In this document: positions 1-64,000 of the stretch, piece by piece
How the letters are laid out: every line of letters begins with the position of its first letter
Numbering within the stretch: position 1 is the first letter of the stretch
Program-made: the position numbers and the translations under genes
Notes under the pieces: generated by a model
What the model saw: the letters and a program-made list of their open reading frames with translations, nothing else
The model's database searches: none
What the model was told of the DNA's origin: nothing
Assembly (NCBI GenBank): GCA_950096985.1
Contig: CATNBA010000001.1
Coordinates: 124,001-188,000 of the forward strand
DNA from: an uncultured Candidatus Melainabacteria bacterium
GTDB taxonomy: Bacteria; Cyanobacteriota; Vampirovibrionia; Gastranaerophilales; Gastranaerophilaceae
DNA: 64,000 nucleotides
Direction: 5' to 3'

Positions 1-198
1 AGCTTCTGCAAAAACCATAATCAACAAAGTGTGACAGTCTGAAGCTCTATAAGGAAGCATTCCGTTAACGTGATATTTTGCTCCGAGATATTTTTTCGCA
101 ATACGGACAATGTTCTGTCTGATTTCTTCTTCGTGTTGTTTTATATATCTTTTTGAATATGGTTTGAGCTTGCTTATTCTCTCAATATCAGGGTTCAT
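1..198 (-). CDS. NlpC/P60 family tail-tip peptidase (partial, runs off left edge)
   Basis: Only the first 66 codons are present. It starts with ATG at 196-198 behind AAAGGAGA. The segment contains a YLGAKY stretch followed, about 20 residues later, by a SDCHTLL motif. This resembles the catalytic-cysteine motif (DC-x-x-L) of NlpC/P60 cysteine peptidases. It directly follows the DUF2163/BR0599 gene, the order seen in Rhodobacter gene transfer agents (gp13 then gp14), where the peptidase is thought to cut peptidoglycan during DNA entry. The His and third catalytic residue lie outside the window, so family membership rests on the Cys motif and context. Confidence 0.75.
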   Translation of the reverse strand, partial: MNPDIERISKLKPYSKRYIKQHEEEIRQNIVRIAKKYLGAKYHVNGMLPYRASDCHTLLIMVFAEA

Positions 199-208
199 TT
201 TTTCTCCT

Positions 209-1072
209 TTACAGACTTGAATCAGCTTTCGGAATGAACGGAGTTCCGTTGTAGTTTGCAAGATTGAAAAATTTTTGCTTGCACATTGAAATTGTTTTGT
301 CGCAACCCGCAGAAACAATGAACCAGTCGCCCTTTTTAGGTTCAAAAGGAAGCGGGGTTGATAATTCAAGAAGCCCGTTCGATTGCTGCTTGATTGATTT
401 TTTTATGTTTTTATTTGCACCGCTTATGAATTCAATCACTCCGTTTTGATAGTAGCTCCCGGACCTGTACAAATAACAGACAATTTTCTTTCGAGTGCTT
501 CCGCTTTCAACGGTGTTTTCTTCAGAATGGTCTTCTTTCTTAACTCCGCAAGCGTTGCAGTATAAAGAATAAGAACATGAAGCCTGATAAACAGCCGAAG
601 GGAAGTCTTGATTCAATAATTCTGTCATTGATTTGACGTTAAGTTTGACATAACTTCCCGATACTTCTTCAACATCAACTTTCCCGCTGAACATATTTTC
701 AAGAACAAGCGGCTCCTGGTCCCAGCCGTCCTTATAAAATGCAAGGTCCATTTGAACTTCAGCACCGTCAAAAGTTCCGTTCCTGAAGGCTTCAATCATT
801 CTGACAGTTCCGACAAGATTTTCGTCTGACGGGTTCAGTTCGATTGTTACATCATCAACCGACAAACCGCAGTCCCATGATATTTCAGAACGAGCAATGC
901 AAGCACTGTCACAAGAATATATCAAATCTTTGTAAGTAATATCAAAATCGGCTGAAGTGTATGCAAGAATAGTTCCGTTTGTGAGTTTAAATCTGTATAA
1001 GTCCGCAATTCTTATTTTTTCGCTATCTTCAGAAGCAAGAAATTGAACGAGTTCGGGACTTGCTTTTTTCAT
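209..1072 (-). CDS. Tail-tip protein, DUF2163 / phage BR0599 family (GTA gp13-like)
   Basis: 287 residues. An upstream in-frame extension exists, but ATG at 1072 has AAAGGAGA seven bases upstream and is preferred. The C-terminal part carries a Cys-rich signature (GCDKTISMC, then KFFNLANYNGTPFIP) that matches the end of the BR0599 family, where the pattern is GCD-K-x-x-x-x-C followed by F-x-N-x-x-N-F-x-G-x-P-x-x-P. The N-terminal part has the DUF2163 pattern (TNGTILAYTSAD, later a DVD/DVTIEL stretch). Family members sit at the distal tail, forming the hub or iron-binding tip in gene transfer agents. It lies between DUF2460 and NlpC/P60 genes, the same order as in those agents. Confidence 0.85.
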   Translation of the reverse strand: MKKASPELVQFLASEDSEKIRIADLYRFKLTNGTILAYTSADFDITYKDLIYSCDSACIARSEISWDCGLSVDDVTIELNPSDENLVGTVRMIEAFRNGTFDGAEVQMDLAFYKDGWDQEPLVLENMFSGKVDVEEVSGSYVKLNVKSMTELLNQDFPSAVYQASCSYSLYCNACGVKKEDHSEENTVESGSTRKKIVCYLYRSGSYYQNGVIEFISGANKNIKKSIKQQSNGLLELSTPLPFEPKKGDWFIVSAGCDKTISMCKQKFFNLANYNGTPFIPKADSSL

Positions 1073-1085
1073 TGTTTCTTCTCCT

Positions 1086-1688
1086 TTATTTAACAGTAAG
1101 CAAAGAAATTTCTCCGCTCCAAAGTCCTTCCCATTCTCTCTCAAGTTCAAGTTCTTCATTTTCAAAACGTACTCTGAAATAATAAGAGCCGCTCCAAGAA
1201 AGAAGACTTCCAGCAGGCGGAGCTTCGTCAAATATAATCAACCCAGTGTTTGAATATCTGAATGCCGTTGTTTCTTCTCCGTTTATGAATATGTGCGGAG
1301 CTTCAACAATACCTCTGACGGGTTCAATCCAGTCAGGCAATGAGCGAACAAGCTGAAATTGAATTGAAACTCCGTCACCGACAGCGAATGTCTGATTTTC
1401 GCAATGATTTTCGACATCGTCCCTGTAAAGGAAGTCTTCAAAATTTCCGCCGACAGAATTGAAAAACCCTTGCAGCTTCTCAAGTTCGCCTTTTGCAAGC
1501 GTAACACTTTGAATGCTATTGTCGGTTATAAAATTGTAATTTAATTCAATGCGATAACGCGGGAAACTCCATTTTTGAGTTCGAGTTTCCCGACCGCTTT
1601 CAGATTCATAGACGTTTGATTTCCATATCGGAGTTTTTGTTTTTTCTATGGACCACCCCTGAAATTCGGGGAAAATTTTATTCGACAT
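1086..1688 (-). CDS. Distal tail protein, DUF2460 family (GTA gp12-like)
   Basis: 200 residues, starting ATG behind AAGGAAGG. The opening (FPEFQGWSIEKTKTPIW) and the central FFNSVGGNFEDFLYRDDVE stretch fit the DUF2460 signature, in which an FF-x-x-x-x-G motif is followed by a F-x-x-x-D segment. A second half has beta-rich repeats (GSYYFRVRFENEEL). In related phages and gene transfer agents this protein forms the distal tail ring that connects the tube to the baseplate hub. It sits 13 bases after the tape measure stop and 13 bases before the next start, in one late operon. Confidence 0.85.
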   Translation of the reverse strand: MSNKIFPEFQGWSIEKTKTPIWKSNVYESESGRETRTQKWSFPRYRIELNYNFITDNSIQSVTLAKGELEKLQGFFNSVGGNFEDFLYRDDVENHCENQTFAVGDGVSIQFQLVRSLPDWIEPVRGIVEAPHIFINGEETTAFRYSNTGLIIFDEAPPAGSLLSWSGSYYFRVRFENEELELEREWEGLWSGEISLLTVK

Positions 1689-1701
1689 TTTCAGCCTTCC
1701 T

Positions 1702-4700
1702 TTAATTCGTAAGTGGTGTCAGTTTGCGTTTCTTTATGCCTTTTGACAAGTTTGAATGAATTCTGTTTGTAAATTCGTCAAGCCTTGATTCAAAGCTCTT
1801 TGCGTCAGTCGTTGAAATAGGCATTGAAACTGAAATCGAATATTGATTTGTAGTTCCGCCGCCCCCGTTCAATGCAGACGTGTCAGGCAATATTGTTCCG
1901 CTTCTGTCAGGAATAAACAATTCAGGTCGTTTTTCTCCGACAACATAAGGTTTCCCGGCTTCAACTGGTCCGCCTTTTTCTCTGAATTGAACAAGAGAAT
2001 CTGCTGCCATAATTGCCGCCCCTGTTGCAAGTGCAGCACCCGGAGCAATAGCCCAGCCCACAAGTGGAATTGCTGCCGCTGAAGCTGCTGCAAGGGCAAC
2101 TGCTAAACTTGCAACGGCTTTTGCTGCAACTGTCGCCGCTGCACCTATGACCGCAAATTCAGCTGTCAACATAATAGAAATCGGAGCAAACATCATTGAA
2201 GTTGTTGCTGTCAATAACATTGTCGCGTTCATCATTCCAAGGCTTAACGCTGCAAGTGCTGAAGACAACGCAATGATTGTTGTTGATAATGCAATCACCG
2301 GGAGCGTAACAGCACAAATTGCACTCGCTGTCGCTAACGAGAAAAAAGCACCCGCAAGGCTTGTGACAGGAGAAACAAGAGCTGTGACCCCGCCCGCCAT
2401 AGTTGCGGAAGCTCCAGCCATAACACCCGCAGAAGTTGCAGTTGTAGCTGCCGCAGCTCCTGCTGACGCTGCAACGGTTGCGTTGCTTGTTGTCAAAACA
2501 GCATTTGCTGCACTCAATGCCCCAGCAGAACCAGCTGTTGCGGTGTTACTCGCAGCAACAAGTCCGTTTGACGCAACAACAGTTGCATTTGTTGCAGCTG
2601 TTGAGCTTGCAAAAATGCTGTTGTAAGCAACTTGAAGCATTTTCTGTGTCACCCATTCGGAAGTCATATTCACAACCGAATCAATGAAATTGTCAACCAA
2701 AGAATCGAGCAACGAGAAACAAGCGTCAGCGAATGTCTGTTCACCTTTTAACATTGAAGAAAAAGAGCTTGAGAAGCTGGAAGTCATTCCGTCTGTAAAA
2801 CTTTTGAATTTTTCCAGTTCGTAAGTTTTTAATTCAACATTTTTCCGGGTCAATTCCTGCGTCAGCTGTTCTTGTGTTTTTATACTGTCGCGACGAAGTT
2901 TGACTTTTTCAATTTCATTGTTTCCCATGAGCTTGAGTTGTTCATCGAGAGATTTTTTCTCAAGAGCAATTCTTTCATGTATCAATGCAATTTCGCCTTC
3001 AAGCTGCTGTCTTTTGCTTATTTGATAAGCTGAACGCTGCAATTCAAGGTTTGAAATTCTTGCGTCAATTGATTGTTTGTCCGCTTCAATCTGTTGAACG
3101 AGCAAGGATTGTTGAAGTTCTCGAACCTTCTTTGCGTGGTCCTGCTCAAGTTTTAATTTCTGAGCAAGAGCTTGAGCGTGTTCGGAAGTTCCTTTTTTCG
3201 TTGCAGCGAGTTTTGCTTCAGCCTGTTTCAACTCGATTTGAAAAATTTCTTCGTCAGTTCTTTCGACAATATATTTTTCTTGTTCAAGTTGTGCAATCTT
3301 TAAGTCAAGAGCTTCTTTCTGACGCTTTTTCGCTTCAGCAGCAGCTTTCTTTGCTGCTTTTTCATCAACTTCGCCAGCTGTTGACACTGAAGGAACTTTG
3401 ACATCTTTTTCAAGAGCAGTCAATTCATTGATTATGCCCTCGCGTTCTTTTTTGACATTTTCAAGTTCTTTGTTGATAGCGTCCTGATCGCGTTGAAGTG
3501 CTTTGCTTGCTCCGCGTCTTCCTGTGTCTTCCGTAGAAATAGGAGTTCCGAAACGAGCAGCAGAAATGAGCTGTTGCTGTTTATAACCTTTGACAGCCCT
3601 GTCAACTTTTTTGTCGATTTTCTGCTTTCTTTCAGTAAGCTCTTTGACTTTTGCAAGTGTCATTTCATTTGCAATCTGTTCTGCGGTTGCTCTTGAAATT
3701 TCACCCTTCAGACGCAATTCTTCTTTCAAACGTCCGATATATTTCGGATATTTTTCAGTCAAATAAGTAATTGCTTCATCAAGACGCTTTGTTTGATTGT
3801 AGTCAAGATTTTTTACTCCCTGAAGTTCTTTCAATGTGCGAATTGCTTCAGTGGTTTTGTTTACTTGTTCATTTTGAGCATTGTTCAATTCTTCAATTGC
3901 TCTCGTTGTTTCTTGTGTTGCCTGCCTATAAGCCCACCACGCAGCAGCACCAGTTCCAAGAACAAGGGCAACCCACGTCAAAGGACAAGCAAGAAGCGAA
4001 ACAGTCAAGGCTTTAACTTGAACAATTGTCCCGGTCAATGCAGCTCTAAATTGCATAAGAGCAAGAGCAGAATCGCCTTTCAGATATGTTGCAAACGCAA
4101 TTTGATAAGCTGTTGTTTTTGCTGTTATTGTCCCGAAATTACGCATTGAAGTCATAATTGCGACAACAGCAGCATTCGTCAATGGAATTCCGGCAGCAAG
4201 AGCTGCAATTGCAACAGCTGCGTCTTTTATACCACCGACAACAACTTGATTTGCTCCAGCCCAGCTTTTTAATTTGTTTATCAATTCAGTTGTTGCATTG
4301 ATTGTCTTTGTGATTTCTGTCACTTGCTCTTTTAAAGCAGGAACAGCCAAGTCTGAAATGGCTCTTGTCAAAAGCGTATAAGAATCACGCATTGTTGAAA
4401 GTCTGCCTTCAAGGGTTTCAGACTGTTTGTTCATCATTCCATAAAAGCGACCGCCTTCAGAAGTCGCGTCAATGAATGCTTGACGAACCATTTCAACAGT
4501 GATTTTTCCGTCGCTCATTTCTTTTTTTAAAACCGCGATTGATTTTCCCGTTGTTCTTGCCATTTGTTCAAGAGGGTTGAAGCCTGCATTTATCATTTGA
4601 AGCAAATCTTGCCCCATGAGCTTCCCGGCTGAAGACATTTGAGAAAAAGCAAGCGTCAAAGATTGCATTCTCTGCCTATCTCCGCCCGCAATATCTCCGA

Positions 4701-5085
4701 GCATTCTCAAATCAGGAAGAACTTCTTTGACATTGATTCCGAAATTCAGCAATGTTTTTGAAGCGTCGAGAAGGTCTTGCGTTTCAAACGGAGTGACATT
4801 CGCCATGTCTTGAATTTCATTGACAAGCTGTTTTGCTTTTTTAGCGTCGCCCAGCATTACACCAAACTGAACTCCTGCTTGTTCAAAGTCTGAAGACGCT
4901 TTGATTGCCTGCGTTCCTATGTCTTTGATTTTTTTGACAATTTGAGCAGCACCGAAACCAATTCCAAGCCCTGCAAGAGCGGTTTGAAGCGTTTTTGTTG
5001 AATTGACGCACGCTTTCAGTCCGTACTCATAAGCGGCGGAATCAAGGTTCAATTTTACTTTAATATTTCCGACATTGCTTGCCAT
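1702..5085 (-). CDS. Tail tape measure protein
   Basis: 1127 residues. The N-terminal third (about residues 50-270) matches the tape measure domain: FEQAGVQFGVMLGDAKKA, then TPFETQDLLDASKTLLNFG and MGQDLLQMINAGFNPLEQMA. The middle is a long charged coiled coil (about 390-760). The Ala-rich hydrophobic stretch at about 830-1020 has several possible membrane-spanning segments, as expected for a protein that sets tail length and enters the cell envelope. The start lies 12 bases after the frameshifted tail chaperone stop; its ribosome site TGAGGAA overlaps that stop. Long open frames on the opposite strand over the Ala-rich part are composition effects. Confidence 0.95.
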   Translation of the reverse strand: MASNVGNIKVKLNLDSAAYEYGLKACVNSTKTLQTALAGLGIGFGAAQIVKKIKDIGTQAIKASSDFEQAGVQFGVMLGDAKKAKQLVNEIQDMANVTPFETQDLLDASKTLLNFGINVKEVLPDLRMLGDIAGGDRQRMQSLTLAFSQMSSAGKLMGQDLLQMINAGFNPLEQMARTTGKSIAVLKKEMSDGKITVEMVRQAFIDATSEGGRFYGMMNKQSETLEGRLSTMRDSYTLLTRAISDLAVPALKEQVTEITKTINATTELINKLKSWAGANQVVVGGIKDAAVAIAALAAGIPLTNAAVVAIMTSMRNFGTITAKTTAYQIAFATYLKGDSALALMQFRAALTGTIVQVKALTVSLLACPLTWVALVLGTGAAAWWAYRQATQETTRAIEELNNAQNEQVNKTTEAIRTLKELQGVKNLDYNQTKRLDEAITYLTEKYPKYIGRLKEELRLKGEISRATAEQIANEMTLAKVKELTERKQKIDKKVDRAVKGYKQQQLISAARFGTPISTEDTGRRGASKALQRDQDAINKELENVKKEREGIINELTALEKDVKVPSVSTAGEVDEKAAKKAAAEAKKRQKEALDLKIAQLEQEKYIVERTDEEIFQIELKQAEAKLAATKKGTSEHAQALAQKLKLEQDHAKKVRELQQSLLVQQIEADKQSIDARISNLELQRSAYQISKRQQLEGEIALIHERIALEKKSLDEQLKLMGNNEIEKVKLRRDSIKTQEQLTQELTRKNVELKTYELEKFKSFTDGMTSSFSSSFSSMLKGEQTFADACFSLLDSLVDNFIDSVVNMTSEWVTQKMLQVAYNSIFASSTAATNATVVASNGLVAASNTATAGSAGALSAANAVLTTSNATVAASAGAAAATTATSAGVMAGASATMAGGVTALVSPVTSLAGAFFSLATASAICAVTLPVIALSTTIIALSSALAALSLGMMNATMLLTATTSMMFAPISIMLTAEFAVIGAAATVAAKAVASLAVALAAASAAAIPLVGWAIAPGAALATGAAIMAADSLVQFREKGGPVEAGKPYVVGEKRPELFIPDRSGTILPDTSALNGGGGTTNQYSISVSMPISTTDAKSFESRLDEFTNRIHSNLSKGIKKRKLTPLTN

Positions 5086-5097
5086 TGTTTAATTTCC

Positions 5098-5319
5098 TCA
5101 AAATCTTTTCAGTGCTTCAGTAACAGAAATTTTTTCTGATTGCTTTTTCGGTTTTCCTGCTGGAGTATTTTTTCGTTTCTTTTTCGGATTGTTGACTTCT
5201 CTGTCCACTTCAAGAACTTCAACAATTTTTCTATGTGTTGAATTCCAAAACATGGCTTCTGTCCACCTTAAATGCGTTATGCACGCGTAATATAAATAAG
5301 CCCAGTCAATTATGTATTC
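5098..5319 (-). CDS. Tail assembly chaperone -1 frameshift extension (T-like domain)
   Basis: A 73-codon open frame with no usable start at its beginning, lying in the -1 frame relative to the preceding chaperone gene and ending 12 bases before the tape measure start. Its opening residues IDWAYLYYACITHLRWTEAM and then FWNSTHRKIVEVL match the conserved pattern of phage tail chaperone extensions (DWDYLYY..., L-x-x-x-x-FW-x-x-TPRKF). Read through a -1 slip at 5319-5325 it gives a 208-residue fusion. In lambda the analogous gpGT fusion recruits tail tube protein to the tape measure. No start codon precedes the conserved part, so frameshifting is the only plausible way to make it. Confidence 0.85.
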   Translation of the reverse strand, partial: EYIIDWAYLYYACITHLRWTEAMFWNSTHRKIVEVLEVDREVNNPKKKRKNTPAGKPKKQSEKISVTEALKRF

Positions 5320-5723
5320 TTTTTCTTGCGGGGCTTGCTTGCTGTCTTTTTTTTAGAACCGCCGTTCTGTTTTTCTTTATGGTCCTGCGGTCTTTTCGGA
5401 AGATATGCTTCAACAGCTTGAACAACTTTGTCTGACAGCTCTTTAAGTTCAGACAAATTCAAATCAAATAATTGTTCGAGATTTGCTTGACTTTCAATTT
5501 TTAAAGGTTCAGCAGGGTCAAACGGAGCAAATTTCAAAGTTCCGCACCATATCGCAAAAGGAAGCATTCCTGTATCTCCGTTAATAAGCCCGTTCAGAAG
5601 GTCGCCTTCCGAAATGCCGTGAATTCTTTTCAATGCTGCAAAATTCTTCAGCTTGAATTCGATTTTTCTTTCTTCTCCCTGTAATTCAATAATGATTTCA
5701 GGATTGACAATTGAATCAACCAT
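5310..5723 (-). CDS. Tail assembly chaperone (G-like)
   Basis: 137 residues in the zero frame, ending in a Lys-rich tail (PRKKKNT). Located between major tail protein and tape measure, the invariant position of siphophage tail chaperones. The body has the usual features of the family: a beta-rich start (VNPEIIIELQGEERKIEFKL) and FAALKRIHGISEGDLLNGL. The slip site is in the last codons, so most ribosomes should make this short form and a minority the 208-residue fusion. Lambda gpG/gpGT is the best-known parallel; sequence similarity to it is too low to claim from inspection alone. Confidence 0.85.
   Translation of the reverse strand: MVDSIVNPEIIIELQGEERKIEFKLKNFAALKRIHGISEGDLLNGLINGDTGMLPFAIWCGTLKFAPFDPAEPLKIESQANLEQLFDLNLSELKELSDKVVQAVEAYLPKRPQDHKEKQNGGSKKKTASKPRKKKNT
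5319..5325 (-). promoter_or_regulatory. Programmed -1 ribosomal frameshift site (G AAA AAG)
   Basis: In the zero frame the codons read CGC AAG AAA AAG AAT ACA TAA. A -1 slip at AAA AAG moves the ribosome into the open frame starting GAA TAC ATA. AAG decoded by tRNA-Lys(UUU) can re-pair with AAA; the P-site slip AAA to GAA is less favourable, so the site is weaker than A AAA AAG or lambda's G GGA AAG, and A AAG alone is a known slippery tetramer. The zero-frame stop lies only six bases downstream. Confidence 0.75.
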
Positions 5724-5755
5724 TTTTTCTTTTCTCCTGTGTTATAAGTGCATAC

Positions 5756-5789
5756 AAAAAAGGGTTGCTGCTATAAGCAACCCTTTTTT
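5756..5789 (-). terminator. Rho-independent terminator after major tail protein gene
   Basis: Perfect 14-bp inverted repeat (AAAAAAGGGTTGCT / AGCAACCCTTTTTT) with a six-base loop, flanked by A and T runs and so usable in both directions. It lies between the major tail protein stop and the chaperone start. Partial termination here would lower expression of chaperone and tape measure relative to the tube protein. Confidence 0.9.
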
Positions 5790-5808
5790 GTTTTTAAATC
5801 AAGTTTTG

Positions 5809-6411
5809 TTATTCTTGAGGTGTGTCTTCTGTTCCTGAAGGTGTTGTTGAAGTAGTGTCTTCAAGTGCAACCGCTGTTTCGTTTGCCGTGATGATTCTCA
5901 ATTCATGGTCTTTCTTTCTTTCAACAGCAGTTCCTTCAAAAGAACAAGTCCAGTAGTCGTCAGCTTTTGAAACGATGTCAAGAATACCTTTAACGCAAGG
6001 CAATTCCATATGAAAGTCAGCAGCTTCGCCGTTCACATAATCTGTCTTAAATTCAAGATTGAACAAAGCAGGGACTTGAGTTGATGTGTCAACAAGAACA
6101 GTTTTTGCATTCGGTGTAGCTCCTTCTGTTTTGATTGTTGCTCCGTTTATCGCAGCAATAACTTCAAGCGGAATGTTCACTGATTCAAACTTGACATCAA
6201 GCCCGGTCAGAATTGTGAAGCTGTCAGCTTTTTTGCCCGCTCCGTAAGTTGCGTCTTTTGTTTCTTTTGTCATTGTGACGTCCATTGATTGCAGTTCAGG
6301 AACGGTGATTCTTTTACCCTTTGTGTAAGTTGATGAAGTGTTTGCTGAAACAACAGCAATCGTCGCGTCTGAAATACTGAAGACGTTTTGTTCTGTGAAT
6401 TTTTCGCCCAT
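5809..6411 (-). CDS. Major tail (tube) protein
   Basis: 200 residues from ATG at 6411, chosen because AAGGAGA lies just upstream; an in-frame extension of 17 residues has no such site. The position between the gpU-like gene and the tail chaperone, a beta-rich sequence with many Thr/Ser, and a strong terminator behind it all fit the tube subunit made in many copies. Recognisable segments are SISDATIAVVSANTSSTYTKG and LDVKFESVNIPLEVIAAING. The C-terminus is an acidic Thr/Pro tail (TTSTTPSGTEDTPQE). No catalytic motif expected or seen. Confidence 0.8.
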   Translation of the reverse strand: MGEKFTEQNVFSISDATIAVVSANTSSTYTKGKRITVPELQSMDVTMTKETKDATYGAGKKADSFTILTGLDVKFESVNIPLEVIAAINGATIKTEGATPNAKTVLVDTSTQVPALFNLEFKTDYVNGEAADFHMELPCVKGILDIVSKADDYWTCSFEGTAVERKKDHELRIITANETAVALEDTTSTTPSGTEDTPQE

Positions 6412-6427
6412 TTGTTTTTCTCCTTTT

Positions 6428-6850
6428 TTAGTTATCTGATACAATTTCGATTGTTTGCTCAAAATCTATTCTCTGAATGAAATATTCTTCAAGCCCTTCT
6501 TCAAAAACTGGTTCAACAAGTGAAACTGTTGCGGGGGTTCTTTCTCCGAACAGATTTTTGTTGATAAATTTTGCAAGATTTGCACTCTGTTGAAGGCATT
6601 CAATTTCGTTGTCTTCATCAGCTGCGGAATACACAACGAAAATATTCAATTGAGCTGTTGTTCTGAATTTTGAAGCAATTTGCATTGTCGGGTCTTTCGG
6701 TTCAAGAACAGGTTTATTGACAACAATTGCAGGAAGCGTTTCTTCTTCTTGCAGACTTTTAAAAACCTTAATCGTGAAACCGGGATATTTTTCAGTCAAC
6801 GCTTTTTCAATTGCGTTTTGATAATTTTTCAATTCTTTTCCGTTTGCCAT
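6428..6850 (-). CDS. Tail terminator protein (gpU-like)
   Basis: 140 residues. The gene overlaps the gpZ-like gene upstream by 22 bases and ends 16 bases before the tail tube start. The position (between gpZ-like and tube protein) and size fit the minor tail protein that caps the tube and sets its end, as gpU does in lambda. The sequence (IEKALTEKYPGFTIKVF, LPAIVVNKPV, TTAQLNIFVVY) shows the alpha-beta layout typical of these proteins. Identity rests mainly on gene order and length. Confidence 0.65.
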   Translation of the reverse strand: MANGKELKNYQNAIEKALTEKYPGFTIKVFKSLQEEETLPAIVVNKPVLEPKDPTMQIASKFRTTAQLNIFVVYSAADEDNEIECLQQSANLAKFINKNLFGERTPATVSLVEPVFEEGLEEYFIQRIDFEQTIEIVSDN

Positions 6851-7428
6851 TTCAATTTTGCCCTTAATGTGTCAGCAAGTTTTTTCGGAACTTGTGACAT
6901 GATTTCTTTTTCAACTGTGATTGCTTTGTCTGAATAGTCAAAAGTTTGCTTAATAATCGGAAGCCGCTCGCGTCCTGCTCTTTTCATAACCTGATAAGGA
7001 ACAACCCCTGCTTCGCCTGTTTTTTTGCGAATAGGCATGAGAAAAGCCCCTTGTCTGAAAATTGAGCCACCGACACCAGCAACAACCCCAGCCCGTGAAT
7101 TTTTGCGTTTTTTAGAGCCACCCTTGCCGATTTGTCGCGGGTTTAATCTTGCCAGTGATATTTTATAAGTCCCGAACCATAAACGAGCCGTCTTGTTCGT
7201 TTTATCAACTGAAGAATGAATTCTTGCAGTTCCTTTTGATGTTTTTTGCGTGAGTGGTTTTTGTTGAATCTTTGTTTCGCTTGCGGTTCTTTTAACAAGT
7301 TGCGATTTTACCCAGTTTATAACTTCCCGCAAAGCGTAATTTGAAGCGTTGTTCAATTGTTTATTTGTTGCGTTGAAAAATGTTTGCAATTTTTCAATTT
7401 CAGATTTTTCAAGTTTTGCTTCAATCAT
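6829..7428 (-). CDS. Minor tail / head-tail completion protein (gpZ family)
   Basis: 199 residues, basic. The pattern NYALREVINWVKSQLVKRTA followed by GGSIFRQGAFL and PIRKKTGEAGVVPYQVMKRAGRERLPI resembles prophage minor tail protein Z family members, which contain a conserved A-F-x-x-F-x-x-R and R-x-G-x-R-x-P-I segment. It overlaps the next gene start. In lambda, gpZ acts in joining tails to heads. The stop is TGA at 6829-6831, inside the next gene's start region, consistent with translational coupling. Confidence 0.7.
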   Translation of the reverse strand: MIEAKLEKSEIEKLQTFFNATNKQLNNASNYALREVINWVKSQLVKRTASETKIQQKPLTQKTSKGTARIHSSVDKTNKTARLWFGTYKISLARLNPRQIGKGGSKKRKNSRAGVVAGVGGSIFRQGAFLMPIRKKTGEAGVVPYQVMKRAGRERLPIIKQTFDYSDKAITVEKEIMSQVPKKLADTLRAKLKWQTEKN

Positions 7429-7429
7429 T

Positions 7430-7747
7430 TTATTTGCTCAATTCGATAATTGCGAACCCTGTTCCGTCGTCAGATGTGTCAAAAACTTTGTATTTTGTCG
7501 AAACTCCTTCAATCTCAACAGTAGAACCTTTTACAACTGAAGCGACATCTTCTTCAATACACGTCAGACGCGGCTTTGAATTCTTTGTTGCTAAATAACC
7601 GAGAGTTGCGTCTGTGTAAGTTTTGTCATATATTCCGAGAAGGTCTTCACCGTCTTGACCTTTGTCAATGACTGTTCCTTCAGGGAGAGTGAACTTCAGT
7701 TTTCTTCCGAAGTCATTCAAGAATTGTTTTTTGTTTTCAGTAAACAT
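7430..7747 (-). CDS. Head-tail joining protein (gpFII-like position)
   Basis: 105 residues from ATG at 7747 (GGAGAAAATTCA upstream). The N-terminus MFTENKKQFLNDFG resembles the start of FII-type and related connector proteins, where a short helix (FxxDFG) precedes a beta barrel. It sits between the capsid cement gene and the gpZ-like gene, where lambda has FII. Function is inferred from position and the N-terminal pattern. Confidence 0.6.
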   Translation of the reverse strand: MFTENKKQFLNDFGRKLKFTLPEGTVIDKGQDGEDLLGIYDKTYTDATLGYLATKNSKPRLTCIEEDVASVVKGSTVEIEGVSTKYKVFDTSDDGTGFAIIELSK

Positions 7748-7767
7748 TGAATTTTCTCCAAAAACCG

Positions 7768-7797
7768 CAGCTGAAGCATGAAACCACACTTCAGCTG
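7768..7797 (-). terminator. Hairpin terminator after capsid cement gene
   Basis: Nine-base perfect arms CAGCTGAAG / CTTCAGCTG with a 12-base loop. On the leftward transcript the hairpin is followed by CGGTTTTTGG; the other direction is followed by TTGTTTTTT. It lies between the cement protein and FII-like genes and probably causes partial termination. Confidence 0.7.
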
Positions 7798-7812
7798 TTG
7801 TTTTTTACAATA

Positions 7813-8157
7813 TTAAAGTTTAATTTTTGCAGTTGCAGTCTTTTCAGCCTTTGCTTCAACAGCAATTCCGATATAAGCATTCGGAGTTTTTGTTGTTGAA
7901 CCTGTTTCAGCTGTTGCGGTTGCAACTTTGTTTGTTGCGTCATAGTAAATTTTTTGACCGAATGCAAAAGCTGCGGTTGCTTCTGCTGCTATTTCAAAAA
8001 CACCTGAAGCGTGAACTCCGCCTGTTGCACCGGGAGCAATTTCTTCAGCTGCAACGAAGACTTTGTCTTTTCCGACAATAAGTTGACCGTATTCAATAGC
8101 AGCTTCGCCGCTGTTTGTATAGTCAACAATGTCACCTTTTTGAATAAATTGTGCCAT
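7813..8157 (-). CDS. Capsid cement/decoration protein (DUF2190 family)
   Basis: 114 residues from ATG at 8157 behind AGGAGA. The sequence has the DUF2190 layout: a first strand MAQFIQKGDIVDYTNSG, GQLIVGKDKVFVAAEEIAPG, and GVFEIAA with a FGQKIYYD segment near residue 80. Members bind the outside or the threefold points of capsids and stabilise them, the role of gpD in lambda. It directly follows the capsid gene and is itself followed by a hairpin terminator, as expected for a very abundant protein. Confidence 0.85.
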   Translation of the reverse strand: MAQFIQKGDIVDYTNSGEAAIEYGQLIVGKDKVFVAAEEIAPGATGGVHASGVFEIAAEATAAFAFGQKIYYDATNKVATATAETGSTTKTPNAYIGIAVEAKAEKTATAKIKL

Positions 8158-8250
8158 TTGATTTTCTCCTATATTGAACAGAAAGAACAAACTTTCGGGA
8201 CTTTCTCCTTCAGAATTTCGTTCTGTTTGAGTAATAACTTTATATAAAGC

Positions 8251-8272
8251 AAGGGGAGTTGTTGCTCCCCTT
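8251..8272 (-). terminator. Stable hairpin behind the capsid gene (probable attenuator)
   Basis: Inverted repeat AAGGGGAG / CTCCCCTT with a six-base loop lies 36 bases past the capsid stop. The leftward RNA after the stem reads GCTTTATA, so the U tract is poor. It may reduce read-through or protect the 3' end of the capsid message rather than fully terminate. Confidence 0.5.
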
Positions 8273-8307
8273 AACTTTCGGCATTGACGCAGTGCGTCTT
8301 TGCGGGT

Positions 8308-10431
8308 TTATTTTCCGATGTTTGTTGCAAGTCCTCTGTAATCAAGAGCGGAAACACCGAAGTCGTCAAGAATTCTCCAACGAATACCGACAAAATCGAA
8401 ACCGACTTGAGATTCAAGAATCGGTTGTTTATTACCGTTCAAATATGTCACTTCGATTGTGTCAACATCTGCTGAATTTGCTGCAACATAGTATTGAGTT
8501 TCTGAATAGTCGTCAAGTTCTGCGTCAACGATTAAATTCAAAGAATTTCTGTATATGTTCGCAACACCTGAATTGTTTGCAGCAGGGTCAGCTGTTGAAA
8601 CTAACAATTGAGCAGCATCTGCTTCAAGAGCCGCAGGAACAATGAGAAATTCAGGTTTGTTGTTGAGAGTTTCAACACCTCGAATGTTTTTCTGCTTTCT
8701 CATAAGTTTTGTCAACTCTGAAAGAGTGGCAATTGAAAGTTTTCCTGCTATTCCTGTGTTGTTATGATCCGCATGGAACAAAAGTTTTCCGTCATAAGTC
8801 TTGCCGCCTGCAAGTGTTTTATAAACAAGTTTATTTCTTCCACGAAGTGCAGCTCTGACATAAGTTGCAGGAATTTTTGTCAAAACTCCCAAATCGTCAT
8901 TGATTAGAGCTTGACGGGTGAAACCAAAGCCGCGAGCATAAGTCAACACTTTAGTTGTTGCTTTGCTGTCTTTCATTTCGTCAAATTTGATTTCACCTGT
9001 TTGACTTAATGGAAGAAGCTCTCCTGCTTCTGATAATTGATAACGAGCAGTTTCTTTGAAATCTGAATTGCTTCCAACTCCGCACCATTTGTCGAATGTC
9101 GGTTCAGCTCCTCTGTACGCTGTCGCCATTGATTTTTTAACAGTGTTGTCAACAATAGAAACGAACTGACTGTCAGGAGTTACTGCTCTGCGGAATAATT
9201 CTTCATCAGATAGCCTGTGAGCATTTGAAACACCTTCGCGAGATAAGCATTCAACGGCTAAATCACGCATACTCATTGAACGAAAATCATTTGCAGATTT
9301 GTCAGCGTCAGCTTCTCTGATCATATTCGCTCTTAAAAGCAAACCGTCAACAGCAGCTGCTCTGATTTTGTCTGCTTCAGCTTCTCCGACAATTTGAACA
9401 TTGCCAGCAGCAAGAGCAGCTCTTTCGGTTTTGACTTTGTTCAGAATAATTGAACGGACTTCGTCAACAGATTTGCCTTCCTTGATATAGTCAGCAGAAT
9501 CAAGTTCAAAATCTCTGCACATTGAAACGATTTCAGTTGCTCTCTGCATTTCTTCAGCTCTTACAGAAGCAATTGCAGCTGCTTTTTCGTTTTCGTCCTT
9601 TTCTTTTTTCTTCTTTTCAGCGTCTTCTTCGTCTGCTGTTTCTTCAGCTCTTTTCTGAATCTGTGAACACATAGAACGAATTTCTGCCTCAGAAAAACCT
9701 CTTGCAATTAAATCATCATAATTAAGACCTAATTGTCTGCATAGTTCTTGTAAACCCATGTTTCTTTCCCTTTCCGTACGATGTACATTTTTTATATTTG
9801 TAAATTCTTCAACTTCTCTGTTTACTCCGACATCGGTATCAGCCGGGACAGTAACAAAAGAAATTTCAAGCGGTGTCCATTTTGTAGCAACATAAGCGGG
9901 ACCTGTGAAACGTCCGTTTGATGATGTTGCTCCAGCTTTGACTTCTTCCCAGCATTCAACCGAATAACCGACTGAAATCCCGCGAAGAAAACCTTTTTTG
10001 ACTTTCCTGAAAATTCTTTCGCTTTCTTCGTCGTCGTCAAAGATAATGTCTGCGTGACATCTTCTTTCTGTTTCATTCAAAACAACATTTTCAGGAATTC
10101 CGACAAGTATATCGCGATTGTGGTTGAACAACGAAGCTCCGAGTTCGCGAATTCTATCAAGCTGAACAGCTGAAGCGTCGTGACACAATATTTCAGCCCC
10201 GAACCAGCGTTCAACAGGTTTTTCGCTTGAAAACGAAACATGAACTTTTCTGTTTTCTTCGTCAATTTCTCGAACTTCAAAAGCGAATGTTCTTTCGCAG
10301 CGTGTATTCAACGGCGGTTTCTCATTCCGAGCAACAACTGCTTTCGGTTTGTTTTTGTCAGAATTCAAATCTCGCGTAAAAAAGCAGGGCATATTTTGAA
10401 CCCTCTTTTTATTCTTTCGTTTCTTTGTCAT
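8308..10431 (-). CDS. Fused prohead protease and major capsid protein
   Basis: 707 residues with two recognisable parts. Residues about 45-215 are an HK97-type prohead protease: RELGASLFNHNRDILVG carries the catalytic His (near residue 100), and GFLRGISVGYSVE carries the likely catalytic Ser (near 150). A charged, helical region (about 230-345) looks like the scaffold or delta domain. Residues about 370-707 form the coat protein, with Mu gpT-like capsid features such as KLLFHADHNNTG and LAGGKTYDGK. The protease would cleave itself and the scaffold from the coat during maturation. It overlaps the portal gene by 23 bases. No internal stop or restart separates the parts. Confidence 0.9.
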   Translation of the reverse strand: MTKKRKNKKRVQNMPCFFTRDLNSDKNKPKAVVARNEKPPLNTRCERTFAFEVREIDEENRKVHVSFSSEKPVERWFGAEILCHDASAVQLDRIRELGASLFNHNRDILVGIPENVVLNETERRCHADIIFDDDEESERIFRKVKKGFLRGISVGYSVECWEEVKAGATSSNGRFTGPAYVATKWTPLEISFVTVPADTDVGVNREVEEFTNIKNVHRTERERNMGLQELCRQLGLNYDDLIARGFSEAEIRSMCSQIQKRAEETADEEDAEKKKKEKDENEKAAAIASVRAEEMQRATEIVSMCRDFELDSADYIKEGKSVDEVRSIILNKVKTERAALAAGNVQIVGEAEADKIRAAAVDGLLLRANMIREADADKSANDFRSMSMRDLAVECLSREGVSNAHRLSDEELFRRAVTPDSQFVSIVDNTVKKSMATAYRGAEPTFDKWCGVGSNSDFKETARYQLSEAGELLPLSQTGEIKFDEMKDSKATTKVLTYARGFGFTRQALINDDLGVLTKIPATYVRAALRGRNKLVYKTLAGGKTYDGKLLFHADHNNTGIAGKLSIATLSELTKLMRKQKNIRGVETLNNKPEFLIVPAALEADAAQLLVSTADPAANNSGVANIYRNSLNLIVDAELDDYSETQYYVAANSADVDTIEVTYLNGNKQPILESQVGFDFVGIRWRILDDFGVSALDYRGLATNIGK

Positions 10432-11920
10432 TTTTCTGCCCTTTCTTTTTATTAAGATTGTTCATGAAATTGATTTCTTCAGCTCTTTGAGTTGCAACTT
10501 CTCTCCAGTCCTGACCGTTTTGCGAACAAATTTGAGCAAGTGTTGTTTGATTTGTTTCAAGAGCAACTTTGTTTGCGTTTACTTCTTTTTGAGGGTCAAT
10601 CCAACTCATACCCGGAGCAATCCAGTTGTGATACAAATAATTTTCTTTATTTTCAAAAAAATCAGGAATGTGCAGCTTCCCGGCAAGAACAGCTTGCGTG
10701 ATAACTTCACGATAAACAGGGCGGCAAAAATGACGCTTCAGGAACTCTTGTTCGCTTTCATACGTCTTGCGGTCTTCGAGCATACCTTGACGAGCAGAAG
10801 AATAATTCACTTGTGACATATCTCTTGAAGCTGCTTCATAAGATAAACCTTGACCGCTTGCAGAAAGTCGCTGTTGTGAAGTAATAAATTCTTTTGCATT
10901 ACTTGCTTGTCCTGAAGGATTGACAGAAGCAACATCGTCGCCCGGTTGTAATTCTGTAATCATACCCGGAGCAAGTGTTTTTGTTCCGTAACCAGTTGAA
11001 GCGTCCTTTTGATTTGTCGGAGTGCTACCACGTCCAACACCCCCGCCCGGAATAGTTTTCTTAATAAAAACAGATAAACACGCAAGAACACGTTCTTTGA
11101 TTGAAACAGCTTCAGAATATTCGTTGACATCGCGAATGCGGTCCGCAGTGGAAGCAAGTTTTGACACTTCTCTAATTTGTGAAGGTCTTTTCTTCTTTCG
11201 TATATACAAAACGCGACTTGCGGCAACTCTTTGACTTTCTCCGATTTGCAATCCGTCGGGAGTAATGTTTTTCAACCAGTACGCAACGGGTTTGTTGTAT
11301 TTGTTGACTTCAATTCCGTTGATGATTCGATTTCCGTTTTCATTTAATTGATAAGAAAATTTATTTCCGTCAATTTCGTCAACTTCGCGAAGCTGCAACA
11401 TGAATTGAATTCCTTGTTTTGAATAAGGGTTGTCAGACATAACAGCGAGAATGCCGCCGTCAACAATTTTTCTGCGAACAATCATTTCTTGCATTTCTTC
11501 AAAACAAAGTTCGCCCGCAACGTCGCAATTTTCCTTATTGCTCCAATCGTAGAAAATATCTTCCATTTTTTGAGCAAGTTCTTTGTCTTCAGTGCCGTCT
11601 TTCTTGAATGGTTTCGCTTGAATTTGCATTCCAATTCCGACAACATTTCTTTCAAAAGCTCCGACAATTGCTTCAGCAATATCGGCATTTCTTTCAAGAT
11701 CTCTTGCTCTTGCACGAAGCAAATCTCTTTGAGTTTGATTGACCGTTTCCGCTGGAGCATTGACAGGTGTCCAGCCTGAATTCAGTCTGTTTGTACTTCC
11801 TGAATCATAACTTCTTGCAGCGTTTCTCCATGCCAGTCGTTCAAAACCAGCACGCGGAGCAATAAAAGATATTGCCTTGTCGAGAATATTCAAATTATTT
11901 CTTTTCTGTTTCTGTTCCAT
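10409..11920 (-). CDS. Portal protein, lambda family (gpB-like)
   Basis: 503 residues. The N-terminal segment SYDSGSTNRLNSGWTP followed by LRARARDLERNADIAEAIVGAFERNVVGIG is the hallmark of the lambda-family portal (phage_portal_2). Later ISTQQ-like motifs (ITSQQRLSASGQGLSYEAASRD) and YSSARQGMLEDRKTY also fit. The protein forms the dodecameric ring at one capsid vertex through which DNA is packed and ejected. The start has GAAGG eight to nine bases upstream. It lies just downstream of gpW and overlaps the capsid gene. Confidence 0.93.
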   Translation of the reverse strand: MEQKQKRNNLNILDKAISFIAPRAGFERLAWRNAARSYDSGSTNRLNSGWTPVNAPAETVNQTQRDLLRARARDLERNADIAEAIVGAFERNVVGIGMQIQAKPFKKDGTEDKELAQKMEDIFYDWSNKENCDVAGELCFEEMQEMIVRRKIVDGGILAVMSDNPYSKQGIQFMLQLREVDEIDGNKFSYQLNENGNRIINGIEVNKYNKPVAYWLKNITPDGLQIGESQRVAASRVLYIRKKKRPSQIREVSKLASTADRIRDVNEYSEAVSIKERVLACLSVFIKKTIPGGGVGRGSTPTNQKDASTGYGTKTLAPGMITELQPGDDVASVNPSGQASNAKEFITSQQRLSASGQGLSYEAASRDMSQVNYSSARQGMLEDRKTYESEQEFLKRHFCRPVYREVITQAVLAGKLHIPDFFENKENYLYHNWIAPGMSWIDPQKEVNANKVALETNQTTLAQICSQNGQDWREVATQRAEEINFMNNLNKKKGQKNDKETKE

Positions 11921-11925
11921 ACTTT

Positions 11926-12141
11926 TTACCTTCTATCAAAACGAGCAACAAAAGTGTTCAACCCGATTCCGTTGTTCTGTTCTGCTGCAATTTGCGAATT
12001 GATTGCAGCTCTTTCTGAATACAATTTTGACAAGTCGGGACGAACAAATCGTCTTCCGTTGATTGTGTATTCTTGACAGCCGCCTTCAATTGCTGAAATC
12101 GCTTTGTTTATTTGTTGAAGTTGTTCTTGTAAGTTGTTCAT
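11926..12141 (-). CDS. Head-tail connector, gpW-like
   Basis: 71 residues: an N-terminal helix (LQEQLQQINKAISAIEGG), a short beta hairpin (EYTINGRRFVRPDL), a second helix (LSKLYSERAAINSQIAAEQ). This helix-hairpin-helix order and length are those of gpW. In lambda gpW sits in the connector and is needed for DNA retention and tail attachment. The gene lies between terminase and portal, exactly as in lambda. Ribosome site GGAGAAAAT. Confidence 0.85.
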   Translation of the reverse strand: MNNLQEQLQQINKAISAIEGGCQEYTINGRRFVRPDLSKLYSERAAINSQIAAEQNNGIGLNTFVARFDRR

Positions 12142-12150
12142 ATTTTCTCC

Positions 12151-14025
12151 TTATTTCAACCAACTTTGCGGAGTGTGAATCCAGCTTTCAGGGTTCTGAA
12201 CAAGACTTGCAGATTGTTGGGTTTCTGCTTTTGTGAAATTCTGCGTTGCTTGCAAATCTTCCAAATATCTAACATTGAGAAGGTCTGCTGCTAAAGAAGC
12301 ATAAACTTCGCAATCCAAAAAGTGATTGTTTATATGTGATGTTTTCGGCTGCCATATAAAACCGCCGTTTTTTGCAGGAACTTTTTCTTCAGAACAAAGT
12401 TGCTCTGCATATTCTTCGTCACAACCATTGAACACCATGAAAGAACCTCGACCATTCGAGCGGTTCAGACGGGCTGCAATCATATCTTTATATTGACCGC
12501 CGTCAACAATATAAAGTCGCAAGCCGTGTGCTTTTGAATTTACTCTGTCAATCATGCTGACTTTAAAACGTGATAGCATAGGACGGCTGCTCCCTTTTAT
12601 CGGAACAAGCCAGTCTTGAGCCATTGCACAAAGGTCATAAACATCGTCAGTCTGGTCGCCTGAATCTATCGCAGCAAGGTTGACTTGAACAAACTCCCCG
12701 CTTTCTTTTTGAAAAGCTCTGTTCATTATCGCTTCAAGTTCCGACCACGAGAACGTTTGTCCGTGAGTTATTCCCCACGATGTCATATATGCTCCCCACG
12801 CTCTTATTGCGTAGTAGAAACAATCTTTTTGAACGTCAATTCCTGCGGTCAAAATTTGAGCAGCGTCAGGAATGATATTTTCTTCAAGCCCTGTTTGTCT
12901 ATCAAGCACGACCTTTGAATTCATTTTGACTTCTGTCTGTTCCCACGGTTCAGCAAGCCAAGAATTGACAAAGTTCATCAATTTTTCAGGGAAATTTTTT
13001 GACCGCGTAAATTCGTAAGCAACGTCACCGAATGAAACCCACGGAGAATATATTGCATTGATTCGGAATGCAATTTTTCTTTTTCGTTTTTTTATTTTTT
13101 CGTAAACTTCGCCCGTGTCAATATCTTTCCAAACTCCAGCCCGCAGCATTGACTGTTTGTGACGGTCTGTTATTTTTTGACGACAATGTTCACATTCATA
13201 GTAAGCAGTTTCTTTTCTTTCATCTGCTGTTTTTGCGTCTTTGTCCCATTTTATGCCGTTTTTAAACTTGAAAGTTTGAAAGTGTCCGCAGTGCGGGCAT
13301 GGGACATAATATTCAAAGCGACGGTCCGCAGCGAGCCAAATCTTCCAAATTGCCCCGATTTTTGTTGTCGGAGTTGAAGCTGCAAAAGAAAATTTGTCAG
13401 CCTTGAAGGTCATTTGTCTTTGTTTAGCAAGTGAAATCGGATCAGCTTCTTTTCCTGAAAAAAGCGGATATTTGTCAACTTCATCAAACAAACAATTTTT
13501 AATCGGTTTTGAAGCAAGGCTTGACGGAGAATTTGCTCCGCTAAAATATACACTTGCACCATTTTTGAAATTCAATTCAGAAAGTTTTGAACCTTGTTCG
13601 TCCCATTTTTCCTTCAGGTCAGAATTCAAACGAATCATCGGTTGAATTCTTTTTGCTGAAGAATAGTCTGCAAGGTCTGTTGTCGGAAGAACAATCAAGT
13701 TTGATGTTGCTTCCTGTGCGACAGCATAACCGACCATGTTGTTGAGAGCTTCTGTTCCTCCGACCTGTGTCGGTTTAACAAACCCGACTTCCTCAACATC
13801 AGGGTCATTGTATGTGTCCATGATAACTTTTAAATAAGGGGTTCTTGATGTGTTCCATTTGCCCGGTTCTGCATTTTCAGAACCAAGAATTCTGTTTTTG
13901 TCTGAATAATCGCTGACAGAAATTTGTTCAGGCGGTTTAAGAGTTTTAAGGGCTTCTTTTATCCAAGAAGGCGGAATGTATTTCCCGGCTTTATTCTTTG
14001 ATTTTTTTGTTTCCTTTTGCTTCAT
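12151..14025 (-). CDS. Terminase large subunit (gpA family)
   Basis: 624 residues from ATG at 14025; a TTG four codons earlier is an alternative. The GpA ATPase motif (VGFVKPTQVGGTEALNNMVG, about 80-100) gives the nonclassical Walker A, and IKNCLFDEVDKYP gives the Walker B. A zinc-binding CPHCGH...CEHC cluster lies at about 242-280. The nuclease domain begins near residue 390 (TAGIDVQKDCFYYAI) with the first metal-binding Asp. The enzyme cuts concatemers at cos sites and drives packaging. It overlaps the small-subunit gene by 35 bases, so the two are probably translationally coupled; its own ribosome site is weak. Confidence 0.95.
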   Translation of the reverse strand: MKQKETKKSKNKAGKYIPPSWIKEALKTLKPPEQISVSDYSDKNRILGSENAEPGKWNTSRTPYLKVIMDTYNDPDVEEVGFVKPTQVGGTEALNNMVGYAVAQEATSNLIVLPTTDLADYSSAKRIQPMIRLNSDLKEKWDEQGSKLSELNFKNGASVYFSGANSPSSLASKPIKNCLFDEVDKYPLFSGKEADPISLAKQRQMTFKADKFSFAASTPTTKIGAIWKIWLAADRRFEYYVPCPHCGHFQTFKFKNGIKWDKDAKTADERKETAYYECEHCRQKITDRHKQSMLRAGVWKDIDTGEVYEKIKKRKRKIAFRINAIYSPWVSFGDVAYEFTRSKNFPEKLMNFVNSWLAEPWEQTEVKMNSKVVLDRQTGLEENIIPDAAQILTAGIDVQKDCFYYAIRAWGAYMTSWGITHGQTFSWSELEAIMNRAFQKESGEFVQVNLAAIDSGDQTDDVYDLCAMAQDWLVPIKGSSRPMLSRFKVSMIDRVNSKAHGLRLYIVDGGQYKDMIAARLNRSNGRGSFMVFNGCDEEYAEQLCSEEKVPAKNGGFIWQPKTSHINNHFLDCEVYASLAADLLNVRYLEDLQATQNFTKAETQQSASLVQNPESWIHTPQSWLK

Positions 14026-14530
14026 ATACACCGTCAATGCTCAATTGCTCAAGAACGCTTGCTGTTGTTTCTGAAACAAGTTTGCCAATTCTGCGAGCTT
14101 CAGTTTCTTCAACCAAGTGCGACAAATCAGCAGCAATTTTTCTTGAAAAGCCCAGCATTGACCGTTTAAGAACAACGAGAAAACGCTGAAGTTCTTCAAC
14201 GATTTCGCCTTTTGCAATGTAATCACCTTGAGCAATTTTGTTCTTCAGGTTTAAGGCTTCAAGCTGTGCTTCTTTGACTTTTCCGTCATAATAGGTTTTT
14301 TTCTCTGAAATGCTCATTTTGTCAATGTCATTTTCTGTCATTGCTTTGAAGGAAGCATTTCTCCAGTCAAGAACATCTTTAATCGACCACCAGCCCCGCT
14401 GAACTTTCGGACACCCTCTTTCCGCCCAGCGAACAAGCGTTGATTCGTTTACGTCAAGTATTTCATATAATGCGGAAGTCGAAACGCAAACTTTGCCAGC
14501 AATTATTTTCACGTCTTTTTCTTTTGCCAT
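13991..14530 (-). CDS. Terminase small subunit (Nu1-like)
   Basis: 179 residues. The N-terminal winged helix-turn-helix (VCVSTSALYEILDVNESTLVRWAERGCPK followed by GWWSIKDVLDWR) is typical of Nu1/MerR-like DNA-binding domains, and the middle is a helical oligomerisation region. In lambda-type phages this subunit binds cosB. The start ATG lies just eight bases after the U tract of a terminator hairpin and has no Shine-Dalgarno sequence, which is unusual for this prophage. Confidence 0.88.
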   Translation of the reverse strand: MAKEKDVKIIAGKVCVSTSALYEILDVNESTLVRWAERGCPKVQRGWWSIKDVLDWRNASFKAMTENDIDKMSISEKKTYYDGKVKEAQLEALNLKNKIAQGDYIAKGEIVEELQRFLVVLKRSMLGFSRKIAADLSHLVEETEARRIGKLVSETTASVLEQLSIDGVYEAKGNKKIKE

Positions 14531-14538
14531 AATTTAAT

Positions 14539-14562
14539 AAAAAAGAACCCTTTGCGGGTTCT
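14539..14562 (-). terminator. Rho-independent terminator upstream of terminase genes
   Basis: Leftward RNA forms AGAACCC-loop GCAAA-GGGTTCT followed by TTTTTTA. It sits between the 173-residue protein gene and the Nu1-like gene, so transcription of the packaging and structural genes from the upstream promoter must pass it. Either it is leaky or passage is controlled by antitermination. Confidence 0.85.
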
Positions 14563-14590
14563 GTGAACTTAATGTCTTTCACTTAATATG

Positions 14591-15112
14591 CTAAACTTTT
14601 GAAAGTTGCAATTTTTCAATTTTGCAACCTGAATGAATTTTTTCGGAATTGTGTCCCCAGCCTTGCTCATTGATATATCTTGCACGCTGCGTGTAATTGT
14701 CAATAACTTTTCCATAACACAAGTCAATATTTTTTGCGAACGGAATTCTTTTGACTGGTTCTTTTTGCGGCTGTCTGATTCTGATTTTTTCTGTTTGCAT
14801 TAGAAAATCGGTTGCAGCATTGAGAATGATTTCATTCCCTGTTTTCGGGTCAATTTTACCTGTGTGAATGTTATCTTGCAATTTTTCAACAGTAAAAACT
14901 TTCATTTTGCCGTTTGCAGCACGTCCGAAAAATTTATTGTGAACCTTTATACAATAACACTTTTTGCAAAGCAGAGTTTCAACAACTTGTTTGACAACTT
15001 TGCTTTCTCCGATTTTCTTCTTTGTAAAATTACGAATCAAATCTGTTTCAATACATTGAAAAGTTTCAATATCGTTTTTTGAGTATTTCACCCCGCAGCA
15101 TAAAAAAGACAT
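14591..15112 (-). CDS. Unrecognised Cys-containing protein, first gene of late operon
   Basis: 173 residues, basic, with a CC pair at residues 5-6 and a C-K-K-C-Y-C cluster near residue 49 that could bind zinc. Not recognised. It is the first gene after the probable late promoter at 15172-15205 and is followed by a terminator before terminase. That position (before packaging genes, behind its own promoter) is where some phages place late regulators or small HNH endonucleases; neither an HNH motif nor a helix-turn-helix is clear. The start has AAGGAATT upstream; stop is TAG. Confidence 0.65.
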   Translation of the reverse strand: MSFLCCGVKYSKNDIETFQCIETDLIRNFTKKKIGESKVVKQVVETLLCKKCYCIKVHNKFFGRAANGKMKVFTVEKLQDNIHTGKIDPKTGNEIILNAATDFLMQTEKIRIRQPQKEPVKRIPFAKNIDLCYGKVIDNYTQRARYINEQGWGHNSEKIHSGCKIEKLQLSKV

Positions 15113-15171
15113 AGCAATTCCTTATTTAACAAGGTAGGCTTTCAAGGGCTGAAAACCTCTTGTCATAAACC

Positions 15172-15205
15172 ATTATAAATGATTTTAGCGTACCCGTCCG
15201 GGTAC
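15172..15205 (-). promoter_or_regulatory. Probable late promoter: TATAAT -10 with palindrome at the -35 position
   Basis: On the leftward strand a consensus TATAAT (15172-15177) is preceded, at the usual -35 distance, not by TTGACA but by the inverted repeat GTACCCGGACGGGTAC (15190-15205). This lies directly after the terminator of the early operon and before the first late gene. A palindrome replacing the -35 box suggests activator-dependent or operator-controlled transcription. The regulator is unknown; the LuxR-type protein at 17243-17461 is one candidate. Confidence 0.6.
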
Positions 15206-15206
15206 A

Positions 15207-15234
15207 AATAAAAAAAGCGACCTGAAAGCCGCTT
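15207..15234 (-). terminator. Terminator of the early (leftward) operon
   Basis: Leftward RNA forms AAGCGGC-TTTCAG-GTCGCTT followed by a run of T. One G-U pair in the seven-base stem. It separates the early genes from the late promoter. Confidence 0.85.
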
Positions 15235-15262
15235 CTTTTATAGGTTTACAATGCTTAACAAA

Positions 15263-15472
15263 TTATTTTTGAGCTTCAATTTTTCTTTTGTATGCGTTGT
15301 ATCGTATTTGAAAAACAAAAATACAGAAAAATAATATTGCAGTAAAACCAGCATTCCAGCAATATAATTTTATAGTTAGCAAAAAGAGAATCTCTGTGAA
15401 TTTCCACATTGCCAAGATTATAAAAAACATAATAAACATAATAAACAAAGTTTGTCTTGTAATATCGTTCAT
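15263..15472 (-). CDS. Small two-helix membrane protein
   Basis: 69 residues from ATG at 15472 (AAAGGAGAAAAT upstream). Two hydrophobic segments (about residues 8-28 and 33-55) are separated by a short polar turn, and the C-terminus is basic (RYNAYKRKIEAQK). This could be a holin-like or other phage inner-membrane protein. It is the last gene of the early operon rather than beside an endolysin, so a lysis role is not supported by context; exclusion or membrane-remodelling functions are equally possible. Confidence 0.65.
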   Translation of the reverse strand: MNDITRQTLFIMFIMFFIILAMWKFTEILFLLTIKLYCWNAGFTAILFFCIFVFQIRYNAYKRKIEAQK

Positions 15473-15482
15473 ATTTTCTCCT

Positions 15483-15611
15483 TTATTGTCTTGCATGATA
15501 GTCGTCGCAAAAGGTCGCACGAGTATATTCTGAAATTATTTTTTTGTTACCCTTGCAGCATTTTAATTCGTCAACTTTGTCGTCGTTATAGCAATTTACG
15601 CAATCAACACA
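15483..15611 (-). pseudogene. Cys-rich reading frame without a start codon
   Basis: Forty-two codons open in the -1 frame relative to the gene ending at 15596, with a clear zinc-knuckle look: CVDCVNC, later KCCKG and FCDDYHARQ, ending just before the ribosome site of the next gene. No ATG, GTG or TTG begins this frame. It fills what would otherwise be a 123-base gap in a tightly packed operon. Either an A-run indel at GAGAAAAATG split a once longer protein, or a -1 slip at G AAA AAT makes a fused zinc-binding C-terminus. Confidence 0.5.
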
Positions 15612-15979
15612 TTTTTCTCGTCAGCATTTTTCTTTTTCTTTTTTGGAATTTCTTCTTCCTCGCAACAAGGTTCCGGGATTTCAGAAACTTCTTCAGGAAT
15701 AATTTCCGCAGGCTCTGTTTTGAATTCTTCTCCCGGAACAGGTTCTTCAGATTGATTTTCTTCTTTCGGACCTGGTCCCGCAGGAAGAATTTCAACTGCT
15801 GGAACTTCAGGAATTCTTGTTTCAACAATTTCTTTCTTTCTCAAACAAAATTTAATATTGAAGAAAATTTCTTCATCGTTTTTGCTTGCTGCCGTGTTTG
15901 AATCAAAATTTTTGACTTCAAATTCGGAATGCTTTTCAACAGCTTCAATAATTTCTTTTAAAATTTGAATATTTTTCAT
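15596..15979 (-). CDS. Unrecognised acidic Pro/Glu-rich early protein
   Basis: 127 residues. A short ordered N-terminus (KNIQILKEIIEAVEKHSEFEVKNFD) is followed by a long Pro/Glu linker, part of which (EILPAGPGPKEENQSEE) is nearly identical to a linker in the RecT protein of this prophage. The C-terminus is PCCEEEEIP then a Lys run. Function unknown. A possible frameshift extension with a zinc-binding pattern overlaps the 3' end. Its ribosome site (AGAGAGG) lies within the end of the preceding reading frame. Confidence 0.6.
   Translation of the reverse strand: MKNIQILKEIIEAVEKHSEFEVKNFDSNTAASKNDEEIFFNIKFCLRKKEIVETRIPEVPAVEILPAGPGPKEENQSEEPVPGEEFKTEPAEIIPEEVSEIPEPCCEEEEIPKKKKKNADEKNVLIA
15753..15794 (-). 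repeat. 42-base linker-coding repeat, copy 1
   Basis: Identical over 42 bases to 25521-25562 (RecT gene), with eight further matching bases just beyond a two-base difference. Both copies encode the same linker in the same frame in otherwise unrelated proteins. Part of the adjacent sequence (15727-15763) also resembles 18055-18091 in a third gene. Confidence 0.9.
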
Positions 15980-15981
15980 TT

Positions 15982-16158
15982 TTAAACCTCTCTTTCTAAA
16001 TATTCAGTTACACCTTGCAAGCAGCGGTCATCGCAATTGCTTTCTTCAAATCATTGACACATCGTGCAAACAGACCTTTGTTCCCCGTCTTTATCAAAGA
16101 CAAGAGCGAGAGCAAAGTCGTCAAGTGACAGCGTTTTCAATGCTTCAAATCTTTTCAT
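15982..16158 (-). pseudogene. Small zinc-knuckle phage protein interrupted by an in-frame TGA
   Basis: Starting at ATG 16158 (AAGGAG upstream) the frame reads 35 codons ending CTMCQ, then TGA (16051-16053), then continues FEESNCDDRCLQGVTEYLEREV to TAA at 15982. Together the halves make a C-x2-C-x7-C-x3-C small protein of a type common in phage early regions, with the usual ending G-x-x-x-x-L-x-x-E. The stop splits the four-Cys site. The full frame ends two bases before the next start, so packing supports the long version. Either a nonsense mutation or UGA read-through. Confidence 0.6.
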
Positions 16159-16312
16159 TTTCTTTTTTCTCCTTCTTTTTTTCTTTCATTCTGAACCATA
16201 TTTCACACGCTTTATATATCAACCTTGCACGTTTGTTGTTGTATTCAGATTCAGCGGGAGCGTGATATAATTTCAGAAACTTTTCATCGTCAAAACTGAT
16301 AATTTCTGCCAT
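16145..16312 (-). CDS. Small unrecognised early protein
   Basis: 55 residues (MAEIISFDDEKFLKLYHAP..., ending in a Lys/Glu-rich tail). It begins three bases after the TGA of the preceding gene and in the same frame, with no strong ribosome site, so coupling or reinitiation is likely. It overlaps the next gene's start by 14 bases. Unknown function. Confidence 0.55.
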   Translation of the reverse strand: MAEIISFDDEKFLKLYHAPAESEYNNKRARLIYKACEIWFRMKEKKKEKKENEKI

Positions 16313-16315
16313 GTA

Positions 16316-16573
16316 TCAATACCCGTCATACATTGATTGTTTTTTCGGGGCTTCGTATGGTTTGACATCAAAAAGCTGTTTTTGAACTTCAGGAGCTTTC
16401 CCTTCAAGTAACTTGTTGAAGCACGCAGCAGCAAGCCGCATGAGCCTGATTTCTTCGTCCGCTTTTTCCTGCGTCATTTTGCCTGAAGCAATCTGTTTCG
16501 GATATACATTCACACGAAGTGCAGCTTCTCTAGAACAACAATCTTTTAATTTCTTTATTGTTTCAAAGTCCAT
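16316..16573 (-). CDS. Unrecognised small early protein
   Basis: 85 residues from ATG at 16573, preceded by AAGGGGGC; an ATG five codons upstream is possible but lacks a close site. Helical, with a pattern (YPKQIASGKMTQEKADEEIRLMRLAAACF) recurrent in small phage proteins: two helices linked by a Gly-Lys turn. No catalytic residues evident. The start overlaps the preceding gene's stop. Confidence 0.65.
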   Translation of the reverse strand: MDFETIKKLKDCCSREAALRVNVYPKQIASGKMTQEKADEEIRLMRLAAACFNKLLEGKAPEVQKQLFDVKPYEAPKKQSMYDGY

Positions 16574-17231
16574 TTTGCCCCCTTGCATAAGTTTGAAATA
16601 TTCTTCCTGAAGGTTCTTTCAGTTCAGCTTCCGAATAACCTTTTTCAAGAATTTCTTTGAGTTCTTGTTCGCTGTATGCGATTTTTACAATATTGTTTGA
16701 AACTTTGTCTGTTGTGAAAATTTCTTCTTTGAATATTTTGTCAATATACTTTGCACGCTGAACATTTTTATTTCTTGCTTTATATTCAACGAGCGTTGAT
16801 TCTGCAAATTTCGGGTTGATTACGAATGCAAAAACATTACCAAGAAGGCAAAAGGGAGAAATATTCGGAATTTCAATTTCAACAAATTCAAGCGGCTCTC
16901 CGTATTTTTGAACAAATTCATGGTCTTCTTGAATTTTTGATTTTATGAATTCCCATTTCCTCGCTTTCATACACATTGAAACAATTTTTGAATAATATGT
17001 ATTGTCTTTTTCTTGCAAATATCTCAAGTGATTTTCGACAGCCAGCCAATAAGTGCAGCCATAGTTTCTGAAGTGATAATCTACAAGATAGAAACCCCAG
17101 CAACGAAAATCGCCCGATGTGAAACCGAGTGTCCCGTCTTCATATAAGAAACATTCTGAAACTTGTCCGCTGTAACATGGTCCATGTTCAATGTCTGAAA
17201 CGTAAGCAATTTTTTTCTTTTCTTTCCTCAT
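16563..17231 (-). CDS. Unrecognised early protein (222 residues)
   Basis: Not recognised. The N-terminus (KKKIAYVSDIEHGPCYSGQVSECFLYEDGTLGF) suggests a beta-rich fold; six or more aromatic residues cluster around FRCWGFYLVDYHFRNYGCTYW. The second half is helical and charged. GGAGTAAAAAC lies upstream of the ATG. It follows a LuxR-type regulator gene and overlaps the next gene by 11 bases. Confidence 0.65.
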   Translation of the reverse strand: MRKEKKKIAYVSDIEHGPCYSGQVSECFLYEDGTLGFTSGDFRCWGFYLVDYHFRNYGCTYWLAVENHLRYLQEKDNTYYSKIVSMCMKARKWEFIKSKIQEDHEFVQKYGEPLEFVEIEIPNISPFCLLGNVFAFVINPKFAESTLVEYKARNKNVQRAKYIDKIFKEEIFTTDKVSNNIVKIAYSEQELKEILEKGYSEAELKEPSGRIFQTYARGQNGL

Positions 17232-17242
17232 TGTTTTTACTC

Positions 17243-17461
17243 CTACATCATAAGTTTTGACATTTCGATTTTGACAATTTCTCGAACAAGAACAGCTCGT
17301 TTTGTTTCTGCTGGTCCTTTAATCCCGAAATACTTATATATTACTTTCAGATCTTTTTTGATTTTGTCCACCGAAAAGCAAAGCTGGTCTGCAATTTGTT
17401 GATTTGTTTTGCCTTCAATTAGCAAAGTAACAATTTCTTTCTGTGTTTCTGTTAGTGTCAT
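17243..17461 (-). CDS. LuxR/GerE-type helix-turn-helix regulator
   Basis: 72 residues, essentially just the DNA-binding domain: LTETQKEIVTLLIEGKTNQQIADQLCFSVDKIKKDLKVIYKYFGI matches the GerE helix-turn-helix pattern (LT-x-x-E/Q...L-x-x-G-x-x-N-x-x-I-A...S-x-x-T/K-V). No sensor domain. Such stand-alone domains regulate transcription in phages and spore formers. Candidate for control of the late promoter palindrome at 15190-15205, though no direct evidence links them. Confidence 0.85.
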   Translation of the reverse strand: MTLTETQKEIVTLLIEGKTNQQIADQLCFSVDKIKKDLKVIYKYFGIKGPAETKRAVLVREIVKIEMSKLMM

Positions 17462-17485
17462 TTCTCCTCAAACTCTCCCCGTTGT

Positions 17486-18358
17486 TTAGAACGGAATATC
17501 ATCATTCAAATAGCGTTCAGGAATTCCGCTTTCCAGTACGTCATGAACATCAAACGAACACTGCGGAACAACAAGCGAATCAATATGCAAAACAAAAACA
17601 GATTGTTGTTCTTTTTTTGCAACTGCTTTCGCGTCTTCAAGTGCCGTTTGATAATTTTTATATACTTTGTTCGGGCTTCCTTTTTTTGGATTAAAAACAA
17701 GATAATTCGGGGTTTTTGTCTTGAAGTCCTTGAATATATTTTTGTCTTGTTGTTTTCTTAATGTTTCAATTCTTTCAAAAATTTCGTCAAATTCTGTTTC
17801 GTTCGGAACAAAGGCAATGTCAAGAGCATTACATAATTTTGTTTTTATTGTCTGTATATCATTCGCATGCATTGTTGCAAGCTCTTGAATTTTTGAACAC
17901 ATTTTTTGATTGTCATTTTGCAAATCATCATTGACAATTCTGTAAACTTCCTGCATTTCACTTTCAAGCAAAGTGCAGTCGTGCTGATCCAGCATATAAG
18001 AAAATAATTCTTGATAGGCTGGAGAAATTTCTGTTTTTTCTTTTGCAGAAGCAGCTTCTCCCGGAACAGTTTCTTCAGGTTGAATTTCTTCAGCTGAAAC
18101 AACTGTTGTTGCTTGTTCATAACCTTGAAGAAAATCAACGAGAATCTGCTGTTTTTGTTTTTTGTCTGCCCCATAATCGACGAATTTTCCGACAACTTCA
18201 TATATTGTTTTTCTGTTACTTTGAGCATATTTGAGAGAAATTCCGCAATTGTGAGCAGTATCAACAACGGAATCGCCGTCAAGCATACTTGCAAGAACCA
18301 TTTGTTCTTTTTCTGTCAGTTCATTTTTAATCTGTTGAAATATCTTTTGCTTGTTCAT
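17486..18358 (-). CDS. Helix-turn-helix protein with SSB-like C-terminal tip
   Basis: 290 residues. The N-terminus (LTEKEQMVLASMLDGDSVVDTAHNCGISLKYAQSNRKTIYEVV) looks like a helix-turn-helix of the sigma/LuxR type. It is followed by an acidic linker resembling the linker of the 15596-15979 protein (PEETVPGEA). The last residues are NDDIPF, the signature of the single-stranded DNA-binding protein tail that docks partner proteins. No OB-fold is apparent. The start overlaps the upstream stop (TAATG) with AAAGGGG ahead of it. Possible role in replication or transcription linked to host SSB partners. Confidence 0.65.
   Translation of the reverse strand: MNKQKIFQQIKNELTEKEQMVLASMLDGDSVVDTAHNCGISLKYAQSNRKTIYEVVGKFVDYGADKKQKQQILVDFLQGYEQATTVVSAEEIQPEETVPGEAASAKEKTEISPAYQELFSYMLDQHDCTLLESEMQEVYRIVNDDLQNDNQKMCSKIQELATMHANDIQTIKTKLCNALDIAFVPNETEFDEIFERIETLRKQQDKNIFKDFKTKTPNYLVFNPKKGSPNKVYKNYQTALEDAKAVAKKEQQSVFVLHIDSLVVPQCSFDVHDVLESGIPERYLNDDIPF
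18055..18091 (-). repeat. Partial third copy of the linker-coding cassette
   Basis: Resembles 15727-15763 at most positions (shared CTTCTCCCGGAACAG and TTCTTCAG blocks). Encodes the EETVPGEA linker in the helix-turn-helix/SSB-tip protein, matching EEPVPGEE in the 15596-15979 protein. Confidence 0.7.
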
Positions 18359-18666
18359 TAGTTTTCCCCTTTCTGAAGTTCAATACTGTCAACAATTTTT
18401 CCGTTTGCAGTGGCGGTTTTGATATGTTTTTCATTTTCGTTCATATACCTTAACGCGTAGCCGATTAGCGAACCGTGCAAAATGTAGTCAATCGGTTCAA
18501 ATTCTTTGTCTTTGCTGCTTGCTTTTAAGTCTTGCAAAAATTGGTTTGCAAAGGCTATCACAAAGGCACTGTTGCAATTTTCTTTGTTGTCGTAAATTTC
18601 AGCTTTTGCGAATTCAAGAGCTTCTGAAATCTTGTTTCTGTTTTGTGGTTCTGTTCCGTTGTTCAT
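18358..18666 (-). CDS. Unrecognised early protein (102 residues)
   Basis: Helical, with IAFANQFLQDLKASSKDKEF and ILHGSLIGYALRYMNENEKHI. Not recognised. It overlaps both neighbours through ATGA and TAATG junctions, so it is translationally coupled within the early operon. Confidence 0.65.
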   Translation of the reverse strand: MNNGTEPQNRNKISEALEFAKAEIYDNKENCNSAFVIAFANQFLQDLKASSKDKEFEPIDYILHGSLIGYALRYMNENEKHIKTATANGKIVDSIELQKGEN

Positions 18667-18977
18667 TTTTTCTCCTCTATAAGTTCAAATTCAATGTCAA
18701 AAACATCTTTGTCAATGGCAAGATCTGTGTTTTTACCGTTGATTATAGAAATACTTTTTATTTTTGCTTTTAATCTTTTTTCTTTGTTGTCCTTGCTTGC
18801 GTACCCGCACACAAAAACACATTCACTGTGCAGCGGAAGGGCTGTTTGTCTGCATAAAATTTTGCTATACAGAAAAAGCCTTTTAAACCAGTATTCTTTC
18901 ACTTCTCTATATTCGTGAGTCTTTTCTCCGCTTTTTATTTTTTCAAACCATTCTTTCTTCAAATTGAATGTCAGCAT
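18663..18977 (-). CDS. ASCH/PUA-like domain protein
   Basis: 104 residues. The opening (LTFNLKKEWFEKIKSGEKTHEYREVKEYWFKRL) is the ASCH/DUF3850-type signature: L-x-L-K-x-x-(Y/W)-(F)-x-x-I-x-x-G-x-K-x-x-E-x-R, with the later V-x-x-x-x-G-Y-x-x-K. ASCH domains bind RNA or modified nucleotides and occur in many phages. The exact role is not known. It overlaps neighbours by a few bases on both sides. Confidence 0.85.
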   Translation of the reverse strand: MLTFNLKKEWFEKIKSGEKTHEYREVKEYWFKRLFLYSKILCRQTALPLHSECVFVCGYASKDNKEKRLKAKIKSISIINGKNTDLAIDKDVFDIEFELIEEKK

Positions 18978-19939
18978 TGTTCCGCACCTTCTTTCTTTTT
19001 GTTTTCGTAGAACAATTCAGGCGGAACTTTCACTCCGAAATAATTGAAAAGATTTGTCAAGAATTCTTCTGTCTGAGAACTTCTGCCCCATTTGTTCATT
19101 ACATCAACATAAGTTTTTGCTTCGCTTGAATGATGATTTCTCACACTTTCAAGATATGCTTCAGCGTCTTTTTCTGTAAAAAAGACACCGTCGGACCACG
19201 AAACAGGCTCATTTCTAAATCGTTGAACAATTCCGTAATTGTGTTCTTCAAGCCATTCATTGATTCTGTCGTCTTCTTCCCAAGTCCCTATATTTTGAAG
19301 AATTTTTTCAAAATCGTCGTCTTCATTAAGTACTATAAGACCGCAATCGTATCTCTCACGAAGAACAGGAACAATTTCAAGAAAAGAACCTGAAGAAGAT
19401 TCAAAGAAAAATTCCCCTTTGTCGTCTTGTTCAAAATTGTCGTTGAAATCAACAATTGAAAAATAATAAGGAAACCTCGTTCCCCTATTGTTCTGTGAAG
19501 ACATTTCAGTCAAAAATTCAACGATTTTCTTTTTTAATTCTTCCGTATGTGTTAAGTTTTCAGGGTTCGTTTCTCTGATAATTCTCTCAATTTGATTGAG
19601 TTCTTCAAAGTCAGCAATATAGTCAAATCTTTGTTTCAGTTCGTCTAATAATAACGCTATATCTACAATTTTATTTTTATGAGAAGAAAGTTCTTGCTGC
19701 AAGCTCTGATTCTGAAGAACTACTGCATTGTATTGATTGACCGCTTGTGCAAGCGTTGTGTCAAATTCTTGCTTCATAAGCAAGAGCTGTTTTGCCGGGA
19801 AATGTCCGAGTTCGATTTCAGCACCGAACGGAAGCTCTATTCTTGCAGCAAGCATTCCTTTTCTGCCTGCTTCTTCATTTTCTCCGATTATTATTTTGTA
19901 ATCGTCGGAGCTTTTAAAAATTTCTTTTTCATTTAACAT
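18971..19939 (-). CDS. Unrecognised early protein with coiled coil (322 residues)
   Basis: Not recognised. About residues 55-125 form a coiled coil (QEFDTTLAQAVNQYNAVVL then QQELSSHKNKIVDIALLL). The C-terminal half is acidic and aromatic, containing SIVDFNDNFEQDDKGEFFF and, near the end, VDVMNKWGRSSQTEEFL. GGAGAAAAC precedes the start. Position between VRR-NUC and ASCH genes suggests a DNA metabolism or anti-host role, but nothing in the sequence decides this. Confidence 0.65.
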   Translation of the reverse strand: MLNEKEIFKSSDDYKIIIGENEEAGRKGMLAARIELPFGAEIELGHFPAKQLLLMKQEFDTTLAQAVNQYNAVVLQNQSLQQELSSHKNKIVDIALLLDELKQRFDYIADFEELNQIERIIRETNPENLTHTEELKKKIVEFLTEMSSQNNRGTRFPYYFSIVDFNDNFEQDDKGEFFFESSSGSFLEIVPVLRERYDCGLIVLNEDDDFEKILQNIGTWEEDDRINEWLEEHNYGIVQRFRNEPVSWSDGVFFTEKDAEAYLESVRNHHSSEAKTYVDVMNKWGRSSQTEEFLTNLFNYFGVKVPPELFYENKKKEGAEQC

Positions 19940-19950
19940 TTTGTTTTCTC

Positions 19951-20328
19951 CTATGAATTAAGGTATTTCTGAAGAATTCTGACTGCTGATTCGCAGCCCT
20001 TCGCAACTCCGACGCAGTAGTCTTTGTCGTCGAGTTTTCGCAACCATTCTTCCTGTTCTGCGTGTAGCTTCCCGCCTTTTTGACGTTTCATTTCGATAAA
20101 TAAAACCTCATGCGTTTTGTTCTTGTTTTTCTCAAGAATTATCAAGTCCGGGAAGCCTTTTGAAAGCCCCATATTTTTGAGCGTTCTTGAATATGCTGCA
20201 TAGTTGAAAGCCACTTTCGGCATTTTGAAACCGTTTTGAGTGCTGACAACGCAAATTCCGTTCGCTTCGCAATATGCAACAAACGCGATTTGTTCTTCCT
20301 TTTCGAGTGGTGTTGTGTTCTTTGCCAT
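19951..20328 (-). CDS. VRR-NUC domain nuclease
   Basis: 125 residues. Conserved core of the PD-(D/E)XK VRR-NUC family is visible: an N-terminal E (KEEQIAFVAYCE), STQNGFK, GLSKGFPDLIIL (catalytic Asp), VLFIEMKRQKGGKLHAEQEEW (E-x-K and Q). Phage members act on branched DNA or as Holliday junction resolvase-like enzymes and are common near replication genes. The start ATG is seven bases after GAGGG, next to the TAG stop of the upstream gene. Confidence 0.9.
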   Translation of the reverse strand: MAKNTTPLEKEEQIAFVAYCEANGICVVSTQNGFKMPKVAFNYAAYSRTLKNMGLSKGFPDLIILEKNKNKTHEVLFIEMKRQKGGKLHAEQEEWLRKLDDKDYCVGVAKGCESAVRILQKYLNS

Positions 20329-20330
20329 TT

Positions 20331-21089
20331 CTAACCCTCAAACGGAATTTTTTCTTGAACCGGGCTTGCGTTCAGCCCGTTCATGTACTTTTTAGCGTGA
20401 ACAATTATTCGTTCGAGCAATTCTTCGCAATCATTGCTGAAATAAACTTCATTGCAGCTGTCGTTTGCCATGTGCCATGAATAAAGTTCAATAAATGGTG
20501 TATTCAAATTGAATGGAGTATTCAAGCCGATAATTTCAAGTTGTGCTGTGATAACCATTCCCATGATTGAATCTTCTTTCCAAGTAATTGACAAACCTGT
20601 CGTCGTCATTCTTGAAAGCCATTCTTCAGGAAATTCAAGAGTTTCAAGAATATGTTTTGACATTGCTCGAAAATCAACAATAAATTCGTCAACAGCTTCT
20701 TCATAACCTTTGAAGGTCACTTCTTTTGAAGCCTTTGAACCGTTCTTTTGATATAAAATTGTCGCATTTTTCTCGTCTTTGCCGATTTTAATTTTTGTTA
20801 TTTGAGCAGACGCAGGAATTTTTTCTTCGTCTTCTTCAGCTTCCATTTCGTTGAGATATTTTCCCAAGTGCGGAGCTTCGTCTTTTGCCGCGTCATAAAT
20901 TGTGCGTTCAAAATATACTTTGTAGCCTTTTTCTGCAAGTGCTGCAATGTAATCTTCAACAGTTTTCATCTTGAAAAAGTCAGCGTCTTTGAAGCCTTTA
21001 TCAATTAGCATTCTGCGAGCAGTTGCTTTGAAGTTGTTTTCCCCGTTGAAGTTCCCTGAATAGCCGTTCCCGGTGATTGTAAATTTCAT
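20331..21089 (-). CDS. Unrecognised early protein (252 residues)
   Basis: Starts KFTITGNGYSGNFNGENNFKA; middle has a short acidic stretch (EMEAEEDEEKIP); the C-terminal part has WEWL-like aromatic helices and ends PVQEKIPFEG. No family recognised. The start lies within the ribosome-site region shared with the stop of the radical SAM gene (AGGAGAATGAAAAATG), so the two are coupled. Probable DNA-metabolism accessory by position. Confidence 0.6.
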   Translation of the reverse strand: MKFTITGNGYSGNFNGENNFKATARRMLIDKGFKDADFFKMKTVEDYIAALAEKGYKVYFERTIYDAAKDEAPHLGKYLNEMEAEEDEEKIPASAQITKIKIGKDEKNATILYQKNGSKASKEVTFKGYEEAVDEFIVDFRAMSKHILETLEFPEEWLSRMTTTGLSITWKEDSIMGMVITAQLEIIGLNTPFNLNTPFIELYSWHMANDSCNEVYFSNDCEELLERIIVHAKKYMNGLNASPVQEKIPFEG

Positions 21090-21092
21090 TTT

Positions 21093-22076
21093 TCATTCTC
21101 CTTTGATAATTTGTGCATATAATGTTTTCATACTCTTTCCGTCCTTGCGTGGAGCATAGTCTTCAAAAGAAACTGCTTTTTGCAAGAACATATTGTTCGA
21201 CCAGTGTTGAAGGTCCGTCAAAAATTGCGGGTGTGTTCCTTTGCGGTAAATCATCACATAAGGGGAATAACCCAGTTCAAGGACCTTTTTCACGCGAAAA
21301 TAGTCTTCTTTAAGAGTTGTGTTGAAATTTGTCAAAATATAAACTCTTTTGAAGCGATCACTTTTGTTGAAGTGTTTCGCAAAAATTTTCAAACCTTTGA
21401 GAATTCGTTCTTCATTTTTCATTAAATCGAACGCAAAATGCACCATTTGAATTTTTGTTTGTGCAAGTAATTTCGCAATATCATCATCAATAAGCCTTGC
21501 GTCAAGCCCTTGAGTGTAATCGATAACAGCTCCGCTTTGAATTAACTGTTTGATGAGTTCTTCTCTATCTTTGCAAGCAAGTATATTTGCGTCATAAAGT
21601 TTTATTGTTTTTTGACCGTTCCAAAACTCCTGAAGGTCTGCAACCTTTCTACAACAAAGACCGTCTTTTTTTGAAACAATGCAAAATTCACAATTATTCG
21701 GACAACCACGCGTCAAGAAACCGCAAGCAATATTCTTTGTTTTTTCGCCATACAAAGAATAATCAGGAAACATTGATTCAATTTCTTTCGGAAGACTTTT
21801 GTCTTTTTCTTTGTTGTAAACCTCTTTGTTATTTTCAACAGATATTGCGAACCCGCTTCCACCGAATTGAATTTCGTCTGCCGTTGGAAAATAAATCAAC
21901 GGATTGATAGTTTTTAAATCAAGATTGAAAATTTTTGAAATATAAACTTTGTCAAAATGCTCGAAATAATTATCAACAAATTTGACTTCGTCACCCTGCT
22001 TCTTATGAAAAGCAGAAATTTTCATCAAAGGAATAGAAGGGCTGTCTGTATCTGCAAGCAAACCAATTTTCGCCAT
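21093..22076 (-). CDS. Radical SAM enzyme
   Basis: 327 residues. The cluster-binding motif is CPNNCEFC (C-x3-C-x2-C) near residues 124-131, preceded by ACGFLTRG as in B12-type radical SAM proteins. Before it, an N-terminal region begins IGLLADTDSPSIPLMKISAFHKKQGDEV, resembling the start of cobalamin-binding domains but shortened. Later a YTQGLDARLIDDDIAKLL segment fits the TIM barrel. Substrate unknown; phage radical SAM genes are frequent in gut viruses. It starts one base into the stop of the adenine methyltransferase gene (TAATG), a close pairing that suggests joint action on DNA or nucleotides, which is inference. Confidence 0.85.
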   Translation of the reverse strand: MAKIGLLADTDSPSIPLMKISAFHKKQGDEVKFVDNYFEHFDKVYISKIFNLDLKTINPLIYFPTADEIQFGGSGFAISVENNKEVYNKEKDKSLPKEIESMFPDYSLYGEKTKNIACGFLTRGCPNNCEFCIVSKKDGLCCRKVADLQEFWNGQKTIKLYDANILACKDREELIKQLIQSGAVIDYTQGLDARLIDDDIAKLLAQTKIQMVHFAFDLMKNEERILKGLKIFAKHFNKSDRFKRVYILTNFNTTLKEDYFRVKKVLELGYSPYVMIYRKGTHPQFLTDLQHWSNNMFLQKAVSFEDYAPRKDGKSMKTLYAQIIKGE

Positions 22077-22912
22077 TATTGCACCCCCTCAAATAATTTC
22101 ATTTGATTTTGATTTGTAAAATCGCGAATCAATATTTGTTGTGGAAGAAAATTCCAGCAATAGTACGCACTTGAAAAACTGATTTTGTTTGCTTGACCCT
22201 TAAAAGTCATTCGTTTTTCAAACATTAACAATTGCAAATCTTTATTTTTAAAAAGTTTCATCGGAGTGCTATCGTTTAGCCATGTTAATGTCATAAGCAG
22301 TGCAAACGGTTTTCCGAAACTCAAAGCACGTTCAAAAATTTCTTTTTTGCCTGTGAATGGCGGATTGCTTATAAGAATGTCCCATTCTTCAGGTTCATAA
22401 GTGAAGAAATTTTTTCCGTCGCTGATATGCGAATAAATAACATTGAAGTTATTTTCTTTTAATACTTTGACAAATTCTGATTCTTTAGTATCAAACGGAC
22501 ACCATATTATTGAATTTCTGAATGGTTCAAGAAATTCAAGCAAAGGTTCAACCGCATAGCGTTCAGTGTAGCATTCGTCATTTTTGCCCGGTGTAGTGTG
22601 AATGTAATTTATATTATTTTGAGCTTTCATTTCCACCCCCAGCGAGCCAGTATCTTTTATATTTAATTTTCTTTGTACGTTCCTTGCCGTCAGCTGCGAC
22701 AACAGTTTTTCTTTTGTTTCCCAGTCATAAACAAGGGCAACTCCGAAAACACGCTGCAAATCGCGAATCGGTCCGCAAGGGTAGTTCATAAACGGAAGCA
22801 AGTCACGAACTGTCGTTGAACCTTTTTCAAGAAGCTGCTGAAGAACAATGCTTTCGTGTGTATTCAGCGAAAGAATGTGTTCAAACTTTTTCTTTCTGTC
22901 TTCAGTTGACAT
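22076..22912 (-). CDS. Orphan DNA adenine methyltransferase-like protein with N-terminal winged helix
   Basis: 278 residues from ATG at 22912. The NPPF motif of N6-adenine/N4-cytosine methyltransferases is at about residues 183-186 (DILISNPPFTGKKEIF). The region before it (IIWCPFDTKESEFVKVLKENNFNVIYSHISDGKNFF) supplies the degenerate SAM site. The N-terminus (STTVRDLLPFMNYPCGPIRDLQRVFG) looks like a winged helix. No restriction partner is nearby, so the likely roles are protection of phage DNA or regulation. Overlaps the DnaC-like gene by 11 bases and the radical SAM gene by one. Confidence 0.85.
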   Translation of the reverse strand: MSTEDRKKKFEHILSLNTHESIVLQQLLEKGSTTVRDLLPFMNYPCGPIRDLQRVFGVALVYDWETKEKLLSQLTARNVQRKLNIKDTGSLGVEMKAQNNINYIHTTPGKNDECYTERYAVEPLLEFLEPFRNSIIWCPFDTKESEFVKVLKENNFNVIYSHISDGKNFFTYEPEEWDILISNPPFTGKKEIFERALSFGKPFALLMTLTWLNDSTPMKLFKNKDLQLLMFEKRMTFKGQANKISFSSAYYCWNFLPQQILIRDFTNQNQMKLFEGVQ

Positions 22913-23714
22913 TTTCACCCCCTGTGTTCTTCAAGCGATAGCTTGAGTGTTTAAATATGAGTTTTTCCGCCTGTTCACGTACTCTGTCGAGCAATTTTCC
23001 AAGACGCGGAACTGTTTTCATTTCTTGAATGTCGCAGGGGTTATTGATAAGAACAAAGCATTTGTTGTCCCTGTAAAGACGGTCAAACAGCTCTGTTGCA
23101 AGATTGACTTCTCTGTCGTCTTTTGTGTTGATAACAAGTTCATCAAGAACGAGAATGTCAAATCGGCTCAAATCAACAAGGATTGTGTCAACTTTTTCTT
23201 GAGAATTAAAACTTTTTGCATAATAACAGCGATTGACAACATCAATCCAAGTAATATATAAACCGTTGAAACCCTTTGACAATAAGGCTCTTAAAATCGC
23301 ATAACCGACAGAAGTTTTCCCGTTTCCGAATTCGCCTATTAAGTGAAGCGAAGCTCCGCTTTCCGGGTTGAAATTTTCAACATATTTTTGAGCGTCTGCA
23401 ACGTGTTCAGTTCCGAGCTTTTCAAGTTTTTCAAGAGTTATGTCAATATAACGCTTGCCGATGTTCACTCTTTGGTATCTTTCACGCAAGGCGGTTTTCT
23501 TTTTTTGCTGTTCTTTGCGTTCTTGTTCTTCGACATAGCAATCGCAGTCAACAGCAAAAACTTTTGTTTTTCTTCCGAGTGCTTCAACCGTTATTGCTTT
23601 GAATGGTTTTCCGCATATTTTGCATTTTTTCGGTTCTGCGGCTTCCTGCATAACTTCGCCGCACAAACTGCCGATTGTTGAAAAATCTGTGTTTTTAACT
23701 TCGTTAATACTCAT
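22902..23714 (-). CDS. DnaC/IstB-like helicase loader
   Basis: 270 residues from ATG at 23714 (GGGAGCGG upstream, overlapping the previous gene's end). Walker A GEFGNGKTS is at 127-135 and Walker B ILVLDE at 187-192. A zinc-binding pair of Cys motifs (C31-x2-C34 and C57-x-C59) lies in the N-terminal part. Together with the initiator just upstream it should load the host DnaB helicase at the phage origin. The domain order matches phage DnaC proteins. Confidence 0.92.
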   Translation of the reverse strand: MSINEVKNTDFSTIGSLCGEVMQEAAEPKKCKICGKPFKAITVEALGRKTKVFAVDCDCYVEEQERKEQQKKKTALRERYQRVNIGKRYIDITLEKLEKLGTEHVADAQKYVENFNPESGASLHLIGEFGNGKTSVGYAILRALLSKGFNGLYITWIDVVNRCYYAKSFNSQEKVDTILVDLSRFDILVLDELVINTKDDREVNLATELFDRLYRDNKCFVLINNPCDIQEMKTVPRLGKLLDRVREQAEKLIFKHSSYRLKNTGGENVN

Positions 23715-24582
23715 AACCGCTCCCTTCTGCTTTTGTATCGCCTGAATTGTATTTGTCGCCATATATGCCGATGTGATTGTTCAGAATAGAGCGGAAATCT
23801 ATTTTGTTATTTGCAATGACAATGAGTTTATTTGCCTTCTGACAAACAGCTTTGAAATATTCAAGATTGTCATTTGTGACGGTTCTGAATTCAGCAATTG
23901 CTTGAATGGTTTTGTTGTGCCTTCTTTCAAAACCAAGTTTCACAAGCTGCGGACATTCGTCTTGATAAATTTTGAAATATTTTTCGTTTGCAGCGTAGTC
24001 ATACGGATCATAAACTTTTGAAAAATTTTCGCCTGAAATATTAGAATTTATATTTCCAGTTTCAATTTCAGATTCAATTTCAATTTCATTTTCAGTGTTT
24101 TGCTTTGTTTTTGCTTCAGGTTTTGCTTGAGCAAAATCAGCAGCAAAATTTTCATTTTGCTTTCTTTCGCTGCTCTTTTTTCCGCCTTTAGAACCAGCGG
24201 AAGAACGCTTGTCGCTTATAATTCCGTCTATTTGCATTCGTTTCTGAATGAGTTTGTCACCTTCTATATGAACAACTTTTTCTTCAAGAAGTTCAGTCAA
24301 ACCTTCAGCAATTTCTTGAACAGAAAACGGCATATTTTTTGAAAGCTGCGAAGCAAATTCTGAAACTTGCTTGCTTTTTTGCTCAAGCAAGTTTTCAGAT
24401 TTGCTTTCATTTTGCTTATATTTTTGCTTGAGCAAAATTGTTCCGTATTCTTCAGACTTGTGCATAATACACATCAAGCGAATATAAATTCCGTTTGCTT
24501 TTGCGGAACATTCGTTCAATTTTTCATCTGTCATGAAGTCTTGCACATATAGCGGAAAATAAGGCTGATTTCTTAATGCCAT
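23704..24582 (-). CDS. Replication initiator / replisome organiser (DUF1376-like)
   Basis: 292 residues. The start MALRNQPYFPLYVQDFMTDEKL followed by LNECSAKANGIYIRLM is the typical opening of phage initiators related to DUF1376, with a winged-helix fold. A glycine/lysine-rich linker and an acidic repeat (EIEIESEIE) separate it from a helical C-terminus. Start ATG is behind GAGG and three bases from the preceding stop. The gene contains ten exact TTTTGCT/AGCAAAA repeats that may be the origin, as in the lambda O gene. It precedes the DnaC-like gene, a classic O/P arrangement. Confidence 0.85.
   Translation of the reverse strand: MALRNQPYFPLYVQDFMTDEKLNECSAKANGIYIRLMCIMHKSEEYGTILLKQKYKQNESKSENLLEQKSKQVSEFASQLSKNMPFSVQEIAEGLTELLEEKVVHIEGDKLIQKRMQIDGIISDKRSSAGSKGGKKSSERKQNENFAADFAQAKPEAKTKQNTENEIEIESEIETGNINSNISGENFSKVYDPYDYAANEKYFKIYQDECPQLVKLGFERRHNKTIQAIAEFRTVTNDNLEYFKAVCQKANKLIVIANNKIDFRSILNNHIGIYGDKYNSGDTKAEGSGYEY
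24098..24437. repeat. Iteron-like repeats inside the initiator gene (possible origin)
   Basis: The heptamer TTTTGCT or its complement AGCAAAA occurs ten times here (24098, 24109, 24121, 24130c, 24142c, 24155, 24377, 24410, 24422, 24431c). Two are perfect palindromes TTTTGCTTGAGCAAAA (24121-24136 and 24422-24437), with a third related one at 24377-24392. Just left, an A/T-rich TTTCAATTTCA direct repeat (24058-24090) could be the melting region. The Lys/Gln-rich coding sequence may inflate the count. Confidence 0.5.
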
Positions 24583-24584
24583 TT

Positions 24585-25394
24585 TTAAACCTCGATTAAA
24601 TCTCTGAAATAGACAGGCTGTGTCAATTTCTTTGTCGCGACGCAATAATCGCACACACCGCAGCGGACGGGTTCGACCTTCCCCGCCTTTAATTGCAGAA
24701 TTCGCGGAACATTCTTTTCAACTTCATAAAGAATCGGAGCAAAGTCTGTTCCGTTTTCAGCAAAGCCGACAATTTCCCGGTTCGGGACTTTTTTCTTGTC
24801 AACAGCTGCAAGATAAACTGAAAGACGTTCTTCGCCTGAGCAAATCGCTTCAATTTCGCGATATATTGCAGCTTGTATGTCATAGCCCCACCATTCAACA
24901 AAAGAAACAAACGTCCCTTCGTCTTTAACCCAAAAACGCTCGCAAATATCTTTGACATATTTCAGGTCAACAATTGCTCGTTTTCTCAAATAAGAATCGA
25001 GTTTGCACTTCCATTTCGCCCCGAAAAGCTCCGCTGTCAGAATGACTTGTTTTTCACCTGACATATAGAACATGAACATTTCGTCACGTTCGAGCATTTG
25101 AATTGTGTCGTTTGTTTTCTGAAATTTCGCATACAATTCAGCGTCTGTTTTTCTGAAAATTTCAGGGTGTTTTGCTTTGAACAAGTTCAATGTCCCTTCA
25201 AAGTGTGCGTCGATATACGAACCGAGAAGCGTTGCTTCTGTGATTTCGTCAACCCATTCTCCGCGAAGTTTTGCAATTGCTCTTGCTTCGCAACCGCGTT
25301 GTTTCATTGTTCCGCAAAAGTCCTTGTATTGACTGACTGACAAATATTCTTGATTTGCTTCTTGTGAATAATAATTCGCTTCAGTCAAAAACAT
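24585..25394 (-). CDS. RecE-like PD-(D/E)XK exonuclease
   Basis: 269 residues from ATG at 25394, which overlaps the RecT stop (TAATG). The DUF3799/exonuclease VIII pattern is visible: LSVSQYKDFCGTMKQRGCEARAIAKLRGEW, then ATLLGSYIDAHFEGT, and the catalytic AKWKCKLDSYLRKRAIVDLKYVKD (D...D-x-K) with EWWGYDIQAAIYREI after it. A Cys pair near the end (CGVCDYC) resembles iron-sulphur or zinc-binding ends of related nucleases. Together with RecT it should provide single-strand annealing recombination. Confidence 0.88.
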   Translation of the reverse strand: MFLTEANYYSQEANQEYLSVSQYKDFCGTMKQRGCEARAIAKLRGEWVDEITEATLLGSYIDAHFEGTLNLFKAKHPEIFRKTDAELYAKFQKTNDTIQMLERDEMFMFYMSGEKQVILTAELFGAKWKCKLDSYLRKRAIVDLKYVKDICERFWVKDEGTFVSFVEWWGYDIQAAIYREIEAICSGEERLSVYLAAVDKKKVPNREIVGFAENGTDFAPILYEVEKNVPRILQLKAGKVEPVRCGVCDYCVATKKLTQPVYFRDLIEV

Positions 25395-26350
25395 TACTTG
25401 TCCCCTTTTGTAATTGCCTGACAAGTACGACAAAGCGGTTTGCTGAAGTGTTTGTTTGAATAACTGTTTTCAGCCCATGAAATTTTCTTTCCGCAGCTTT
25501 CGCAGAAGAATTCTTCAGTCTGATTTTCTTCTTTCGGACCTGGTCCCGCAGGAAGAATTTCAGAAGTTGTTGTTTCAACGGGATTTGCTTCGATTTGCTT
25601 CACTTGTTCTGTATATATATTTTTTACAACTGGAGCTGCGGGAAGGGTTTTTGAATCAGTTTTGTTGAATTCAAATTCTGACGCTTCTTCATAAGCTCGA
25701 AGTTGTTCAGGGTTTTCAAATACTTTTTCAACATTCTTCAGGTTTAATCGAAGAACGGTTTTTTTGTACATTTCGCCCGGTCGATTTTTCCATGCTGAAG
25801 AATTAGCAGCTTTTGAATAATTTGTGCGAACTTCGTCCATTTCTTCTTTTGACATTTGAGCTGAAACGGAACTTTTGTCTGTAAATAAGACAATCGAAAA
25901 AGCCCCTTCAATTGCTTCGTTATTGAAGCGAAGCGGCTTCCAGTTTATAAATTTTTTATTGTCTTTGACTTCAACTTCGTAGAAATCACCCTTGCGAACA
26001 ACCTCTGTTGTAATTTCTTCAATAGGCTTGACGGAATAGAGCTTTGCGAGCTTCTTTTCTCCCTTGTAATCTGTTTGAAAATTGACGTCTTTTTTGCCTG
26101 TATCTTTGTTTTTGTACGGTATCAAGTAGCATTCCTTGTTCATAAAATCAAGCCCAAGAATTGCCCCTTTCATAAGCCCTTTAACAACTGAACCCGGTTC
26201 AACTTCTTCAATATCGTCAATGCTATCAAGAGCGGAAAGACAGTTTTGAACAAATTTTGTTTGATTAAAATTCTGCGGTAATTGTGCAGCTTTTTGAATC
26301 AGTGTTTCTGTCAGCTGCTTTTGAATAGCGAGTTGAAATGCGTTTTCCAT
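25394..26350 (-). CDS. recT: RecT family annealing protein with C-terminal zinc ribbon
   Basis: 318 residues. The core has the RecT layout (IQKAAQLPQNFNQTKFVQNCLSALDSI, then GLMKGAILGLDFMNKECYLIPYKN and FQTDYKGEKKLA). After a linker (EILPAGPGPKEENQTEE, shared with another protein here), a zinc ribbon C-x2-C...C-x2-C lies at about 281-312, as in many Firmicutes phage RecT proteins. It anneals complementary single strands exposed by the adjacent RecE-like nuclease. The 42-base linker repeat at 25521-25562 suggests recombination within the phage. Confidence 0.93.
   Translation of the reverse strand: MENAFQLAIQKQLTETLIQKAAQLPQNFNQTKFVQNCLSALDSIDDIEEVEPGSVVKGLMKGAILGLDFMNKECYLIPYKNKDTGKKDVNFQTDYKGEKKLAKLYSVKPIEEITTEVVRKGDFYEVEVKDNKKFINWKPLRFNNEAIEGAFSIVLFTDKSSVSAQMSKEEMDEVRTNYSKAANSSAWKNRPGEMYKKTVLRLNLKNVEKVFENPEQLRAYEEASEFEFNKTDSKTLPAAPVVKNIYTEQVKQIEANPVETTTSEILPAGPGPKEENQTEEFFCESCGKKISWAENSYSNKHFSKPLCRTCQAITKGDK
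25521..25562 (-). repeat. 42-base linker-coding repeat, copy 2
   Basis: Identical to 15753-15794. Encodes the linker between the RecT core and its zinc ribbon. Confidence 0.9.
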
Positions 26351-26378
26351 GTCCTTTTCTCCTTCTCCTTTTCAGGTT

Positions 26379-26430
26379 TAGTCCTCAATGAAGCGGACAG
26401 ACGGAATTGTCGTCCGCTCGATGAAGACTA
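26379..26430 (-). promoter_or_regulatory. Structured leader hairpin before recT
   Basis: The 77-base gap before recT folds on the leftward RNA into an outer TAGTC/GACTA pair, near-repeats TTCATCGA and TTCATTGA as internal loops, and a strong inner stem GCGGAC-GAC / GTC-GTCCGC. There is no U tract, so it is not a simple terminator. It could protect the recT message or control its translation. Confidence 0.5.
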
Positions 26431-27075
26431 ATCCTCGCAATTTTCGCAGCCGTCGCAGCAATCACAAGAAGCCGTTTGCATTGCAAGGTTTTTGAGTGCT
26501 TCTCTGACAACTGGCGGAATATTATTCGGAGCGATAACGTTGACATCTATGTTCGGAGCTTTGTTCGCTTTTTTTTGATAAGGTCTGCCTGAATATGTTA
26601 GTTCTTCAACTGACACATTCTTTGTGTTTTGAAGCTGTGCAGCGAATTTGAACACTTCAAGCGAAAAATCTGTCGATTTTGACTTCATTAAATCGTTGTT
26701 GAATTTGTAGTCTTCTTCGTTTTCTTCATATCTCAAAGAATTTTTGTCAACTTCAATGAGTTCAGCAAATTTAATTATTATTTTTTGAGAATAAAGGCTT
26801 TTGTTCGGGTTTTCTTTTATTTCCTTGAGAAATAGCTCTTTTTTTTCTTTCATTGACGCTTGAATTGCTTTTCCGAGAGTTTCTTCGTCGCTGATTCCTT
26901 CGTCAATTGTTTCACCTTCTGCAAGTTCAATTTCTTCAGCTTCTGCTGCAAGTTTTGCTTTTTCTTCATCTGTCAAGCTGTGTTCCTGTTCGATTTCATT
27001 GTTGATAATGTCGTCGTGAGAAATGCCTTCTTGTTCAAGGTATTCTTTCAATTCTGTGTTTGTTTGTTCTGACAT
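26428..27075 (-). CDS. Acidic early protein with Cys-rich C-terminus
   Basis: 215 residues, strongly acidic at the N-terminus (TDEEKAKLAAEAEEIELAEGE), ending in CDCCDGCENCED, which could bind metal. Similar acidic proteins lie between SMC-like ATPase and RecT genes in other phages, but no function is known. GGAGAAAAAAC precedes the start; stop is TAG. It is followed by a structured gap before recT. Confidence 0.6.
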   Translation of the reverse strand: MSEQTNTELKEYLEQEGISHDDIINNEIEQEHSLTDEEKAKLAAEAEEIELAEGETIDEGISDEETLGKAIQASMKEKKELFLKEIKENPNKSLYSQKIIIKFAELIEVDKNSLRYEENEEDYKFNNDLMKSKSTDFSLEVFKFAAQLQNTKNVSVEELTYSGRPYQKKANKAPNIDVNVIAPNNIPPVVREALKNLAMQTASCDCCDGCENCED

Positions 27076-27103
27076 TGTTTTTTCTCCTTTTCTTTGTCGC
27101 GTG

Positions 27104-27295
27104 TTATCTCAAACAAGGTTCGCCTTTGAACCCTGCAATTTTCTTTCCGCAAAAACAACCATTTGTTGATGTTTTAGGAAGTTTAATCATTCCGTTACTT
27201 CCGCAAGATTTGTCACCGTTCCAGCCAGCAACACATTCAACACAAAGGGTCATTCCTGCGTTGACTGAAATCTGTTGTTGTTTTGTGTACTTCAT
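27104..27295 (-). CDS. Small Cys-rich (zinc-binding) early protein
   Basis: 63 residues with seven Cys, including LCVECVAGW and GCFCGKK, consistent with a zinc ribbon. AAAGGAGAAC stands before the ATG. Function unknown; small zinc proteins of this kind are frequent in phage early operons. Two stable hairpins lie in the leader just upstream (27320-27351). Confidence 0.65.
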   Translation of the reverse strand: MKYTKQQQISVNAGMTLCVECVAGWNGDKSCGSNGMIKLPKTSTNGCFCGKKIAGFKGEPCLR

Positions 27296-27319
27296 TTTTT
27301 GTTCTCCTTTTGTGCTTTT

Positions 27320-27351
27320 GCCCCGAAGGGCTGCGGGTTTTTAAAACCCGC
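27320..27351 (-). promoter_or_regulatory. Tandem leader hairpins before the small zinc protein gene
   Basis: The 79-base gap folds on the leftward RNA into the palindrome GCGGGTTTTAAAAACCCGC (27333-27351) followed by GCCC-TTCG-GGGC (27320-27331), a UUCG tetraloop. The sequence after them is A-rich and leads into AAAGGAG. Likely an mRNA-stability or processing element. Confidence 0.45.
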
Positions 27352-27374
27352 CTTGTTCCCTGTTCTCCCCCGAA

Positions 27375-28805
27375 TTAAAGTTCAACAACTGTCAATTCGC
27401 TGTCGTCAGTCGTTCTCGTTGCGATAAATTGCAAGCCTGCATTCTTGCACTTTTCAAAAAGAGCAAGCCTGTTCTTGCTGGAGAGTTTTTCAACTCCGTC
27501 AATAAGAACAATTTGAAGCCCTTTGTCGTTTTTCATAGCAACATCGACACAAAGATTCAGTTTTTCGCCTTCAGACAGGTTGCTGACTGGTAAATTGTTA
27601 ATTAAAACAATGCTGCCGTCTGTTGTCATATTTTCGAGCGGCAATTCCGCTTCGCTTAATATTTGAGCTGGTAAGGTCCGAGCAAGTTCAATTTTATTTG
27701 TGAATTCTTCCGATTTTTCTATCAGAATGTCGATTTCTTCATTGATTTTCACCATTCTTTGATGTTCTGACAGGTGAATTTTCATTTTGTTTGCGGTTTC
27801 TGCTTCGTCCTGAAGTTCTTGAACATTGATTCTCTTTTTATTCAAGAACGGTTCAAACGCTTTCAGTTCTTCGTTATATTTTGAAATGTTTGTTTCAAAG
27901 TTCGCTTCAGCAACTTTGATTTTGTCAGCTTCATTTTCACCGATTTTTGACAAACGCTCTTTTGCTGCAATAAGTTCAGCTTCTAAAGACGCGATTTTTG
28001 TTTTTTGAACGGTGATTTCGTCAAGTATTCCCTGTTTAATCTTTGAAATTTCGGTTTCTTTTTCACTCTTGAATGCAGCAATTTTTGTTTCATAGTTTTT
28101 CTGCATTTCTTGAGCTTTTTCAATTTTTGCGTTGTGTTGAATAGCATTTTCAATCTTTGAATAAGTTTCTCCGATGTTGTATGCTTCCCATTTTTGAGCG
28201 TTGAAGCCTTCAGGGATAGAACGAACCATTTCTTCAACAACGGCTTTTTTCTCTTTAATTTCGCCGTTTATTTTTCTGCGTTGCTGGTAGTAAAAACCGT
28301 CTTCAGAAGCGATTTGCTGCAACACTTCGAGAATTGTCTTTGAATAATCAACAGCGGGCGGAATTTCTCCGAACCATTGTTCAATTTTGTTTAAGTCCCA
28401 GTCGTATTTTATAAGCTCAAGAAGAATTCTGTTCTGTTCTTTTTCGTCAAGCTCAATGAATTGAACCGGGTTCAACTGCATTCTTGAGAATAAATTGTTC
28501 AAAAATTCTTCAGGACGTTGAACTTCCTTCCCGTTTTCCGTGATTTTTTTGTAATCAGTCATATTTGTTCGTGGTTTTCGCTGAATAGCAATTCCGTTGT
28601 CAAATTCAATAAAAATTTCGCCTTCAGTTTCGCCGTTTTTGACAACATATTCGCGATCAGTTTTGTTTGAGAGAGCAAGACGAATTGCGTCAAGAACAGA
28701 AGTCTTTCCTGTTCCGTTAGCTCCGAGAAGTTCAAGACTTTTCCCGTCAGCTTCAAATTCGGATATTCCGAACAGATTTTTGATTTTTAATTTTGAAATT
28801 TTCAT
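27375..28805 (-). CDS. SMC/RecF-like AAA ATPase
   Basis: 476 residues. Walker A GANGTGKTS at about 28-36, a long coiled coil (about 195-370), the ABC signature LSEGEK near 424, and Walker B IVLIDGVE near 446. Architecture resembles SbcC/RecF/RecN-type ATPases shortened for phage use. With RecE, RecT and a VRR nuclease nearby it probably takes part in recombination-linked replication. The ATG overlaps the TGA of a methyltransferase remnant (ATGA). Confidence 0.88.
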   Translation of the reverse strand: MKISKLKIKNLFGISEFEADGKSLELLGANGTGKTSVLDAIRLALSNKTDREYVVKNGETEGEIFIEFDNGIAIQRKPRTNMTDYKKITENGKEVQRPEEFLNNLFSRMQLNPVQFIELDEKEQNRILLELIKYDWDLNKIEQWFGEIPPAVDYSKTILEVLQQIASEDGFYYQQRRKINGEIKEKKAVVEEMVRSIPEGFNAQKWEAYNIGETYSKIENAIQHNAKIEKAQEMQKNYETKIAAFKSEKETEISKIKQGILDEITVQKTKIASLEAELIAAKERLSKIGENEADKIKVAEANFETNISKYNEELKAFEPFLNKKRINVQELQDEAETANKMKIHLSEHQRMVKINEEIDILIEKSEEFTNKIELARTLPAQILSEAELPLENMTTDGSIVLINNLPVSNLSEGEKLNLCVDVAMKNDKGLQIVLIDGVEKLSSKNRLALFEKCKNAGLQFIATRTTDDSELTVVEL

Positions 28806-28951
28806 TCTTCATTCTCCTTGTTTGCGTGCAAATATTTCAAAATGTGAGCAATGACATCAACAGTCCAGCCATTGCCGAGCATTTTATATCTTTGTGCGTT
28901 TGAAACTCCTTCTGTGTAATTGTCGGGGAGTGTTTGAAGACGTTCGCATTC
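28802..28951 (-). pseudogene. C-terminal remnant of a C5-cytosine DNA methyltransferase
   Basis: 49 codons without a start, directly in frame after the TGA that ends the 110-residue gene upstream. The residues ECERLQTLPDNYTEGVSN followed by QRYKMLGNGWTVDVIAHIL are motifs IX-X of phage Dcm-type methyltransferases almost unchanged. All catalytic motifs (PC, ENV) are missing. The end overlaps the next gene's ATG, so a full gene once occupied this place and its N-terminal part was deleted or replaced. Confidence 0.9.
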
Positions 28952-29284
28952 TCATGCTTGCACCTTCTTGAAGTTGTATTTTGCTTGAAGTGCAGCAATT
29001 TTTCTCAAATATTCTTGTTGCAACAAGAACCATTCAAAGTGATAGTCGAGAGTGTTTTCTTTGACCATTTTTTGAACTTCGTCATGTGCTCTCGTAAGCG
29101 GAAACAAATTCACTTCGTTTGAAACTTTGTCGTGGTCCGCAAAAAATTTTGCAAGAGCTTCTTCTAAAATACTGATTTTTTGTTGTTGAGTAAGGTTTTC
29201 AGCATTTTTCTTTTTTGTAAGTAAATTACACAACGCTTGAAACAAATTTTTTCTTTCTTTTTTGTCTGTTGTTCTTTTCTTCAT
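28952..29284 (-). CDS. Unrecognised early protein (110 residues)
   Basis: Start ATG at 29284 with AAAGGGACGAAAG upstream. Basic helical start (KKRTTDKKERKNLFQALCNLLTKKKNAENL), then a helical body ending QEYLRKIAALQAKYNFKKVQA. Not recognised. The TGA stop is followed in frame by the cytosine methyltransferase remnant, so the 3' end of this gene may itself have been created by a deletion. Confidence 0.6.
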   Translation of the reverse strand: MKKRTTDKKERKNLFQALCNLLTKKKNAENLTQQQKISILEEALAKFFADHDKVSNEVNLFPLTRAHDEVQKMVKENTLDYHFEWFLLQQEYLRKIAALQAKYNFKKVQA

Positions 29285-29453
29285 CTTTCGTCCCTTTATT
29301 GTTTTGTATTCTTTTTCTGTCCCGCTCTGCCCGCCATTTTTCAAAATCTGCTCTGATTGCGGGGTTCTCGAAGTCGCGTTCTAAAATCTTGAGAAATTGT
29401 CGAGCAATAATTCTTCCGTCTGTTTCGCTTATTTTTGAAACATCAATGCTCAT
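29226..29453 (-). CDS. Small basic early protein
   Basis: 75 residues; MSIDVSKISETDGRIIARQFLKILERDFENPAIRADFEKWRAER gives a helical N-terminus and a Lys/Arg-rich tail. GGAG lies just upstream, and the start is three bases from the TAG of the Cro-like gene. It overlaps the next gene by about 59 bases. Similar small proteins follow cro-type genes in several temperate phages; function unknown. Confidence 0.6.
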   Translation of the reverse strand: MSIDVSKISETDGRIIARQFLKILERDFENPAIRADFEKWRAERDRKRIQNNKGTKDEEKNNRQKRKKKFVSSVV

Positions 29454-29456
29454 GAG

Positions 29457-29672
29457 CTACTCCGCAAATAAAAAGTCAATTGTGTAATTTGCTTGTGGAT
29501 TACGCTCAAGAAGCAATTTTTGAATTCTTTTTGCTTCTTCAATAGTGATTCCGACTTCGCCGTTCAATTTGCGACGGACCGTTTGCGGAGTGATAGCAAG
29601 TTCATTTGCAAAGTCTTCATTTTTTAAGCTGCAACGAACCATTTCCGCTTCAAGATTTTTGAATTTAGGCAT
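29457..29672 (-). CDS. Cro-like helix-turn-helix regulator
   Basis: 71 residues. FANELAITPQTVRRKLNGEVGITIEEAKRIQKLL is an XRE/Cro-type helix-turn-helix. First gene of the leftward early operon and divergent from the cI-like gene, with three operator-like sites between them, so it is expected to repress the lysogenic promoter. GGAGAAGG precedes the start. Confidence 0.88.
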   Translation of the reverse strand: MPKFKNLEAEMVRCSLKNEDFANELAITPQTVRRKLNGEVGITIEEAKRIQKLLLERNPQANYTIDFLFAE

Positions 29673-29717
29673 TTTTCCTTCTCCATTTTTCTTTTATTGA
29701 ATAAATACTCTTTTTAT

Positions 29718-29792
29718 ATTCCGTAAACGGAATAATTAAATACTATAACCATATACGGAATAAGTCAAGCATTTTTATTCAATAAACGATAT
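29718..29792. promoter_or_regulatory. Three operator-like sites between cro and cI
   Basis: O1 29718-29733 is the perfect palindrome ATTCCGTAAACGGAAT. O2 29746-29761 (TAACCATATACGGAAT) keeps the right half. O3 29777-29792 (ATTCAATAAACGATAT) matches O1 at 12 of 16 bases. Spacing of about 28 and 31 bases is compatible with cooperative repressor binding. O2 lies inside the leftward promoter and O3 at the -35 of the rightward one. Confidence 0.75.
29740..29768 (-). promoter_or_regulatory. Early leftward promoter (cro operon)
   Basis: TTGACT (29763-29768) and TAGTAT (29740-29745) on the leftward strand, 17-base spacer. O2 occupies the spacer, so repressor bound there would block RNA polymerase. 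Confidence 0.8.
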
Positions 29793-29806
29793 AAATATTT
29801 TATAAT
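29778..29806 (+). promoter_or_regulatory. Rightward (repressor) promoter
   Basis: TATAAT at 29801-29806 with a weak -35 TTCAAT at 29778-29783, 17-base spacer, overlapping O3. A second TATAAT at 29855-29860 is closer to the repressor start and may also be used. Confidence 0.6.
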
Positions 29807-29883
29807 CTGTAATAAAATGAACAAAAACTGGACTTTTAAAGGGTTTTAATGTAATATAATGAATATTAAGAAAGGTTAAGCCA

Positions 29884-30243
29884 ATGAAAAACATCGACGT
29901 CGAAAAATTAAACCAACTACGTGAAGAACGCGGATTTGCAATCAGAGAAGTTGCTGAAATTTCAGGAGTTCCGATGAGTTCTTGCTCAAAAATATTTGCA
30001 GGCTTGAACGACAATCCAACTCTTGACACGTTGAAAAAACTTGCAAAAACGCTGAATTGTATTGTTGACGATTTTCTTGTCCAAGAAAAAGAATACTATT
30101 CAGACAGAAAAACCGCCGAACTTGCGGAACAGATTTTTGAAAAACCCGAATTGAAAATTCTTCTTGACGCAAGTCGTGACTTAAACGTGTCCGACTTAAA
30201 GGCTGTTACAGAGATTGTCAACAAGATAAAAGGGGCAAAATAA
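29884..30243 (+). CDS. cI-like XRE repressor
   Basis: 119 residues. Helix-turn-helix at about 14-68 (LNQLREERGFAIREVAEISGVPMSSCSKIFAG, then PTLDTLKKLAKTLNCIVDDF), followed by a short C-terminal helix region without the LexA/S24 protease. Such short repressors are usually removed by an ImmA-type protease, and such a gene follows. Expected to hold the leftward early promoter off through the operators at 29718-29792. Confidence 0.9.
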   Translation: MKNIDVEKLNQLREERGFAIREVAEISGVPMSSCSKIFAGLNDNPTLDTLKKLAKTLNCIVDDFLVQEKEYYSDRKTAELAEQIFEKPELKILLDASRDLNVSDLKAVTEIVNKIKGAK

Positions 30244-30245
30244 TA

Positions 30246-30491
30246 ATTCTTGAAGGCTCAAAAGAAACGATTCTGAAAGAAGAATTTCTTGCAATATATG
30301 CAGAATTGCCGACTTCTGTCAAAGGTTTAGTTCTTTATGATAAAAACAAAGAAAAATTCACAATTATTCTGAACTGTCTTTTTGATTTTGCAACTCTCCG
30401 AAAAACCTTGCGACATGAATTGCTTCATATATTCAGAAATGATTTTCTTTCAATAAAAAGAGCAAGTGAAATCGAATTTGAAACCCATTAA
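30246..30491 (+). CDS. ImmA/IrrE-type metallopeptidase (short form, unusual start)
   Basis: The frame contains LVLYDKNKEKFTIILNCLF and the zinc motif RHELLHIFRNDF (HExxH), with a later EIEFETH end, matching short phage ImmA/IrrE proteins. There is no ATG or GTG. A good ribosome site (AAAGGGG) ends about seven bases before ATA/ATT codons at 30243-30248, so a rare ATT or ATA start is likely; the first TTG (30306) has no ribosome site but would still keep the catalytic core. It probably cleaves the repressor during induction. Start uncertain. Confidence 0.75.
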   Translation: MLEGSKETILKEEFLAIYAELPTSVKGLVLYDKNKEKFTIILNCLFDFATLRKTLRHELLHIFRNDFLSIKRASEIEFETH

Positions 30492-30500
30492 GGAGTAAAT

Positions 30501-30941
30501 ATGAAAAAAATATTGTTATCACTTATAATATTTTTAATCGCAGCAACAGCAGCACATGCAACCGCAACTGCGGAAATTCAGAATTGCGATGTAAAAACTT
30601 ATAAAGATTTTATTGTCCGAAAGTATATGACAAACGGTTTTTGTGTCCAGTTCCCGAATGAATATTCTCTTGTTGCTTCAAAAGAAATCAGTGGAGCAGG
30701 AACAAAAATGCTCATGAAAATGGTTGCAGGAACACGAACAAATAATCGTCTTGAAGCTCAAGCAAATTACAATTTCATTCAAAGTGGAAAAAATGTTCTT
30801 GTTCAACTGACAATTGTTTCTGTTTCAGATTCGGGAACAACTTTGCAAAAAATAAGAAATGCAAACCCGCAACAGGAAATCAACGAGCTGAACGCAGTCA
30901 ATGCTGAATTTATAGGAAATTTAAACAATGATAAAAAGTAA
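30501..30941 (+). CDS. Small exported protein in the lysogeny module (candidate conversion gene)
   Basis: 146 residues with a clear signal peptide (KKILLSLIIFLIAATAAHA, cleavage after AHA). The mature part has two Cys (NC and FC) and Ser/Thr-rich beta segments. Not recognised. AAGGAG precedes the ATG. It lies between ImmA and the integrase, is transcribed with them and overlaps the integrase start by 14 bases. An exported product made in the lysogen could alter the envelope or block superinfection, by analogy with known conversion genes. Confidence 0.7.
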   Translation: MKKILLSLIIFLIAATAAHATATAEIQNCDVKTYKDFIVRKYMTNGFCVQFPNEYSLVASKEISGAGTKMLMKMVAGTRTNNRLEAQANYNFIQSGKNVLVQLTIVSVSDSGTTLQKIRNANPQQEINELNAVNAEFIGNLNNDKK

Positions 30942-32511
30942 AAAGAAACAAAAAAAGCAGCCCGGAAAAAGGGCTGCTCTATATGGAAGATTTTCTCCCG
31001 GACCAAATCAACGCGAAGAATCAATCACGGGACAATTTCGCGAAGGGGAATTGCTTTGCGAAAAAAACGGCTGGAATATTGTCTTGCGATATGCAGACAG
31101 GTCATTGACAGGAAGAACTGACGACCGTCCTGAATTTCAAAAGATGATAAAAGACGCAGAAGCTGGACTTTTCGACATACTTGTTTGTTACAAAACAGAT
31201 AGATTTGCACGTGACAGGCTTGACGCTGCAATCTATAAAAACAAATTAAGAAAATATGGGGTTCGTGTTGTTTATTCAAAAATGTCAATTCCTGAAGGTC
31301 CTGAAGGAATTATTCTTGAATCTGTTCTTGAAGGTCTTGACGAATATTATTCAAAAGACCTTTCTCAAAAGATTTCAAGGGGTTTTTATGATAATGCTTT
31401 GCAATGCAAAGCTGTCGGCGGAACTGTTCCGTTCGGATATTATATTGACGAAAACGGAAAATATAATATTAACCCCGAACAAGCTCCCATTTTAAGAGAA
31501 ATTTTCATTCGTTATGCTTCAGGAGAAAGAGCAATTGACATTTGCAATGACTTAAACGAGCGGGGTTTCCGTACTAAAAAAGGAAACTTATTCGGAAAGA
31601 ATTCGCTTCGAGGTTTTTTCAAAAACTCAAAATATATGGGAGTTTATCAATTTGAGAGCGGGGACGAAAACTTTGAAGATGTTTCAATTGAAGGCGGAGT
31701 TCCTGCAATCGTTGACAAGGAACTATTTGAAAAAGCTGCAATGCGTCTTAAAACTAACCAGCGAAAAACGCAAAGCATTGATTTTCCGCCACCTGTTTTT
31801 TATCTTTCAGGAAAAATGTTTGACGCTGTTTGTGGCGGGGCTTTCATAGGTGATAGCGGAACGAGCAAATCAAAGAAAAAACATTTCTATTATACTTGCC
31901 AAAACAAAAAAGCAAGAAAAGGTTGCAAGACAAAATCAATCAGAAAAGACTTCATTGAGGATCTTATAATCAGCTATACAAGCAAATATGTTTTGACTGA
32001 AGAATTTATTGAATACATTGCAGAAATAATTCTTATGCTTCAGGAAGAAGAAAAAGACACAAGCGTTCTCAATTCAATAAAAGCTGAATTAAACACAACA
32101 AAAACAAGCCTTCAAAATATCATGAAAGCAATTGAACAAGGAATTTACACAGAAACAACAAAAACAAGATTGCTTGAACTGGAAGACCGACAACTGCAAC
32201 TTGAAACACAATACAAAATTGAAGAACTGAAAATCCATGCTCCAAAAATTGAAAAAGATTTCATTGAATACAAATTCCGAAAATTAGCAAACGCAAATAT
32301 TGAAGACCACGAAACAAAAGAATGGATTGTCAATATGTTCATTCAATCTGTTATTTTGACAAACGATTCAGCCATAATTGCGTATAATTTTGCACCGACT
32401 GAAGACTATTCTGACACCGTCGAAATTGATTTTCAGACATTAAAAAACTCACTGAACAAAAGTGTTCGAGTGAGTTCTTTAAACTGGAGGTTAGGAGATT
32501 CGAACTCCTGA
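30928..32511 (+). CDS. int: Large serine recombinase (integrase)
   Basis: 527 residues. N-terminal resolvase domain with catalytic Ser near residue 23 (AALYGRFSPGPNQREESITGQ) and later VCYKTDRFARDRLDA. Then the recombinase domain (VGGTVPFGYYID, KNSLRGFFKNSKYMGVY), a zinc ribbon (C...C...CQNK..KGC), and a coiled coil (about 385-440). The last nine codons lie inside tRNA-Ala, so the C-terminus depends on the attachment site. It would catalyse attP x attB recombination. Terminators for the tRNA lie inside its 3' coding region. Confidence 0.95.
   Translation: MIKSKKKQKKQPGKRAALYGRFSPGPNQREESITGQFREGELLCEKNGWNIVLRYADRSLTGRTDDRPEFQKMIKDAEAGLFDILVCYKTDRFARDRLDAAIYKNKLRKYGVRVVYSKMSIPEGPEGIILESVLEGLDEYYSKDLSQKISRGFYDNALQCKAVGGTVPFGYYIDENGKYNINPEQAPILREIFIRYASGERAIDICNDLNERGFRTKKGNLFGKNSLRGFFKNSKYMGVYQFESGDENFEDVSIEGGVPAIVDKELFEKAAMRLKTNQRKTQSIDFPPPVFYLSGKMFDAVCGGAFIGDSGTSKSKKKHFYYTCQNKKARKGCKTKSIRKDFIEDLIISYTSKYVLTEEFIEYIAEIILMLQEEEKDTSVLNSIKAELNTTKTSLQNIMKAIEQGIYTETTKTRLLELEDRQLQLETQYKIEELKIHAPKIEKDFIEYKFRKLANANIEDHETKEWIVNMFIQSVILTNDSAIIAYNFAPTEDYSDTVEIDFQTLKNSLNKSVRVSSLNWRLGDSNS
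32446..32476 (-). terminator. Rho-independent terminator of tRNA-Ala within int
   Basis: On the leftward strand: AACTCACT-C-GAACA-CTTT-TGTTC-AGTGAGTT followed by TTTTTT. It begins nine bases past the tRNA 3' end and overlaps the integrase's last coding segment. It also works in the other direction, though with a weaker U tract. Confidence 0.85.
32485..32511. other. Probable attR core (tRNA 3' end shared with integrase end)
   Basis: The 27 bases shared by the tRNA-Ala 3' part and the integrase C-terminal codons (through the TGA stop). A phage carrying this segment would rebuild the tRNA on insertion. The partner attL copy would be expected outside the window; no second copy was noticed inside it. 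Confidence 0.55.
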
Positions 32512-32557
32512 CCCCCTGCGTGCAAAGCAGGTGCTCTACCAGCTGAGCTAAACCCCC
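32485..32557 (-). tRNA. tRNA-Ala (anticodon UGC)
   Basis: Complete cloverleaf, 73 bases without encoded CCA. Acceptor GGGGGTT / AACCTCC contains the G3-U70 pair that defines alanine tRNAs. The anticodon loop is TTTGCAC. T-loop TTCGAAT. Discriminator A. The next three bases of the leftward strand are GTT, so CCA must be added by the enzyme at 52578-53648. A -10-like TAAAAT (32560-32565) lies close ahead of the 5' end. Confidence 0.97.
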
Positions 32558-32634
32558 ACATTTTATGTGAAACTTTTATGAACTTGTCACATCTTTTATT
32601 TTACATGCTGATTTTTTTTTGTAAAGTACTTTTT

Positions 32635-32985
32635 TTATTTTTCAAGAATAAAATTTGAAAAAAATTTATCTAACTTTGCTTTATCTTCATAATACCACCA
32701 GCCTATAAGAGTTTCAAATGCCGTTGCCTGACGGTATTCTAATTGATTTGAACGACGACCGACAGGGATAGGTAAATTCCTTGCACGCCGCGCAATATCC
32801 TGTTCTCTTTCGTTTAATTCCATATTATGAAGTAATTCAGCCTGAAATGATGCTTTCACCTTTTCAGTCGTTATCTTGTGAAGCAATTTGGAATTTTCAG
32901 TTATTCGAACTGTCTTTTCGCGAATAAATAATTCCCATACAGCATCACCAATATAAGCATAATTTCTTAAATTCATTTCTTCCAT
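32635..32985 (-). CDS. mrnC: Mini-ribonuclease III (MrnC)
   Basis: 116 residues with only the RNase III catalytic domain: LRNYAYIGDAVWELFIREK contains the E/D metal ligands, and NQLEYRQATAFETLIGWWYY is the second signature. No double-stranded RNA-binding domain, the definition of Mini-III, which matures the ends of 23S rRNA. TACAAT lies six bases before the ATG and no ribosome site is seen, suggesting a leaderless message. It shares its promoter region with the gene at 33028. Confidence 0.9.
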   Translation of the reverse strand: MEEMNLRNYAYIGDAVWELFIREKTVRITENSKLLHKITTEKVKASFQAELLHNMELNEREQDIARRARNLPIPVGRRSNQLEYRQATAFETLIGWWYYEDKAKLDKFFSNFILEK

Positions 32986-33027
32986 AAAATTATTGTACTA
33001 TAAAAAGGTTTACGCTATAATAATCCT

Positions 33028-33603
33028 ATGAAAAAAATAATTTTAATCTTAAACTTAATTTTGATTGGGAATTTGGCTTTAGCTGACTGTGGCTGCTATA
33101 AACAGACTAAATGTCTTGATTTGGTTACATCAATGTATAATGAAAGAGCAACTTTATATAATGTTTTAAATCTTTCATCTGATCAGCAAAAATGTAAAGA
33201 TGTAATTGATAAAAAACGATATGAAGAACTGGGTGAACAATTCAGACAATATGAACAGGAAAAATATGTTTTGAACAGAATGTGTGAACATCAGGCAAGT
33301 TCACAAGCTGTGAAGAAACAGGAAAGAGTTGTAAAAAATATTGAAAAATGTATGAAAAAAACCGGCGATAAATACGATAAAGAATTTAAATCGGTTTTAA
33401 ATTCAGAACAGCGCTCAAAACTTAAATCTGTAAGGAAAATGCAGAAAAAAGAGATAAAATATTGTCAAAAAAATAAAGCTTTTTATAAAAAAGACCCAAA
33501 TTTAAGACCATTCGGCGAAAAAATGTATGATGGGGAAGAAACAAAACTTTGTCCCGAACACAACAAATGGCATTTATTTGGGTTTAAACATAAAACTAAA
33601 TAA
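33028..33603 (+). CDS. Exported Cys-containing protein, Spy/CpxP-like pattern
   Basis: 191 residues with signal peptide (KKIILILNLILIGNLALA). The mature part is helical and basic with paired Cys (DCGCYKQTKCLD). Two segments (LYNVLNLSSDQQKCKDVIDKKR and EFKSVLNSEQRSKLKSV) resemble the LTxxQ repeats of Spy/CpxP periplasmic chaperones. TTGTAC-17-TATAAT ends six bases before the ATG and there is no ribosome site: probably leaderless. Confidence 0.65.
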   Translation: MKKIILILNLILIGNLALADCGCYKQTKCLDLVTSMYNERATLYNVLNLSSDQQKCKDVIDKKRYEELGEQFRQYEQEKYVLNRMCEHQASSQAVKKQERVVKNIEKCMKKTGDKYDKEFKSVLNSEQRSKLKSVRKMQKKEIKYCQKNKAFYKKDPNLRPFGEKMYDGEETKLCPEHNKWHLFGFKHKTK

Positions 33604-33645
33604 TTTAAATGATGATTTTTTATAGAATACCATTATAATTATGGT

Positions 33646-34305
33646 ATGAGGAAATTGGCAGTTTTAGTTTTAATAATGTTTTTTTCAGCTGCTAGCTGTT
33701 ATGCATGGGGCTGGAAAAAAGATACAGGAACGCCATTAAATCAGGAATATAATAATGAGGGAAAAGGATATGTCGGAAAATTACCTGATATCTCCAAGAA
33801 TTTTGAAAGTTCAGAGCCTAAAAGTACTAAACCTATATATGAAAAAAGTAAAAAATTTAACTCCTCAGAAGAAATTAAGCCTGTTCCCAGGGATAATCCT
33901 GCATTCGTAAATATTATTCTTAAATCTGACAAAAATTCACCTTATGTAAATGATATAAATGATTTATTGCCAATACTGGAAAATATTTTATTTTGTATTG
34001 ATAATAATTATGATGTGCAAAAATTTAATGCAAAAGTATACTTTTTCAATAAAACTGTTGAGTATCTGCAAAGTAAATATAACGGACTTCCTGAAAGCAG
34101 TTATACATCTTTCCAGAAACTTCTTACATTAAATACTCATGCCAAATCCGTTGCTACGTTACGCGCTGAAGCCGAAAAATACAGACCTTATCTCGCATAT
34201 ACCGGAGCAGGATATCTTTATAATGATAATGTCATAAACCAGCAGTTAGACTATTTAAAGACTGAAATTGAAGAAACTGTTGTAGTTTTAAAAGATGTAA
34301 GATAA
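33646..34305 (+). CDS. Exported protein of unknown function
   Basis: 219 residues with a signal peptide (RKLAVLVLIMFFSAASCYA). The mature N-terminal part is Lys/Pro/Ser-rich and probably unstructured; the C-terminal half (about 85-219) is helical. TATAAT lies six bases before the ATG. No family recognised. The Cys in the signal region could be a lipobox but is followed by a normal A-x-A cleavage site. Confidence 0.6.
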   Translation: MRKLAVLVLIMFFSAASCYAWGWKKDTGTPLNQEYNNEGKGYVGKLPDISKNFESSEPKSTKPIYEKSKKFNSSEEIKPVPRDNPAFVNIILKSDKNSPYVNDINDLLPILENILFCIDNNYDVQKFNAKVYFFNKTVEYLQSKYNGLPESSYTSFQKLLTLNTHAKSVATLRAEAEKYRPYLAYTGAGYLYNDNVINQQLDYLKTEIEETVVVLKDVR

Positions 34306-34363
34306 AAAAGTAAGTCTTGACAAACTTTTTTCTTTGTTCTAAAGTTAGGATGAACTAACAAGG

Positions 34364-35401
34364 GTGAACATGAAAATACAAACATTTGCTAAATATATAG
34401 ACCAGCCTGTGGTTTTAAATAAATTAGATAAAAAAATGCCGGCATTACTCATTGGAGCTGGCGGCGGATATGGAATTATTGATACATTTAGAAGTAAAAA
34501 TGGAGAAGGCAAACACAAAAAATTTGTTAAAAACTCTATTATTATAGCAAGTACTATTGCCGCGTCTTTAATCGGTACAAGGGGGTTGAAAATCGGCGGC
34601 AAAAAGATAGTTAAAGGTCTTATGGAAAGTGTATCGTTGGAAGAACTTCAAAAAACACAGACACTTGCTGTTGAAAAATTTCTTTCTAAAACGGATATAA
34701 AAGATGAAAAAATTTTAGAAGCTTTGAATAGAGCGAAAACAAAAGAGCTTTTGCCAAAACAAATTGACTTATTGATTAACCAACTTCCTATATCTCCTGC
34801 GAGAAAAGAACTTTTTGGCGTAATTTTACCTGAAAAGAAAAATCTAAACTCAAAGGAGATTTTTTCTGAGGTAAAAAGGTTATCATTATTAGGATTAGTA
34901 CCAATTATAGGTGGTGTTGCAGGCGGAGTTATAGCAGACAAGGTGACGAAATCAACCGATAAAAAAAGTACAGCGAATAAAATAAAAGAAGGAATATATC
35001 AGTACCTTGCCAACATATTCTTATGTAATATCGGTGCCGGCGGAGCTTTATATGTTTTTGAAAAACTGGAAAAAAATAAAAAGGTTAAACCTTTAGGCGC
35101 ATTGGGAAAACTCGGAGTAATATTTGGAGGAATTACAACAACAGGTATTATAGGCGGCAGTTATATTGCTAATTATATAAGTAAAAAAGTTATTGACCCG
35201 ATGTTCGGGCAGAAAAATAACGGACGATTATATAGCGAACGAAAACCTGAGGCTCTCGATATTGCGTTACATTCTGATGACATTGCCACTGCAGGAATTT
35301 TATCAGGCTTCAAATGGATTGAGCCGACCTTGCCGTTTTTATATTTTATATCGGGATACAGAGCAGGTATCGGATACAGAAATGTTGAAAATAAAAAATA
35401 A
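34364..35401 (+). CDS. Membrane-associated protein of unknown function
   Basis: 345 residues. At least four glycine-rich hydrophobic segments (ALLIGAGGGYGII, SIIIASTIAASLIG, LLGLVPIIGGVAGGVIADKV, LGVIFGGITTTGIIGGSYIANYI) alternate with charged, helical stretches. The Gly-rich helices look like membrane hairpins. Not recognised; a strong bidirectional terminator follows. The region upstream of the ATG has AGGGTG. Confidence 0.55.
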   Translation: MNMKIQTFAKYIDQPVVLNKLDKKMPALLIGAGGGYGIIDTFRSKNGEGKHKKFVKNSIIIASTIAASLIGTRGLKIGGKKIVKGLMESVSLEELQKTQTLAVEKFLSKTDIKDEKILEALNRAKTKELLPKQIDLLINQLPISPARKELFGVILPEKKNLNSKEIFSEVKRLSLLGLVPIIGGVAGGVIADKVTKSTDKKSTANKIKEGIYQYLANIFLCNIGAGGALYVFEKLEKNKKVKPLGALGKLGVIFGGITTTGIIGGSYIANYISKKVIDPMFGQKNNGRLYSERKPEALDIALHSDDIATAGILSGFKWIEPTLPFLYFISGYRAGIGYRNVENKK

Positions 35402-35426
35402 ATTTCTACACAACTTTCTTATATAA

Positions 35427-35450
35427 AAAAGCCCTCAAATGAGGGCTTTT
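35427..35450. terminator. Bidirectional terminator
   Basis: AAAAGCCCTC-AAAT-GAGGGCTTTT between two convergent genes, with A and T runs on either side. Confidence 0.92.
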
Positions 35451-35456
35451 CTTTTT

Positions 35457-35966
35457 TTACCCTATTACCGGTTGAACAAATGTTCTTGTTGCAAGTTCTC
35501 TGTCAAGCATTAATAATGCTTTTTTATCGTCGCCAATTAGTCTTAATGTTGCAATTACACCGCCAACATTTGCTTCTTCTTCAACCTGTTCTTTCAAATA
35601 CCAGTCTAAGAATGACAAAGCTGCACGGTCTTTTACTTCATCTGCTACATCCATTAATGCATTAATTCTCGAAGTAACAAATTCTTCATGTTCCAAAACT
35701 TGTTCAAAACAAACAAGAGGTGAAACCCAATTTGTTTCGGGTTTTTGAATAGCCTCAAGTTCAACTTCTCCTCCTCTTTCATGTACATAATCAAACATTC
35801 CCATAGCGTGAGCATGTTCTTCTTGAACCTGAACTGAAAACCAGTTCACAAAACCTTTTAAATTTAATCTTTCAAAGTAAGCTTTCATTGAAAGATAAAG
35901 ATATTCAGAGTATAATTCCTTATTAATTTGGTCGTTAAACGCCTTTTCCATTTTTTCGTTAATCAT
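35457..35966 (-). CDS. ftn: Ferritin
   Basis: 169 residues from ATG at 35966 (AAAGGAGAAAAT upstream). Bacterial-type ferritin: INKELYSEYLYLSMKAYFE (ferroxidase Glu), VQVQEEHAHAMGMFDYV (ExxH), LEHEEFVTSRI and EQVEEEANVGG. Stores iron as ferric mineral in a 24-subunit cage. A second, larger ferritin-like protein lies nearby (37434-38732), so iron or oxidative stress handling is a local theme. Confidence 0.95.
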   Translation of the reverse strand: MINEKMEKAFNDQINKELYSEYLYLSMKAYFERLNLKGFVNWFSVQVQEEHAHAMGMFDYVHERGGEVELEAIQKPETNWVSPLVCFEQVLEHEEFVTSRINALMDVADEVKDRAALSFLDWYLKEQVEEEANVGGVIATLRLIGDDKKALLMLDRELATRTFVQPVIG

Positions 35967-36067
35967 ATTTTCTCCTTTCTGGTTAAATTTTAACACTAAA
36001 ATATTAATTACAACATAATAATTCGGGCAATGAAATTTTTATATTTTCTGCTTAATTTGTTAATGCT

Positions 36068-37396
36068 ATGGAAAATTGTGTTAATAAATTACTTTCTGCT
36101 TTAGGAGAAAATACAGAATTAAAACGTGACGAATTTGCTGACTATATTGCTTTTCATGGAATAGGTTCAGCATATAATAAACGATGGCTAGGCAATATTG
36201 TACCCGCAGATGTTTTGAAGCTTTCGGTAAAGGATGCGGTTAGTATCACTGCAACTTTATCAGAAAGCGGTGTTTTCTATAATAAATTTCCTGATAATAT
36301 AGAAACACCTAATTACGGCGATAAATGGGGCAGACTTGCAAATTATATAGAAATCAACGACCGCGCAATAGCAACAATGGACAACGGATGCACATGCAGC
36401 GGTATTCTAAGTTGTATTAAACTTTTAAATGCAATTCCGCCATCTGCCAAAAGTTGGTCAAATTGCATAATTTTATCACAAGTATGGCAAAATATTTTTG
36501 GCGATGCTTATGAAAAAGGACCTTTTGAGGAAAATTCAATTTACGGACTTCGTTTAAATACCAGCTACAGCGACAATATTATAGATTATTCAATTGTGGA
36601 TAAAATTTCACCTGAAGAACAATTAAAAGCCTTTGTTGACTTGGCTCATTTTAGAGGAATTAAAGCAGGTTTCAGACATGTAATCTCAGCAGACCAGATG
36701 AAAGTTGCAACACCATATAAAGATGATGTCACATTCAGCTGGGATAATCCTGAACATGTAGAAATTTATATTAATGAATGCGTTAAGTTGATGAATTTGG
36801 GATTTGAATGTATGTTTATAGATTCTGCAAAACATATTGGCGGATATGATATGGGAAACTACACAGGTGTAGGAGCATTGCCAGCATATCATCAGATGCA
36901 GTATATTTTACATGAAATCAGATGCCGCAGCGGAAAAACTGATATTAGTTTCGTAGGAGAAAAAAGTTCGGATGATTTTGAAAGATACAGACTTATGGGC
37001 TTAAATGCCGGAACAGATTTTATAACCGGTGACAATTTTTATGCCGTCCGTGACCTTTCGGAACAATTAAAATACTGCCGTGATTATGCGCCCGGTGTTG
37101 AGATAACTAATGACAATAATGAAGGCGGTCTTTCTTACGAACAAAAATTAAACCGTATTAATTCAGCTTTGTTCGGATTTTGTCTTGCAAGTGATAAACT
37201 ACCTAGTTTTATGCAAATGAATGACCTGTTTCCTTTACGATATGACACGACAACCCATCATCTTATGATGACAAACCCTTCTTATTCGACAGACGGTACG
37301 GCAGAAAGCCACTGGGAAAATTTGTTTGCATTTGATGACGGACGATTTTACAACAAATGCGTCGGTGAATTATTTGCATACGCATTAGAAAAATAA
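36068..37396 (+). CDS. Glycoside hydrolase-like TIM barrel protein (GH13-like pattern)
   Basis: 442 residues, not firmly assigned. Segments resemble conserved amylase regions in order: FVDLAHFRGIKAGFRHVI (loop after strand 3), GFECMFIDSAKHIGG (nucleophile-type Asp), SFVGEKSSDDFERY (acid/base-type Glu), VEITNDNNEGG. No secretion signal. A GAGGC-TTT-GCCTC hairpin follows before the ferritin-like gene. Could also be another (beta/alpha)8 hydrolase. Confidence 0.45.
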   Translation: MENCVNKLLSALGENTELKRDEFADYIAFHGIGSAYNKRWLGNIVPADVLKLSVKDAVSITATLSESGVFYNKFPDNIETPNYGDKWGRLANYIEINDRAIATMDNGCTCSGILSCIKLLNAIPPSAKSWSNCIILSQVWQNIFGDAYEKGPFEENSIYGLRLNTSYSDNIIDYSIVDKISPEEQLKAFVDLAHFRGIKAGFRHVISADQMKVATPYKDDVTFSWDNPEHVEIYINECVKLMNLGFECMFIDSAKHIGGYDMGNYTGVGALPAYHQMQYILHEIRCRSGKTDISFVGEKSSDDFERYRLMGLNAGTDFITGDNFYAVRDLSEQLKYCRDYAPGVEITNDNNEGGLSYEQKLNRINSALFGFCLASDKLPSFMQMNDLFPLRYDTTTHHLMMTNPSYSTDGTAESHWENLFAFDDGRFYNKCVGELFAYALEK

Positions 37397-37433
37397 TCGA
37401 GGCTTTGCCTCATAAAATAAAAAGGAGAATATT

Positions 37434-38732
37434 ATGACATTTAATCCATTAGAAGAAAAAGGAATTCCTGTAGAAAAACAAGTCAGAAGCTGGCATGACA
37501 TAGTAAAACGCCCTTTTGACAAACATGATATTGACTGTTATTCAAGAACACGCCAAATTTTAATGAACGGTATTGAAGTTGAAGCTTGGAATTTTAAACA
37601 TAACTTTGCTAGATGTTGTCCTGATGCAGATGCACGTAAAATTGTAGCTTTATCAAGACGTATTGAAGATATGCAGCAAACAACAGTAAACTGGTTAACA
37701 CCCGCATGCCAGTCTGTTTTGGAAACAACACTAGGTTACGAACAGGTAGCAGTAGACTTAACAGCTTGGCTTGCTCAAAACGAACCTGATGAATATGTAA
37801 AATCAGTTTATGATATGGGCTTACTTGAAGACTTTGACCACCTTTACAGATACAGTCAGTGGGCCTATATGATGCACGGAATTGACCCTGATAATATTTT
37901 ACAGGGCATGACAGATGTTGTACTTGGTCGTCCGACACAAAACCACCACAACTGCAGCGGAGTAAGACTTATGCACCATTATGACAAAGACACAGCATCT
38001 CCGCAAACAAAAGTTAATCTTTATACACTCGTTTCAGGTGAACAACAAACTCATAACTTCTATGCAGAACATGGTATGATGTATGCTAATGATGATTTAA
38101 GAAGAACTTTCGGTGAAATTTGCGATGTAGAAGAAGAACACGTTACAATGTATGAAAGTTTGATAGACCCGAATGAAACTCCGTTGGAAAAACTACTGCT
38201 TCACGAATTTACCGAAGTATGCACATACTATAACTGTTATAAAGATGAAAAAAATGAAAAGCTTAAACAAATCTGGGAAGAATTCCTTGCATTTGAATTA
38301 GGACATTTACAAATTGCATCTGATTTATTAAAAACTTACGAAAAACGTGACCCTGAAGAAATTATCGGAAACAAAATCGTACTTCCTTGCCACTTTGAAG
38401 AACAAAAAGAATACGTTACAAATATTCTTGTAAATGAAATTGACAAACGCCATGACGGCGAAGGCGGTTTTACAACAATTGAAGATCTTCCAGAAGACTG
38501 GCCAAGTTACCGTATTCAAAGAATTACAAACGGTGAAGGTGCTCCTACAGAAAAAACAATAGAACTCATTGATGCCTCAATCGGTATGGATATTGTTACA
38601 GCTGATGATAAGCTTCGTAAAAAAGAGCCGGAACTTTTGGAACGCGGTCTTGAACCGGATCCGCAAGCTCCAAATACAGTTACTGTGGAAGACTATGAAC
38701 GTATGGTAATGGAACCTAAAATGGAGTTTTAA
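37434..38732 (+). CDS. Large ferritin-like (diiron) domain protein
   Basis: 432 residues. Helical Glu/His patterns of diiron proteins recur: LETTLGYEQVAVDLTAWL, LEDFDHLYRYSQWAYMMHG, then EQQTHNFYAEHGMMYA with CDVEEEHVTMYESL, and FLAFELGHLQIASDLL. Two four-helix bundles are likely. AAAGGAG before the ATG. Possible rubrerythrin/oxygenase-like role; substrate unknown. It precedes a small membrane protein by two bases. Confidence 0.6.
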   Translation: MTFNPLEEKGIPVEKQVRSWHDIVKRPFDKHDIDCYSRTRQILMNGIEVEAWNFKHNFARCCPDADARKIVALSRRIEDMQQTTVNWLTPACQSVLETTLGYEQVAVDLTAWLAQNEPDEYVKSVYDMGLLEDFDHLYRYSQWAYMMHGIDPDNILQGMTDVVLGRPTQNHHNCSGVRLMHHYDKDTASPQTKVNLYTLVSGEQQTHNFYAEHGMMYANDDLRRTFGEICDVEEEHVTMYESLIDPNETPLEKLLLHEFTEVCTYYNCYKDEKNEKLKQIWEEFLAFELGHLQIASDLLKTYEKRDPEEIIGNKIVLPCHFEEQKEYVTNILVNEIDKRHDGEGGFTTIEDLPEDWPSYRIQRITNGEGAPTEKTIELIDASIGMDIVTADDKLRKKEPELLERGLEPDPQAPNTVTVEDYERMVMEPKMEF

Positions 38733-38734
38733 TT

Positions 38735-38977
38735 ATGAAATTAATGAAAATCTTAAAAATTACAGCTTACACAACAATGATTGCAGCAGGTATTTTTGCG
38801 ATTGTAAAAGGCTGTATGGAAAAACGCAAACAGGACAGAAAAGAAAAAATGATACTGATTGCAAAACAATTAAATACAGATATTAAAAACACTGAACGCA
38901 AAATCTCACCCCGCTATCATGACAAAAACCAGGAAAAATATGATGAAATGTGGGGAGAAGAAAACAGTTGTAACTAA
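38735..38977 (+). CDS. Small membrane-anchored protein
   Basis: 80 residues: one N-terminal helix (LKITAYTTMIAAGIFAIVKGC) then a charged cytoplasmic tail (ERKISPRYHDKNQEKYDEMW). Starts two bases after the ferritin-like gene, so translationally coupled and probably its partner. No family recognised. Confidence 0.65.
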   Translation: MKLMKILKITAYTTMIAAGIFAIVKGCMEKRKQDRKEKMILIAKQLNTDIKNTERKISPRYHDKNQEKYDEMWGEENSCN

Positions 38978-39002
38978 AAAAGGCGCATAATGCGCCTTTT
39001 TT
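38976..39002. terminator. Bidirectional terminator
   Basis: AAAAAAGGCGCA-TAA-TGCGCCTTTTTT between the membrane protein and carbonic anhydrase genes. Confidence 0.93.
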
Positions 39003-39590
39003 CTATATTAAATCCACCAATCCCGTTGAATGGTCAAAATGACATTTTGCGATTAACAGCTTTTCGTTTTTAACAGCCTCGTTAATAATAACCGAATGTT
39101 TCATAAGATAATCTTCAACCCATTTTGTATGTTCTTGTGCAAAAAAATTATGACATTTTTTGCCGTTTGATATCTCCTCTTTTTTATCCAACACAGGATA
39201 AACACATTTCAAAATAGATGAAAAATTACTCATCGGTTCAGGATAATGCTCTTTTGCATACTTCATAACCCCGCAATCGTCGTGACCGAGAAGAATCAAT
39301 AACGGTACACCAAGTTTTTTTACAGCGTACTCTATACTTTCAACAACATTTGGTCCGGTTGTCATGCCGGCAACCCTAGCAACAAAAAGCTCGCCAATCC
39401 CGCAATCAAAAATAATTTCCGGAACAACACGGCTGTCAGAACAGGTTAAAACACATGCATACGGTTCTTGGTGAAACGCGTATTTCTGCAAAGTTTCCAA
39501 AGTCATATTCTTTGTTGTAGGAGTTCCGTTTACAAAATTTCTGTTACCTTTAAGTAACTTATCTAATTCTTTTTCTGCCTGTTTTATCAT
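39003..39590 (-). CDS. Beta-carbonic anhydrase
   Basis: 195 residues. Zinc ligands C50 with the CSDSR motif (D52/R54 pair) and H103/C106 in LLGHDDCGV. Interconverts carbon dioxide and bicarbonate. TATAAT is six bases before the ATG with no ribosome site, so the message is probably leaderless. Confidence 0.95.
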   Translation of the reverse strand: MIKQAEKELDKLLKGNRNFVNGTPTTKNMTLETLQKYAFHQEPYACVLTCSDSRVVPEIIFDCGIGELFVARVAGMTTGPNVVESIEYAVKKLGVPLLILLGHDDCGVMKYAKEHYPEPMSNFSSILKCVYPVLDKKEEISNGKKCHNFFAQEHTKWVEDYLMKHSVIINEAVKNEKLLIAKCHFDHSTGLVDLI

Positions 39591-39669
39591 ACAATTATTA
39601 TATCACAAGCAAATTACCTAATATTCTGTCTTATTTTCATAAACTGTTTTTATGCTAATATAGTTTATT

Positions 39670-41274
39670 ATGGAAAAGATATTAAAAACTCATAAAGATT
39701 TATTCATATTTTTGGGCTTAGCATTAATATGCTATTTTGTTTTCTTTTTTAATATAGGAAATTATGCACTTATGGATGTTGATGAAACACGTTATGTTTC
39801 GATGGCAAGAGATATGTTTCACAGCAAAGACTTTTTGACACTTTATCTTAACGGCGAATATTTTTTTGAAAAACCACCTTTATACTTTTGGGGTGAATGT
39901 TTATCATTCGCAATTTTTGGTAAAATAAACGAGTTTACCGCACGTTTCCCTGTTGCCTTATACGGGACATTATCAACATTTCTGGTTTATTTTGTCGGTA
40001 AAAAAGTTGTTTGCAGACGTTATGGCTTTATTTCAGCAGTAATTCTTGCAACAACACTCGAATTTGTAATCCTTGCAAAATTTGCAATTCTGGATATTGT
40101 CGTAACAACCTGCATCGGATTTTCAATTATGTTTGGTATTTTGTCACAATTTGCTAGACGTAAATGGCTTTGCTGGTATCTTTTCTATGCATTTTCAGGT
40201 TTTGCTGTTATGGCAAAAGGCATACCGGGGTTTGTTGTTCCGTTTGCCGTAATGTTTTTCATTACTCTTGCAAACAAAACATTTAAACAATCTTTAAAAT
40301 ATATGCCTGTCGGATTTTTGATTTTTTTCTTAATCGTACTTCCATGGCATTTGATTATGTTCAAAATCCACGACCCGTTATTCTTTGACGAATACATAAT
40401 GAAACATCATGTAAACCGCTTTTTCTCATCAAGCCAAATCGACAGAGAACAGCCGTTTTATTATTATATTTTGACAATTTTGTGGGGGTTAATCCCTTGG
40501 GTGTTTTCTGCAATCGCAGTTGGCATTTCCAAATTTAAAGAAATTAAAATGTCAAAATTTTTGCTGTTTAATTTGATTGCTTTTGGTGTCACACTTCTAT
40601 TTTTCTCCGCATCAAGCACAAAACTTATAACATATATTCTACCTGTTTATTTCTTTACAGCAAACATTTTAGGATTTATCTGGGAAGATTATATTTTTAG
40701 CGGTAAATTTTCAAAACCTATTAATTTCACAGTTTATATGCTTGGCGGAATATGTATCTTTGCAGGAATTACAGCTTTCTTTATGCAATATTTTTTACCT
40801 GCGCAAATCTATCAGGATATTTTAAGCATAAAATGGTTCTGCATTATAACTATTTTGATTTTCGGAATTTCTAGTATTTTATGTGCGCTAAAAAATTGGC
40901 GAAAAGGTGTTTTTGCATGTTATGCACTTTTGATAATTATTACATCTGCTTTCGGCACAAAACTTTTTTACAACCTTGATTACAAATTCGGACAGGACGA
41001 TTTAATGCAGTTTGCAAAGTATGCAAAAGAAAATAACAAAAAAATTGTTGTTCTTAACAGCGAAAGAAGATACTCTGTACTTTACTATTACGGCAAACAT
41101 GTTTATTACATCTCACTTGATGATGAAGAAGAAATGAAAAAATTCGGAGATATGCTTGACGATACAGATGTAGTAGTTGTTGTTAAAGAAAAGAAAATGC
41201 CTGAAGTCGACAAAGAATTAGATTTTGATGTAATAATCGACGGCAGAAAATATTCACTTATAAAGGTTAGATAA
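39670..41274 (+). CDS. ArnT/PMT-type membrane glycosyltransferase (GT39/GT83-like)
   Basis: 534 residues, about 11-13 membrane helices. The first periplasmic loop carries MDVDETRY (residues 35-42) with the catalytic-type acidic residues, then EYFFEKPPLYFWGECLSF, both hallmarks of the ArnT/PMT_2 family, which transfers sugar from a polyprenyl phosphate donor to lipid A or other acceptors. C-terminal soluble domain from about residue 440. TAATAT eight bases before the ATG. Overlaps the next gene by one base (TAATG). Confidence 0.88.
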   Translation: MEKILKTHKDLFIFLGLALICYFVFFFNIGNYALMDVDETRYVSMARDMFHSKDFLTLYLNGEYFFEKPPLYFWGECLSFAIFGKINEFTARFPVALYGTLSTFLVYFVGKKVVCRRYGFISAVILATTLEFVILAKFAILDIVVTTCIGFSIMFGILSQFARRKWLCWYLFYAFSGFAVMAKGIPGFVVPFAVMFFITLANKTFKQSLKYMPVGFLIFFLIVLPWHLIMFKIHDPLFFDEYIMKHHVNRFFSSSQIDREQPFYYYILTILWGLIPWVFSAIAVGISKFKEIKMSKFLLFNLIAFGVTLLFFSASSTKLITYILPVYFFTANILGFIWEDYIFSGKFSKPINFTVYMLGGICIFAGITAFFMQYFLPAQIYQDILSIKWFCIITILIFGISSILCALKNWRKGVFACYALLIIITSAFGTKLFYNLDYKFGQDDLMQFAKYAKENNKKIVVLNSERRYSVLYYYGKHVYYISLDDEEEMKKFGDMLDDTDVVVVVKEKKMPEVDKELDFDVIIDGRKYSLIKVR

Positions 41275-41804
41275 TGCTTGAAAGATACGAACATTTTCTT
41301 AAAAAATTTGATGAAAAATTAAACAAATATTTTGAGGAACAATGTGAGTTTATAAAGTGCAAAGAAGGCTGTTCTGCCTGTTGTGAAGTAGGTGAGTACC
41401 CCTTTTCAAGACTTGAGGCTGAATATTTAATGTCGGGGTTTATCAAACTTCCAAATGAAATCAAAGCTCAAATTCGTGAGGAAATTAAACAATTAAAATG
41501 TGAAAACCCCAAAATGTACAAATGTCCGTTTCTTATTGAAAATAAATGTGCTGTATATTCCTACCGTGGAATTGTATGCCGTACTCACGGGTTGGCATGG
41601 TTTGACGGAGAAAAAATTCAACTTCCTTACTGCGTAAACAAAGGTTTAAACTATTCAAAAGTATTCGACCGCGAAACAGGAGAAGTATTTTTGCCAAATG
41701 TCATACAAGAACAACTACGTATCGACAACATCCTCAGAAGTTGTGATGCAGAAAAATTTGAGCTTGAATGCGGAGAAATTCGTCCGCTGATAAAATGGTT
41801 TTAA
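41274..41804 (+). CDS. YkgJ-family cysteine-cluster protein
   Basis: 176 residues. CKEGCSACCEVGEYPFS (C-x3-C-x2-CC) and CPFL...CAVYSYRGIVCRTHG give the eight-Cys pattern of the YkgJ family (putative zinc or iron-sulphur binding). It is coupled to the glycosyltransferase gene by a TAATG junction, so the two may act in the same process. Confidence 0.9.
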   Translation: MLERYEHFLKKFDEKLNKYFEEQCEFIKCKEGCSACCEVGEYPFSRLEAEYLMSGFIKLPNEIKAQIREEIKQLKCENPKMYKCPFLIENKCAVYSYRGIVCRTHGLAWFDGEKIQLPYCVNKGLNYSKVFDRETGEVFLPNVIQEQLRIDNILRSCDAEKFELECGEIRPLIKWF

Positions 41805-41833
41805 AAAAGGCGGGAATAATACCCGCCTTTTTT
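41803..41833. terminator. Bidirectional terminator
   Basis: AAAAAAGGCGGG-loop-CCCGCCTTTTTT between convergent genes. Confidence 0.93.
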
Positions 41834-41835
41834 AA

Positions 41836-43167
41836 TTAATGTAGATATCTTAAATAAAGATATACAGAACTTAACGTCAATGATATGAATGTTATCAAAG
41901 CCCCGTATTTCATAAATCGCATAAATGAAATAGGATGTCCTTTTACTGTTGCGGTTTCGCTTACTATTACGTTTGCAGCCGCACCGATAATTGTAAGGTT
42001 TCCGCCTAAACAAGCACCCAATGACAATGCCCACCATAACGGATGATGTCCTTCACCTGCATAAGGTAAAGTGTGCTGAACCTGTGCAATCAAAGGTGCC
42101 ATAGTTGCCGTGTAAGGAATATTGTCAATTATACCTGACAAAATACCTGAACCCCACAGAATAAACATTGTAGCCGCTTCAAGACTTCCATGAGTAAGCT
42201 CAATAAGCTTATCAGCAAGAAATCCTATACCGCCGTTAGCCTCAAATCCTCCAATTATAATAAATAAACCTATAAAGAAAAATATTGTAAGCCATTCAAC
42301 GTCTCTATATATTTCTTTTGGTTTTTCAAATAAAAGTAAGAATGATGCACCCGCAACAGCAAATGCATAAGCAGGAATTCCTGTAATATCATGGGTTACA
42401 AATCCCAAAATTACAAGTGCCAAAGTAATCATTGAACGTATCATAAGATTTTTATCTTCAATAGTTTTTGAATTATCAAGATTAGCAATATGTTCCATTT
42501 TTTCTTTAGTAGCTTTTAAACCTTTTCTAAATAGAAAAATCAGAACACTTACAGATATTACAAATATAATAGCGATAATAAATGTTAATTCATTAACAAA
42601 ATCCATAAAGCTCAAGCCTGCTTTAGCCCCGATAATAATGTTTGGCGGATCGCCTATAAGTGTTGCCGTACCTCCAATATTTGATGCTAAAACCTCAGTT
42701 ATCAAAAATGGAACAGGGTCGGCATCAAATTCTTTTGCGATAACAAAAGTTACAGGCATAATAAGTACAACAGTTGTTACATTATCCAAAAAAGCTGATG
42801 CAACAGCAGTAAATGCCGCTAATGCAAACAAAACAAGTTTCGGATGCCCTTTTGTCGCTTTTAAAATTTGAAGCGCAATCCATTTAAAAACACCGCTTCT
42901 ACTTGCAATATGAACAATAATCATCATACCGATAAGCAAAAATATTACTTCAAATTCTACATAATCAAAAACCCCGCGGATATATTTGCCTAAATCTCCG
43001 TCATAATGACCATGGAACGGCAAAAGCCCGAGGAGTAAAGTTAGTGATGCACCAAAAAGTGCAACAACTGATTTCTGAATTTTTTCAGAGGCAATGAAAA
43101 CATAGGCAATCAAAAGGATTGCGCCTGATATAATCATGCCGTAATTTGATACTAAGTTGTCTAACAT
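41836..43167 (-). CDS. NhaD/ArsB/CitT-type membrane transporter
   Basis: 443 residues from ATG at 43167 with GAGAGGG upstream. About 11 membrane helices. The two inverted-repeat signatures of the ion transporter superfamily are visible: ASAFLDNVTTVVLIMP with SNIGGTATLIGDPPNIIIG, and GIIDNIPYTATMAPLI with GGNLTIIGAAANVI. A sodium/proton antiporter (NhaD-like, P-protein family) is the likely class; arsenite or dicarboxylate transport cannot be excluded. Confidence 0.9.
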   Translation of the reverse strand: MLDNLVSNYGMIISGAILLIAYVFIASEKIQKSVVALFGASLTLLLGLLPFHGHYDGDLGKYIRGVFDYVEFEVIFLLIGMMIIVHIASRSGVFKWIALQILKATKGHPKLVLFALAAFTAVASAFLDNVTTVVLIMPVTFVIAKEFDADPVPFLITEVLASNIGGTATLIGDPPNIIIGAKAGLSFMDFVNELTFIIAIIFVISVSVLIFLFRKGLKATKEKMEHIANLDNSKTIEDKNLMIRSMITLALVILGFVTHDITGIPAYAFAVAGASFLLLFEKPKEIYRDVEWLTIFFFIGLFIIIGGFEANGGIGFLADKLIELTHGSLEAATMFILWGSGILSGIIDNIPYTATMAPLIAQVQHTLPYAGEGHHPLWWALSLGACLGGNLTIIGAAANVIVSETATVKGHPISFMRFMKYGALITFISLTLSSVYLYLRYLH

Positions 43168-43253
43168 AATCCCTCTCAATCTAATTCACGTTATTAATCA
43201 TAACACAAAGATTTTGATTATAAAATTCAGACATAAGTATCACTTATCAGTTA

Positions 43254-43601
43254 TTATCTTTTATCCAGAACTTTGATCAAATGCCAGCCGAATTGTGTAT
43301 ATACAGGATTTGAAACATTGCCGACCGGAGTGTTAAAAGCAGCACGTTCAAATTCTTTTACCATTTGATCACGCCCAAAATAGCCCAAATCACCGCCATT
43401 TTTGCCTGACGGACATAATGAATAAACCCTTGCATAATATTCAAAATCGCCGCCGTTATCAATTTCTTTTTTAATTTGCTGAGCCTCTACAGCTGTTTTT
43501 ACAAGTATATGTTCTGCACGAACCTGTGTGTATTCTTCTGCTGAAACGATACCCGTCAACATAATTACCATAGTTAATAATTTACATAAATTTTTTATCA
43601 T
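43254..43601 (-). CDS. Secreted parvulin-type peptidyl-prolyl isomerase
   Basis: 115 residues: signal peptide (about 1-21) then a minimal PpiC domain: VRAEHILVKTAVEAQQIKKEI, ARVYSLCPSGKNGGDLGYFGRDQMVKEFERAAF, FGWHLIKVLDKR. Acts on protein folding outside the cytoplasm. Has a GAGTAGG ribosome site. Confidence 0.92.
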   Translation of the reverse strand: MIKNLCKLLTMVIMLTGIVSAEEYTQVRAEHILVKTAVEAQQIKKEIDNGGDFEYYARVYSLCPSGKNGGDLGYFGRDQMVKEFERAAFNTPVGNVSNPVYTQFGWHLIKVLDKR

Positions 43602-43622
43602 ATTTGTATCCTACTCTTTAGT

Positions 43623-44276
43623 TTAAACTTTTTCTATTGCCTGCTTAACCATATTTCGACCGTTATTCTTTGCACAATACAACGCTTTGTCCGCATCATC
43701 AAACATTTCAACATATGTGTCAAAAGCGGTATTTGAGCTTACGCCGATACTTAAAGTAACTTTAAAACTTTCACCGTTAAATTTGAAATTATAATTTTCA
43801 AATCTCTTGCGCAGTCTTTCGAGCGGAATACATGCACTATCTTTTGCTGTTTCTGTAAGAATAACGGCAAATTCTTCACCGCCATATCGATAAACAGTAT
43901 CTGTCTGCCTGAAATTCTGTGTCATTAAATATGCACATTCTTTCAATACATAATCTCCGCAAGAATGCCCATAAGTGTCATTAATTCTTTTAAAAAAGTC
44001 AATATCAATTACCGCAAGACTCAAATCATTATTATATCGCTTTGCTCTTTTATACTCACGCTCAAATTCGGTTTCAAAATGTCTACGGTTAAATAGTTTT
44101 GTTAAAGGGTCAGTCACAGACATCTGCTTTGTTTGAGAATACATAAAATTAATTTTTTTTATGACATCCATCTTATTAGCCTCCGGAATATCAAACCCCT
44201 CAATAATATTTTGAATATTATTCTGAATTTCATCGAGCACATCAGACGGTATTTCAAAATTACTTAAATTATTCAT
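43623..44276 (-). CDS. Diguanylate cyclase (GGDEF)
   Basis: 217 residues from ATG at 44276. A short N-terminal helix region (NLSNFEIPSDVLDEIQNNI) precedes the GGDEF domain: DPLTKLFNRRHF, VIDIDFFKRINDTYGHSCGDYVL, RYGGEEFAVI. The catalytic GGEEF is intact; the RxxD inhibitory site upstream is absent. Makes cyclic di-GMP. TATCAT seven bases before ATG, no ribosome site. Confidence 0.93.
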   Translation of the reverse strand: MNNLSNFEIPSDVLDEIQNNIQNIIEGFDIPEANKMDVIKKINFMYSQTKQMSVTDPLTKLFNRRHFETEFEREYKRAKRYNNDLSLAVIDIDFFKRINDTYGHSCGDYVLKECAYLMTQNFRQTDTVYRYGGEEFAVILTETAKDSACIPLERLRKRFENYNFKFNGESFKVTLSIGVSSNTAFDTYVEMFDDADKALYCAKNNGRNMVKQAIEKV

Positions 44277-44335
44277 AATTTCTATGATAACAAAAATATT
44301 GTATTCAATCCATTTTTTTGATAAAATTAACTGTA

Positions 44336-44929
44336 ATGATGAAACCGTCTGCACAAGAGATGCTTAACAAATTTTCAAAAAGCTCATCGCATCCGCTGGA
44401 AGTAAGAAAATTAGCGATGATGATTTTTGATGAAACGAATGCAAAGGTTTGCGAAATGCCTGATAAATATCGCAAATACCTTGAGGCAGGTGCTCTTTTA
44501 CACGATATCGGATATTATATAAATTCTAAAGGTCATAATAAACACAGCATGGAAATGGTTATTGAAAACGGTCTTGCCGGGTTTACATCTCAGGAAGTAA
44601 AAATGATCGGATGTATCTGCCGTTATCACAGAGGGGGACTTCCTGATAAAAATGAACATGAAGTATATAACACTCTTGAGAAAAAAGAGCGCAAGATTGT
44701 CAAAAAACTTGCAGGCATTTTAAAAATTTCAGACGGCCTGGACAGAGGTCACTTAAACCTCATAAAAAAAATCAATCTAAACTATGATGAAGAAAACAAT
44801 ATAGTAGAATTTATCCTTACTCCCAACACTCCTGAATTTCGTCCGGATGTAACTTCTGCAATCCGCAAACGCGACCTTTATGAAATAGCATTTAAATGCC
44901 AGTCAGTTCTAAGATTTAACGAATTGTAA
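44336..44929 (+). CDS. HD-domain protein resembling the Ppx/GppA C-terminal domain
   Basis: 197 residues from ATG at 44336. AGALLHDIGYYINSKGHNKHSMEMV contains HD and the GH-x-KHS pattern typical of the second half of exopolyphosphatase/GppA, followed by CRYHRGGLPD. The sugar-kinase-like N-terminal domains are missing, so this is a free-standing HD hydrolase. TAAAAT eight bases before the ATG suggests a leaderless or very short leader. Divergent from the GGDEF gene. Confidence 0.8.
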   Translation: MMKPSAQEMLNKFSKSSSHPLEVRKLAMMIFDETNAKVCEMPDKYRKYLEAGALLHDIGYYINSKGHNKHSMEMVIENGLAGFTSQEVKMIGCICRYHRGGLPDKNEHEVYNTLEKKERKIVKKLAGILKISDGLDRGHLNLIKKINLNYDEENNIVEFILTPNTPEFRPDVTSAIRKRDLYEIAFKCQSVLRFNEL

Positions 44930-44976
44930 AACTTTTGTTACAAAACTCTCAAAATTGTAACATTTCTTCATGGAAT

Positions 44977-44993
44977 ATACTTTATATATATAA
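44977..44993 (+). promoter_or_regulatory. Repeated promoter/leader block, copy 1
   Basis: ATACTTTATATATATAA, identical to 46607-46623; both are followed by (A/CA)GGGGAAAA-type sequence and AATATAAG. Precedes the gene at 45019. Presumably a shared promoter with a TATATA-rich -10. Confidence 0.55.
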
Positions 44994-45018
44994 GGGAAAA
45001 AATATAAGGAATAATGTC

Positions 45019-45294
45019 ATGAGTTTCGATGTAAACGTTTTGAGCACCAAGCCTGTAATCAAAGCAGCCGCATCTATGCAAAATGACGGTGGCGGCGGCA
45101 ACCTGGGTTATATGGCGCAGGGCAGAAAAAAAGAAAAAGAAAGAAAATATTTAGAAGAAAATATTTTTATGAAAAAACAGGGAGAAGATATTTTCAAAAT
45201 TGATAAAGAGCCTGAAATTCCCGAAGAAAATTTTTCTTTAACTAAATTGATTGCAGATATTATTGTTTCAATCAAAAAATTTTTTATGATATAA
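45019..45294 (+). CDS. Small protein of unknown function
   Basis: 91 residues from ATG at 45019 (TAAGGA upstream). Gly-rich segment NDGGGGNLGYM, a basic helix (RKKEKERKYLEE), then an amphipathic or membrane-peripheral end (LTKLIADIIVSIKKFFMI). No signal peptide. Shares its promoter block with the muramidase-like gene at 46641, so the two are probably expressed together. Not recognised. Confidence 0.55.
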   Translation: MSFDVNVLSTKPVIKAAASMQNDGGGGNLGYMAQGRKKEKERKYLEENIFMKKQGEDIFKIDKEPEIPEENFSLTKLIADIIVSIKKFFMI

Positions 45295-45301
45295 TTCCTT
45301 T

Positions 45302-46570
45302 ATGGAAAAGAAAATAAAAATCGGACTTATAGGGCTTGGAACAGTTGGTTCAGGCGTATTTAAAACTTTAAAAAATTTTGATTATGTTGAAGTAGTAAAA
45401 ATTGCGGTAAAAAATATAAACAAACCTCGCAATATTGAAGGGCTTGATAATTCAATACTTACGGATAATCCGTATGATGTTGTCAATGACCCTGAAATTG
45501 ATATTGTTGCAGAACTTGTCGGCGGTTTAGAACCTGCATTTGACTTGATAAAATGTGCAATCGAAAACGGTAAACATATTGTAACTGCAAACAAAGAACT
45601 TCTCGCAAAACGCGGTGAAGAACTTTATGAAATTGCCGAAAAAAATAATAAAGTTATTCTGTATGAGGCAGCAATTGCAGGCGGTATACCATTAATTATG
45701 CCTATCAAAACTATCCTTGCAGGAAACAATATCAATAAAATTGAGGCAATCGTAAACGGTACAACAAACTATATATTAACAAAAATGGATGTTGAAGGTG
45801 CATCTTACGAAGATGTCTTAAAAGAGGCTCAGGAATTGGGTTATGCAGAGGCAGATCCGACAGGCGACGTTGAAGGGTTTGATGCAGCATATAAAATCGC
45901 AACTCTTGCAACTATTACATTCAAAAAAAGAATTAAAATCGAAAATATTTACAGAGAAGGTATAACAAAAATTCGTGCAGCTGATATGAAAGCTGCAAAC
46001 GATTTGGGATACAAAATCAAACTTATTGCATCAGGAAAGATTGACGAACAAGGAAATGCTGATGTAAGGGTTCACCCTATGCTTGTTTCAAATAAAACAA
46101 CTCTTGCGCACATTGATTATGTAACCAATGCCGTTCACCTTAGCGGTCATCCTGTAGGAAGTATAACACTTTCAGGTCCGGGGGCTGGAGAATTTCCAAC
46201 TGCAAGCTCTGTTGTGGGCGATATCCTGGCAATCTGTGCAGAACTTGGCAAATCTGATTACATCCTTCCAATGATGAGATGTAAAGATGAATGTGATGCG
46301 AATATGATTAATATTTCACAAACTGAAAATAAATATTACCTGTCAATTACTGCAAATAACAATATGGGTGTAATCGGCAAAATCGGAACAATTTGTGCAC
46401 AAAACAACATAAGTCTTGCAAGTATTGTTCAAAAACGCATCTCTGATGATAACACAGCAGAAATTACTGTAATTACGGAAATTGCATCAGAGGCATCAAT
46501 GCAGAACGCTATTAAGCTTATTGAACAGGATGGCAACAAAGTTAACAGCCTGATTAGAGTTCAGGTGTAA
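45302..46570 (+). CDS. hom: Homoserine dehydrogenase
   Basis: 422 residues: NAD(P)-binding GLGTVGSG (10-17), TANKELLA, GGIPLI, catalytic-domain motif LGYAEADPTGDVEGFDAAYK, and a C-terminal ACT domain (about 345-422) for threonine feedback. Converts aspartate semialdehyde to homoserine. TATAAT ends six bases before the ATG: leaderless. Threonine synthase lies one gene downstream. Confidence 0.97.
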   Translation: MEKKIKIGLIGLGTVGSGVFKTLKNFDYVEVVKIAVKNINKPRNIEGLDNSILTDNPYDVVNDPEIDIVAELVGGLEPAFDLIKCAIENGKHIVTANKELLAKRGEELYEIAEKNNKVILYEAAIAGGIPLIMPIKTILAGNNINKIEAIVNGTTNYILTKMDVEGASYEDVLKEAQELGYAEADPTGDVEGFDAAYKIATLATITFKKRIKIENIYREGITKIRAADMKAANDLGYKIKLIASGKIDEQGNADVRVHPMLVSNKTTLAHIDYVTNAVHLSGHPVGSITLSGPGAGEFPTASSVVGDILAICAELGKSDYILPMMRCKDECDANMINISQTENKYYLSITANNNMGVIGKIGTICAQNNISLASIVQKRISDDNTAEITVITEIASEASMQNAIKLIEQDGNKVNSLIRVQV

Positions 46571-46606
46571 TAAATTTTAACATGAAGTCAATTATTTCCC
46601 CATAAA

Positions 46607-46623
46607 ATACTTTATATATATAA
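46607..46623 (+). promoter_or_regulatory. Repeated promoter/leader block, copy 2
   Basis: Identical 17 bases to 44977-44993 and similar flanks; precedes the muramidase-like gene. Confidence 0.55.
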
Positions 46624-46640
46624 CAGGGGAAAATATAAGA

Positions 46641-47540
46641 GTGACAATTGCGAAAACACAATTTCCAATTGCGGATTTTACACCGCAAATTTATCAGCCG
46701 ATGCCGTTGCAAACTGCACCAATAAGCGCAATGCCTATACCGTTTGCACAAGCACCATCATCTGTAATACCGTCATTCGATTGTATTTCGATGCCGTTTT
46801 GGCAAATGCCGCCGTTAAATTTGCCACAATTTTCATTCAATTCGTTTTCAATACCGAAAATAGATTTTTCACAACTTTTCAAAAACACAACTGCATCTTA
46901 TACGCCGTTGTTCGGCACTCAATTTGGTTCTTTAACAAGACCTGCCGCTTGTTCAAACACAGGAACATACACTTACAATCAAAAAACAGTAGACAAGCTT
47001 ATAAACAAATACAGCGGAGCATTAACACATGTCGGTGATAAACAGGCATTTGTAAGAAAACTTGTCAGCATCGCAAATAAATATAATGCAGATGCGAATG
47101 CAATGCTTGTAATGATGTATTCAGAAGGCGGACTAAAACCAAATTCTAAAGGCGGTATTTTCGGACTTATTCAAAGTACTGCCAACGCCTACGGTATCGA
47201 TATGAATGCTTTCAGAAACAAATCTGCAATTGCACAGCTTGACGATTATGAACGCATACTTGCCGATCAGGTTAAAATGGTATTTGGTAAAAATCCTCCG
47301 TCAAAAATATCAGGTGCAATACTTTATGCAATGAATTTTACACCCGCTTATGTAAAAGATGCTATGAATGACCCAAATCATATACTTGTATCGTCAAACA
47401 GCAGCAGTGCCCAAAAACGTAAATGTTTTTATGCAAACGATGGAAAAGGTTCTCTTGCAGACGGCAAAGACCATATTTCATTTAATACAATAGAAACAAG
47501 ATTAAACAGAAAAGAACATGAAATGAAAGCTCTTGGTTAA
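46641..47540 (+). CDS. Muramidase/transglycosylase-like protein with Pro-rich N-terminus
   Basis: 299 residues, GTG start. The first 100 residues are Pro/Met/Phe-rich (QIYQPMPLQTAPISAMPIPF...) without a classical signal peptide. Residues about 120-260 look like a lysozyme-fold domain: ANAMLVMMYSEGGLKPNSKGGIFGLIQ resembles the transglycosylase E-S-x-x-x-P...G-x-x-G-x-x-Q pattern, followed by ADQVKMVF and FTPAYVKDA. Probably acts on peptidoglycan; export route unclear. It has the same promoter block as the gene at 45019. Confidence 0.6.
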   Translation: MTIAKTQFPIADFTPQIYQPMPLQTAPISAMPIPFAQAPSSVIPSFDCISMPFWQMPPLNLPQFSFNSFSIPKIDFSQLFKNTTASYTPLFGTQFGSLTRPAACSNTGTYTYNQKTVDKLINKYSGALTHVGDKQAFVRKLVSIANKYNADANAMLVMMYSEGGLKPNSKGGIFGLIQSTANAYGIDMNAFRNKSAIAQLDDYERILADQVKMVFGKNPPSKISGAILYAMNFTPAYVKDAMNDPNHILVSSNSSSAQKRKCFYANDGKGSLADGKDHISFNTIETRLNRKEHEMKALG

Positions 47541-47587
47541 TTTTTAATTCTGTGGTATTATTAATCCTATAGTAGGAGAGGATAAAA

Positions 47588-48643
47588 ATGACTTATTATC
47601 AGGGATTAATAAACACATTCAGAGAATATTTACCGGTATCAGACAATACTCCGGTTGTAACATTAAACGAAGGCAATACTCCGTTAATAAAATGCGAAAA
47701 TCTCGCCAAAAAAATCGGAGTTGATGCTGAAATTTATTTGAAATTTGAAGGATGCAACCCGACAGGAAGTTTTAAAGACCGCGGAATGACAATGGCTGTT
47801 ACAAAGGCTAAAGAAGCAGGCTCAGGAGCAATCATTTGTGCATCTACAGGGAACACATCCGCCTCTGCCGCCGCTTATGGTGCTAAAGCAGGTATGAGAA
47901 CTTTTGTATTAATTCCTGACGGCTATATTGCACTGGGTAAACTTTCTCAAGCAATGATGTACGGAGCTGAAATTATCGCAATTCAAGGGAATTTTGACGA
48001 GGCTCTTGAAATGGTTAGAAAAATTTCTGATAATTACCCGATTACTCTTGTAAATTCGGTTAACCCATACAGAATTGAAGGACAGAAAACAGGCGCGTTT
48101 GAGATTTGTAATGCCCTCGGACAAGCTCCTGATTATCATTTTATTCCAGTCGGAAACGCAGGAAATATCACAGCTTATTGGAAAGGTTACAAAGAATTCC
48201 ATGCTTTAGGTAAAATTCCTGCATTACCAAAAATGATGGGCTTTGAAGCAGAAGGGGCAGCTGCAATCGTTAAAGGTGAAAGAATTTATAAACCTGAAAC
48301 CCTTGCAACCGCAATCCGTATCGGAAACCCTGCAAGCTGGCAATTTGCAAAACAAGCACGCGATGAAAGTAACGGTATGATTAATTTTGTAACTGATGAG
48401 GAAATCGTTAAAGCATATAAATTAATTGCATCAACTGAAGGTGTTTTTGCAGAACCCGCAAGTGCCGCATCTGTAGCAGGTTTAATAAAAGTAAAAGACC
48501 AGATTAAAGAAGGCTCAAAAATTGTTTGTATTTTAACAGGAAACGGATTGAAAGACCCGGATAACGCTATTAAATTTGCAAACTCCGATATCAAAAAGAC
48601 ATCTGCTGATATGACTGATATTTTAAGAGCAATGAATATTTAA
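47588..48643 (+). CDS. thrC: Threonine synthase
   Basis: 351 residues. PLP lysine in PTGSFKDRG (K63), [30 protein letters not shown], and a [10 protein letters not shown] phosphate loop. Converts phosphohomoserine to threonine. AGGAGAGG precedes the start. Follows homoserine dehydrogenase with one gene between. Confidence 0.97.
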
Positions 48644-48669
48644 AAAAAGAGCCCTGCGGCTCTTTTTTT
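48642..48669. terminator. Bidirectional terminator
   Basis: AAAAAAAGAGCC-CTGC-GGCTCTTTTTTT after thrC and before the convergent gene. Confidence 0.93.
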
Positions 48670-49210
48670 ATTGTATTTCTTCTGTAACAATACCGCCTGA
48701 ACCGCGGTCAATTTCACGTTTAAACGGTTTATCGTTTTTATCAAAATAAGTTTTAACAGCACCACGATGTTCAATTTTTGATGTACGATTTCCTAGTTCA
48801 TCATAAAAAATTTCTGTTTGGATTTGTGAATCACTAACCTTTTTAAATTCACGGGATTTTGTACCATTGTCATGATATTCAAATTCAATTTCGGTTTTAC
48901 GTGCTAAAACATTATTTTCGTCATAAAGTGAATTAAATTCGTAAATTATCTGACCAAATTCATCATATCTGTGACCTATTTCAAGGTTACGTCTTCTTAT
49001 ATAATCAACAAAAATTCTATCTTGTTTATCATATGTTCTGGAAATAAGTGTACAGTCGGGACAAATTTCATAAACCGTTAGTCCGAATTCATCCTCTTTT
49101 TCAATAACTTTAGTACCGTCAGGTTTAACATATTTTGGCGCCATCGGGTCTTTTTCAACAGTTTTTTTGATAATCCCAAAAGGCTTCATATGGTTTTTAA
49201 AATTTTCCAT
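48668..49210 (-). CDS. YD-repeat-like protein of unknown function
   Basis: 180 residues, with spaced Y-D and Y-E motifs (ISRTYDKQDRI, GHRYDEFGQIIYEF, IEFEYHDNGTK, EIFYDELGNRTSKIEH) like the repeats of RHS/YD proteins. No signal peptide. TATAAT six bases before the ATG, no ribosome site. Confidence 0.6.
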   Translation of the reverse strand: MENFKNHMKPFGIIKKTVEKDPMAPKYVKPDGTKVIEKEDEFGLTVYEICPDCTLISRTYDKQDRIFVDYIRRRNLEIGHRYDEFGQIIYEFNSLYDENNVLARKTEIEFEYHDNGTKSREFKKVSDSQIQTEIFYDELGNRTSKIEHRGAVKTYFDKNDKPFKREIDRGSGGIVTEEIQ

Positions 49211-49249
49211 AAATTTATTATATCATAATAATTATGTTATAATTCAAAT

Positions 49250-50131
49250 ATGAAAAAAGTACTTTTGTTATTTTTAATGTTTTTATGTATCCCTGCCTGC
49301 GCAAATGAACTTACAGAGGATTATCTTGATATTGCGACAAATTACTGTACATACGGCAAATACAGCGATGCAATGGTTTATCTTGACAAAATTTTGCAAA
49401 TTGAACCTCAAAATAGCGAAGTAAAAGAATTAAAAAACACTCTTTTACGTGTCTTAAACCCGGATATACAATCATACTTGACATCAACAAACCAAAACTT
49501 AAAAAATGCTTATTCGTACAAAAAAACGGGTGACAGAAAAAAACAAATCAATACTTTAGCCTTAATGCCTGATGATTATTGGGCAAATTATTTTCTTGCC
49601 GAATACTATAGAGAAAATGATTTGGATAAAGCCATTTATCATTATCAAAAAGCTATTGAATTAAAGCCTAATTATTCACAAAGTTATCTTGGACTTGCAA
49701 AGACTTATATCGATAATAAACAGTATCAGAATGCTGTTGAAACTCTCAATAAATATATGACTTTCAATAAAAACTCTGATATAGCATATGCTCTACGCGC
49801 AAAAGCATATATGAATATGAATTATCTGTCAGATGCCTATGATGACATTAAAAAAGCTTTAAAAACAGAAGAAAATATCTCTTATTTGTTACTAGAGGCA
49901 AAAATTCTCTATTATAAAGGCAATTATGATGATGCAAGAGAAAAATTTAATCTACTTTCAAGAAATATTCAAACATCAGAGGTATATAAATTTATAGGCT
50001 TATGTGATTATGCGCAAAAAGATTATAAAAATGCACTGTTGAATTTTGATAAAGCAATCATACTCTCTGATGATGATAAAACTTTAAATTCCACTTATAA
50101 TAATATAAAACAAATGCTGGATAAAAAATGA
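49250..50131 (+). CDS. Exported TPR protein
   Basis: 293 residues: signal peptide (KKVLLLFLMFLCIPACA, possible lipobox PAC), then TPR repeats at about 22-55 and 120-290 (DLDKAIYHYQKAIELKPNYSQSYLGLAKTYIDNKQYQNAVETL). Protein-protein interaction scaffold. TATAAT six bases before the ATG. Overlaps the next start by four bases (ATGA). Confidence 0.85.
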   Translation: MKKVLLLFLMFLCIPACANELTEDYLDIATNYCTYGKYSDAMVYLDKILQIEPQNSEVKELKNTLLRVLNPDIQSYLTSTNQNLKNAYSYKKTGDRKKQINTLALMPDDYWANYFLAEYYRENDLDKAIYHYQKAIELKPNYSQSYLGLAKTYIDNKQYQNAVETLNKYMTFNKNSDIAYALRAKAYMNMNYLSDAYDDIKKALKTEENISYLLLEAKILYYKGNYDDAREKFNLLSRNIQTSEVYKFIGLCDYAQKDYKNALLNFDKAIILSDDDKTLNSTYNNIKQMLDKK

Positions 50132-51111
50132 GCAGAAGAAGAACGAGAAAGAAGGAAACATCAATAATGAATGCAATTAAAAATTGGTCTGTATCAATAT
50201 TGCTTGCAGGTGTAATGTTTTTAGGCTTGCAATGCTGCGGCAGCACGTCCAGCCTTAAATTTGCACAATTAAGCGATACCCATTTTTATACAGGCACAGA
50301 AAATACAACTTATAAAATGATAGGAAGATCACCAGAACTTCTTGATGATGCAATTGCACAGATTAACGAAACCCCGAACGTGTCATTTGTAATGTTTACG
50401 GGCGATTTAATCGATAAACCTTTTGAAAAAGAATTAAGTGCATTTTTACCACATACAGAAAAAATCAACGCCCCGTGGTATTTTGCATTCGGCAACCATG
50501 ACACAATGTTTGGCGGTTACTTAAACCCTAAATTATATATGGAGCTTGTAAACAAATATAATAAAAATTACAAATTCGAAAAAACATATTATTCATTTGT
50601 GCCGCAAAAGGGTTATAAGGCAATAGTTTTAGACAGTATAATCCGCGACCGTTTAACATCAAACGGCAGATTAGGCGATGAACAATTGGCATGGCTTGAT
50701 AATGAAATAAAAAATTCACCTAAAGATACAATTCTAATCTTTATGCATGTTCCTATTGTCGAACCTTTTACAAGCCCTAACCACAGATTAGAAGATGCTG
50801 ACAAAGCAGAAGAAATTCTCAATAAATATAAAAATCCGATTGCAGTATTTCAGGGTCACTATCATGCGGCAAAAATTACTCAGAAAGAAAATATCGTATA
50901 CGTAAGCTGTCCGTCTATGGTTACTTACCCGAACGCATTCAGAATGATTACGATAACAAACTTCAGAAACAAAGTTGTAATAGATATTCAAGATAAAGAA
51001 ACAAGACACAAAGATATTCAAAAACTTGCAAAACTGTTGATATTCTCATCAAATTTCTACACAGGTGAAGAAAAAGACAGAAACGCAACGATTACTTTAA
51101 AGAAAAATTAG
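50128..51111 (+). CDS. Metallophosphoesterase (calcineurin-like), membrane-anchored
   Basis: 327 residues. N-terminal hydrophobic segment (SVSILLAGVMFLGLQCC) is a lipoprotein or anchor signal. Then AQLSDTHFY (D-x-H), VMFTGDLIDKP (GD), FGNHD (GNH), FMHVPI and FQGHYHAAK (GHxH): complete metal-binding set. Close to cAMP/3'5'-nucleotide phosphodiesterase-type proteins; substrate unknown. Translationally coupled to the TPR gene. Confidence 0.9.
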   Translation: MSRRRTRKKETSIMNAIKNWSVSILLAGVMFLGLQCCGSTSSLKFAQLSDTHFYTGTENTTYKMIGRSPELLDDAIAQINETPNVSFVMFTGDLIDKPFEKELSAFLPHTEKINAPWYFAFGNHDTMFGGYLNPKLYMELVNKYNKNYKFEKTYYSFVPQKGYKAIVLDSIIRDRLTSNGRLGDEQLAWLDNEIKNSPKDTILIFMHVPIVEPFTSPNHRLEDADKAEEILNKYKNPIAVFQGHYHAAKITQKENIVYVSCPSMVTYPNAFRMITITNFRNKVVIDIQDKETRHKDIQKLAKLLIFSSNFYTGEEKDRNATITLKKN

Positions 51112-51123
51112 AGGTTTAAAAAG

Positions 51124-52044
51124 ATGTTCAAAGTAAAATTTAGAGGTGTAAGAGGAAGTTATCCCGTAGCTGACAAAGATTATCTCCAATACGGCGGAAA
51201 CACATCGTGCGTAGAAGTTAATGTAAATGGGCATTTGATAATCCTTGATGCGGGCACAGGTCTTATTAATGTCGGTAACGAACTTATGGGAAAATATATT
51301 GCATCAGGTGTAAATCCGTCAGACAGAACTCCAGTTAATGCAACTGTATTGATTTCTCATATTCATCAAGACCACCTTCAAGGTTTTACTTTCTTCAGAC
51401 CATTACATATTCCATCCTCACAGATTAATGTTTTCGGAAATGTTAATTATAATGAAAGCCTTGCAGATGAACTTGCAGGATTACTTTTCGGCAAATCTTT
51501 CCCGCTTGATTTGGGAGATATTGCCGGTAACCTCAATATTAAAGACTTAAACGAAACCGAAGGAATAATTTTACGACACGGACAACCGCCGATTATTAAA
51601 CGTATTGAAACAGCAGAAGATGCAAAAATTGAAGATGATGATGTTTTAATCACTTGCTACCGCTCATATGCTCATCCACAAGAAGGTGTTTTAATTTATA
51701 AAATAGCATATAAAGATAAAGTTGTGGTTTATGCGACAGACAAAGAAAGCTATGAAGGCGGCGACAAAAAACTTGTCAACTTTGCCCGCAACTGTAACCT
51801 TTTAATCCATGATGCGCAATATACAACAGAAGATTATCTTGATACATTTGCGCCAAAACAAGGCTACGGACACTCAACATTTGATATGGCAGTCGAATGT
51901 AAAAACCAGTCGAATGCTGAAAAACTTGTATTTTTCCATTTTGACCCCGATTATGATGACAATAAACTAAATAACATTAAAGAACATTATAAAGCTGATG
52001 AAAATATAATTCTTGCATACGAAGGATTAGAGATTGAAATATAA
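51124..52044 (+). CDS. MBL-fold metallohydrolase
   Basis: 306 residues. GVRGSYPV and YGGNTSCVEV open the family; the metal site SHIHQDHLQG (HxHxDH) is complete, with FHFDPDYDD near the end. Resembles class II-like phosphodiesterase / 3'-tRNase-like beta-lactamase-fold enzymes. Follows the phosphoesterase gene by 13 bases with AGAGG before the start; probably one operon. Confidence 0.9.
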   Translation: MFKVKFRGVRGSYPVADKDYLQYGGNTSCVEVNVNGHLIILDAGTGLINVGNELMGKYIASGVNPSDRTPVNATVLISHIHQDHLQGFTFFRPLHIPSSQINVFGNVNYNESLADELAGLLFGKSFPLDLGDIAGNLNIKDLNETEGIILRHGQPPIIKRIETAEDAKIEDDDVLITCYRSYAHPQEGVLIYKIAYKDKVVVYATDKESYEGGDKKLVNFARNCNLLIHDAQYTTEDYLDTFAPKQGYGHSTFDMAVECKNQSNAEKLVFFHFDPDYDDNKLNNIKEHYKADENIILAYEGLEIEI

Positions 52045-52600
52045 AAAACTTGTTATCATATGGTTAATATTTTTAAGCTTTGTTGTATCAGGTTACAAAA
52101 AACCGGAAACATTTACGATTGATGCGACAAAAAATGCCTTTTTGCATAATAATATGGGGCTAAGATATATGAAAGAGCACTGTTATTATGCGGCGATACA
52201 GGAGTTTAAGATTGCAATCAGCCTGAACCCTAATACACAAGGTACAGCCGTTTATTACAACAATATCGGTGATGCTTATATGGCAATAGAACATCCCGAA
52301 ATGGCGCAGCAGCCTTATGAAGATGCCTTAAAACAGTTTGGTTTGAATTTTAAATATCACAAAGATTTAGCGAAATGCTATAAGGCACTTGGAATTGTTT
52401 CTGAGAAAATGGGAGAATACAGCTCTAACGAAAACCCTCTCAACAAAATAATGCTGGGATTGTTATATATCGAAAGCGGCGATTTGAAACGAGGAGTAAT
52501 AATACTTGATGAATTCACAATGCTTGAACCCGACTTATTAATAACTCCTGCCGTAAAACAATATATAAAAGAAACGGTTAAAAAGATAAATTCGTTATAA
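52034..52600 (+). CDS. TPR-containing exported protein
   Basis: 188 residues with N-terminal hydrophobic segment (KLVIIWLIFLSFVVSG) and two TPR-like units (AFLHNNMGLRYMKEHCYYAAIQEFKIAISLNP, AVYYNNIGDAYMAIEHPEMA). Overlaps the previous gene by 11 bases and converges with the CCA-enzyme gene, overlapping its 3' end by 23 bases. Confidence 0.75.
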   Translation: MKYKKLVIIWLIFLSFVVSGYKKPETFTIDATKNAFLHNNMGLRYMKEHCYYAAIQEFKIAISLNPNTQGTAVYYNNIGDAYMAIEHPEMAQQPYEDALKQFGLNFKYHKDLAKCYKALGIVSEKMGEYSSNENPLNKIMLGLLYIESGDLKRGVIILDEFTMLEPDLLITPAVKQYIKETVKKINSL

Positions 52601-53648
52601 TATTCAATTCATCTTTATATGTCATATTTGGATTTTTTAATTTTGCTTTCAAAATCTCATCAAAAATTTCCTGATACTTTGGCGATGGTTTAATTCCTAT
52701 TTCCTGCAAATCCTTGCCTGTAACAGAAATTTTTATTTGGCGCAAATCGTTAAGATAATGTCTTGCACCCATTTCATCTTTTAAAGCGTATAAAAGAACT
52801 GTTTCAATGCGCGCATTTTCAAAGGCCTTATAAAGTTCAAAATCGGTTTTTAAAATCGTTTGCGGTACATCATCAATAATTTTTTGTTCAATTTTGGTCA
52901 AAGGCAGACGCGAAAGGTCAAACGCTCCTGCATAAACAATCCATGGCATTTCTGCGCCGTAATCGGATATGAGCTTTTCAATATTTACATCAGACACATC
53001 AGCTTTATCTGTCAAAAGCCTGTAAATCCCCTCACTGACAAACTTTTCAAACGCAAGCTGAGAATTGAGATTGAATGTTTCAATAAGCTCTTTTTTCACC
53101 CGTTTGTAGCTCATATCGTAATTCACCGCGCTCAAATATTCATCCTGCAACTTCCGAGTATGTTCATCAAATTCAAATCCGAAACGCACAGAAAACTTTA
53201 ATCCGCGAATAATCCTCGTCGGATCGTCAATAAAACTTTTGTCATGTAAAACTCTTAATTTTTTGTTTTTTAAATCCTCTAACCCGCCTGTGTAATCAAT
53301 AATTTCGCCTGTCAAAGTGTTTTTGGCAAGCGCATTTATCGTAAAATCGCGGCGCATAACATCTTTTTTTAACGAACATCCGATTTTTTCGACAACCGGT
53401 AAATGCCCTTTGCGCGGATAGCTTTCCGAACGAGTTGATGCAAAATCGATTTCTACCCCTTCAACATTCACACGAACAGTGCCGAAATCAGGGTTTTCCT
53501 GAATTATATCACCGAGCTTTGAACAATATTCAATGGCATTTCCAACATAAGTAATATCTATATCAAACGATTTGCGCCCCAAAAGTTCATCGCGCACAAC
53601 TCCGCCGATATAATACAGATTTTTATCCTTTATATTGATGATGTTCAT
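52578..53648 (-). CDS. cca: CCA-adding tRNA nucleotidyltransferase
   Basis: 356 residues from ATG at 53648. Class II signature YIGGVVRDELLGRKSFDIDITYVG (GG...RD...DxD), then RRDFTINALA and DDPTRIIRGLKFSVRFGF. Adds CCA to tRNAs; the tRNA-Ala here lacks encoded CCA, so the enzyme is needed for synthesis, not only repair. TAAAAT seven bases before the ATG; no ribosome site. Confidence 0.93.
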   Translation of the reverse strand: MNIINIKDKNLYYIGGVVRDELLGRKSFDIDITYVGNAIEYCSKLGDIIQENPDFGTVRVNVEGVEIDFASTRSESYPRKGHLPVVEKIGCSLKKDVMRRDFTINALAKNTLTGEIIDYTGGLEDLKNKKLRVLHDKSFIDDPTRIIRGLKFSVRFGFEFDEHTRKLQDEYLSAVNYDMSYKRVKKELIETFNLNSQLAFEKFVSEGIYRLLTDKADVSDVNIEKLISDYGAEMPWIVYAGAFDLSRLPLTKIEQKIIDDVPQTILKTDFELYKAFENARIETVLLYALKDEMGARHYLNDLRQIKISVTGKDLQEIGIKPSPKYQEIFDEILKAKLKNPNMTYKDELNIITNLSF

Positions 53649-53697
53649 AACAAGGATTTTAGCGTAAAATAGTAGAAAATGGAATAGGAGTAAACAC

Positions 53698-56600
53698 ATG
53701 TTACAGGAAGCGTCACGCGCTATAAATTCAGCATTCAATCAAAGTTTTATAAAAAAATTAAGCCAATATCTTCACGACTGCGTGAGAGAGGAAGTTAAAA
53801 GCTCGACTTTCAGAAACCTCAAAGGCGACAAAGATAACAAATGGATTTTCTTAACTGGCGAAGAAAAACTTTTTTCAACGGGTGACGAATACCTGCCGCT
53901 TGACGGAAGCGACCCAAAATTGACAGAGCTTATGATTCAAAGCGATTTAGGTCAGAAAGATAAATATCTGATTTATGGTTATTTATTTTTGGTCGGAAAA
54001 AGCTCAAAATCTAAAAAACACAATGAATTTTTGACCCCGCTTTTATATATGCCTTGCAAACTTGAACGCAACGGTGTAAATATTAATTGTTTTGCACAGG
54101 AAGAAGTACTATCACTTAATACGGGCGCACTCGCAGCTCTTATGCGTAAAAATGATAATGAGGATGAAGTTGATTTATTACTAGAGGGAATTTTGGACGT
54201 AGTTCCTGACCTGCCGATTACGCAAGAAAAGCTTGATATCTTTTTAACCACACTAAAATCACTTGTTCCTGACCTTGAAATTGCTGAAAATATTGGGGAT
54301 TTCAAAGAGGACGATAATATTTCAAAAACTTTCTACAAAGAAAAAGTTGACGGTGAAAATTTTGAAGAAATTATCGAAGAAGAAGAAACCGAGCGCGAAA
54401 AACAAAAGGTTAAGCTTGAAAAAGTTGCCGTAACCTATCAAAGTGCAATAATTCTGACCAAACGGCCATCAGTAACGGCAGGAGTTTTACACGAACTGAC
54501 ACAAATTGCAGAAAAACCCTCGGGAATTTATCGCGAAACCGCACTTAGCATAATCAACGAAGAATACGCTCAAAGCAAGGAAAAATCAGTTCCCGTAAAA
54601 GATTTGAATAAAATTACGGATTTCTACCCTATAACCCCGCTTTCTTTAAGCGACAGTCAATTACAGGTTGTAAAAAACATTGATAACAGCAAGTTTGTAG
54701 CTGTACAAGGACCTCCAGGGACAGGTAAATCGCAGACAATCGTAAACCTAGTCGCTCACCTTGTTGCAAACGGCAAAACCGTTCTTGTTGCATCGCGTAT
54801 GGATAAAGCGGTTGACGTTGTTGCAGAACGCTTAAACGACTTAGGCGCATCTCATATGGCACTTCGTGCAGGACGTCTGAATTATCAACGACAGTTGAGC
54901 GAGGAATTAAACAACCTGCTCTCACAACCCGCGCTGGATGACGGTGTTGAGGACATTCTTCTTTTGGATACAAAAGACATGAAAGACCACCTTGATATGC
55001 TCAAAAATATGGAAAACAAGTCAGAAACCATAATTAAGCTTGAAAAAGACTGGCACGATAAGTTATTGGAAGTTGAAGAACAGGAAAAACTTCTCGGGAA
55101 ACGCGAATACATCAAAACTTCACTCAAAAAAGGCGAGATTGACATAATCGCAGGCATCATAAAAGTTCTTGAACACAACATGGAAAAAGCCGGATTTGTT
55201 GCAAAAATCGCAAACTTCACAAGTTTGGGACAGTTGAAAAAAATCCTTAAACTTAAAGAATTTGATGTGAATTTTGAAACTCTCGGCAAGCTAAAACAAG
55301 AGATAGAATTTGCCAACCTTGAATGGAATTTGCGACGTATTGAGGCAGAAATTCAAAAAACAGGCAATCTCCATGTGCTTTCAGAACAAATCCGCACAAT
55401 GAAACGCAAGCAAAAAACACTTGCGGTAAACATATTGAAAAACAAACGCCGTGAGGCTTTGAAAGAATTATTGCGTGACGAAAATAAACGCAGAAGATTA
55501 AAAGTTCATGCTAAATCTCTTGTTACAACAAGAAAACGATTGCAGACAAATATTTTGGAAGAAGAAGATTTTAAACCGCTTTTGGAAGCTTTCCCATGCT
55601 GGTGTGTAACAACTTACGCAGTATCGGATTCATTGCCTTTAAAACCCGGTATGTTTGACGTTGCAATTATTGATGAGGCATCTCAATGCGATATTGCAAG
55701 CTGTTTCCCAATCCTTTACCGCGCCAAAAAAGCCGTAATTGTTGGCGACGACAAACAGCTTCCACACCTTTCGTTCCTTGAAAAAGCAAAAGAACAATCA
55801 TTCTTAAGCCAATACGGAATTCCCGACAAATATCGTCTGATGTGGAGTTTCAGAACAAATTCAATGTTTGATTTAGCAGACTACTACTCAATGAATTCCG
55901 TAATGCTTGACGAACATTTCAGAAGCTTACCGCCGATTATCAATTTCTCAAACCATGAGTTCTACAATGACAGAATTCGTGTCATGAGAAAAGACAACAG
56001 TGAGGACAAAGTTCTTGAGCTTGTAGAAGTTCTTGACGGCAAAGTAGACTTTGATGCTACAAGAAACCTTCCTGAAATTGAGGCTCTTGTAAAAAGATTA
56101 CACGAAATAATCATAGAGGACGAACACAAAAACCCTGACAATCCTGTATCTGTCGGTATAATTTCACCATTTAGGGCACAAGTCGAACAGCTGAAAGTTT
56201 CTGTTTCAAGAGTTTTATCTGATTACATGATTAAAAAACACCAGATTGAAATCGGTACAGCACATACATTCCAAGGGGACGAGCGCGATATTATGATGAT
56301 TTCATGGGCAATTGCAGATAACAGCTATGTGCAAAGCTTAATGTTTATGCAAAAAGCAAACCTCTTTAACGTAGCAATCACCCGCGGACGAAACAGGGTA
56401 ATTAACTTTGTATCCCGTAACCCCAGAGAATTACCTGACGGTCATTTCAGAAACTACGTTTCATTTATGCAGGAATACCAAAACCGCAAACAAGCACTTT
56501 TATCGGGTGAAATTGATGAAAATATCTACAAAAACCCGCTTGAGCGTGAAGTTGCAGAAAAAATCCGCGAACTTGATCACAAAGTCACAGCAGGTGCAGA

Positions 56601-56808
56601 AATTGCAGGCTTGAGTGCTGATTTGCTTATTGATGACAAGTTTGTAGTTGAAATCGACGGCGTAGAAGATAAAAATGCTGATAGGATTTCAAACATGAAG
56701 AAACAGGCAATTATCGAGCGTTCCGGTTACAAGGTTAAACGTATAACCTACCGTGAATGGCATTACTCGCCAAAAGCCTGTCTCGACAGAGTTTTAATAG
56801 AACAATAA
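53698..56808 (+). CDS. SF1 (UPF1/DNA2-like) helicase with C-terminal PD-(D/E)XK nuclease-like domain
   Basis: 1036 residues. Walker A AVQGPPGTGKSQTIVNLVAHL (about 338-355), a large helical insertion (about 410-630), Walker B AIIDEASQCDI near 655, VGDDKQLPHL, and AHTFQGDERDIMMISW (motif V) and TRGRNRVINF (motif VI). The C-terminal ~85 residues (EREVAEKIRELDHKV...GLSADLLIDDKFVVEIDGVE) resemble Vsr/DUF559 restriction-like nucleases (D...E-x-D). Could serve DNA repair, RNA turnover or phage defence. AGGAG precedes the start. Gene stands alone between CCA enzyme and fabF. Confidence 0.85.
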   Translation: MLQEASRAINSAFNQSFIKKLSQYLHDCVREEVKSSTFRNLKGDKDNKWIFLTGEEKLFSTGDEYLPLDGSDPKLTELMIQSDLGQKDKYLIYGYLFLVGKSSKSKKHNEFLTPLLYMPCKLERNGVNINCFAQEEVLSLNTGALAALMRKNDNEDEVDLLLEGILDVVPDLPITQEKLDIFLTTLKSLVPDLEIAENIGDFKEDDNISKTFYKEKVDGENFEEIIEEEETEREKQKVKLEKVAVTYQSAIILTKRPSVTAGVLHELTQIAEKPSGIYRETALSIINEEYAQSKEKSVPVKDLNKITDFYPITPLSLSDSQLQVVKNIDNSKFVAVQGPPGTGKSQTIVNLVAHLVANGKTVLVASRMDKAVDVVAERLNDLGASHMALRAGRLNYQRQLSEELNNLLSQPALDDGVEDILLLDTKDMKDHLDMLKNMENKSETIIKLEKDWHDKLLEVEEQEKLLGKREYIKTSLKKGEIDIIAGIIKVLEHNMEKAGFVAKIANFTSLGQLKKILKLKEFDVNFETLGKLKQEIEFANLEWNLRRIEAEIQKTGNLHVLSEQIRTMKRKQKTLAVNILKNKRREALKELLRDENKRRRLKVHAKSLVTTRKRLQTNILEEEDFKPLLEAFPCWCVTTYAVSDSLPLKPGMFDVAIIDEASQCDIASCFPILYRAKKAVIVGDDKQLPHLSFLEKAKEQSFLSQYGIPDKYRLMWSFRTNSMFDLADYYSMNSVMLDEHFRSLPPIINFSNHEFYNDRIRVMRKDNSEDKVLELVEVLDGKVDFDATRNLPEIEALVKRLHEIIIEDEHKNPDNPVSVGIISPFRAQVEQLKVSVSRVLSDYMIKKHQIEIGTAHTFQGDERDIMMISWAIADNSYVQSLMFMQKANLFNVAITRGRNRVINFVSRNPRELPDGHFRNYVSFMQEYQNRKQALLSGEIDENIYKNPLEREVAEKIRELDHKVTAGAEIAGLSADLLIDDKFVVEIDGVEDKNADRISNMKKQAIIERSGYKVKRITYREWHYSPKACLDRVLIEQ

Positions 56809-56832
56809 AAAAGCTCCCTTTCGGGAGCTTTT
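56807..56832. terminator. Bidirectional terminator
   Basis: AAAAGCTCCC-TTTC-GGGAGCTTTT between helicase and fabF genes. Confidence 0.92.
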
Positions 56833-56835
56833 AAA

Positions 56836-58089
56836 TTATTTAACCTCTTTGATTATCAGTGAAGCATTTTGACCGCCAAATCCGAATGAATTTGACAACG
56901 CCGCATGAACATTTGCTTTTCTTGCCTTATGCGGTACATAATCCAAGTCCGCAACATGTTCGTCCTGATTATCAAGATTTATTGTCGGAGGAACAATGCC
57001 CTCTGTAATTGTTTTTACACAAGCGATACATTCAACAGCACCTGTAGCACCTAACAAGTGACCATGCATAGATTTTGTTGAACTTACCATTAAATCAGGG
57101 TTTTGTTTTCTGTCGCCGAATACATTAGCAATAGCTTTTGATTCCGCAATATCACCCAAACCTGTGCTAGTGCCGTGTGCATTAATATATTGAACATCTT
57201 CAGGTTTCATACCTGCATCATTCAATGCAAACTGCATAGCGTGGATTGCGCCCTGTCCTTCCGGATCAGGAGCAACTACGTCATAAGCATCTCCTGTTTG
57301 ACCGTAGCCCACAACTTCTGCATAAATTTTCGCGCCACGTTTTTTAGCGTGTTCGTATTCTTCCAAAACTAATACGCCTGCACCTTCAGACATAATGAAA
57401 CCGTCTCTGTCAACATCCCAAGGACGAGATGCTTTTGTCGGTTCATCGTTACGTCTAGACAATGTTCTTGCACTTGAGAAAGCTCCTATACCAACATCAC
57501 AAATAGTAGCTTCACATCCTCCTGCAAGCATAATATCAGCATCACCGTATTGAATAGAACGGAAAGCATCGCCTACAGAGTGTGTACCTGTAGCACAAGC
57601 TGATATAACAACTTTATTAATACCTTTAAAACCATATCTCATTGAAATACGACCTGATGCCATATTTACAATCATCATAGGAATTGTAAACGGTGAGCAT
57701 TTGTTAGGTCCTTTTTCCAAAATTCTGATGTGGTTGTCTTCAAAAGTTCTGAAACCGCCGGCAGCAGCACTGACAATAACCCCAATTCTATATGGGTCAA
57801 CATCCTTAACATCTTCTAACTTAGCATCTTTAACAGCCTCATCAGCGGCAATCATAGCGAACTGAATGTATCTGTCCATTTTTTTAGCCTCTTTAGGGTC
57901 TAAATATTCATCAGGATTAAAGTTTTTCACTTCACCGGAAATTTTAGCAACATGCTTTTCAATATCAATAAGTTCAGAAGTGGTTAAACCGCTTTTTCCT
58001 TCCACAAGGCTGTTCCAAAATTTATCAACACCGATACCGAACGGTGATACTGCTCCAAGCCCTGTTATTACAACTCTTCTTTTAGTCAT
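56836..58089 (-). CDS. fabF: Beta-ketoacyl-ACP synthase II
   Basis: 417 residues. VVITGLGAVSPFG start, active Cys near 165 (VVISACATGTHS), NAHGTSTGLGD and SMHGHLLGATGAVE histidines, SNSFGFGGQNA end. Elongates fatty acids with malonyl-ACP. Last gene of the leftward fatty-acid cluster; a hairpin lies between it and acpP. Confidence 0.97.
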   Translation of the reverse strand: MTKRRVVITGLGAVSPFGIGVDKFWNSLVEGKSGLTTSELIDIEKHVAKISGEVKNFNPDEYLDPKEAKKMDRYIQFAMIAADEAVKDAKLEDVKDVDPYRIGVIVSAAAGGFRTFEDNHIRILEKGPNKCSPFTIPMMIVNMASGRISMRYGFKGINKVVISACATGTHSVGDAFRSIQYGDADIMLAGGCEATICDVGIGAFSSARTLSRRNDEPTKASRPWDVDRDGFIMSEGAGVLVLEEYEHAKKRGAKIYAEVVGYGQTGDAYDVVAPDPEGQGAIHAMQFALNDAGMKPEDVQYINAHGTSTGLGDIAESKAIANVFGDRKQNPDLMVSSTKSMHGHLLGATGAVECIACVKTITEGIVPPTINLDNQDEHVADLDYVPHKARKANVHAALSNSFGFGGQNASLIIKEVK

Positions 58090-58121
58090 CTCTTTACCTT
58101 ATACTATCCTTTTAATAAATA

Positions 58122-58156
58122 CGAGGGTAAAACTGAATATTCAATTTTCACCCTCG
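58122..58156 (-). other. Intergenic hairpin between acpP and fabF
   Basis: CGAGGGT arms with near-palindromic interior (TGAATATTCA); no U tract after it. Probably an RNA processing or stability element that separates acpP expression from fabF. Confidence 0.5.
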
Positions 58157-58204
58157 CAATAATTTATATCTTCTCACAGATATCGTGAAATTCAGCGGAT
58201 ATCT

Positions 58205-58227
58205 AAGTGGCTACGTGCGTAGCACTT
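58205..58227 (-). other. Hairpin at the 3' end of acpP
   Basis: AAGTG-CTACG / CGTAG-CACTT type stem overlapping the stop codon region of acpP, without a U tract; likely protects the abundant acpP message. Confidence 0.45.
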
Positions 58228-58456
58228 ACTTGTGTGAATCAATGTAGTTAACTGCGTCTTGAACAGTTTGAATTTTTTCAGCTTCTTCATCAGGGATTTC
58301 GCAACCGAATTCTTCTTCGAAAGCCATAACTAATTCAACTGTATCTAAAGAGTCAGCACCCAAATCAGCTGTAAAGCTAGCTTCCGGAGTAACTAAAGCT
58401 TCATCAACGCTTAATTGGTCTACAACAACTTTTCTAACTTTTTCTAATGTACTCAT
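58226..58456 (-). CDS. acpP: Acyl carrier protein
   Basis: 76 residues. [32 protein letters not shown] with the phosphopantetheine Ser at residue 36. Carries acyl chains for FabD/G/H/F. Between fabF and two small unrelated genes that interrupt the usual fabG-acpP adjacency. Confidence 0.98.
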
Positions 58457-58548
58457 CTTTTTTTCCTCATAATTTTGTAATTACTAAATAATTGTTCTCT
58501 AATATTATACTTAGGGCATAAGAAATTTGCAACAGATTTAAGAAATTG

Positions 58549-58848
58549 TTACATTTTAGTACATGTTTCATAAACGGGTGCAAGAGCTTTTGAAAGGATA
58601 TCACAAATAATATTTGAACATTCAATACACATATTGAGATATTCGTTTTGTTTATCATTTTCATAAATAGAAACAAGAACATTATGGAAAACCATAAACT
58701 TGATTTGAACTTCAATTAAATCAATAATTTGACTTTTAAACTTCTCAAAAATCAACTCTGAATTAATTTCTTTTCCCTCAAAATTTTCTTTAAAATACAG
58801 AGGTTCACTCTTTACAACCAGTGTTTTAAATTCTTTTGGCATTTTCAT
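58549..58848 (-). CDS. Small unrecognised protein inserted between acpP and fabG
   Basis: 99 residues from ATG at 58848 behind AAAGGAG. Helical (FEKFKSQIIDLIEVQIKFMVFHNVLVSIYEND, then NMCIECSNIICDILSKAL). No family recognised. Its clear ribosome site resembles phage or transferred genes more than its neighbours. Together with 58973-59182 and the toxin locus it interrupts the fatty-acid cluster. Confidence 0.55.
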   Translation of the reverse strand: MKMPKEFKTLVVKSEPLYFKENFEGKEINSELIFEKFKSQIIDLIEVQIKFMVFHNVLVSIYENDKQNEYLNMCIECSNIICDILSKALAPVYETCTKM

Positions 58849-58972
58849 AATTTTCTCCTTTTGTTTACTTTTATAGAAATTATACTCTAATATTAGCATA
58901 TAATTTCTATATTTGTCAATATTTTTTAGAAGGATAGCTCTATACATAGACAATAATGTATAATCTTAGAAT

Positions 58973-59182
58973 ATGAAAGCTATAAATGAAGTAAAAATGT
59001 TAGTTGGTAAAAAGGGGACAACCCTCACATATTTGGCACAATATTTATCAGAACATTCTGACAAAAAATATTCCTTGGACACTTTGTCAAAAAAACTAAG
59101 AAGCAATACTATAAGATATTCAGAAATGCAACTTATAGCAGAAGCGCTAGATATGGAATTAATAATTCAAGATAAAAACTAA
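58973..59182 (+). CDS. Small helix-turn-helix protein
   Basis: 69 residues: VKMLVGKKGTTLTYLAQYLSEHSDKKYSLDTLSKKLRSNTIRYSEMQLIAEAL has an XRE-like layout seen in small Firmicutes regulators. TATAAT eight bases before the ATG. Divergent from the 58549-58848 gene, with which it could form a regulated pair. Confidence 0.65.
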   Translation: MKAINEVKMLVGKKGTTLTYLAQYLSEHSDKKYSLDTLSKKLRSNTIRYSEMQLIAEALDMELIIQDKN

Positions 59183-59277
59183 ATACTGCAGGGTAAAAGG
59201 AACTCTTTTCAAAAGGAAACCATCCAACAATCATAACATAGTCTTCGGGTTGGTTCCCGACTAGAAAGGGGGCTGAT

Positions 59278-59358
59278 ATGGATAAATTCAATATTAGTTT
59301 ATTACTAATCTTTATGATTTTATTTGTATTAAAAAACGGCTCCTATCTTAATAGATAA
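59278..59358 (+). CDS. Candidate type I toxin (26-residue hydrophobic peptide)
   Basis: ATG at 59278, spaced five bases from a strong AAAGGGGG ribosome site. The peptide is a single hydrophobic helix (NISLLLIFMILFVL) with a short polar end (KNGSYLNR), the size and layout of Fst/TxpA/holin-like toxins. The leader forms a TAGTC...GACTA hairpin (59239-59263) just before the ribosome site and has a second long-range pairing (AACC..AAC with GTTGGTT). A minus-strand RNA gene overlaps its 3' half. It would insert in the membrane. Confidence 0.65.
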   Translation: MDKFNISLLLIFMILFVLKNGSYLNR

Positions 59359-59410
59359 GAACCGTATAGTCTTCTAAGAGTTTTGGCACTTTCTCAAGGT
59401 GCCACCCTGT
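59331..59410 (-). ncRNA. Candidate antisense antitoxin RNA
   Basis: Predicted start about 59410 from the promoter at 59417-59445; end at a terminator hairpin (59336-59365, 13 base pairs with two G-U, then TTTTTT). The ~80-base RNA has a second stem (GGCAC...GTGCC, about 59390). It is complementary to the 3' part of the toxin message, including the last codons, so it can pair with it. Convergent overlapping layout is that of par/Fst and TxpA/RatA type I systems. Confidence 0.65.
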
Positions 59411-59416
59411 GGTTTT

Positions 59417-59445
59417 ATTATAACATATTTGTTTTGGTTTTTCAA
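59417..59445 (-). promoter_or_regulatory. Strong promoter for antisense RNA
   Basis: TTGAAA (59440-59445) and TATAAT (59417-59422) on the leftward strand, spacer exactly 17 bases. Confidence 0.8.
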
Positions 59446-59567
59446 GTGGGTTAACTGCGCCTCGCATTAAACGCCACCGCTCGTGTTTGCGGACAAGAGC
59501 GCGGTCTTGCCCGACACACACTCGTCTCTCAGATTGCAACGCAATCTTCGTGGCTCTGCTCGGCTTG

Positions 59568-60299
59568 CTAAATCATCAAACCGCCCGCAACTTCGATTGC
59601 CTGACCTGTTACATATTCTGTATCTAAAGCTAAGAATTTAACTACTTTAGCAATATCTTCAGGCGTGCCAAGACGTTTCATAGGAATTGCTGCCAAGTAA
59701 TCATTAATGTTAGGCAATTCTGCTGTCATAGCTGTTTGGATAAAACCAGGACATACAGCATTTACTCTGATGTTTCTTGAACCAAATTCTTTTGCAAGAG
59801 TTTGAGTGAAACCGATTAAACCTGCTTTTGAAGCTGAATAGTTTGCCTGACCTGCATTACCATGACGACCTACAATACTTGACATATTGATGATAGAACC
59901 TTGACGAGCTTTTGACATGTATTTGATAACTGCATTAGTTACACAGAAAGCTGATGATAAGTTAACTTTAATTACGCTTTCCCATTGGTTCATATCCATT
60001 CTTAAGAACAAACCGTCTCTTGTAATACCTGCATTGTTCAACAAGATGTCAATTCTGCCGTGTTCTTTAATCATTTTATCAACGTTTTCTTTAACAGCAT
60101 CAAAGTTTGATACGTCAAAGCTATAGAAGTATGCGTTTACACCGCAAGCTTTAATTTCATCAATTGCAGGTTGTGCTTTTTCAGCATCACAAATATCGTT
60201 AATAATAATATCACATCCTGCTTTAGCAAGTTCCAATGCACAAGCTAAACCGATACCGCGAGATCCGCCTGTAATTAAAGCAATTTTTCTTTCTGTCAT
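59568..60299 (-). CDS. fabG: 3-oxoacyl-ACP reductase
   Basis: 243 residues. GGSRGIGLACAL cofactor motif, NNAG, SSIVG with YSASKAG (Tyr/Lys pair), and PGFIQTAM. NADPH-dependent reduction in fatty-acid elongation. Close behind fabD with the usual order. Confidence 0.97.
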   Translation of the reverse strand: MTERKIALITGGSRGIGLACALELAKAGCDIIINDICDAEKAQPAIDEIKACGVNAYFYSFDVSNFDAVKENVDKMIKEHGRIDILLNNAGITRDGLFLRMDMNQWESVIKVNLSSAFCVTNAVIKYMSKARQGSIINMSSIVGRHGNAGQANYSASKAGLIGFTQTLAKEFGSRNIRVNAVCPGFIQTAMTAELPNINDYLAAIPMKRLGTPEDIAKVVKFLALDTEYVTGQAIEVAGGLMI

Positions 60300-60318
60300 T
60301 AATTTGTCTCCTTATTTT

Positions 60319-61266
60319 TTATACACATAATAATTCTTCTTTAAGTGAAGAAATTGTCGCATCTAAAGATGCTTTATCAAATACATTGAAAACTTTAGCT
60401 TCAGGTGCAATTTTCTTGTTCAAACCTGCAAGAACTTTGCCCGGTCCGATTTCTATAAATATTTCAACACCGTTTTCTGCCATTTTTTCAATAGTTTGTG
60501 TCCAGTAAACTGATGAGTAAATCTGTTTCGGCATTTTTACCCTAAAATCTTCACTGTCAGTTGTAATTTCAGCATCTACGTTAGTAATAACAGGAATTTG
60601 AGCATTGTTAAGTTCTAAGTCAGATACAAAACTTTCAAATTCTTTTCCTGCATTTTCCATAAATTTAGAGTGGAATGCTCCTGAAACAGCGAGTGGAACA
60701 ACACGTCTTACGCCGTTTGACAATAAATAATATGAAGTTGCTTTAACAGCATTTTCATCACCTGTAATAACCACCTGAGCTGGTGAATTATAATTTGCAA
60801 CATCAACGTAGCCGACTTTTGAACCTTCAGCAAGACCTGCTTTCAAAACATCTTCTGACGCGTTCAAAACTGCCGCCATAGCTCCACCGTGAGTAGAACC
60901 CATCAAATCAGCACGTTTTTGGATTGCTTTTAAAGTGCTTTCCAAAGACATCACACCTGATGCGTACATTGCACAATATTCACCTAAACTATGACCTGCT
61001 GTATAATCAGCTTTTATATCACATTGTGATTTCAAGCTTTCCAATGCGGCAATTGACATTGTAACAATTGAAGGCTGTGTATTAACAGTTTGTTTTAAAG
61101 CATCCTCAGGACCTTCAAAACAGATAGTCGTAATACTTTTACCTAAAACTTTATCTGATGTATCAAAAACATTTTTTGCGCTTTCGAAATTTTCATACAA
61201 GTCTTTTCCCATGCCAACCGCCTGAGATCCTTGACCGGGAAAAAGAAACGCTATTTTTTTACTCAT
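60319..61266 (-). CDS. fabD: Malonyl-CoA:ACP transacylase
   Basis: 315 residues from ATG at 61266, GGAG nine bases upstream; an ATG five codons earlier lacks one. LFPGQGSQAVGMGKDLYEN, active site GHSLGEYCA, and SGAFHSKFM (His). Loads malonyl groups onto ACP. Confidence 0.97.
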   Translation of the reverse strand: MSKKIAFLFPGQGSQAVGMGKDLYENFESAKNVFDTSDKVLGKSITTICFEGPEDALKQTVNTQPSIVTMSIAALESLKSQCDIKADYTAGHSLGEYCAMYASGVMSLESTLKAIQKRADLMGSTHGGAMAAVLNASEDVLKAGLAEGSKVGYVDVANYNSPAQVVITGDENAVKATSYYLLSNGVRRVVPLAVSGAFHSKFMENAGKEFESFVSDLELNNAQIPVITNVDAEITTDSEDFRVKMPKQIYSSVYWTQTIEKMAENGVEIFIEIGPGKVLAGLNKKIAPEAKVFNVFDKASLDATISSLKEELLCV

Positions 61267-61326
61267 ATTTTTATACTCCATATCTTAAAAATTTATCTTA
61301 AATCCAAGCGGCTGATTTTGCAAAAC

Positions 61327-62337
61327 TTAGCAAATGCCGTCGCGAAGTCTTACTATCGCACCGCCCCAGGTCATTCCTGCGCCAAAACCGCAAAGAATTG
61401 CAGTTGAACCAAGTTTTACATTACCTTTTTCAACACTTTCGGCTAAAGCAATAGGAATAGATGCTGCTGATGTATTACCGTAATATTTAATATTAGTAAC
61501 AACTTTGTCATCAGAATAGCCCAATCTTTCCTGAACAGCTTGAATAATTCTAATATTTGCCTGGTGAGGAATTAAGTAGTCAATGTCATCAGCTTTCATA
61601 CCTGCATTCTCAATAAGTTCTTCTACGTAGTGAGGAAGAATTTTAGCAACAAAAGTATAAACACCTCTGCCATTCATCTTAATACCGGCAGGTTTTTCCT
61701 CATTAGGTTCAACAAGCGGACAATTTTTACCAACAAACGGAAGTTCGATTAAATTTCCATAATTTCCATCAGCTTTAATATCTATTGCAATAACATCATC
61801 AATACCGTCATCAGATTGGGTTACAACCATAGCTCCCGCACCGTCGCCGAAAAGAATTGATGTTCCTCTGTCACTCCAGTCAACAAGTCTTGAATTATTA
61901 TCTGTTGCCACAAGAAGTACGTTTTTATACATACCTGATGAAATATAAGCTTTTGCTATACTTAACGCATAAATTAAACCTGAGCATGCTGCTGTAATAT
62001 CAAATGCAGGAATTTGTCTTTGAATACCAAGTCTTTCGTGAATATGACAAGCAATAGCAGGGTACAAATCCGGCGGTGCTGAAGATGCTGCAATGATTAA
62101 ATCAATTTCATCAGCATTCATACCGGCTTTTTGCAAAGCTTTTTGAGATGCCTCAAAACCTAAATCAATGGCATTTTGTTCGCCTGAAACAACGCGTCTT
62201 TCTTTAATACCGGTTCTGGTATAAATCCATTCATCAGATGTTTCATATAGCTTTGTCAAATCGTCGTTTGTAACAACTGTTTCGGGTAAACTGTATCCTA
62301 CACCCGCAATTTTCAACGGGATTAATTTATCTGTCAT
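61327..62337 (-). CDS. fabH: Beta-ketoacyl-ACP synthase III
   Basis: 336 residues. GYSLPETVVTNDDL, RTGIKERR, active Cys in DITAACSGLIYAL, PHQANIRII (His), and GNTSAASIPIAL (Asn). Starts fatty-acid synthesis from acetyl-CoA. Confidence 0.97.
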   Translation of the reverse strand: MTDKLIPLKIAGVGYSLPETVVTNDDLTKLYETSDEWIYTRTGIKERRVVSGEQNAIDLGFEASQKALQKAGMNADEIDLIIAASSAPPDLYPAIACHIHERLGIQRQIPAFDITAACSGLIYALSIAKAYISSGMYKNVLLVATDNNSRLVDWSDRGTSILFGDGAGAMVVTQSDDGIDDVIAIDIKADGNYGNLIELPFVGKNCPLVEPNEEKPAGIKMNGRGVYTFVAKILPHYVEELIENAGMKADDIDYLIPHQANIRIIQAVQERLGYSDDKVVTNIKYYGNTSAASIPIALAESVEKGNVKLGSTAILCGFGAGMTWGGAIVRLRDGIC

Positions 62338-62341
62338 TTAT

Positions 62342-63400
62342 TTATTCCTCATAAAATTTTGCGATTTTTTCGTTAACACCTGTTTCTACAGCGTGTTTAG
62401 CAACTCTAACTGCATTTTTAATAGCATAAGCTTTACTTCTGCCGTGAGAAATTACTGTGATGCCTTTAACACCCAAAAGTAATGCTCCGCCGAATTCTTC
62501 ATAATTAATTTTTGTATAAATTCTTCTCATAAATGGTTTTGCAAGCAAACCGATAATTTTACCTGCTAAATCTGATTTGAATTCTTGTTTTAGCATTCTG
62601 AATAACATTGAAGAAGTACCTTCAGTAACTTTCAATGCAACGTTACCTACAAAGCCGTCACATACAACAACATCGCATACACTCAAGAAAATTTCTTTAC
62701 CTTCAATGTTACCTACAAAGTTAATTTTTTCATGCTGTTCTTCTAAAAGTTTATATGTAGCTTGTGCAAGTTCGTTACCTTTGCCAGCCTCTTCACCGAT
62801 GTTTAAAACACCAATTCTCGGATGTTCAATACCAAGAACATTTTTAGAAAAAGTTGCGCCCATAATTGCAAACTGATAAAGCATTTCAGGAGTACAATTG
62901 CTGTTTGCGCCTCCGTCAATAACTACAATCGGCTTTTTAATAGTTGGCAATGTAACTGCAATTGCAGGTCTGTCAATTCCCGGTATTCTGCCTAAACCGA
63001 ACAAACTTGATGCCATAGCTGCACCTGTTGACCCTGCTGCAACAACTGCATCGGAACTTCCTTGTGCAACAGCATCCACAGCTAATACGATAGATGATTT
63101 TTTCTTTTTACGAATAGCCTGACCCGGAGCTTCGCCCATTTCAATAACTTCAGAAGCGTGGGTAATTTTAATATCAAGTTTAGATGTATCAATTTTAATA
63201 CGACTTTTAGCAGGTCCACCTTTACCGAAATCAGTCATAAAACCTTCATGAGAAATCTTATCAAGCTCCTGCTCGATACGATCCTGCTTTCCAACTAATT
63301 CAATTGCTACACCATATTCTTTAGCTGCCCATACAGCACCTGCAACAATCTCATGCGGTGCGTGGTCGCCACCCATTGCGTCTATAGCTATTCTTGTCAT
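62342..63400 (-). CDS. plsX: Phosphate acyltransferase
   Basis: 352 residues. IAIDAMGGDHAP start, SVLAVDAVA-like and DGGANSNCTPEML segments, and CDGFVGNVALKVTEG. Makes acyl-phosphate from acyl-ACP for phospholipid synthesis. Four bases before fabH; one operon. Confidence 0.97.
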   Translation of the reverse strand: MTRIAIDAMGGDHAPHEIVAGAVWAAKEYGVAIELVGKQDRIEQELDKISHEGFMTDFGKGGPAKSRIKIDTSKLDIKITHASEVIEMGEAPGQAIRKKKKSSIVLAVDAVAQGSSDAVVAAGSTGAAMASSLFGLGRIPGIDRPAIAVTLPTIKKPIVVIDGGANSNCTPEMLYQFAIMGATFSKNVLGIEHPRIGVLNIGEEAGKGNELAQATYKLLEEQHEKINFVGNIEGKEIFLSVCDVVVCDGFVGNVALKVTEGTSSMLFRMLKQEFKSDLAGKIIGLLAKPFMRRIYTKINYEEFGGALLLGVKGITVISHGRSKAYAIKNAVRVAKHAVETGVNEKIAKFYEE

Positions 63401-63474
63401 CTTATCCCTCTCAAAAAAAATGGTTAACGGTTTGAAAAGTTGAATGGCTGTTATCAGCCATTCAACATCTGTGA

Positions 63475-63786
63475 TTATTCTTCAGAAGTTTCTTCTTTAG
63501 TTTCTTCAACAACTTCTTCTTTTACTTCAGTTGTTTCTTCAGCTTTAACTTCTTCAACTTTTTTAGCTGATTTTTTTGCAGGTTTTTTAACTTCTGCAAC
63601 TTCTTCAACTCTGTCTTTCAAGCTAACGGGTTGTCCTTTGTAAGTTCCGCAAGCTGTACATACTGTGTGTGTTAATACTGTTTCACCGCAGTTAGGGCAT
63701 TTAGTAGTTTCCGGTTTTGTAGCTTTCCAGTTACTTCTTCTGTGTCCTTGAGCGGAATGTCCTGTTCTTTTCTTAGGTACTGCCAT
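63475..63786 (-). CDS. rpmF: Ribosomal protein L32 with long acidic C-terminal tail
   Basis: 103 residues. Residues 1-57 are standard bL32 (MAVPKKRTGHSAQGHRRSNWKA, zinc CPNC...CTAC). About 45 extra residues of Lys/Glu/Val repeats follow (VKKPAKKSAKK then EETTEVKEEV), nearly doubling the usual length of about 57-60. Upstream of plsX as in most bacteria. Confidence 0.96.
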   Translation of the reverse strand: MAVPKKRTGHSAQGHRRSNWKATKPETTKCPNCGETVLTHTVCTACGTYKGQPVSLKDRVEEVAEVKKPAKKSAKKVEEVKAEETTEVKEEVVEETKEETSEE

Positions 63787-63812
63787 TTTTCTTTTCCTTT
63801 ATGTTTATTATA

Positions 63813-64000
63813 CTACTTATTTTTCGGTTCTATTTGGATGTTTTTAAAAACATCTAACCTTGGGTCTGACAAATTTTCTTCTTTCAAAAATTTGTCCCCA
63901 TTACAATTTATACCACAAACTTTTTTATTTGGTAAATTTAATATTACAGATTGATACAATAAGTCATAAATATCAATCTCGTCCGCGCCTTCCAAATCGG
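63813..64000 (-). CDS. yceD: YceD/DUF177 family protein (partial, runs off right edge)
   Basis: C-terminal part only. EIDIYDLLYQSVILNLPNKKVCGINCNGDKFLKEENLSDPRLDVF fits the DUF177 end (D-x-x-x-L-x-E-x-x-x-L-x-x-P...C...C...DPR). YceD is linked to 23S rRNA and lies before rpmF in many bacteria; the gene order supports it. The frame continues beyond position 64000. Confidence 0.85.
   Translation of the reverse strand, partial: DLEGADEIDIYDLLYQSVILNLPNKKVCGINCNGDKFLKEENLSDPRLDVFKNIQIEPKNK

Follow-up and report, generated by a model that had tools for sequence, protein, structure and literature searches.

The T4 middle promoters, with their MotA box, and the promoters of lambda CII carry an activator site in place of the -35 box beside a good -10, and the put RNA of phage HK022 folds into a structure at the beginning of its transcript. 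Both are parallels to the locus described here, with the qualification that MotA and CII are proteins unrelated to its regulator LuxR72, and that for the put RNA the likeness to its hairpin is one of position at the transcript start. Three further systems belong here. ComA of Bacillus subtilis binds a pair of inverted hexamers, for which a spacer of 4 nt is optimal (PMC4797271). Ltr of Phi13, which belongs to the RinA/Ltr late regulators known from phages of Gram-positive bacteria, is described as a small regulator of the early cluster which drives the packaging-structural operon (PMC13123087). For the gene transfer agent (GTA) of Caulobacter, the literature reports a promoter with a near-perfect palindrome between the -10 and -35, a putative site of GafZ, which is an antiterminator with a sigma-like HTH (PMC11150451). 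How are late genes controlled in the phages of Gastranaerophilales? A literature search on phages, GTAs, LuxR late promoters and leader RNAs, taken from its search results only, found no description of phage late-gene control in this group.

The window (the whole stretch analysed, 64,000 nucleotides of an uncultured Candidatus Melainabacteria bacterium) is part of contig C1 in a genome of 1.65 Mb. A prophage spans about 0.2 to 32.5 kb of it; on its minus strand run the early operon, at about 28.8 to 15.3 kb, and the late genes, which extend from 15.1 kb downwards. The names of its genes are partly our assumptions: the ORF at 30928-32511 is presumably recombinase-like and the large terminase gpA-like, and 21093-22076 in the early operon, with its cysteine motif, we take to be a radical-SAM-like protein. 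The features on which the argument turns are these:

17243..17461, minus strand: LuxR72, a 72-aa solo GerE (LuxR-type) protein by Pfam GerE, the proposed operator-binding dimer
15209..15240, minus strand: intrinsic terminator closing the early operon, with a 13-bp stem, -14.3 kcal/mol and z -5.3 against shuffles
15190..15205, minus strand: proposed operator, the inverted repeat GTACCC-GGAC-GGGTAC, kept in relatives as an in-place 6-4-6 repeat
15172..15177, minus strand: -10 element TATAAT, with neither a -35 hexamer nor TGn, read from the sequence
15165, minus strand: putative transcription start (+/- 2), placed 7 nt after the -10
15129..15163, minus strand: conserved 5'-terminal RNA hairpin (CM R1 45.4 bits, E 8.9e-11; covariation; MFE folds)
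14591..15112, minus strand: late1, the first late gene, for a 173-aa Cys-rich protein with homologues in 33 of 383 family genomes
13991..14530, minus strand: terminase small subunit, terS (PHROG 57, E 8.2e-15)
12151..14037, minus strand: terminase large subunit, terL (relatives at 46-86% identity)

Read along the minus strand, the terminator (AAGCGGCTTTCAGGTCGCTTTTTTT) is followed by GTACCCGGACGGGTAC, 12 nt, TATAAT, the late1 ORF, terS and terL. The sequence thus confirms the layout given in the earlier note, namely an early terminator, a palindrome at the -35 position, a consensus TATAAT and the first late gene. Terminator-like hairpins precede the operator in 6 of the 8 phage-type loci scanned (the window, L002, L003, L004, L079 and L080); the one in L015 is weak, and L081 has none. 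The palindrome at 15205-15190 has perfect arms of 7+7 bp around a central GA. Given a start at 15165, it reaches from -40 to -25 with its centre at -32.5, and covers the position of the -35 hexamer.

We propose, with a probability of about 0.72, that the palindrome is the operator of the late promoter, that a LuxR72 dimer activates this promoter, which lacks a -35 box, and that the conserved 5' hairpin acts on the mRNA or on the polymerase. The site looks like the phage's late-gene switch, because relatives keep it in step with a LuxR-type protein and because the RNA starts with a conserved hairpin. The steps of binding and activation, the start site and the role of the hairpin are what we infer from such comparison. 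LuxR72 would be made from the early operon, and its dimer would bind the palindrome with each subunit on one 6-bp half-site, the two half-sites being 4 bp apart. In the position where a -35 box would be touched by sigma region 4, the dimer would recruit RNA polymerase to the strong TATAAT, and late1, terS, terL and the structural genes would be transcribed only once LuxR72 has accumulated. The transcript would open with the hairpin, at about +3 to +37, which may act on the late mRNA or the polymerase.

How does this arrangement compare with the described systems? LuxR72 resembles the ComA/NarL/FixJ type in its GerE HTH and in its proposed site, a pair of inverted hexamers spaced by 4 nt (PMC4797271), and ComA is among its nearest solved structures (2krf, 3ulq). 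It differs from ComA in that it consists of the HTH only, without a receiver domain, and uses a different half-site; moreover, the window operator lies at -32.5 on a phage late promoter, not upstream of the polymerase site. With RinA/Ltr it shares the position of a small early-cluster regulator for a packaging-structural operon (PMC13123087). However, those proteins have about 130 aa against 72 for LuxR72, and Phi13 Ltr has four direct repeats from -107 to -42 while the window has one inverted repeat over the -35. The PHROGs matches of LuxR72 are a transcriptional regulator, RNase E and a sigma factor, and judged by these names none is RinA or Ltr. The likeness to GafY/GafZ is that of an activator and an antiterminator at the promoter of a structural cluster, with a palindrome between -35 and -10 (PMC11150451). 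By description the window system differs from it, consisting of a solo GerE protein and a 5' RNA hairpin.

Is the palindrome more than a chance repeat? One could read it as a chance palindrome or a by-product of the neighbouring terminator, with no regulatory role. The 64-kb window has further palindromes of equal size, several of them terminator-like, so a lone palindrome proves little; it is more than chance because it is conserved in place in relatives. Homologues of late1 were gathered from viral contigs, named genome contigs and whole genomes (the 33 of 383 family genomes), giving 32 distinct upstream regions, which are mutually related and so not independent observations. A 6-4-6 inverted repeat with at least 5/6 arm pairs was found in 25 of these 32 regions, all from Gastranaerophilales phages and prophages, and in the 25 it lies 11-12 nt upstream of the -10 (13 in L047). 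The scripted count was 27, since L028 and L086 pass by chance. In 200 rounds of dinucleotide shuffling the repeat appeared in a mean of 3.0 and a maximum of 8 of the 32 regions, and perfect arms, present in 19 regions, reached a shuffled maximum of 2. The remaining regions either have degenerate repeats (L015, L040, L050), or TTAGAC sites arranged otherwise (L083/L084), or none (L028, L086). The half-site itself varies among at least six sequences (GTACCC, TTATCC, TGAGCC, ATAGCC, CTGTCC, GTGTCC), and both arms change symmetrically, as expected of a dimer's operator. Conservation in place and symmetric change in 25 of 32 regions, against the shuffled maximum of 8, leave the reading as a chance palindrome with almost no probability. 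The proposal of the earlier note that the palindrome would suit a dimer operator replacing the -35 box has held up, for relatives keep the repeat while its sequence changes, both arms together. Loss of the palindrome where the flanking genes stay had been named beforehand as evidence against it, and what was found is the repeat kept in the 25 regions. The search for the palindrome elsewhere, also suggested there, found the exact form only once in the host genome and in none of the other 192 relatives searched. The observation is correct and the palindrome very probably functional.

The missing -35 box is likewise brought out by comparison. The hexamer at -35 spacing in the window is CGGACG, with 3/6 matches to TTGACA, and at least 5/6 matches at a spacing of 15-19 bp occurs in none of the 28 late1 promoters taken into this test, in which five second-cassette rows had no upstream sequence. 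An extended -10 (TGn) is present in 27 of 33 promoters. Neither a good -35 nor TGn is found in the window, L002, L003, L004, L079 and L080. A protein at such a site could also be a repressor: LuxR72 or a homologue at -40 to -25 would block polymerase until removed or titrated. The centre at -32.5 overlaps the core promoter, which is a common repressor position, and promoters with the extended -10 could work with neither an activator nor a -35 box. Yet the gene for LuxR72 belongs to the early operon, the usual place of late activators such as RinA/Ltr (PMC13123087), and in the window-type promoters, which have neither -35 nor TGn, little basal activity would be expected, so that repression would not be needed. 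We therefore consider repression unlikely, though not negligible. Activation by LuxR72 is favoured in our reading because a promoter with only a -10 would need help and because the regulator is an early gene, as is Ltr of Phi13.

Which protein would bind the site? The LuxR-type domain that the earlier note saw in the early operon is real, since LuxR72 matches Pfam GerE (PF00196) with 29.5 bits against a cut-off of 23.5 (E 5.7e-7); it has the GerE domain only, and also matches Sigma70_r4_2 below cut-off. Its gene is in the same early operon, 2.1 kb upstream of the promoter with several ORFs between. Homologues of LuxR72 are encoded upstream of late1 in L003, L004, L015, L079, L080, L081, L083 and L084. 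In L015 the gene ends just ahead of the promoter, and in L079 and L080 it is close upstream. Adjoining LuxR72 in the window is a 290-aa early protein (17486-18358) with an N-terminal GerE-like stretch (NCBIfam MctR, E 0.0079, below cut-off), which could be a second regulator. In the genus g6 no LuxR72 homologue was found near the late1 cluster; a solo GerE protein of less than 100 aa has its gene at another place in the genome. Such a short protein is present in 23 of 25 cassette-bearing g6 and g19 genomes (not found in G376 and G362), and in 4 of the 16 cassette-free genomes of the comparison set, where the three that were read have ordinary response-regulator-like helices. A chromosomal GerE regulator of the host might bind the site in place of LuxR72, and the phage would listen to a host signal: the short GerE candidates of g6 are all encoded away from the cluster, and the window's host has 12 GerE profile matches. 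Against this, the phage-type loci have a LuxR72 homologue beside the operator, and the recognition helix of the window LuxR72, SVDKIKK, fits the TACCC class of half-sites described below. We regard a host regulator as very unlikely at this site.

The comparison of recognition helices with half-sites bears on the same point. A helix S-x-[D/E]-x-[I/V]-K-K is found in 13 of the 14 regulators whose half-sites are both TACCC; the exception, G334, has S instead of D/E. Among the 16 other regulators an acidic S+2 occurs in two (G343, G324), and both keep one TACCC half-site. This table of 13/14 against 2/16 gives p 2e-5 with kinship ignored. Other helices go with other sites: SEATVKK/CESTVKK with TTATCC, SLASLKR with TGAGCC, SKGKIKK with TAGCC, and S[IK]RNIKYH with CTGTCC. 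In a partial Mantel test on 29 of the 30 pairs (G380, one of two identical regulators, was left out), helix and operator are correlated given the rest of the regulator (r 0.57, 0/5000 permutations), while the rest of the regulator against the operator given the helix yields 0.12. For G295, G357 and G380 the regulators were read first, and the operators looked up afterwards were as expected. A tree-aware test on a 52-column tree with few resolved branches allowed about 5 changes per trait, and independent pairs were not significant, so the covariation of helix and operator is phylogenetically not secure. Genomes with two cassettes have the same half-site class in both (13/13); for example, G282 has the asymmetric GTACCC..GGCTAC in both. 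These matching half-sites may come from recent duplication or conversion of the copies. Taken from comparison, the link between LuxR72 and the palindrome is supported by the neighbourhood in relatives, the helix-operator covariation and the ComA-like 6-4-6 geometry.

The second part of the arrangement is the hairpin, which opens the late1 leader in all 32 regions except L028. Generally it has an outer stem of at least 5 bp, one base opposite three (mostly A/UAC, A/CAC or C/CAA), then GGU/GCC or UGU/GCA and a variable apical stem. In the window the outer stem has 5 bp, followed by an internal loop of A opposite UAC, GGU/GCC and the apical stem. Among 29 hairpins (26 distinct), delimited by hand in a way that favours pairing, a bias which shuffles and slid controls soften but do not remove, 128 of the 130 outer-stem cells of the distinct ones are paired; when the 3' arms were redealt in 2000 rounds, the mean was 99.7 and the maximum 112. 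The hairpin of L052 was delimited separately and that of L084 by its 3' arm. In an alignment of 12 sequences, 96.8% of cells pair and two-sided changes occur at 8 of 13 pairs, with slid controls below 50%. The hairpin begins 26 nt after the operator in the window type and mostly 24 nt in g6 (L024 with 23, L047 with 27 and L049 with 37 are exceptions), and this fixed distance points to the 5' end of the transcript. In the 383 family genomes R1 has 29 matches at E 1.1e-7 or better in 17 genomes, 12 of them with exactly two, and all 29 strong matches have the operator/-10 context; these counts are lower bounds since R1 misses long apical stems. At E 1e-5 R1 found none outside the family in a class-wide draw of 335 genomes, and the hairpin is absent from 16 TerL-relative loci without late1 (L005-L014, L016-L021). 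Rfam 15 has no family at the hairpin, the best overlapping match being Fibro-purF with 17.1 bits against a gathering score of 60. Eleven weak CM matches, at E 2e-5 to about 3e-3, were inspected; the cassette is present only in G385, and G335, G307, G280, G056, G334, G442, G078, G041, G203 and G293 were set aside. The earlier note mentions neither the 5' hairpin nor the prophage-like second use of the module.

What would the hairpin do? The site might be a place where an antiterminator of the Q/AlpA/GafZ kind is loaded: a sigma-4-like HTH protein would bind at the promoter, board RNA polymerase and, together with the hairpin, carry it through terminators along late operons, which are long. The palindrome of the Caulobacter GTA promoter, a putative GafZ site (PMC11150451), is in line with this, as are the match of LuxR72 to Sigma70_r4_2 below cut-off, the fixed distance of the hairpin from the -10 and the terminator-like hairpins which directly follow it in some relatives. 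However, LuxR72 has just 72 residues with a GerE domain only, the window leader has no terminator between hairpin and late1, and one g6 promoter with operator and TATAAT (L316) has no hairpin. We find antiterminator loading quite unlikely. As a separate observation, relatives such as L023, L024, L047, L083, L086 and others have, just downstream of the 5' hairpin and ahead of late1, a second hairpin whose loop resembles AACURUG or CGGUGUG and which sometimes has a T-run after it. We gave up reading it as a terminator in every case, since the T-runs are inconsistent. The window has no separate second hairpin, and the ribosome site and ATG (15112) occupy that place.

The gene behind the hairpin, late1, has no match in Pfam, PHROGs or NCBIfam. 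Its AlphaFold model is beta-rich with a mean pLDDT of 74.8 and a poor C-terminus, and has no fold match at E 0.001 in PDB or BFVD. Conserved cysteines (Cys5, Cys6, Cys49, Cys54) suggest that the protein may bind metal. As the first product of the hairpin-led transcript, late1 could, speculatively, be a candidate for binding the hairpin. In g6 loci such as L025, L046 and L056, ATATATACTTCAA is kept just upstream of the late1 ribosome site and may serve as a further -10 or as an RNA element. Distant late1-like genes in other prophages (L310-L315) have in most cases a different conserved leader, with CAGGTTAGTTCAATCGGGAACGGTACCGAG in several, and mostly, not far away, a separate gene for a small HTH protein of about 105 aa; operator and hairpin are absent at five distinct ones (six loci, of which L310 and L313 share one upstream sequence).

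The module is also found beyond phages. In the genus g6, late1 stands at the head of a phage-like cluster with host genes around it, and 12 of the 383 family genomes have two strongly scoring hairpins, placed ahead of structural operons in a cluster that resembles a gene transfer agent. The second cassette of G102 leads to a head/packaging operon (minor head protein, HK97-type capsid, terminase), followed by late1 and tail genes, and that of G074 to tail J and endolysin genes; host genes flank both clusters. Pieced together from these two genomes, the cluster keeps an HK97-type capsid, portal, PBSX-type terminase, tail J and endolysin. At the cluster loci L034 (G102 C32:1-18000), L044 and L221 (G074 C7), each structural operon is led by the operator/-10/hairpin module. 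Upstream of the operator in many g6 cassettes (L052, L096, L097), a word GTCAATA / TTGTCAATA is repeated at a variable distance of 8-22 nt. Judged by its genes, the cluster resembles a former prophage, now a chromosomal and possibly GTA-like element that has two late operons. Both g6 promoters drive structural genes, and this favours reading the window site as a late promoter as well. A tentative extension, for which we see perhaps one chance in three, is a portable late-gene module common to phages and a domesticated GTA-like cluster of gut Gastranaerophilales, with a regulator relocated in the chromosome and coevolving with both promoters: a solo GerE activator would replace the -35 contact, and a new RNA at fixed distance, bound by polymerase or late1, would serve antitermination or late-mRNA control.

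A scan for the pattern gave a different sort of result. TACCC-N4-GGGTA-N(11-14)-TATAAT occurs in 88 stretches of viral contigs, one of which has the hairpin (L133, on the contig of L002), and no LuxR72 relative was found at 1e-3 in L101-L188; the pattern alone is not specific. GTACCC-N4-GGGTAC in G074 C2 and its orthologue in G315 C91 (L094:1501-1516, L317:1516-1531) has no -10 or hairpin at the usual spacing, and the gene that follows, the same in both genomes, we take to be phosphomutase-like. In G223 C18 (L316:1991-2006) there is a third promoter of that genome with operator and TATAAT and no hairpin, before a gene that is presumably NYN-like.

What does the site mean for the biology of these bacteria? 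Gastranaerophilales are a non-photosynthetic lineage of the cyanobacterial branch in which phage late-gene control is apparently undescribed, and the site offers a testable switch with a named protein. The natural series of operator-helix pairs would be useful for decoding GerE specificity, and the 5' hairpin, with its covarying pairs, may represent a new RNA family associated with late promoters. In one genus the module also flags a cluster of prophage origin with two operons, so that GTA production by these uncultured bacteria becomes directly testable.
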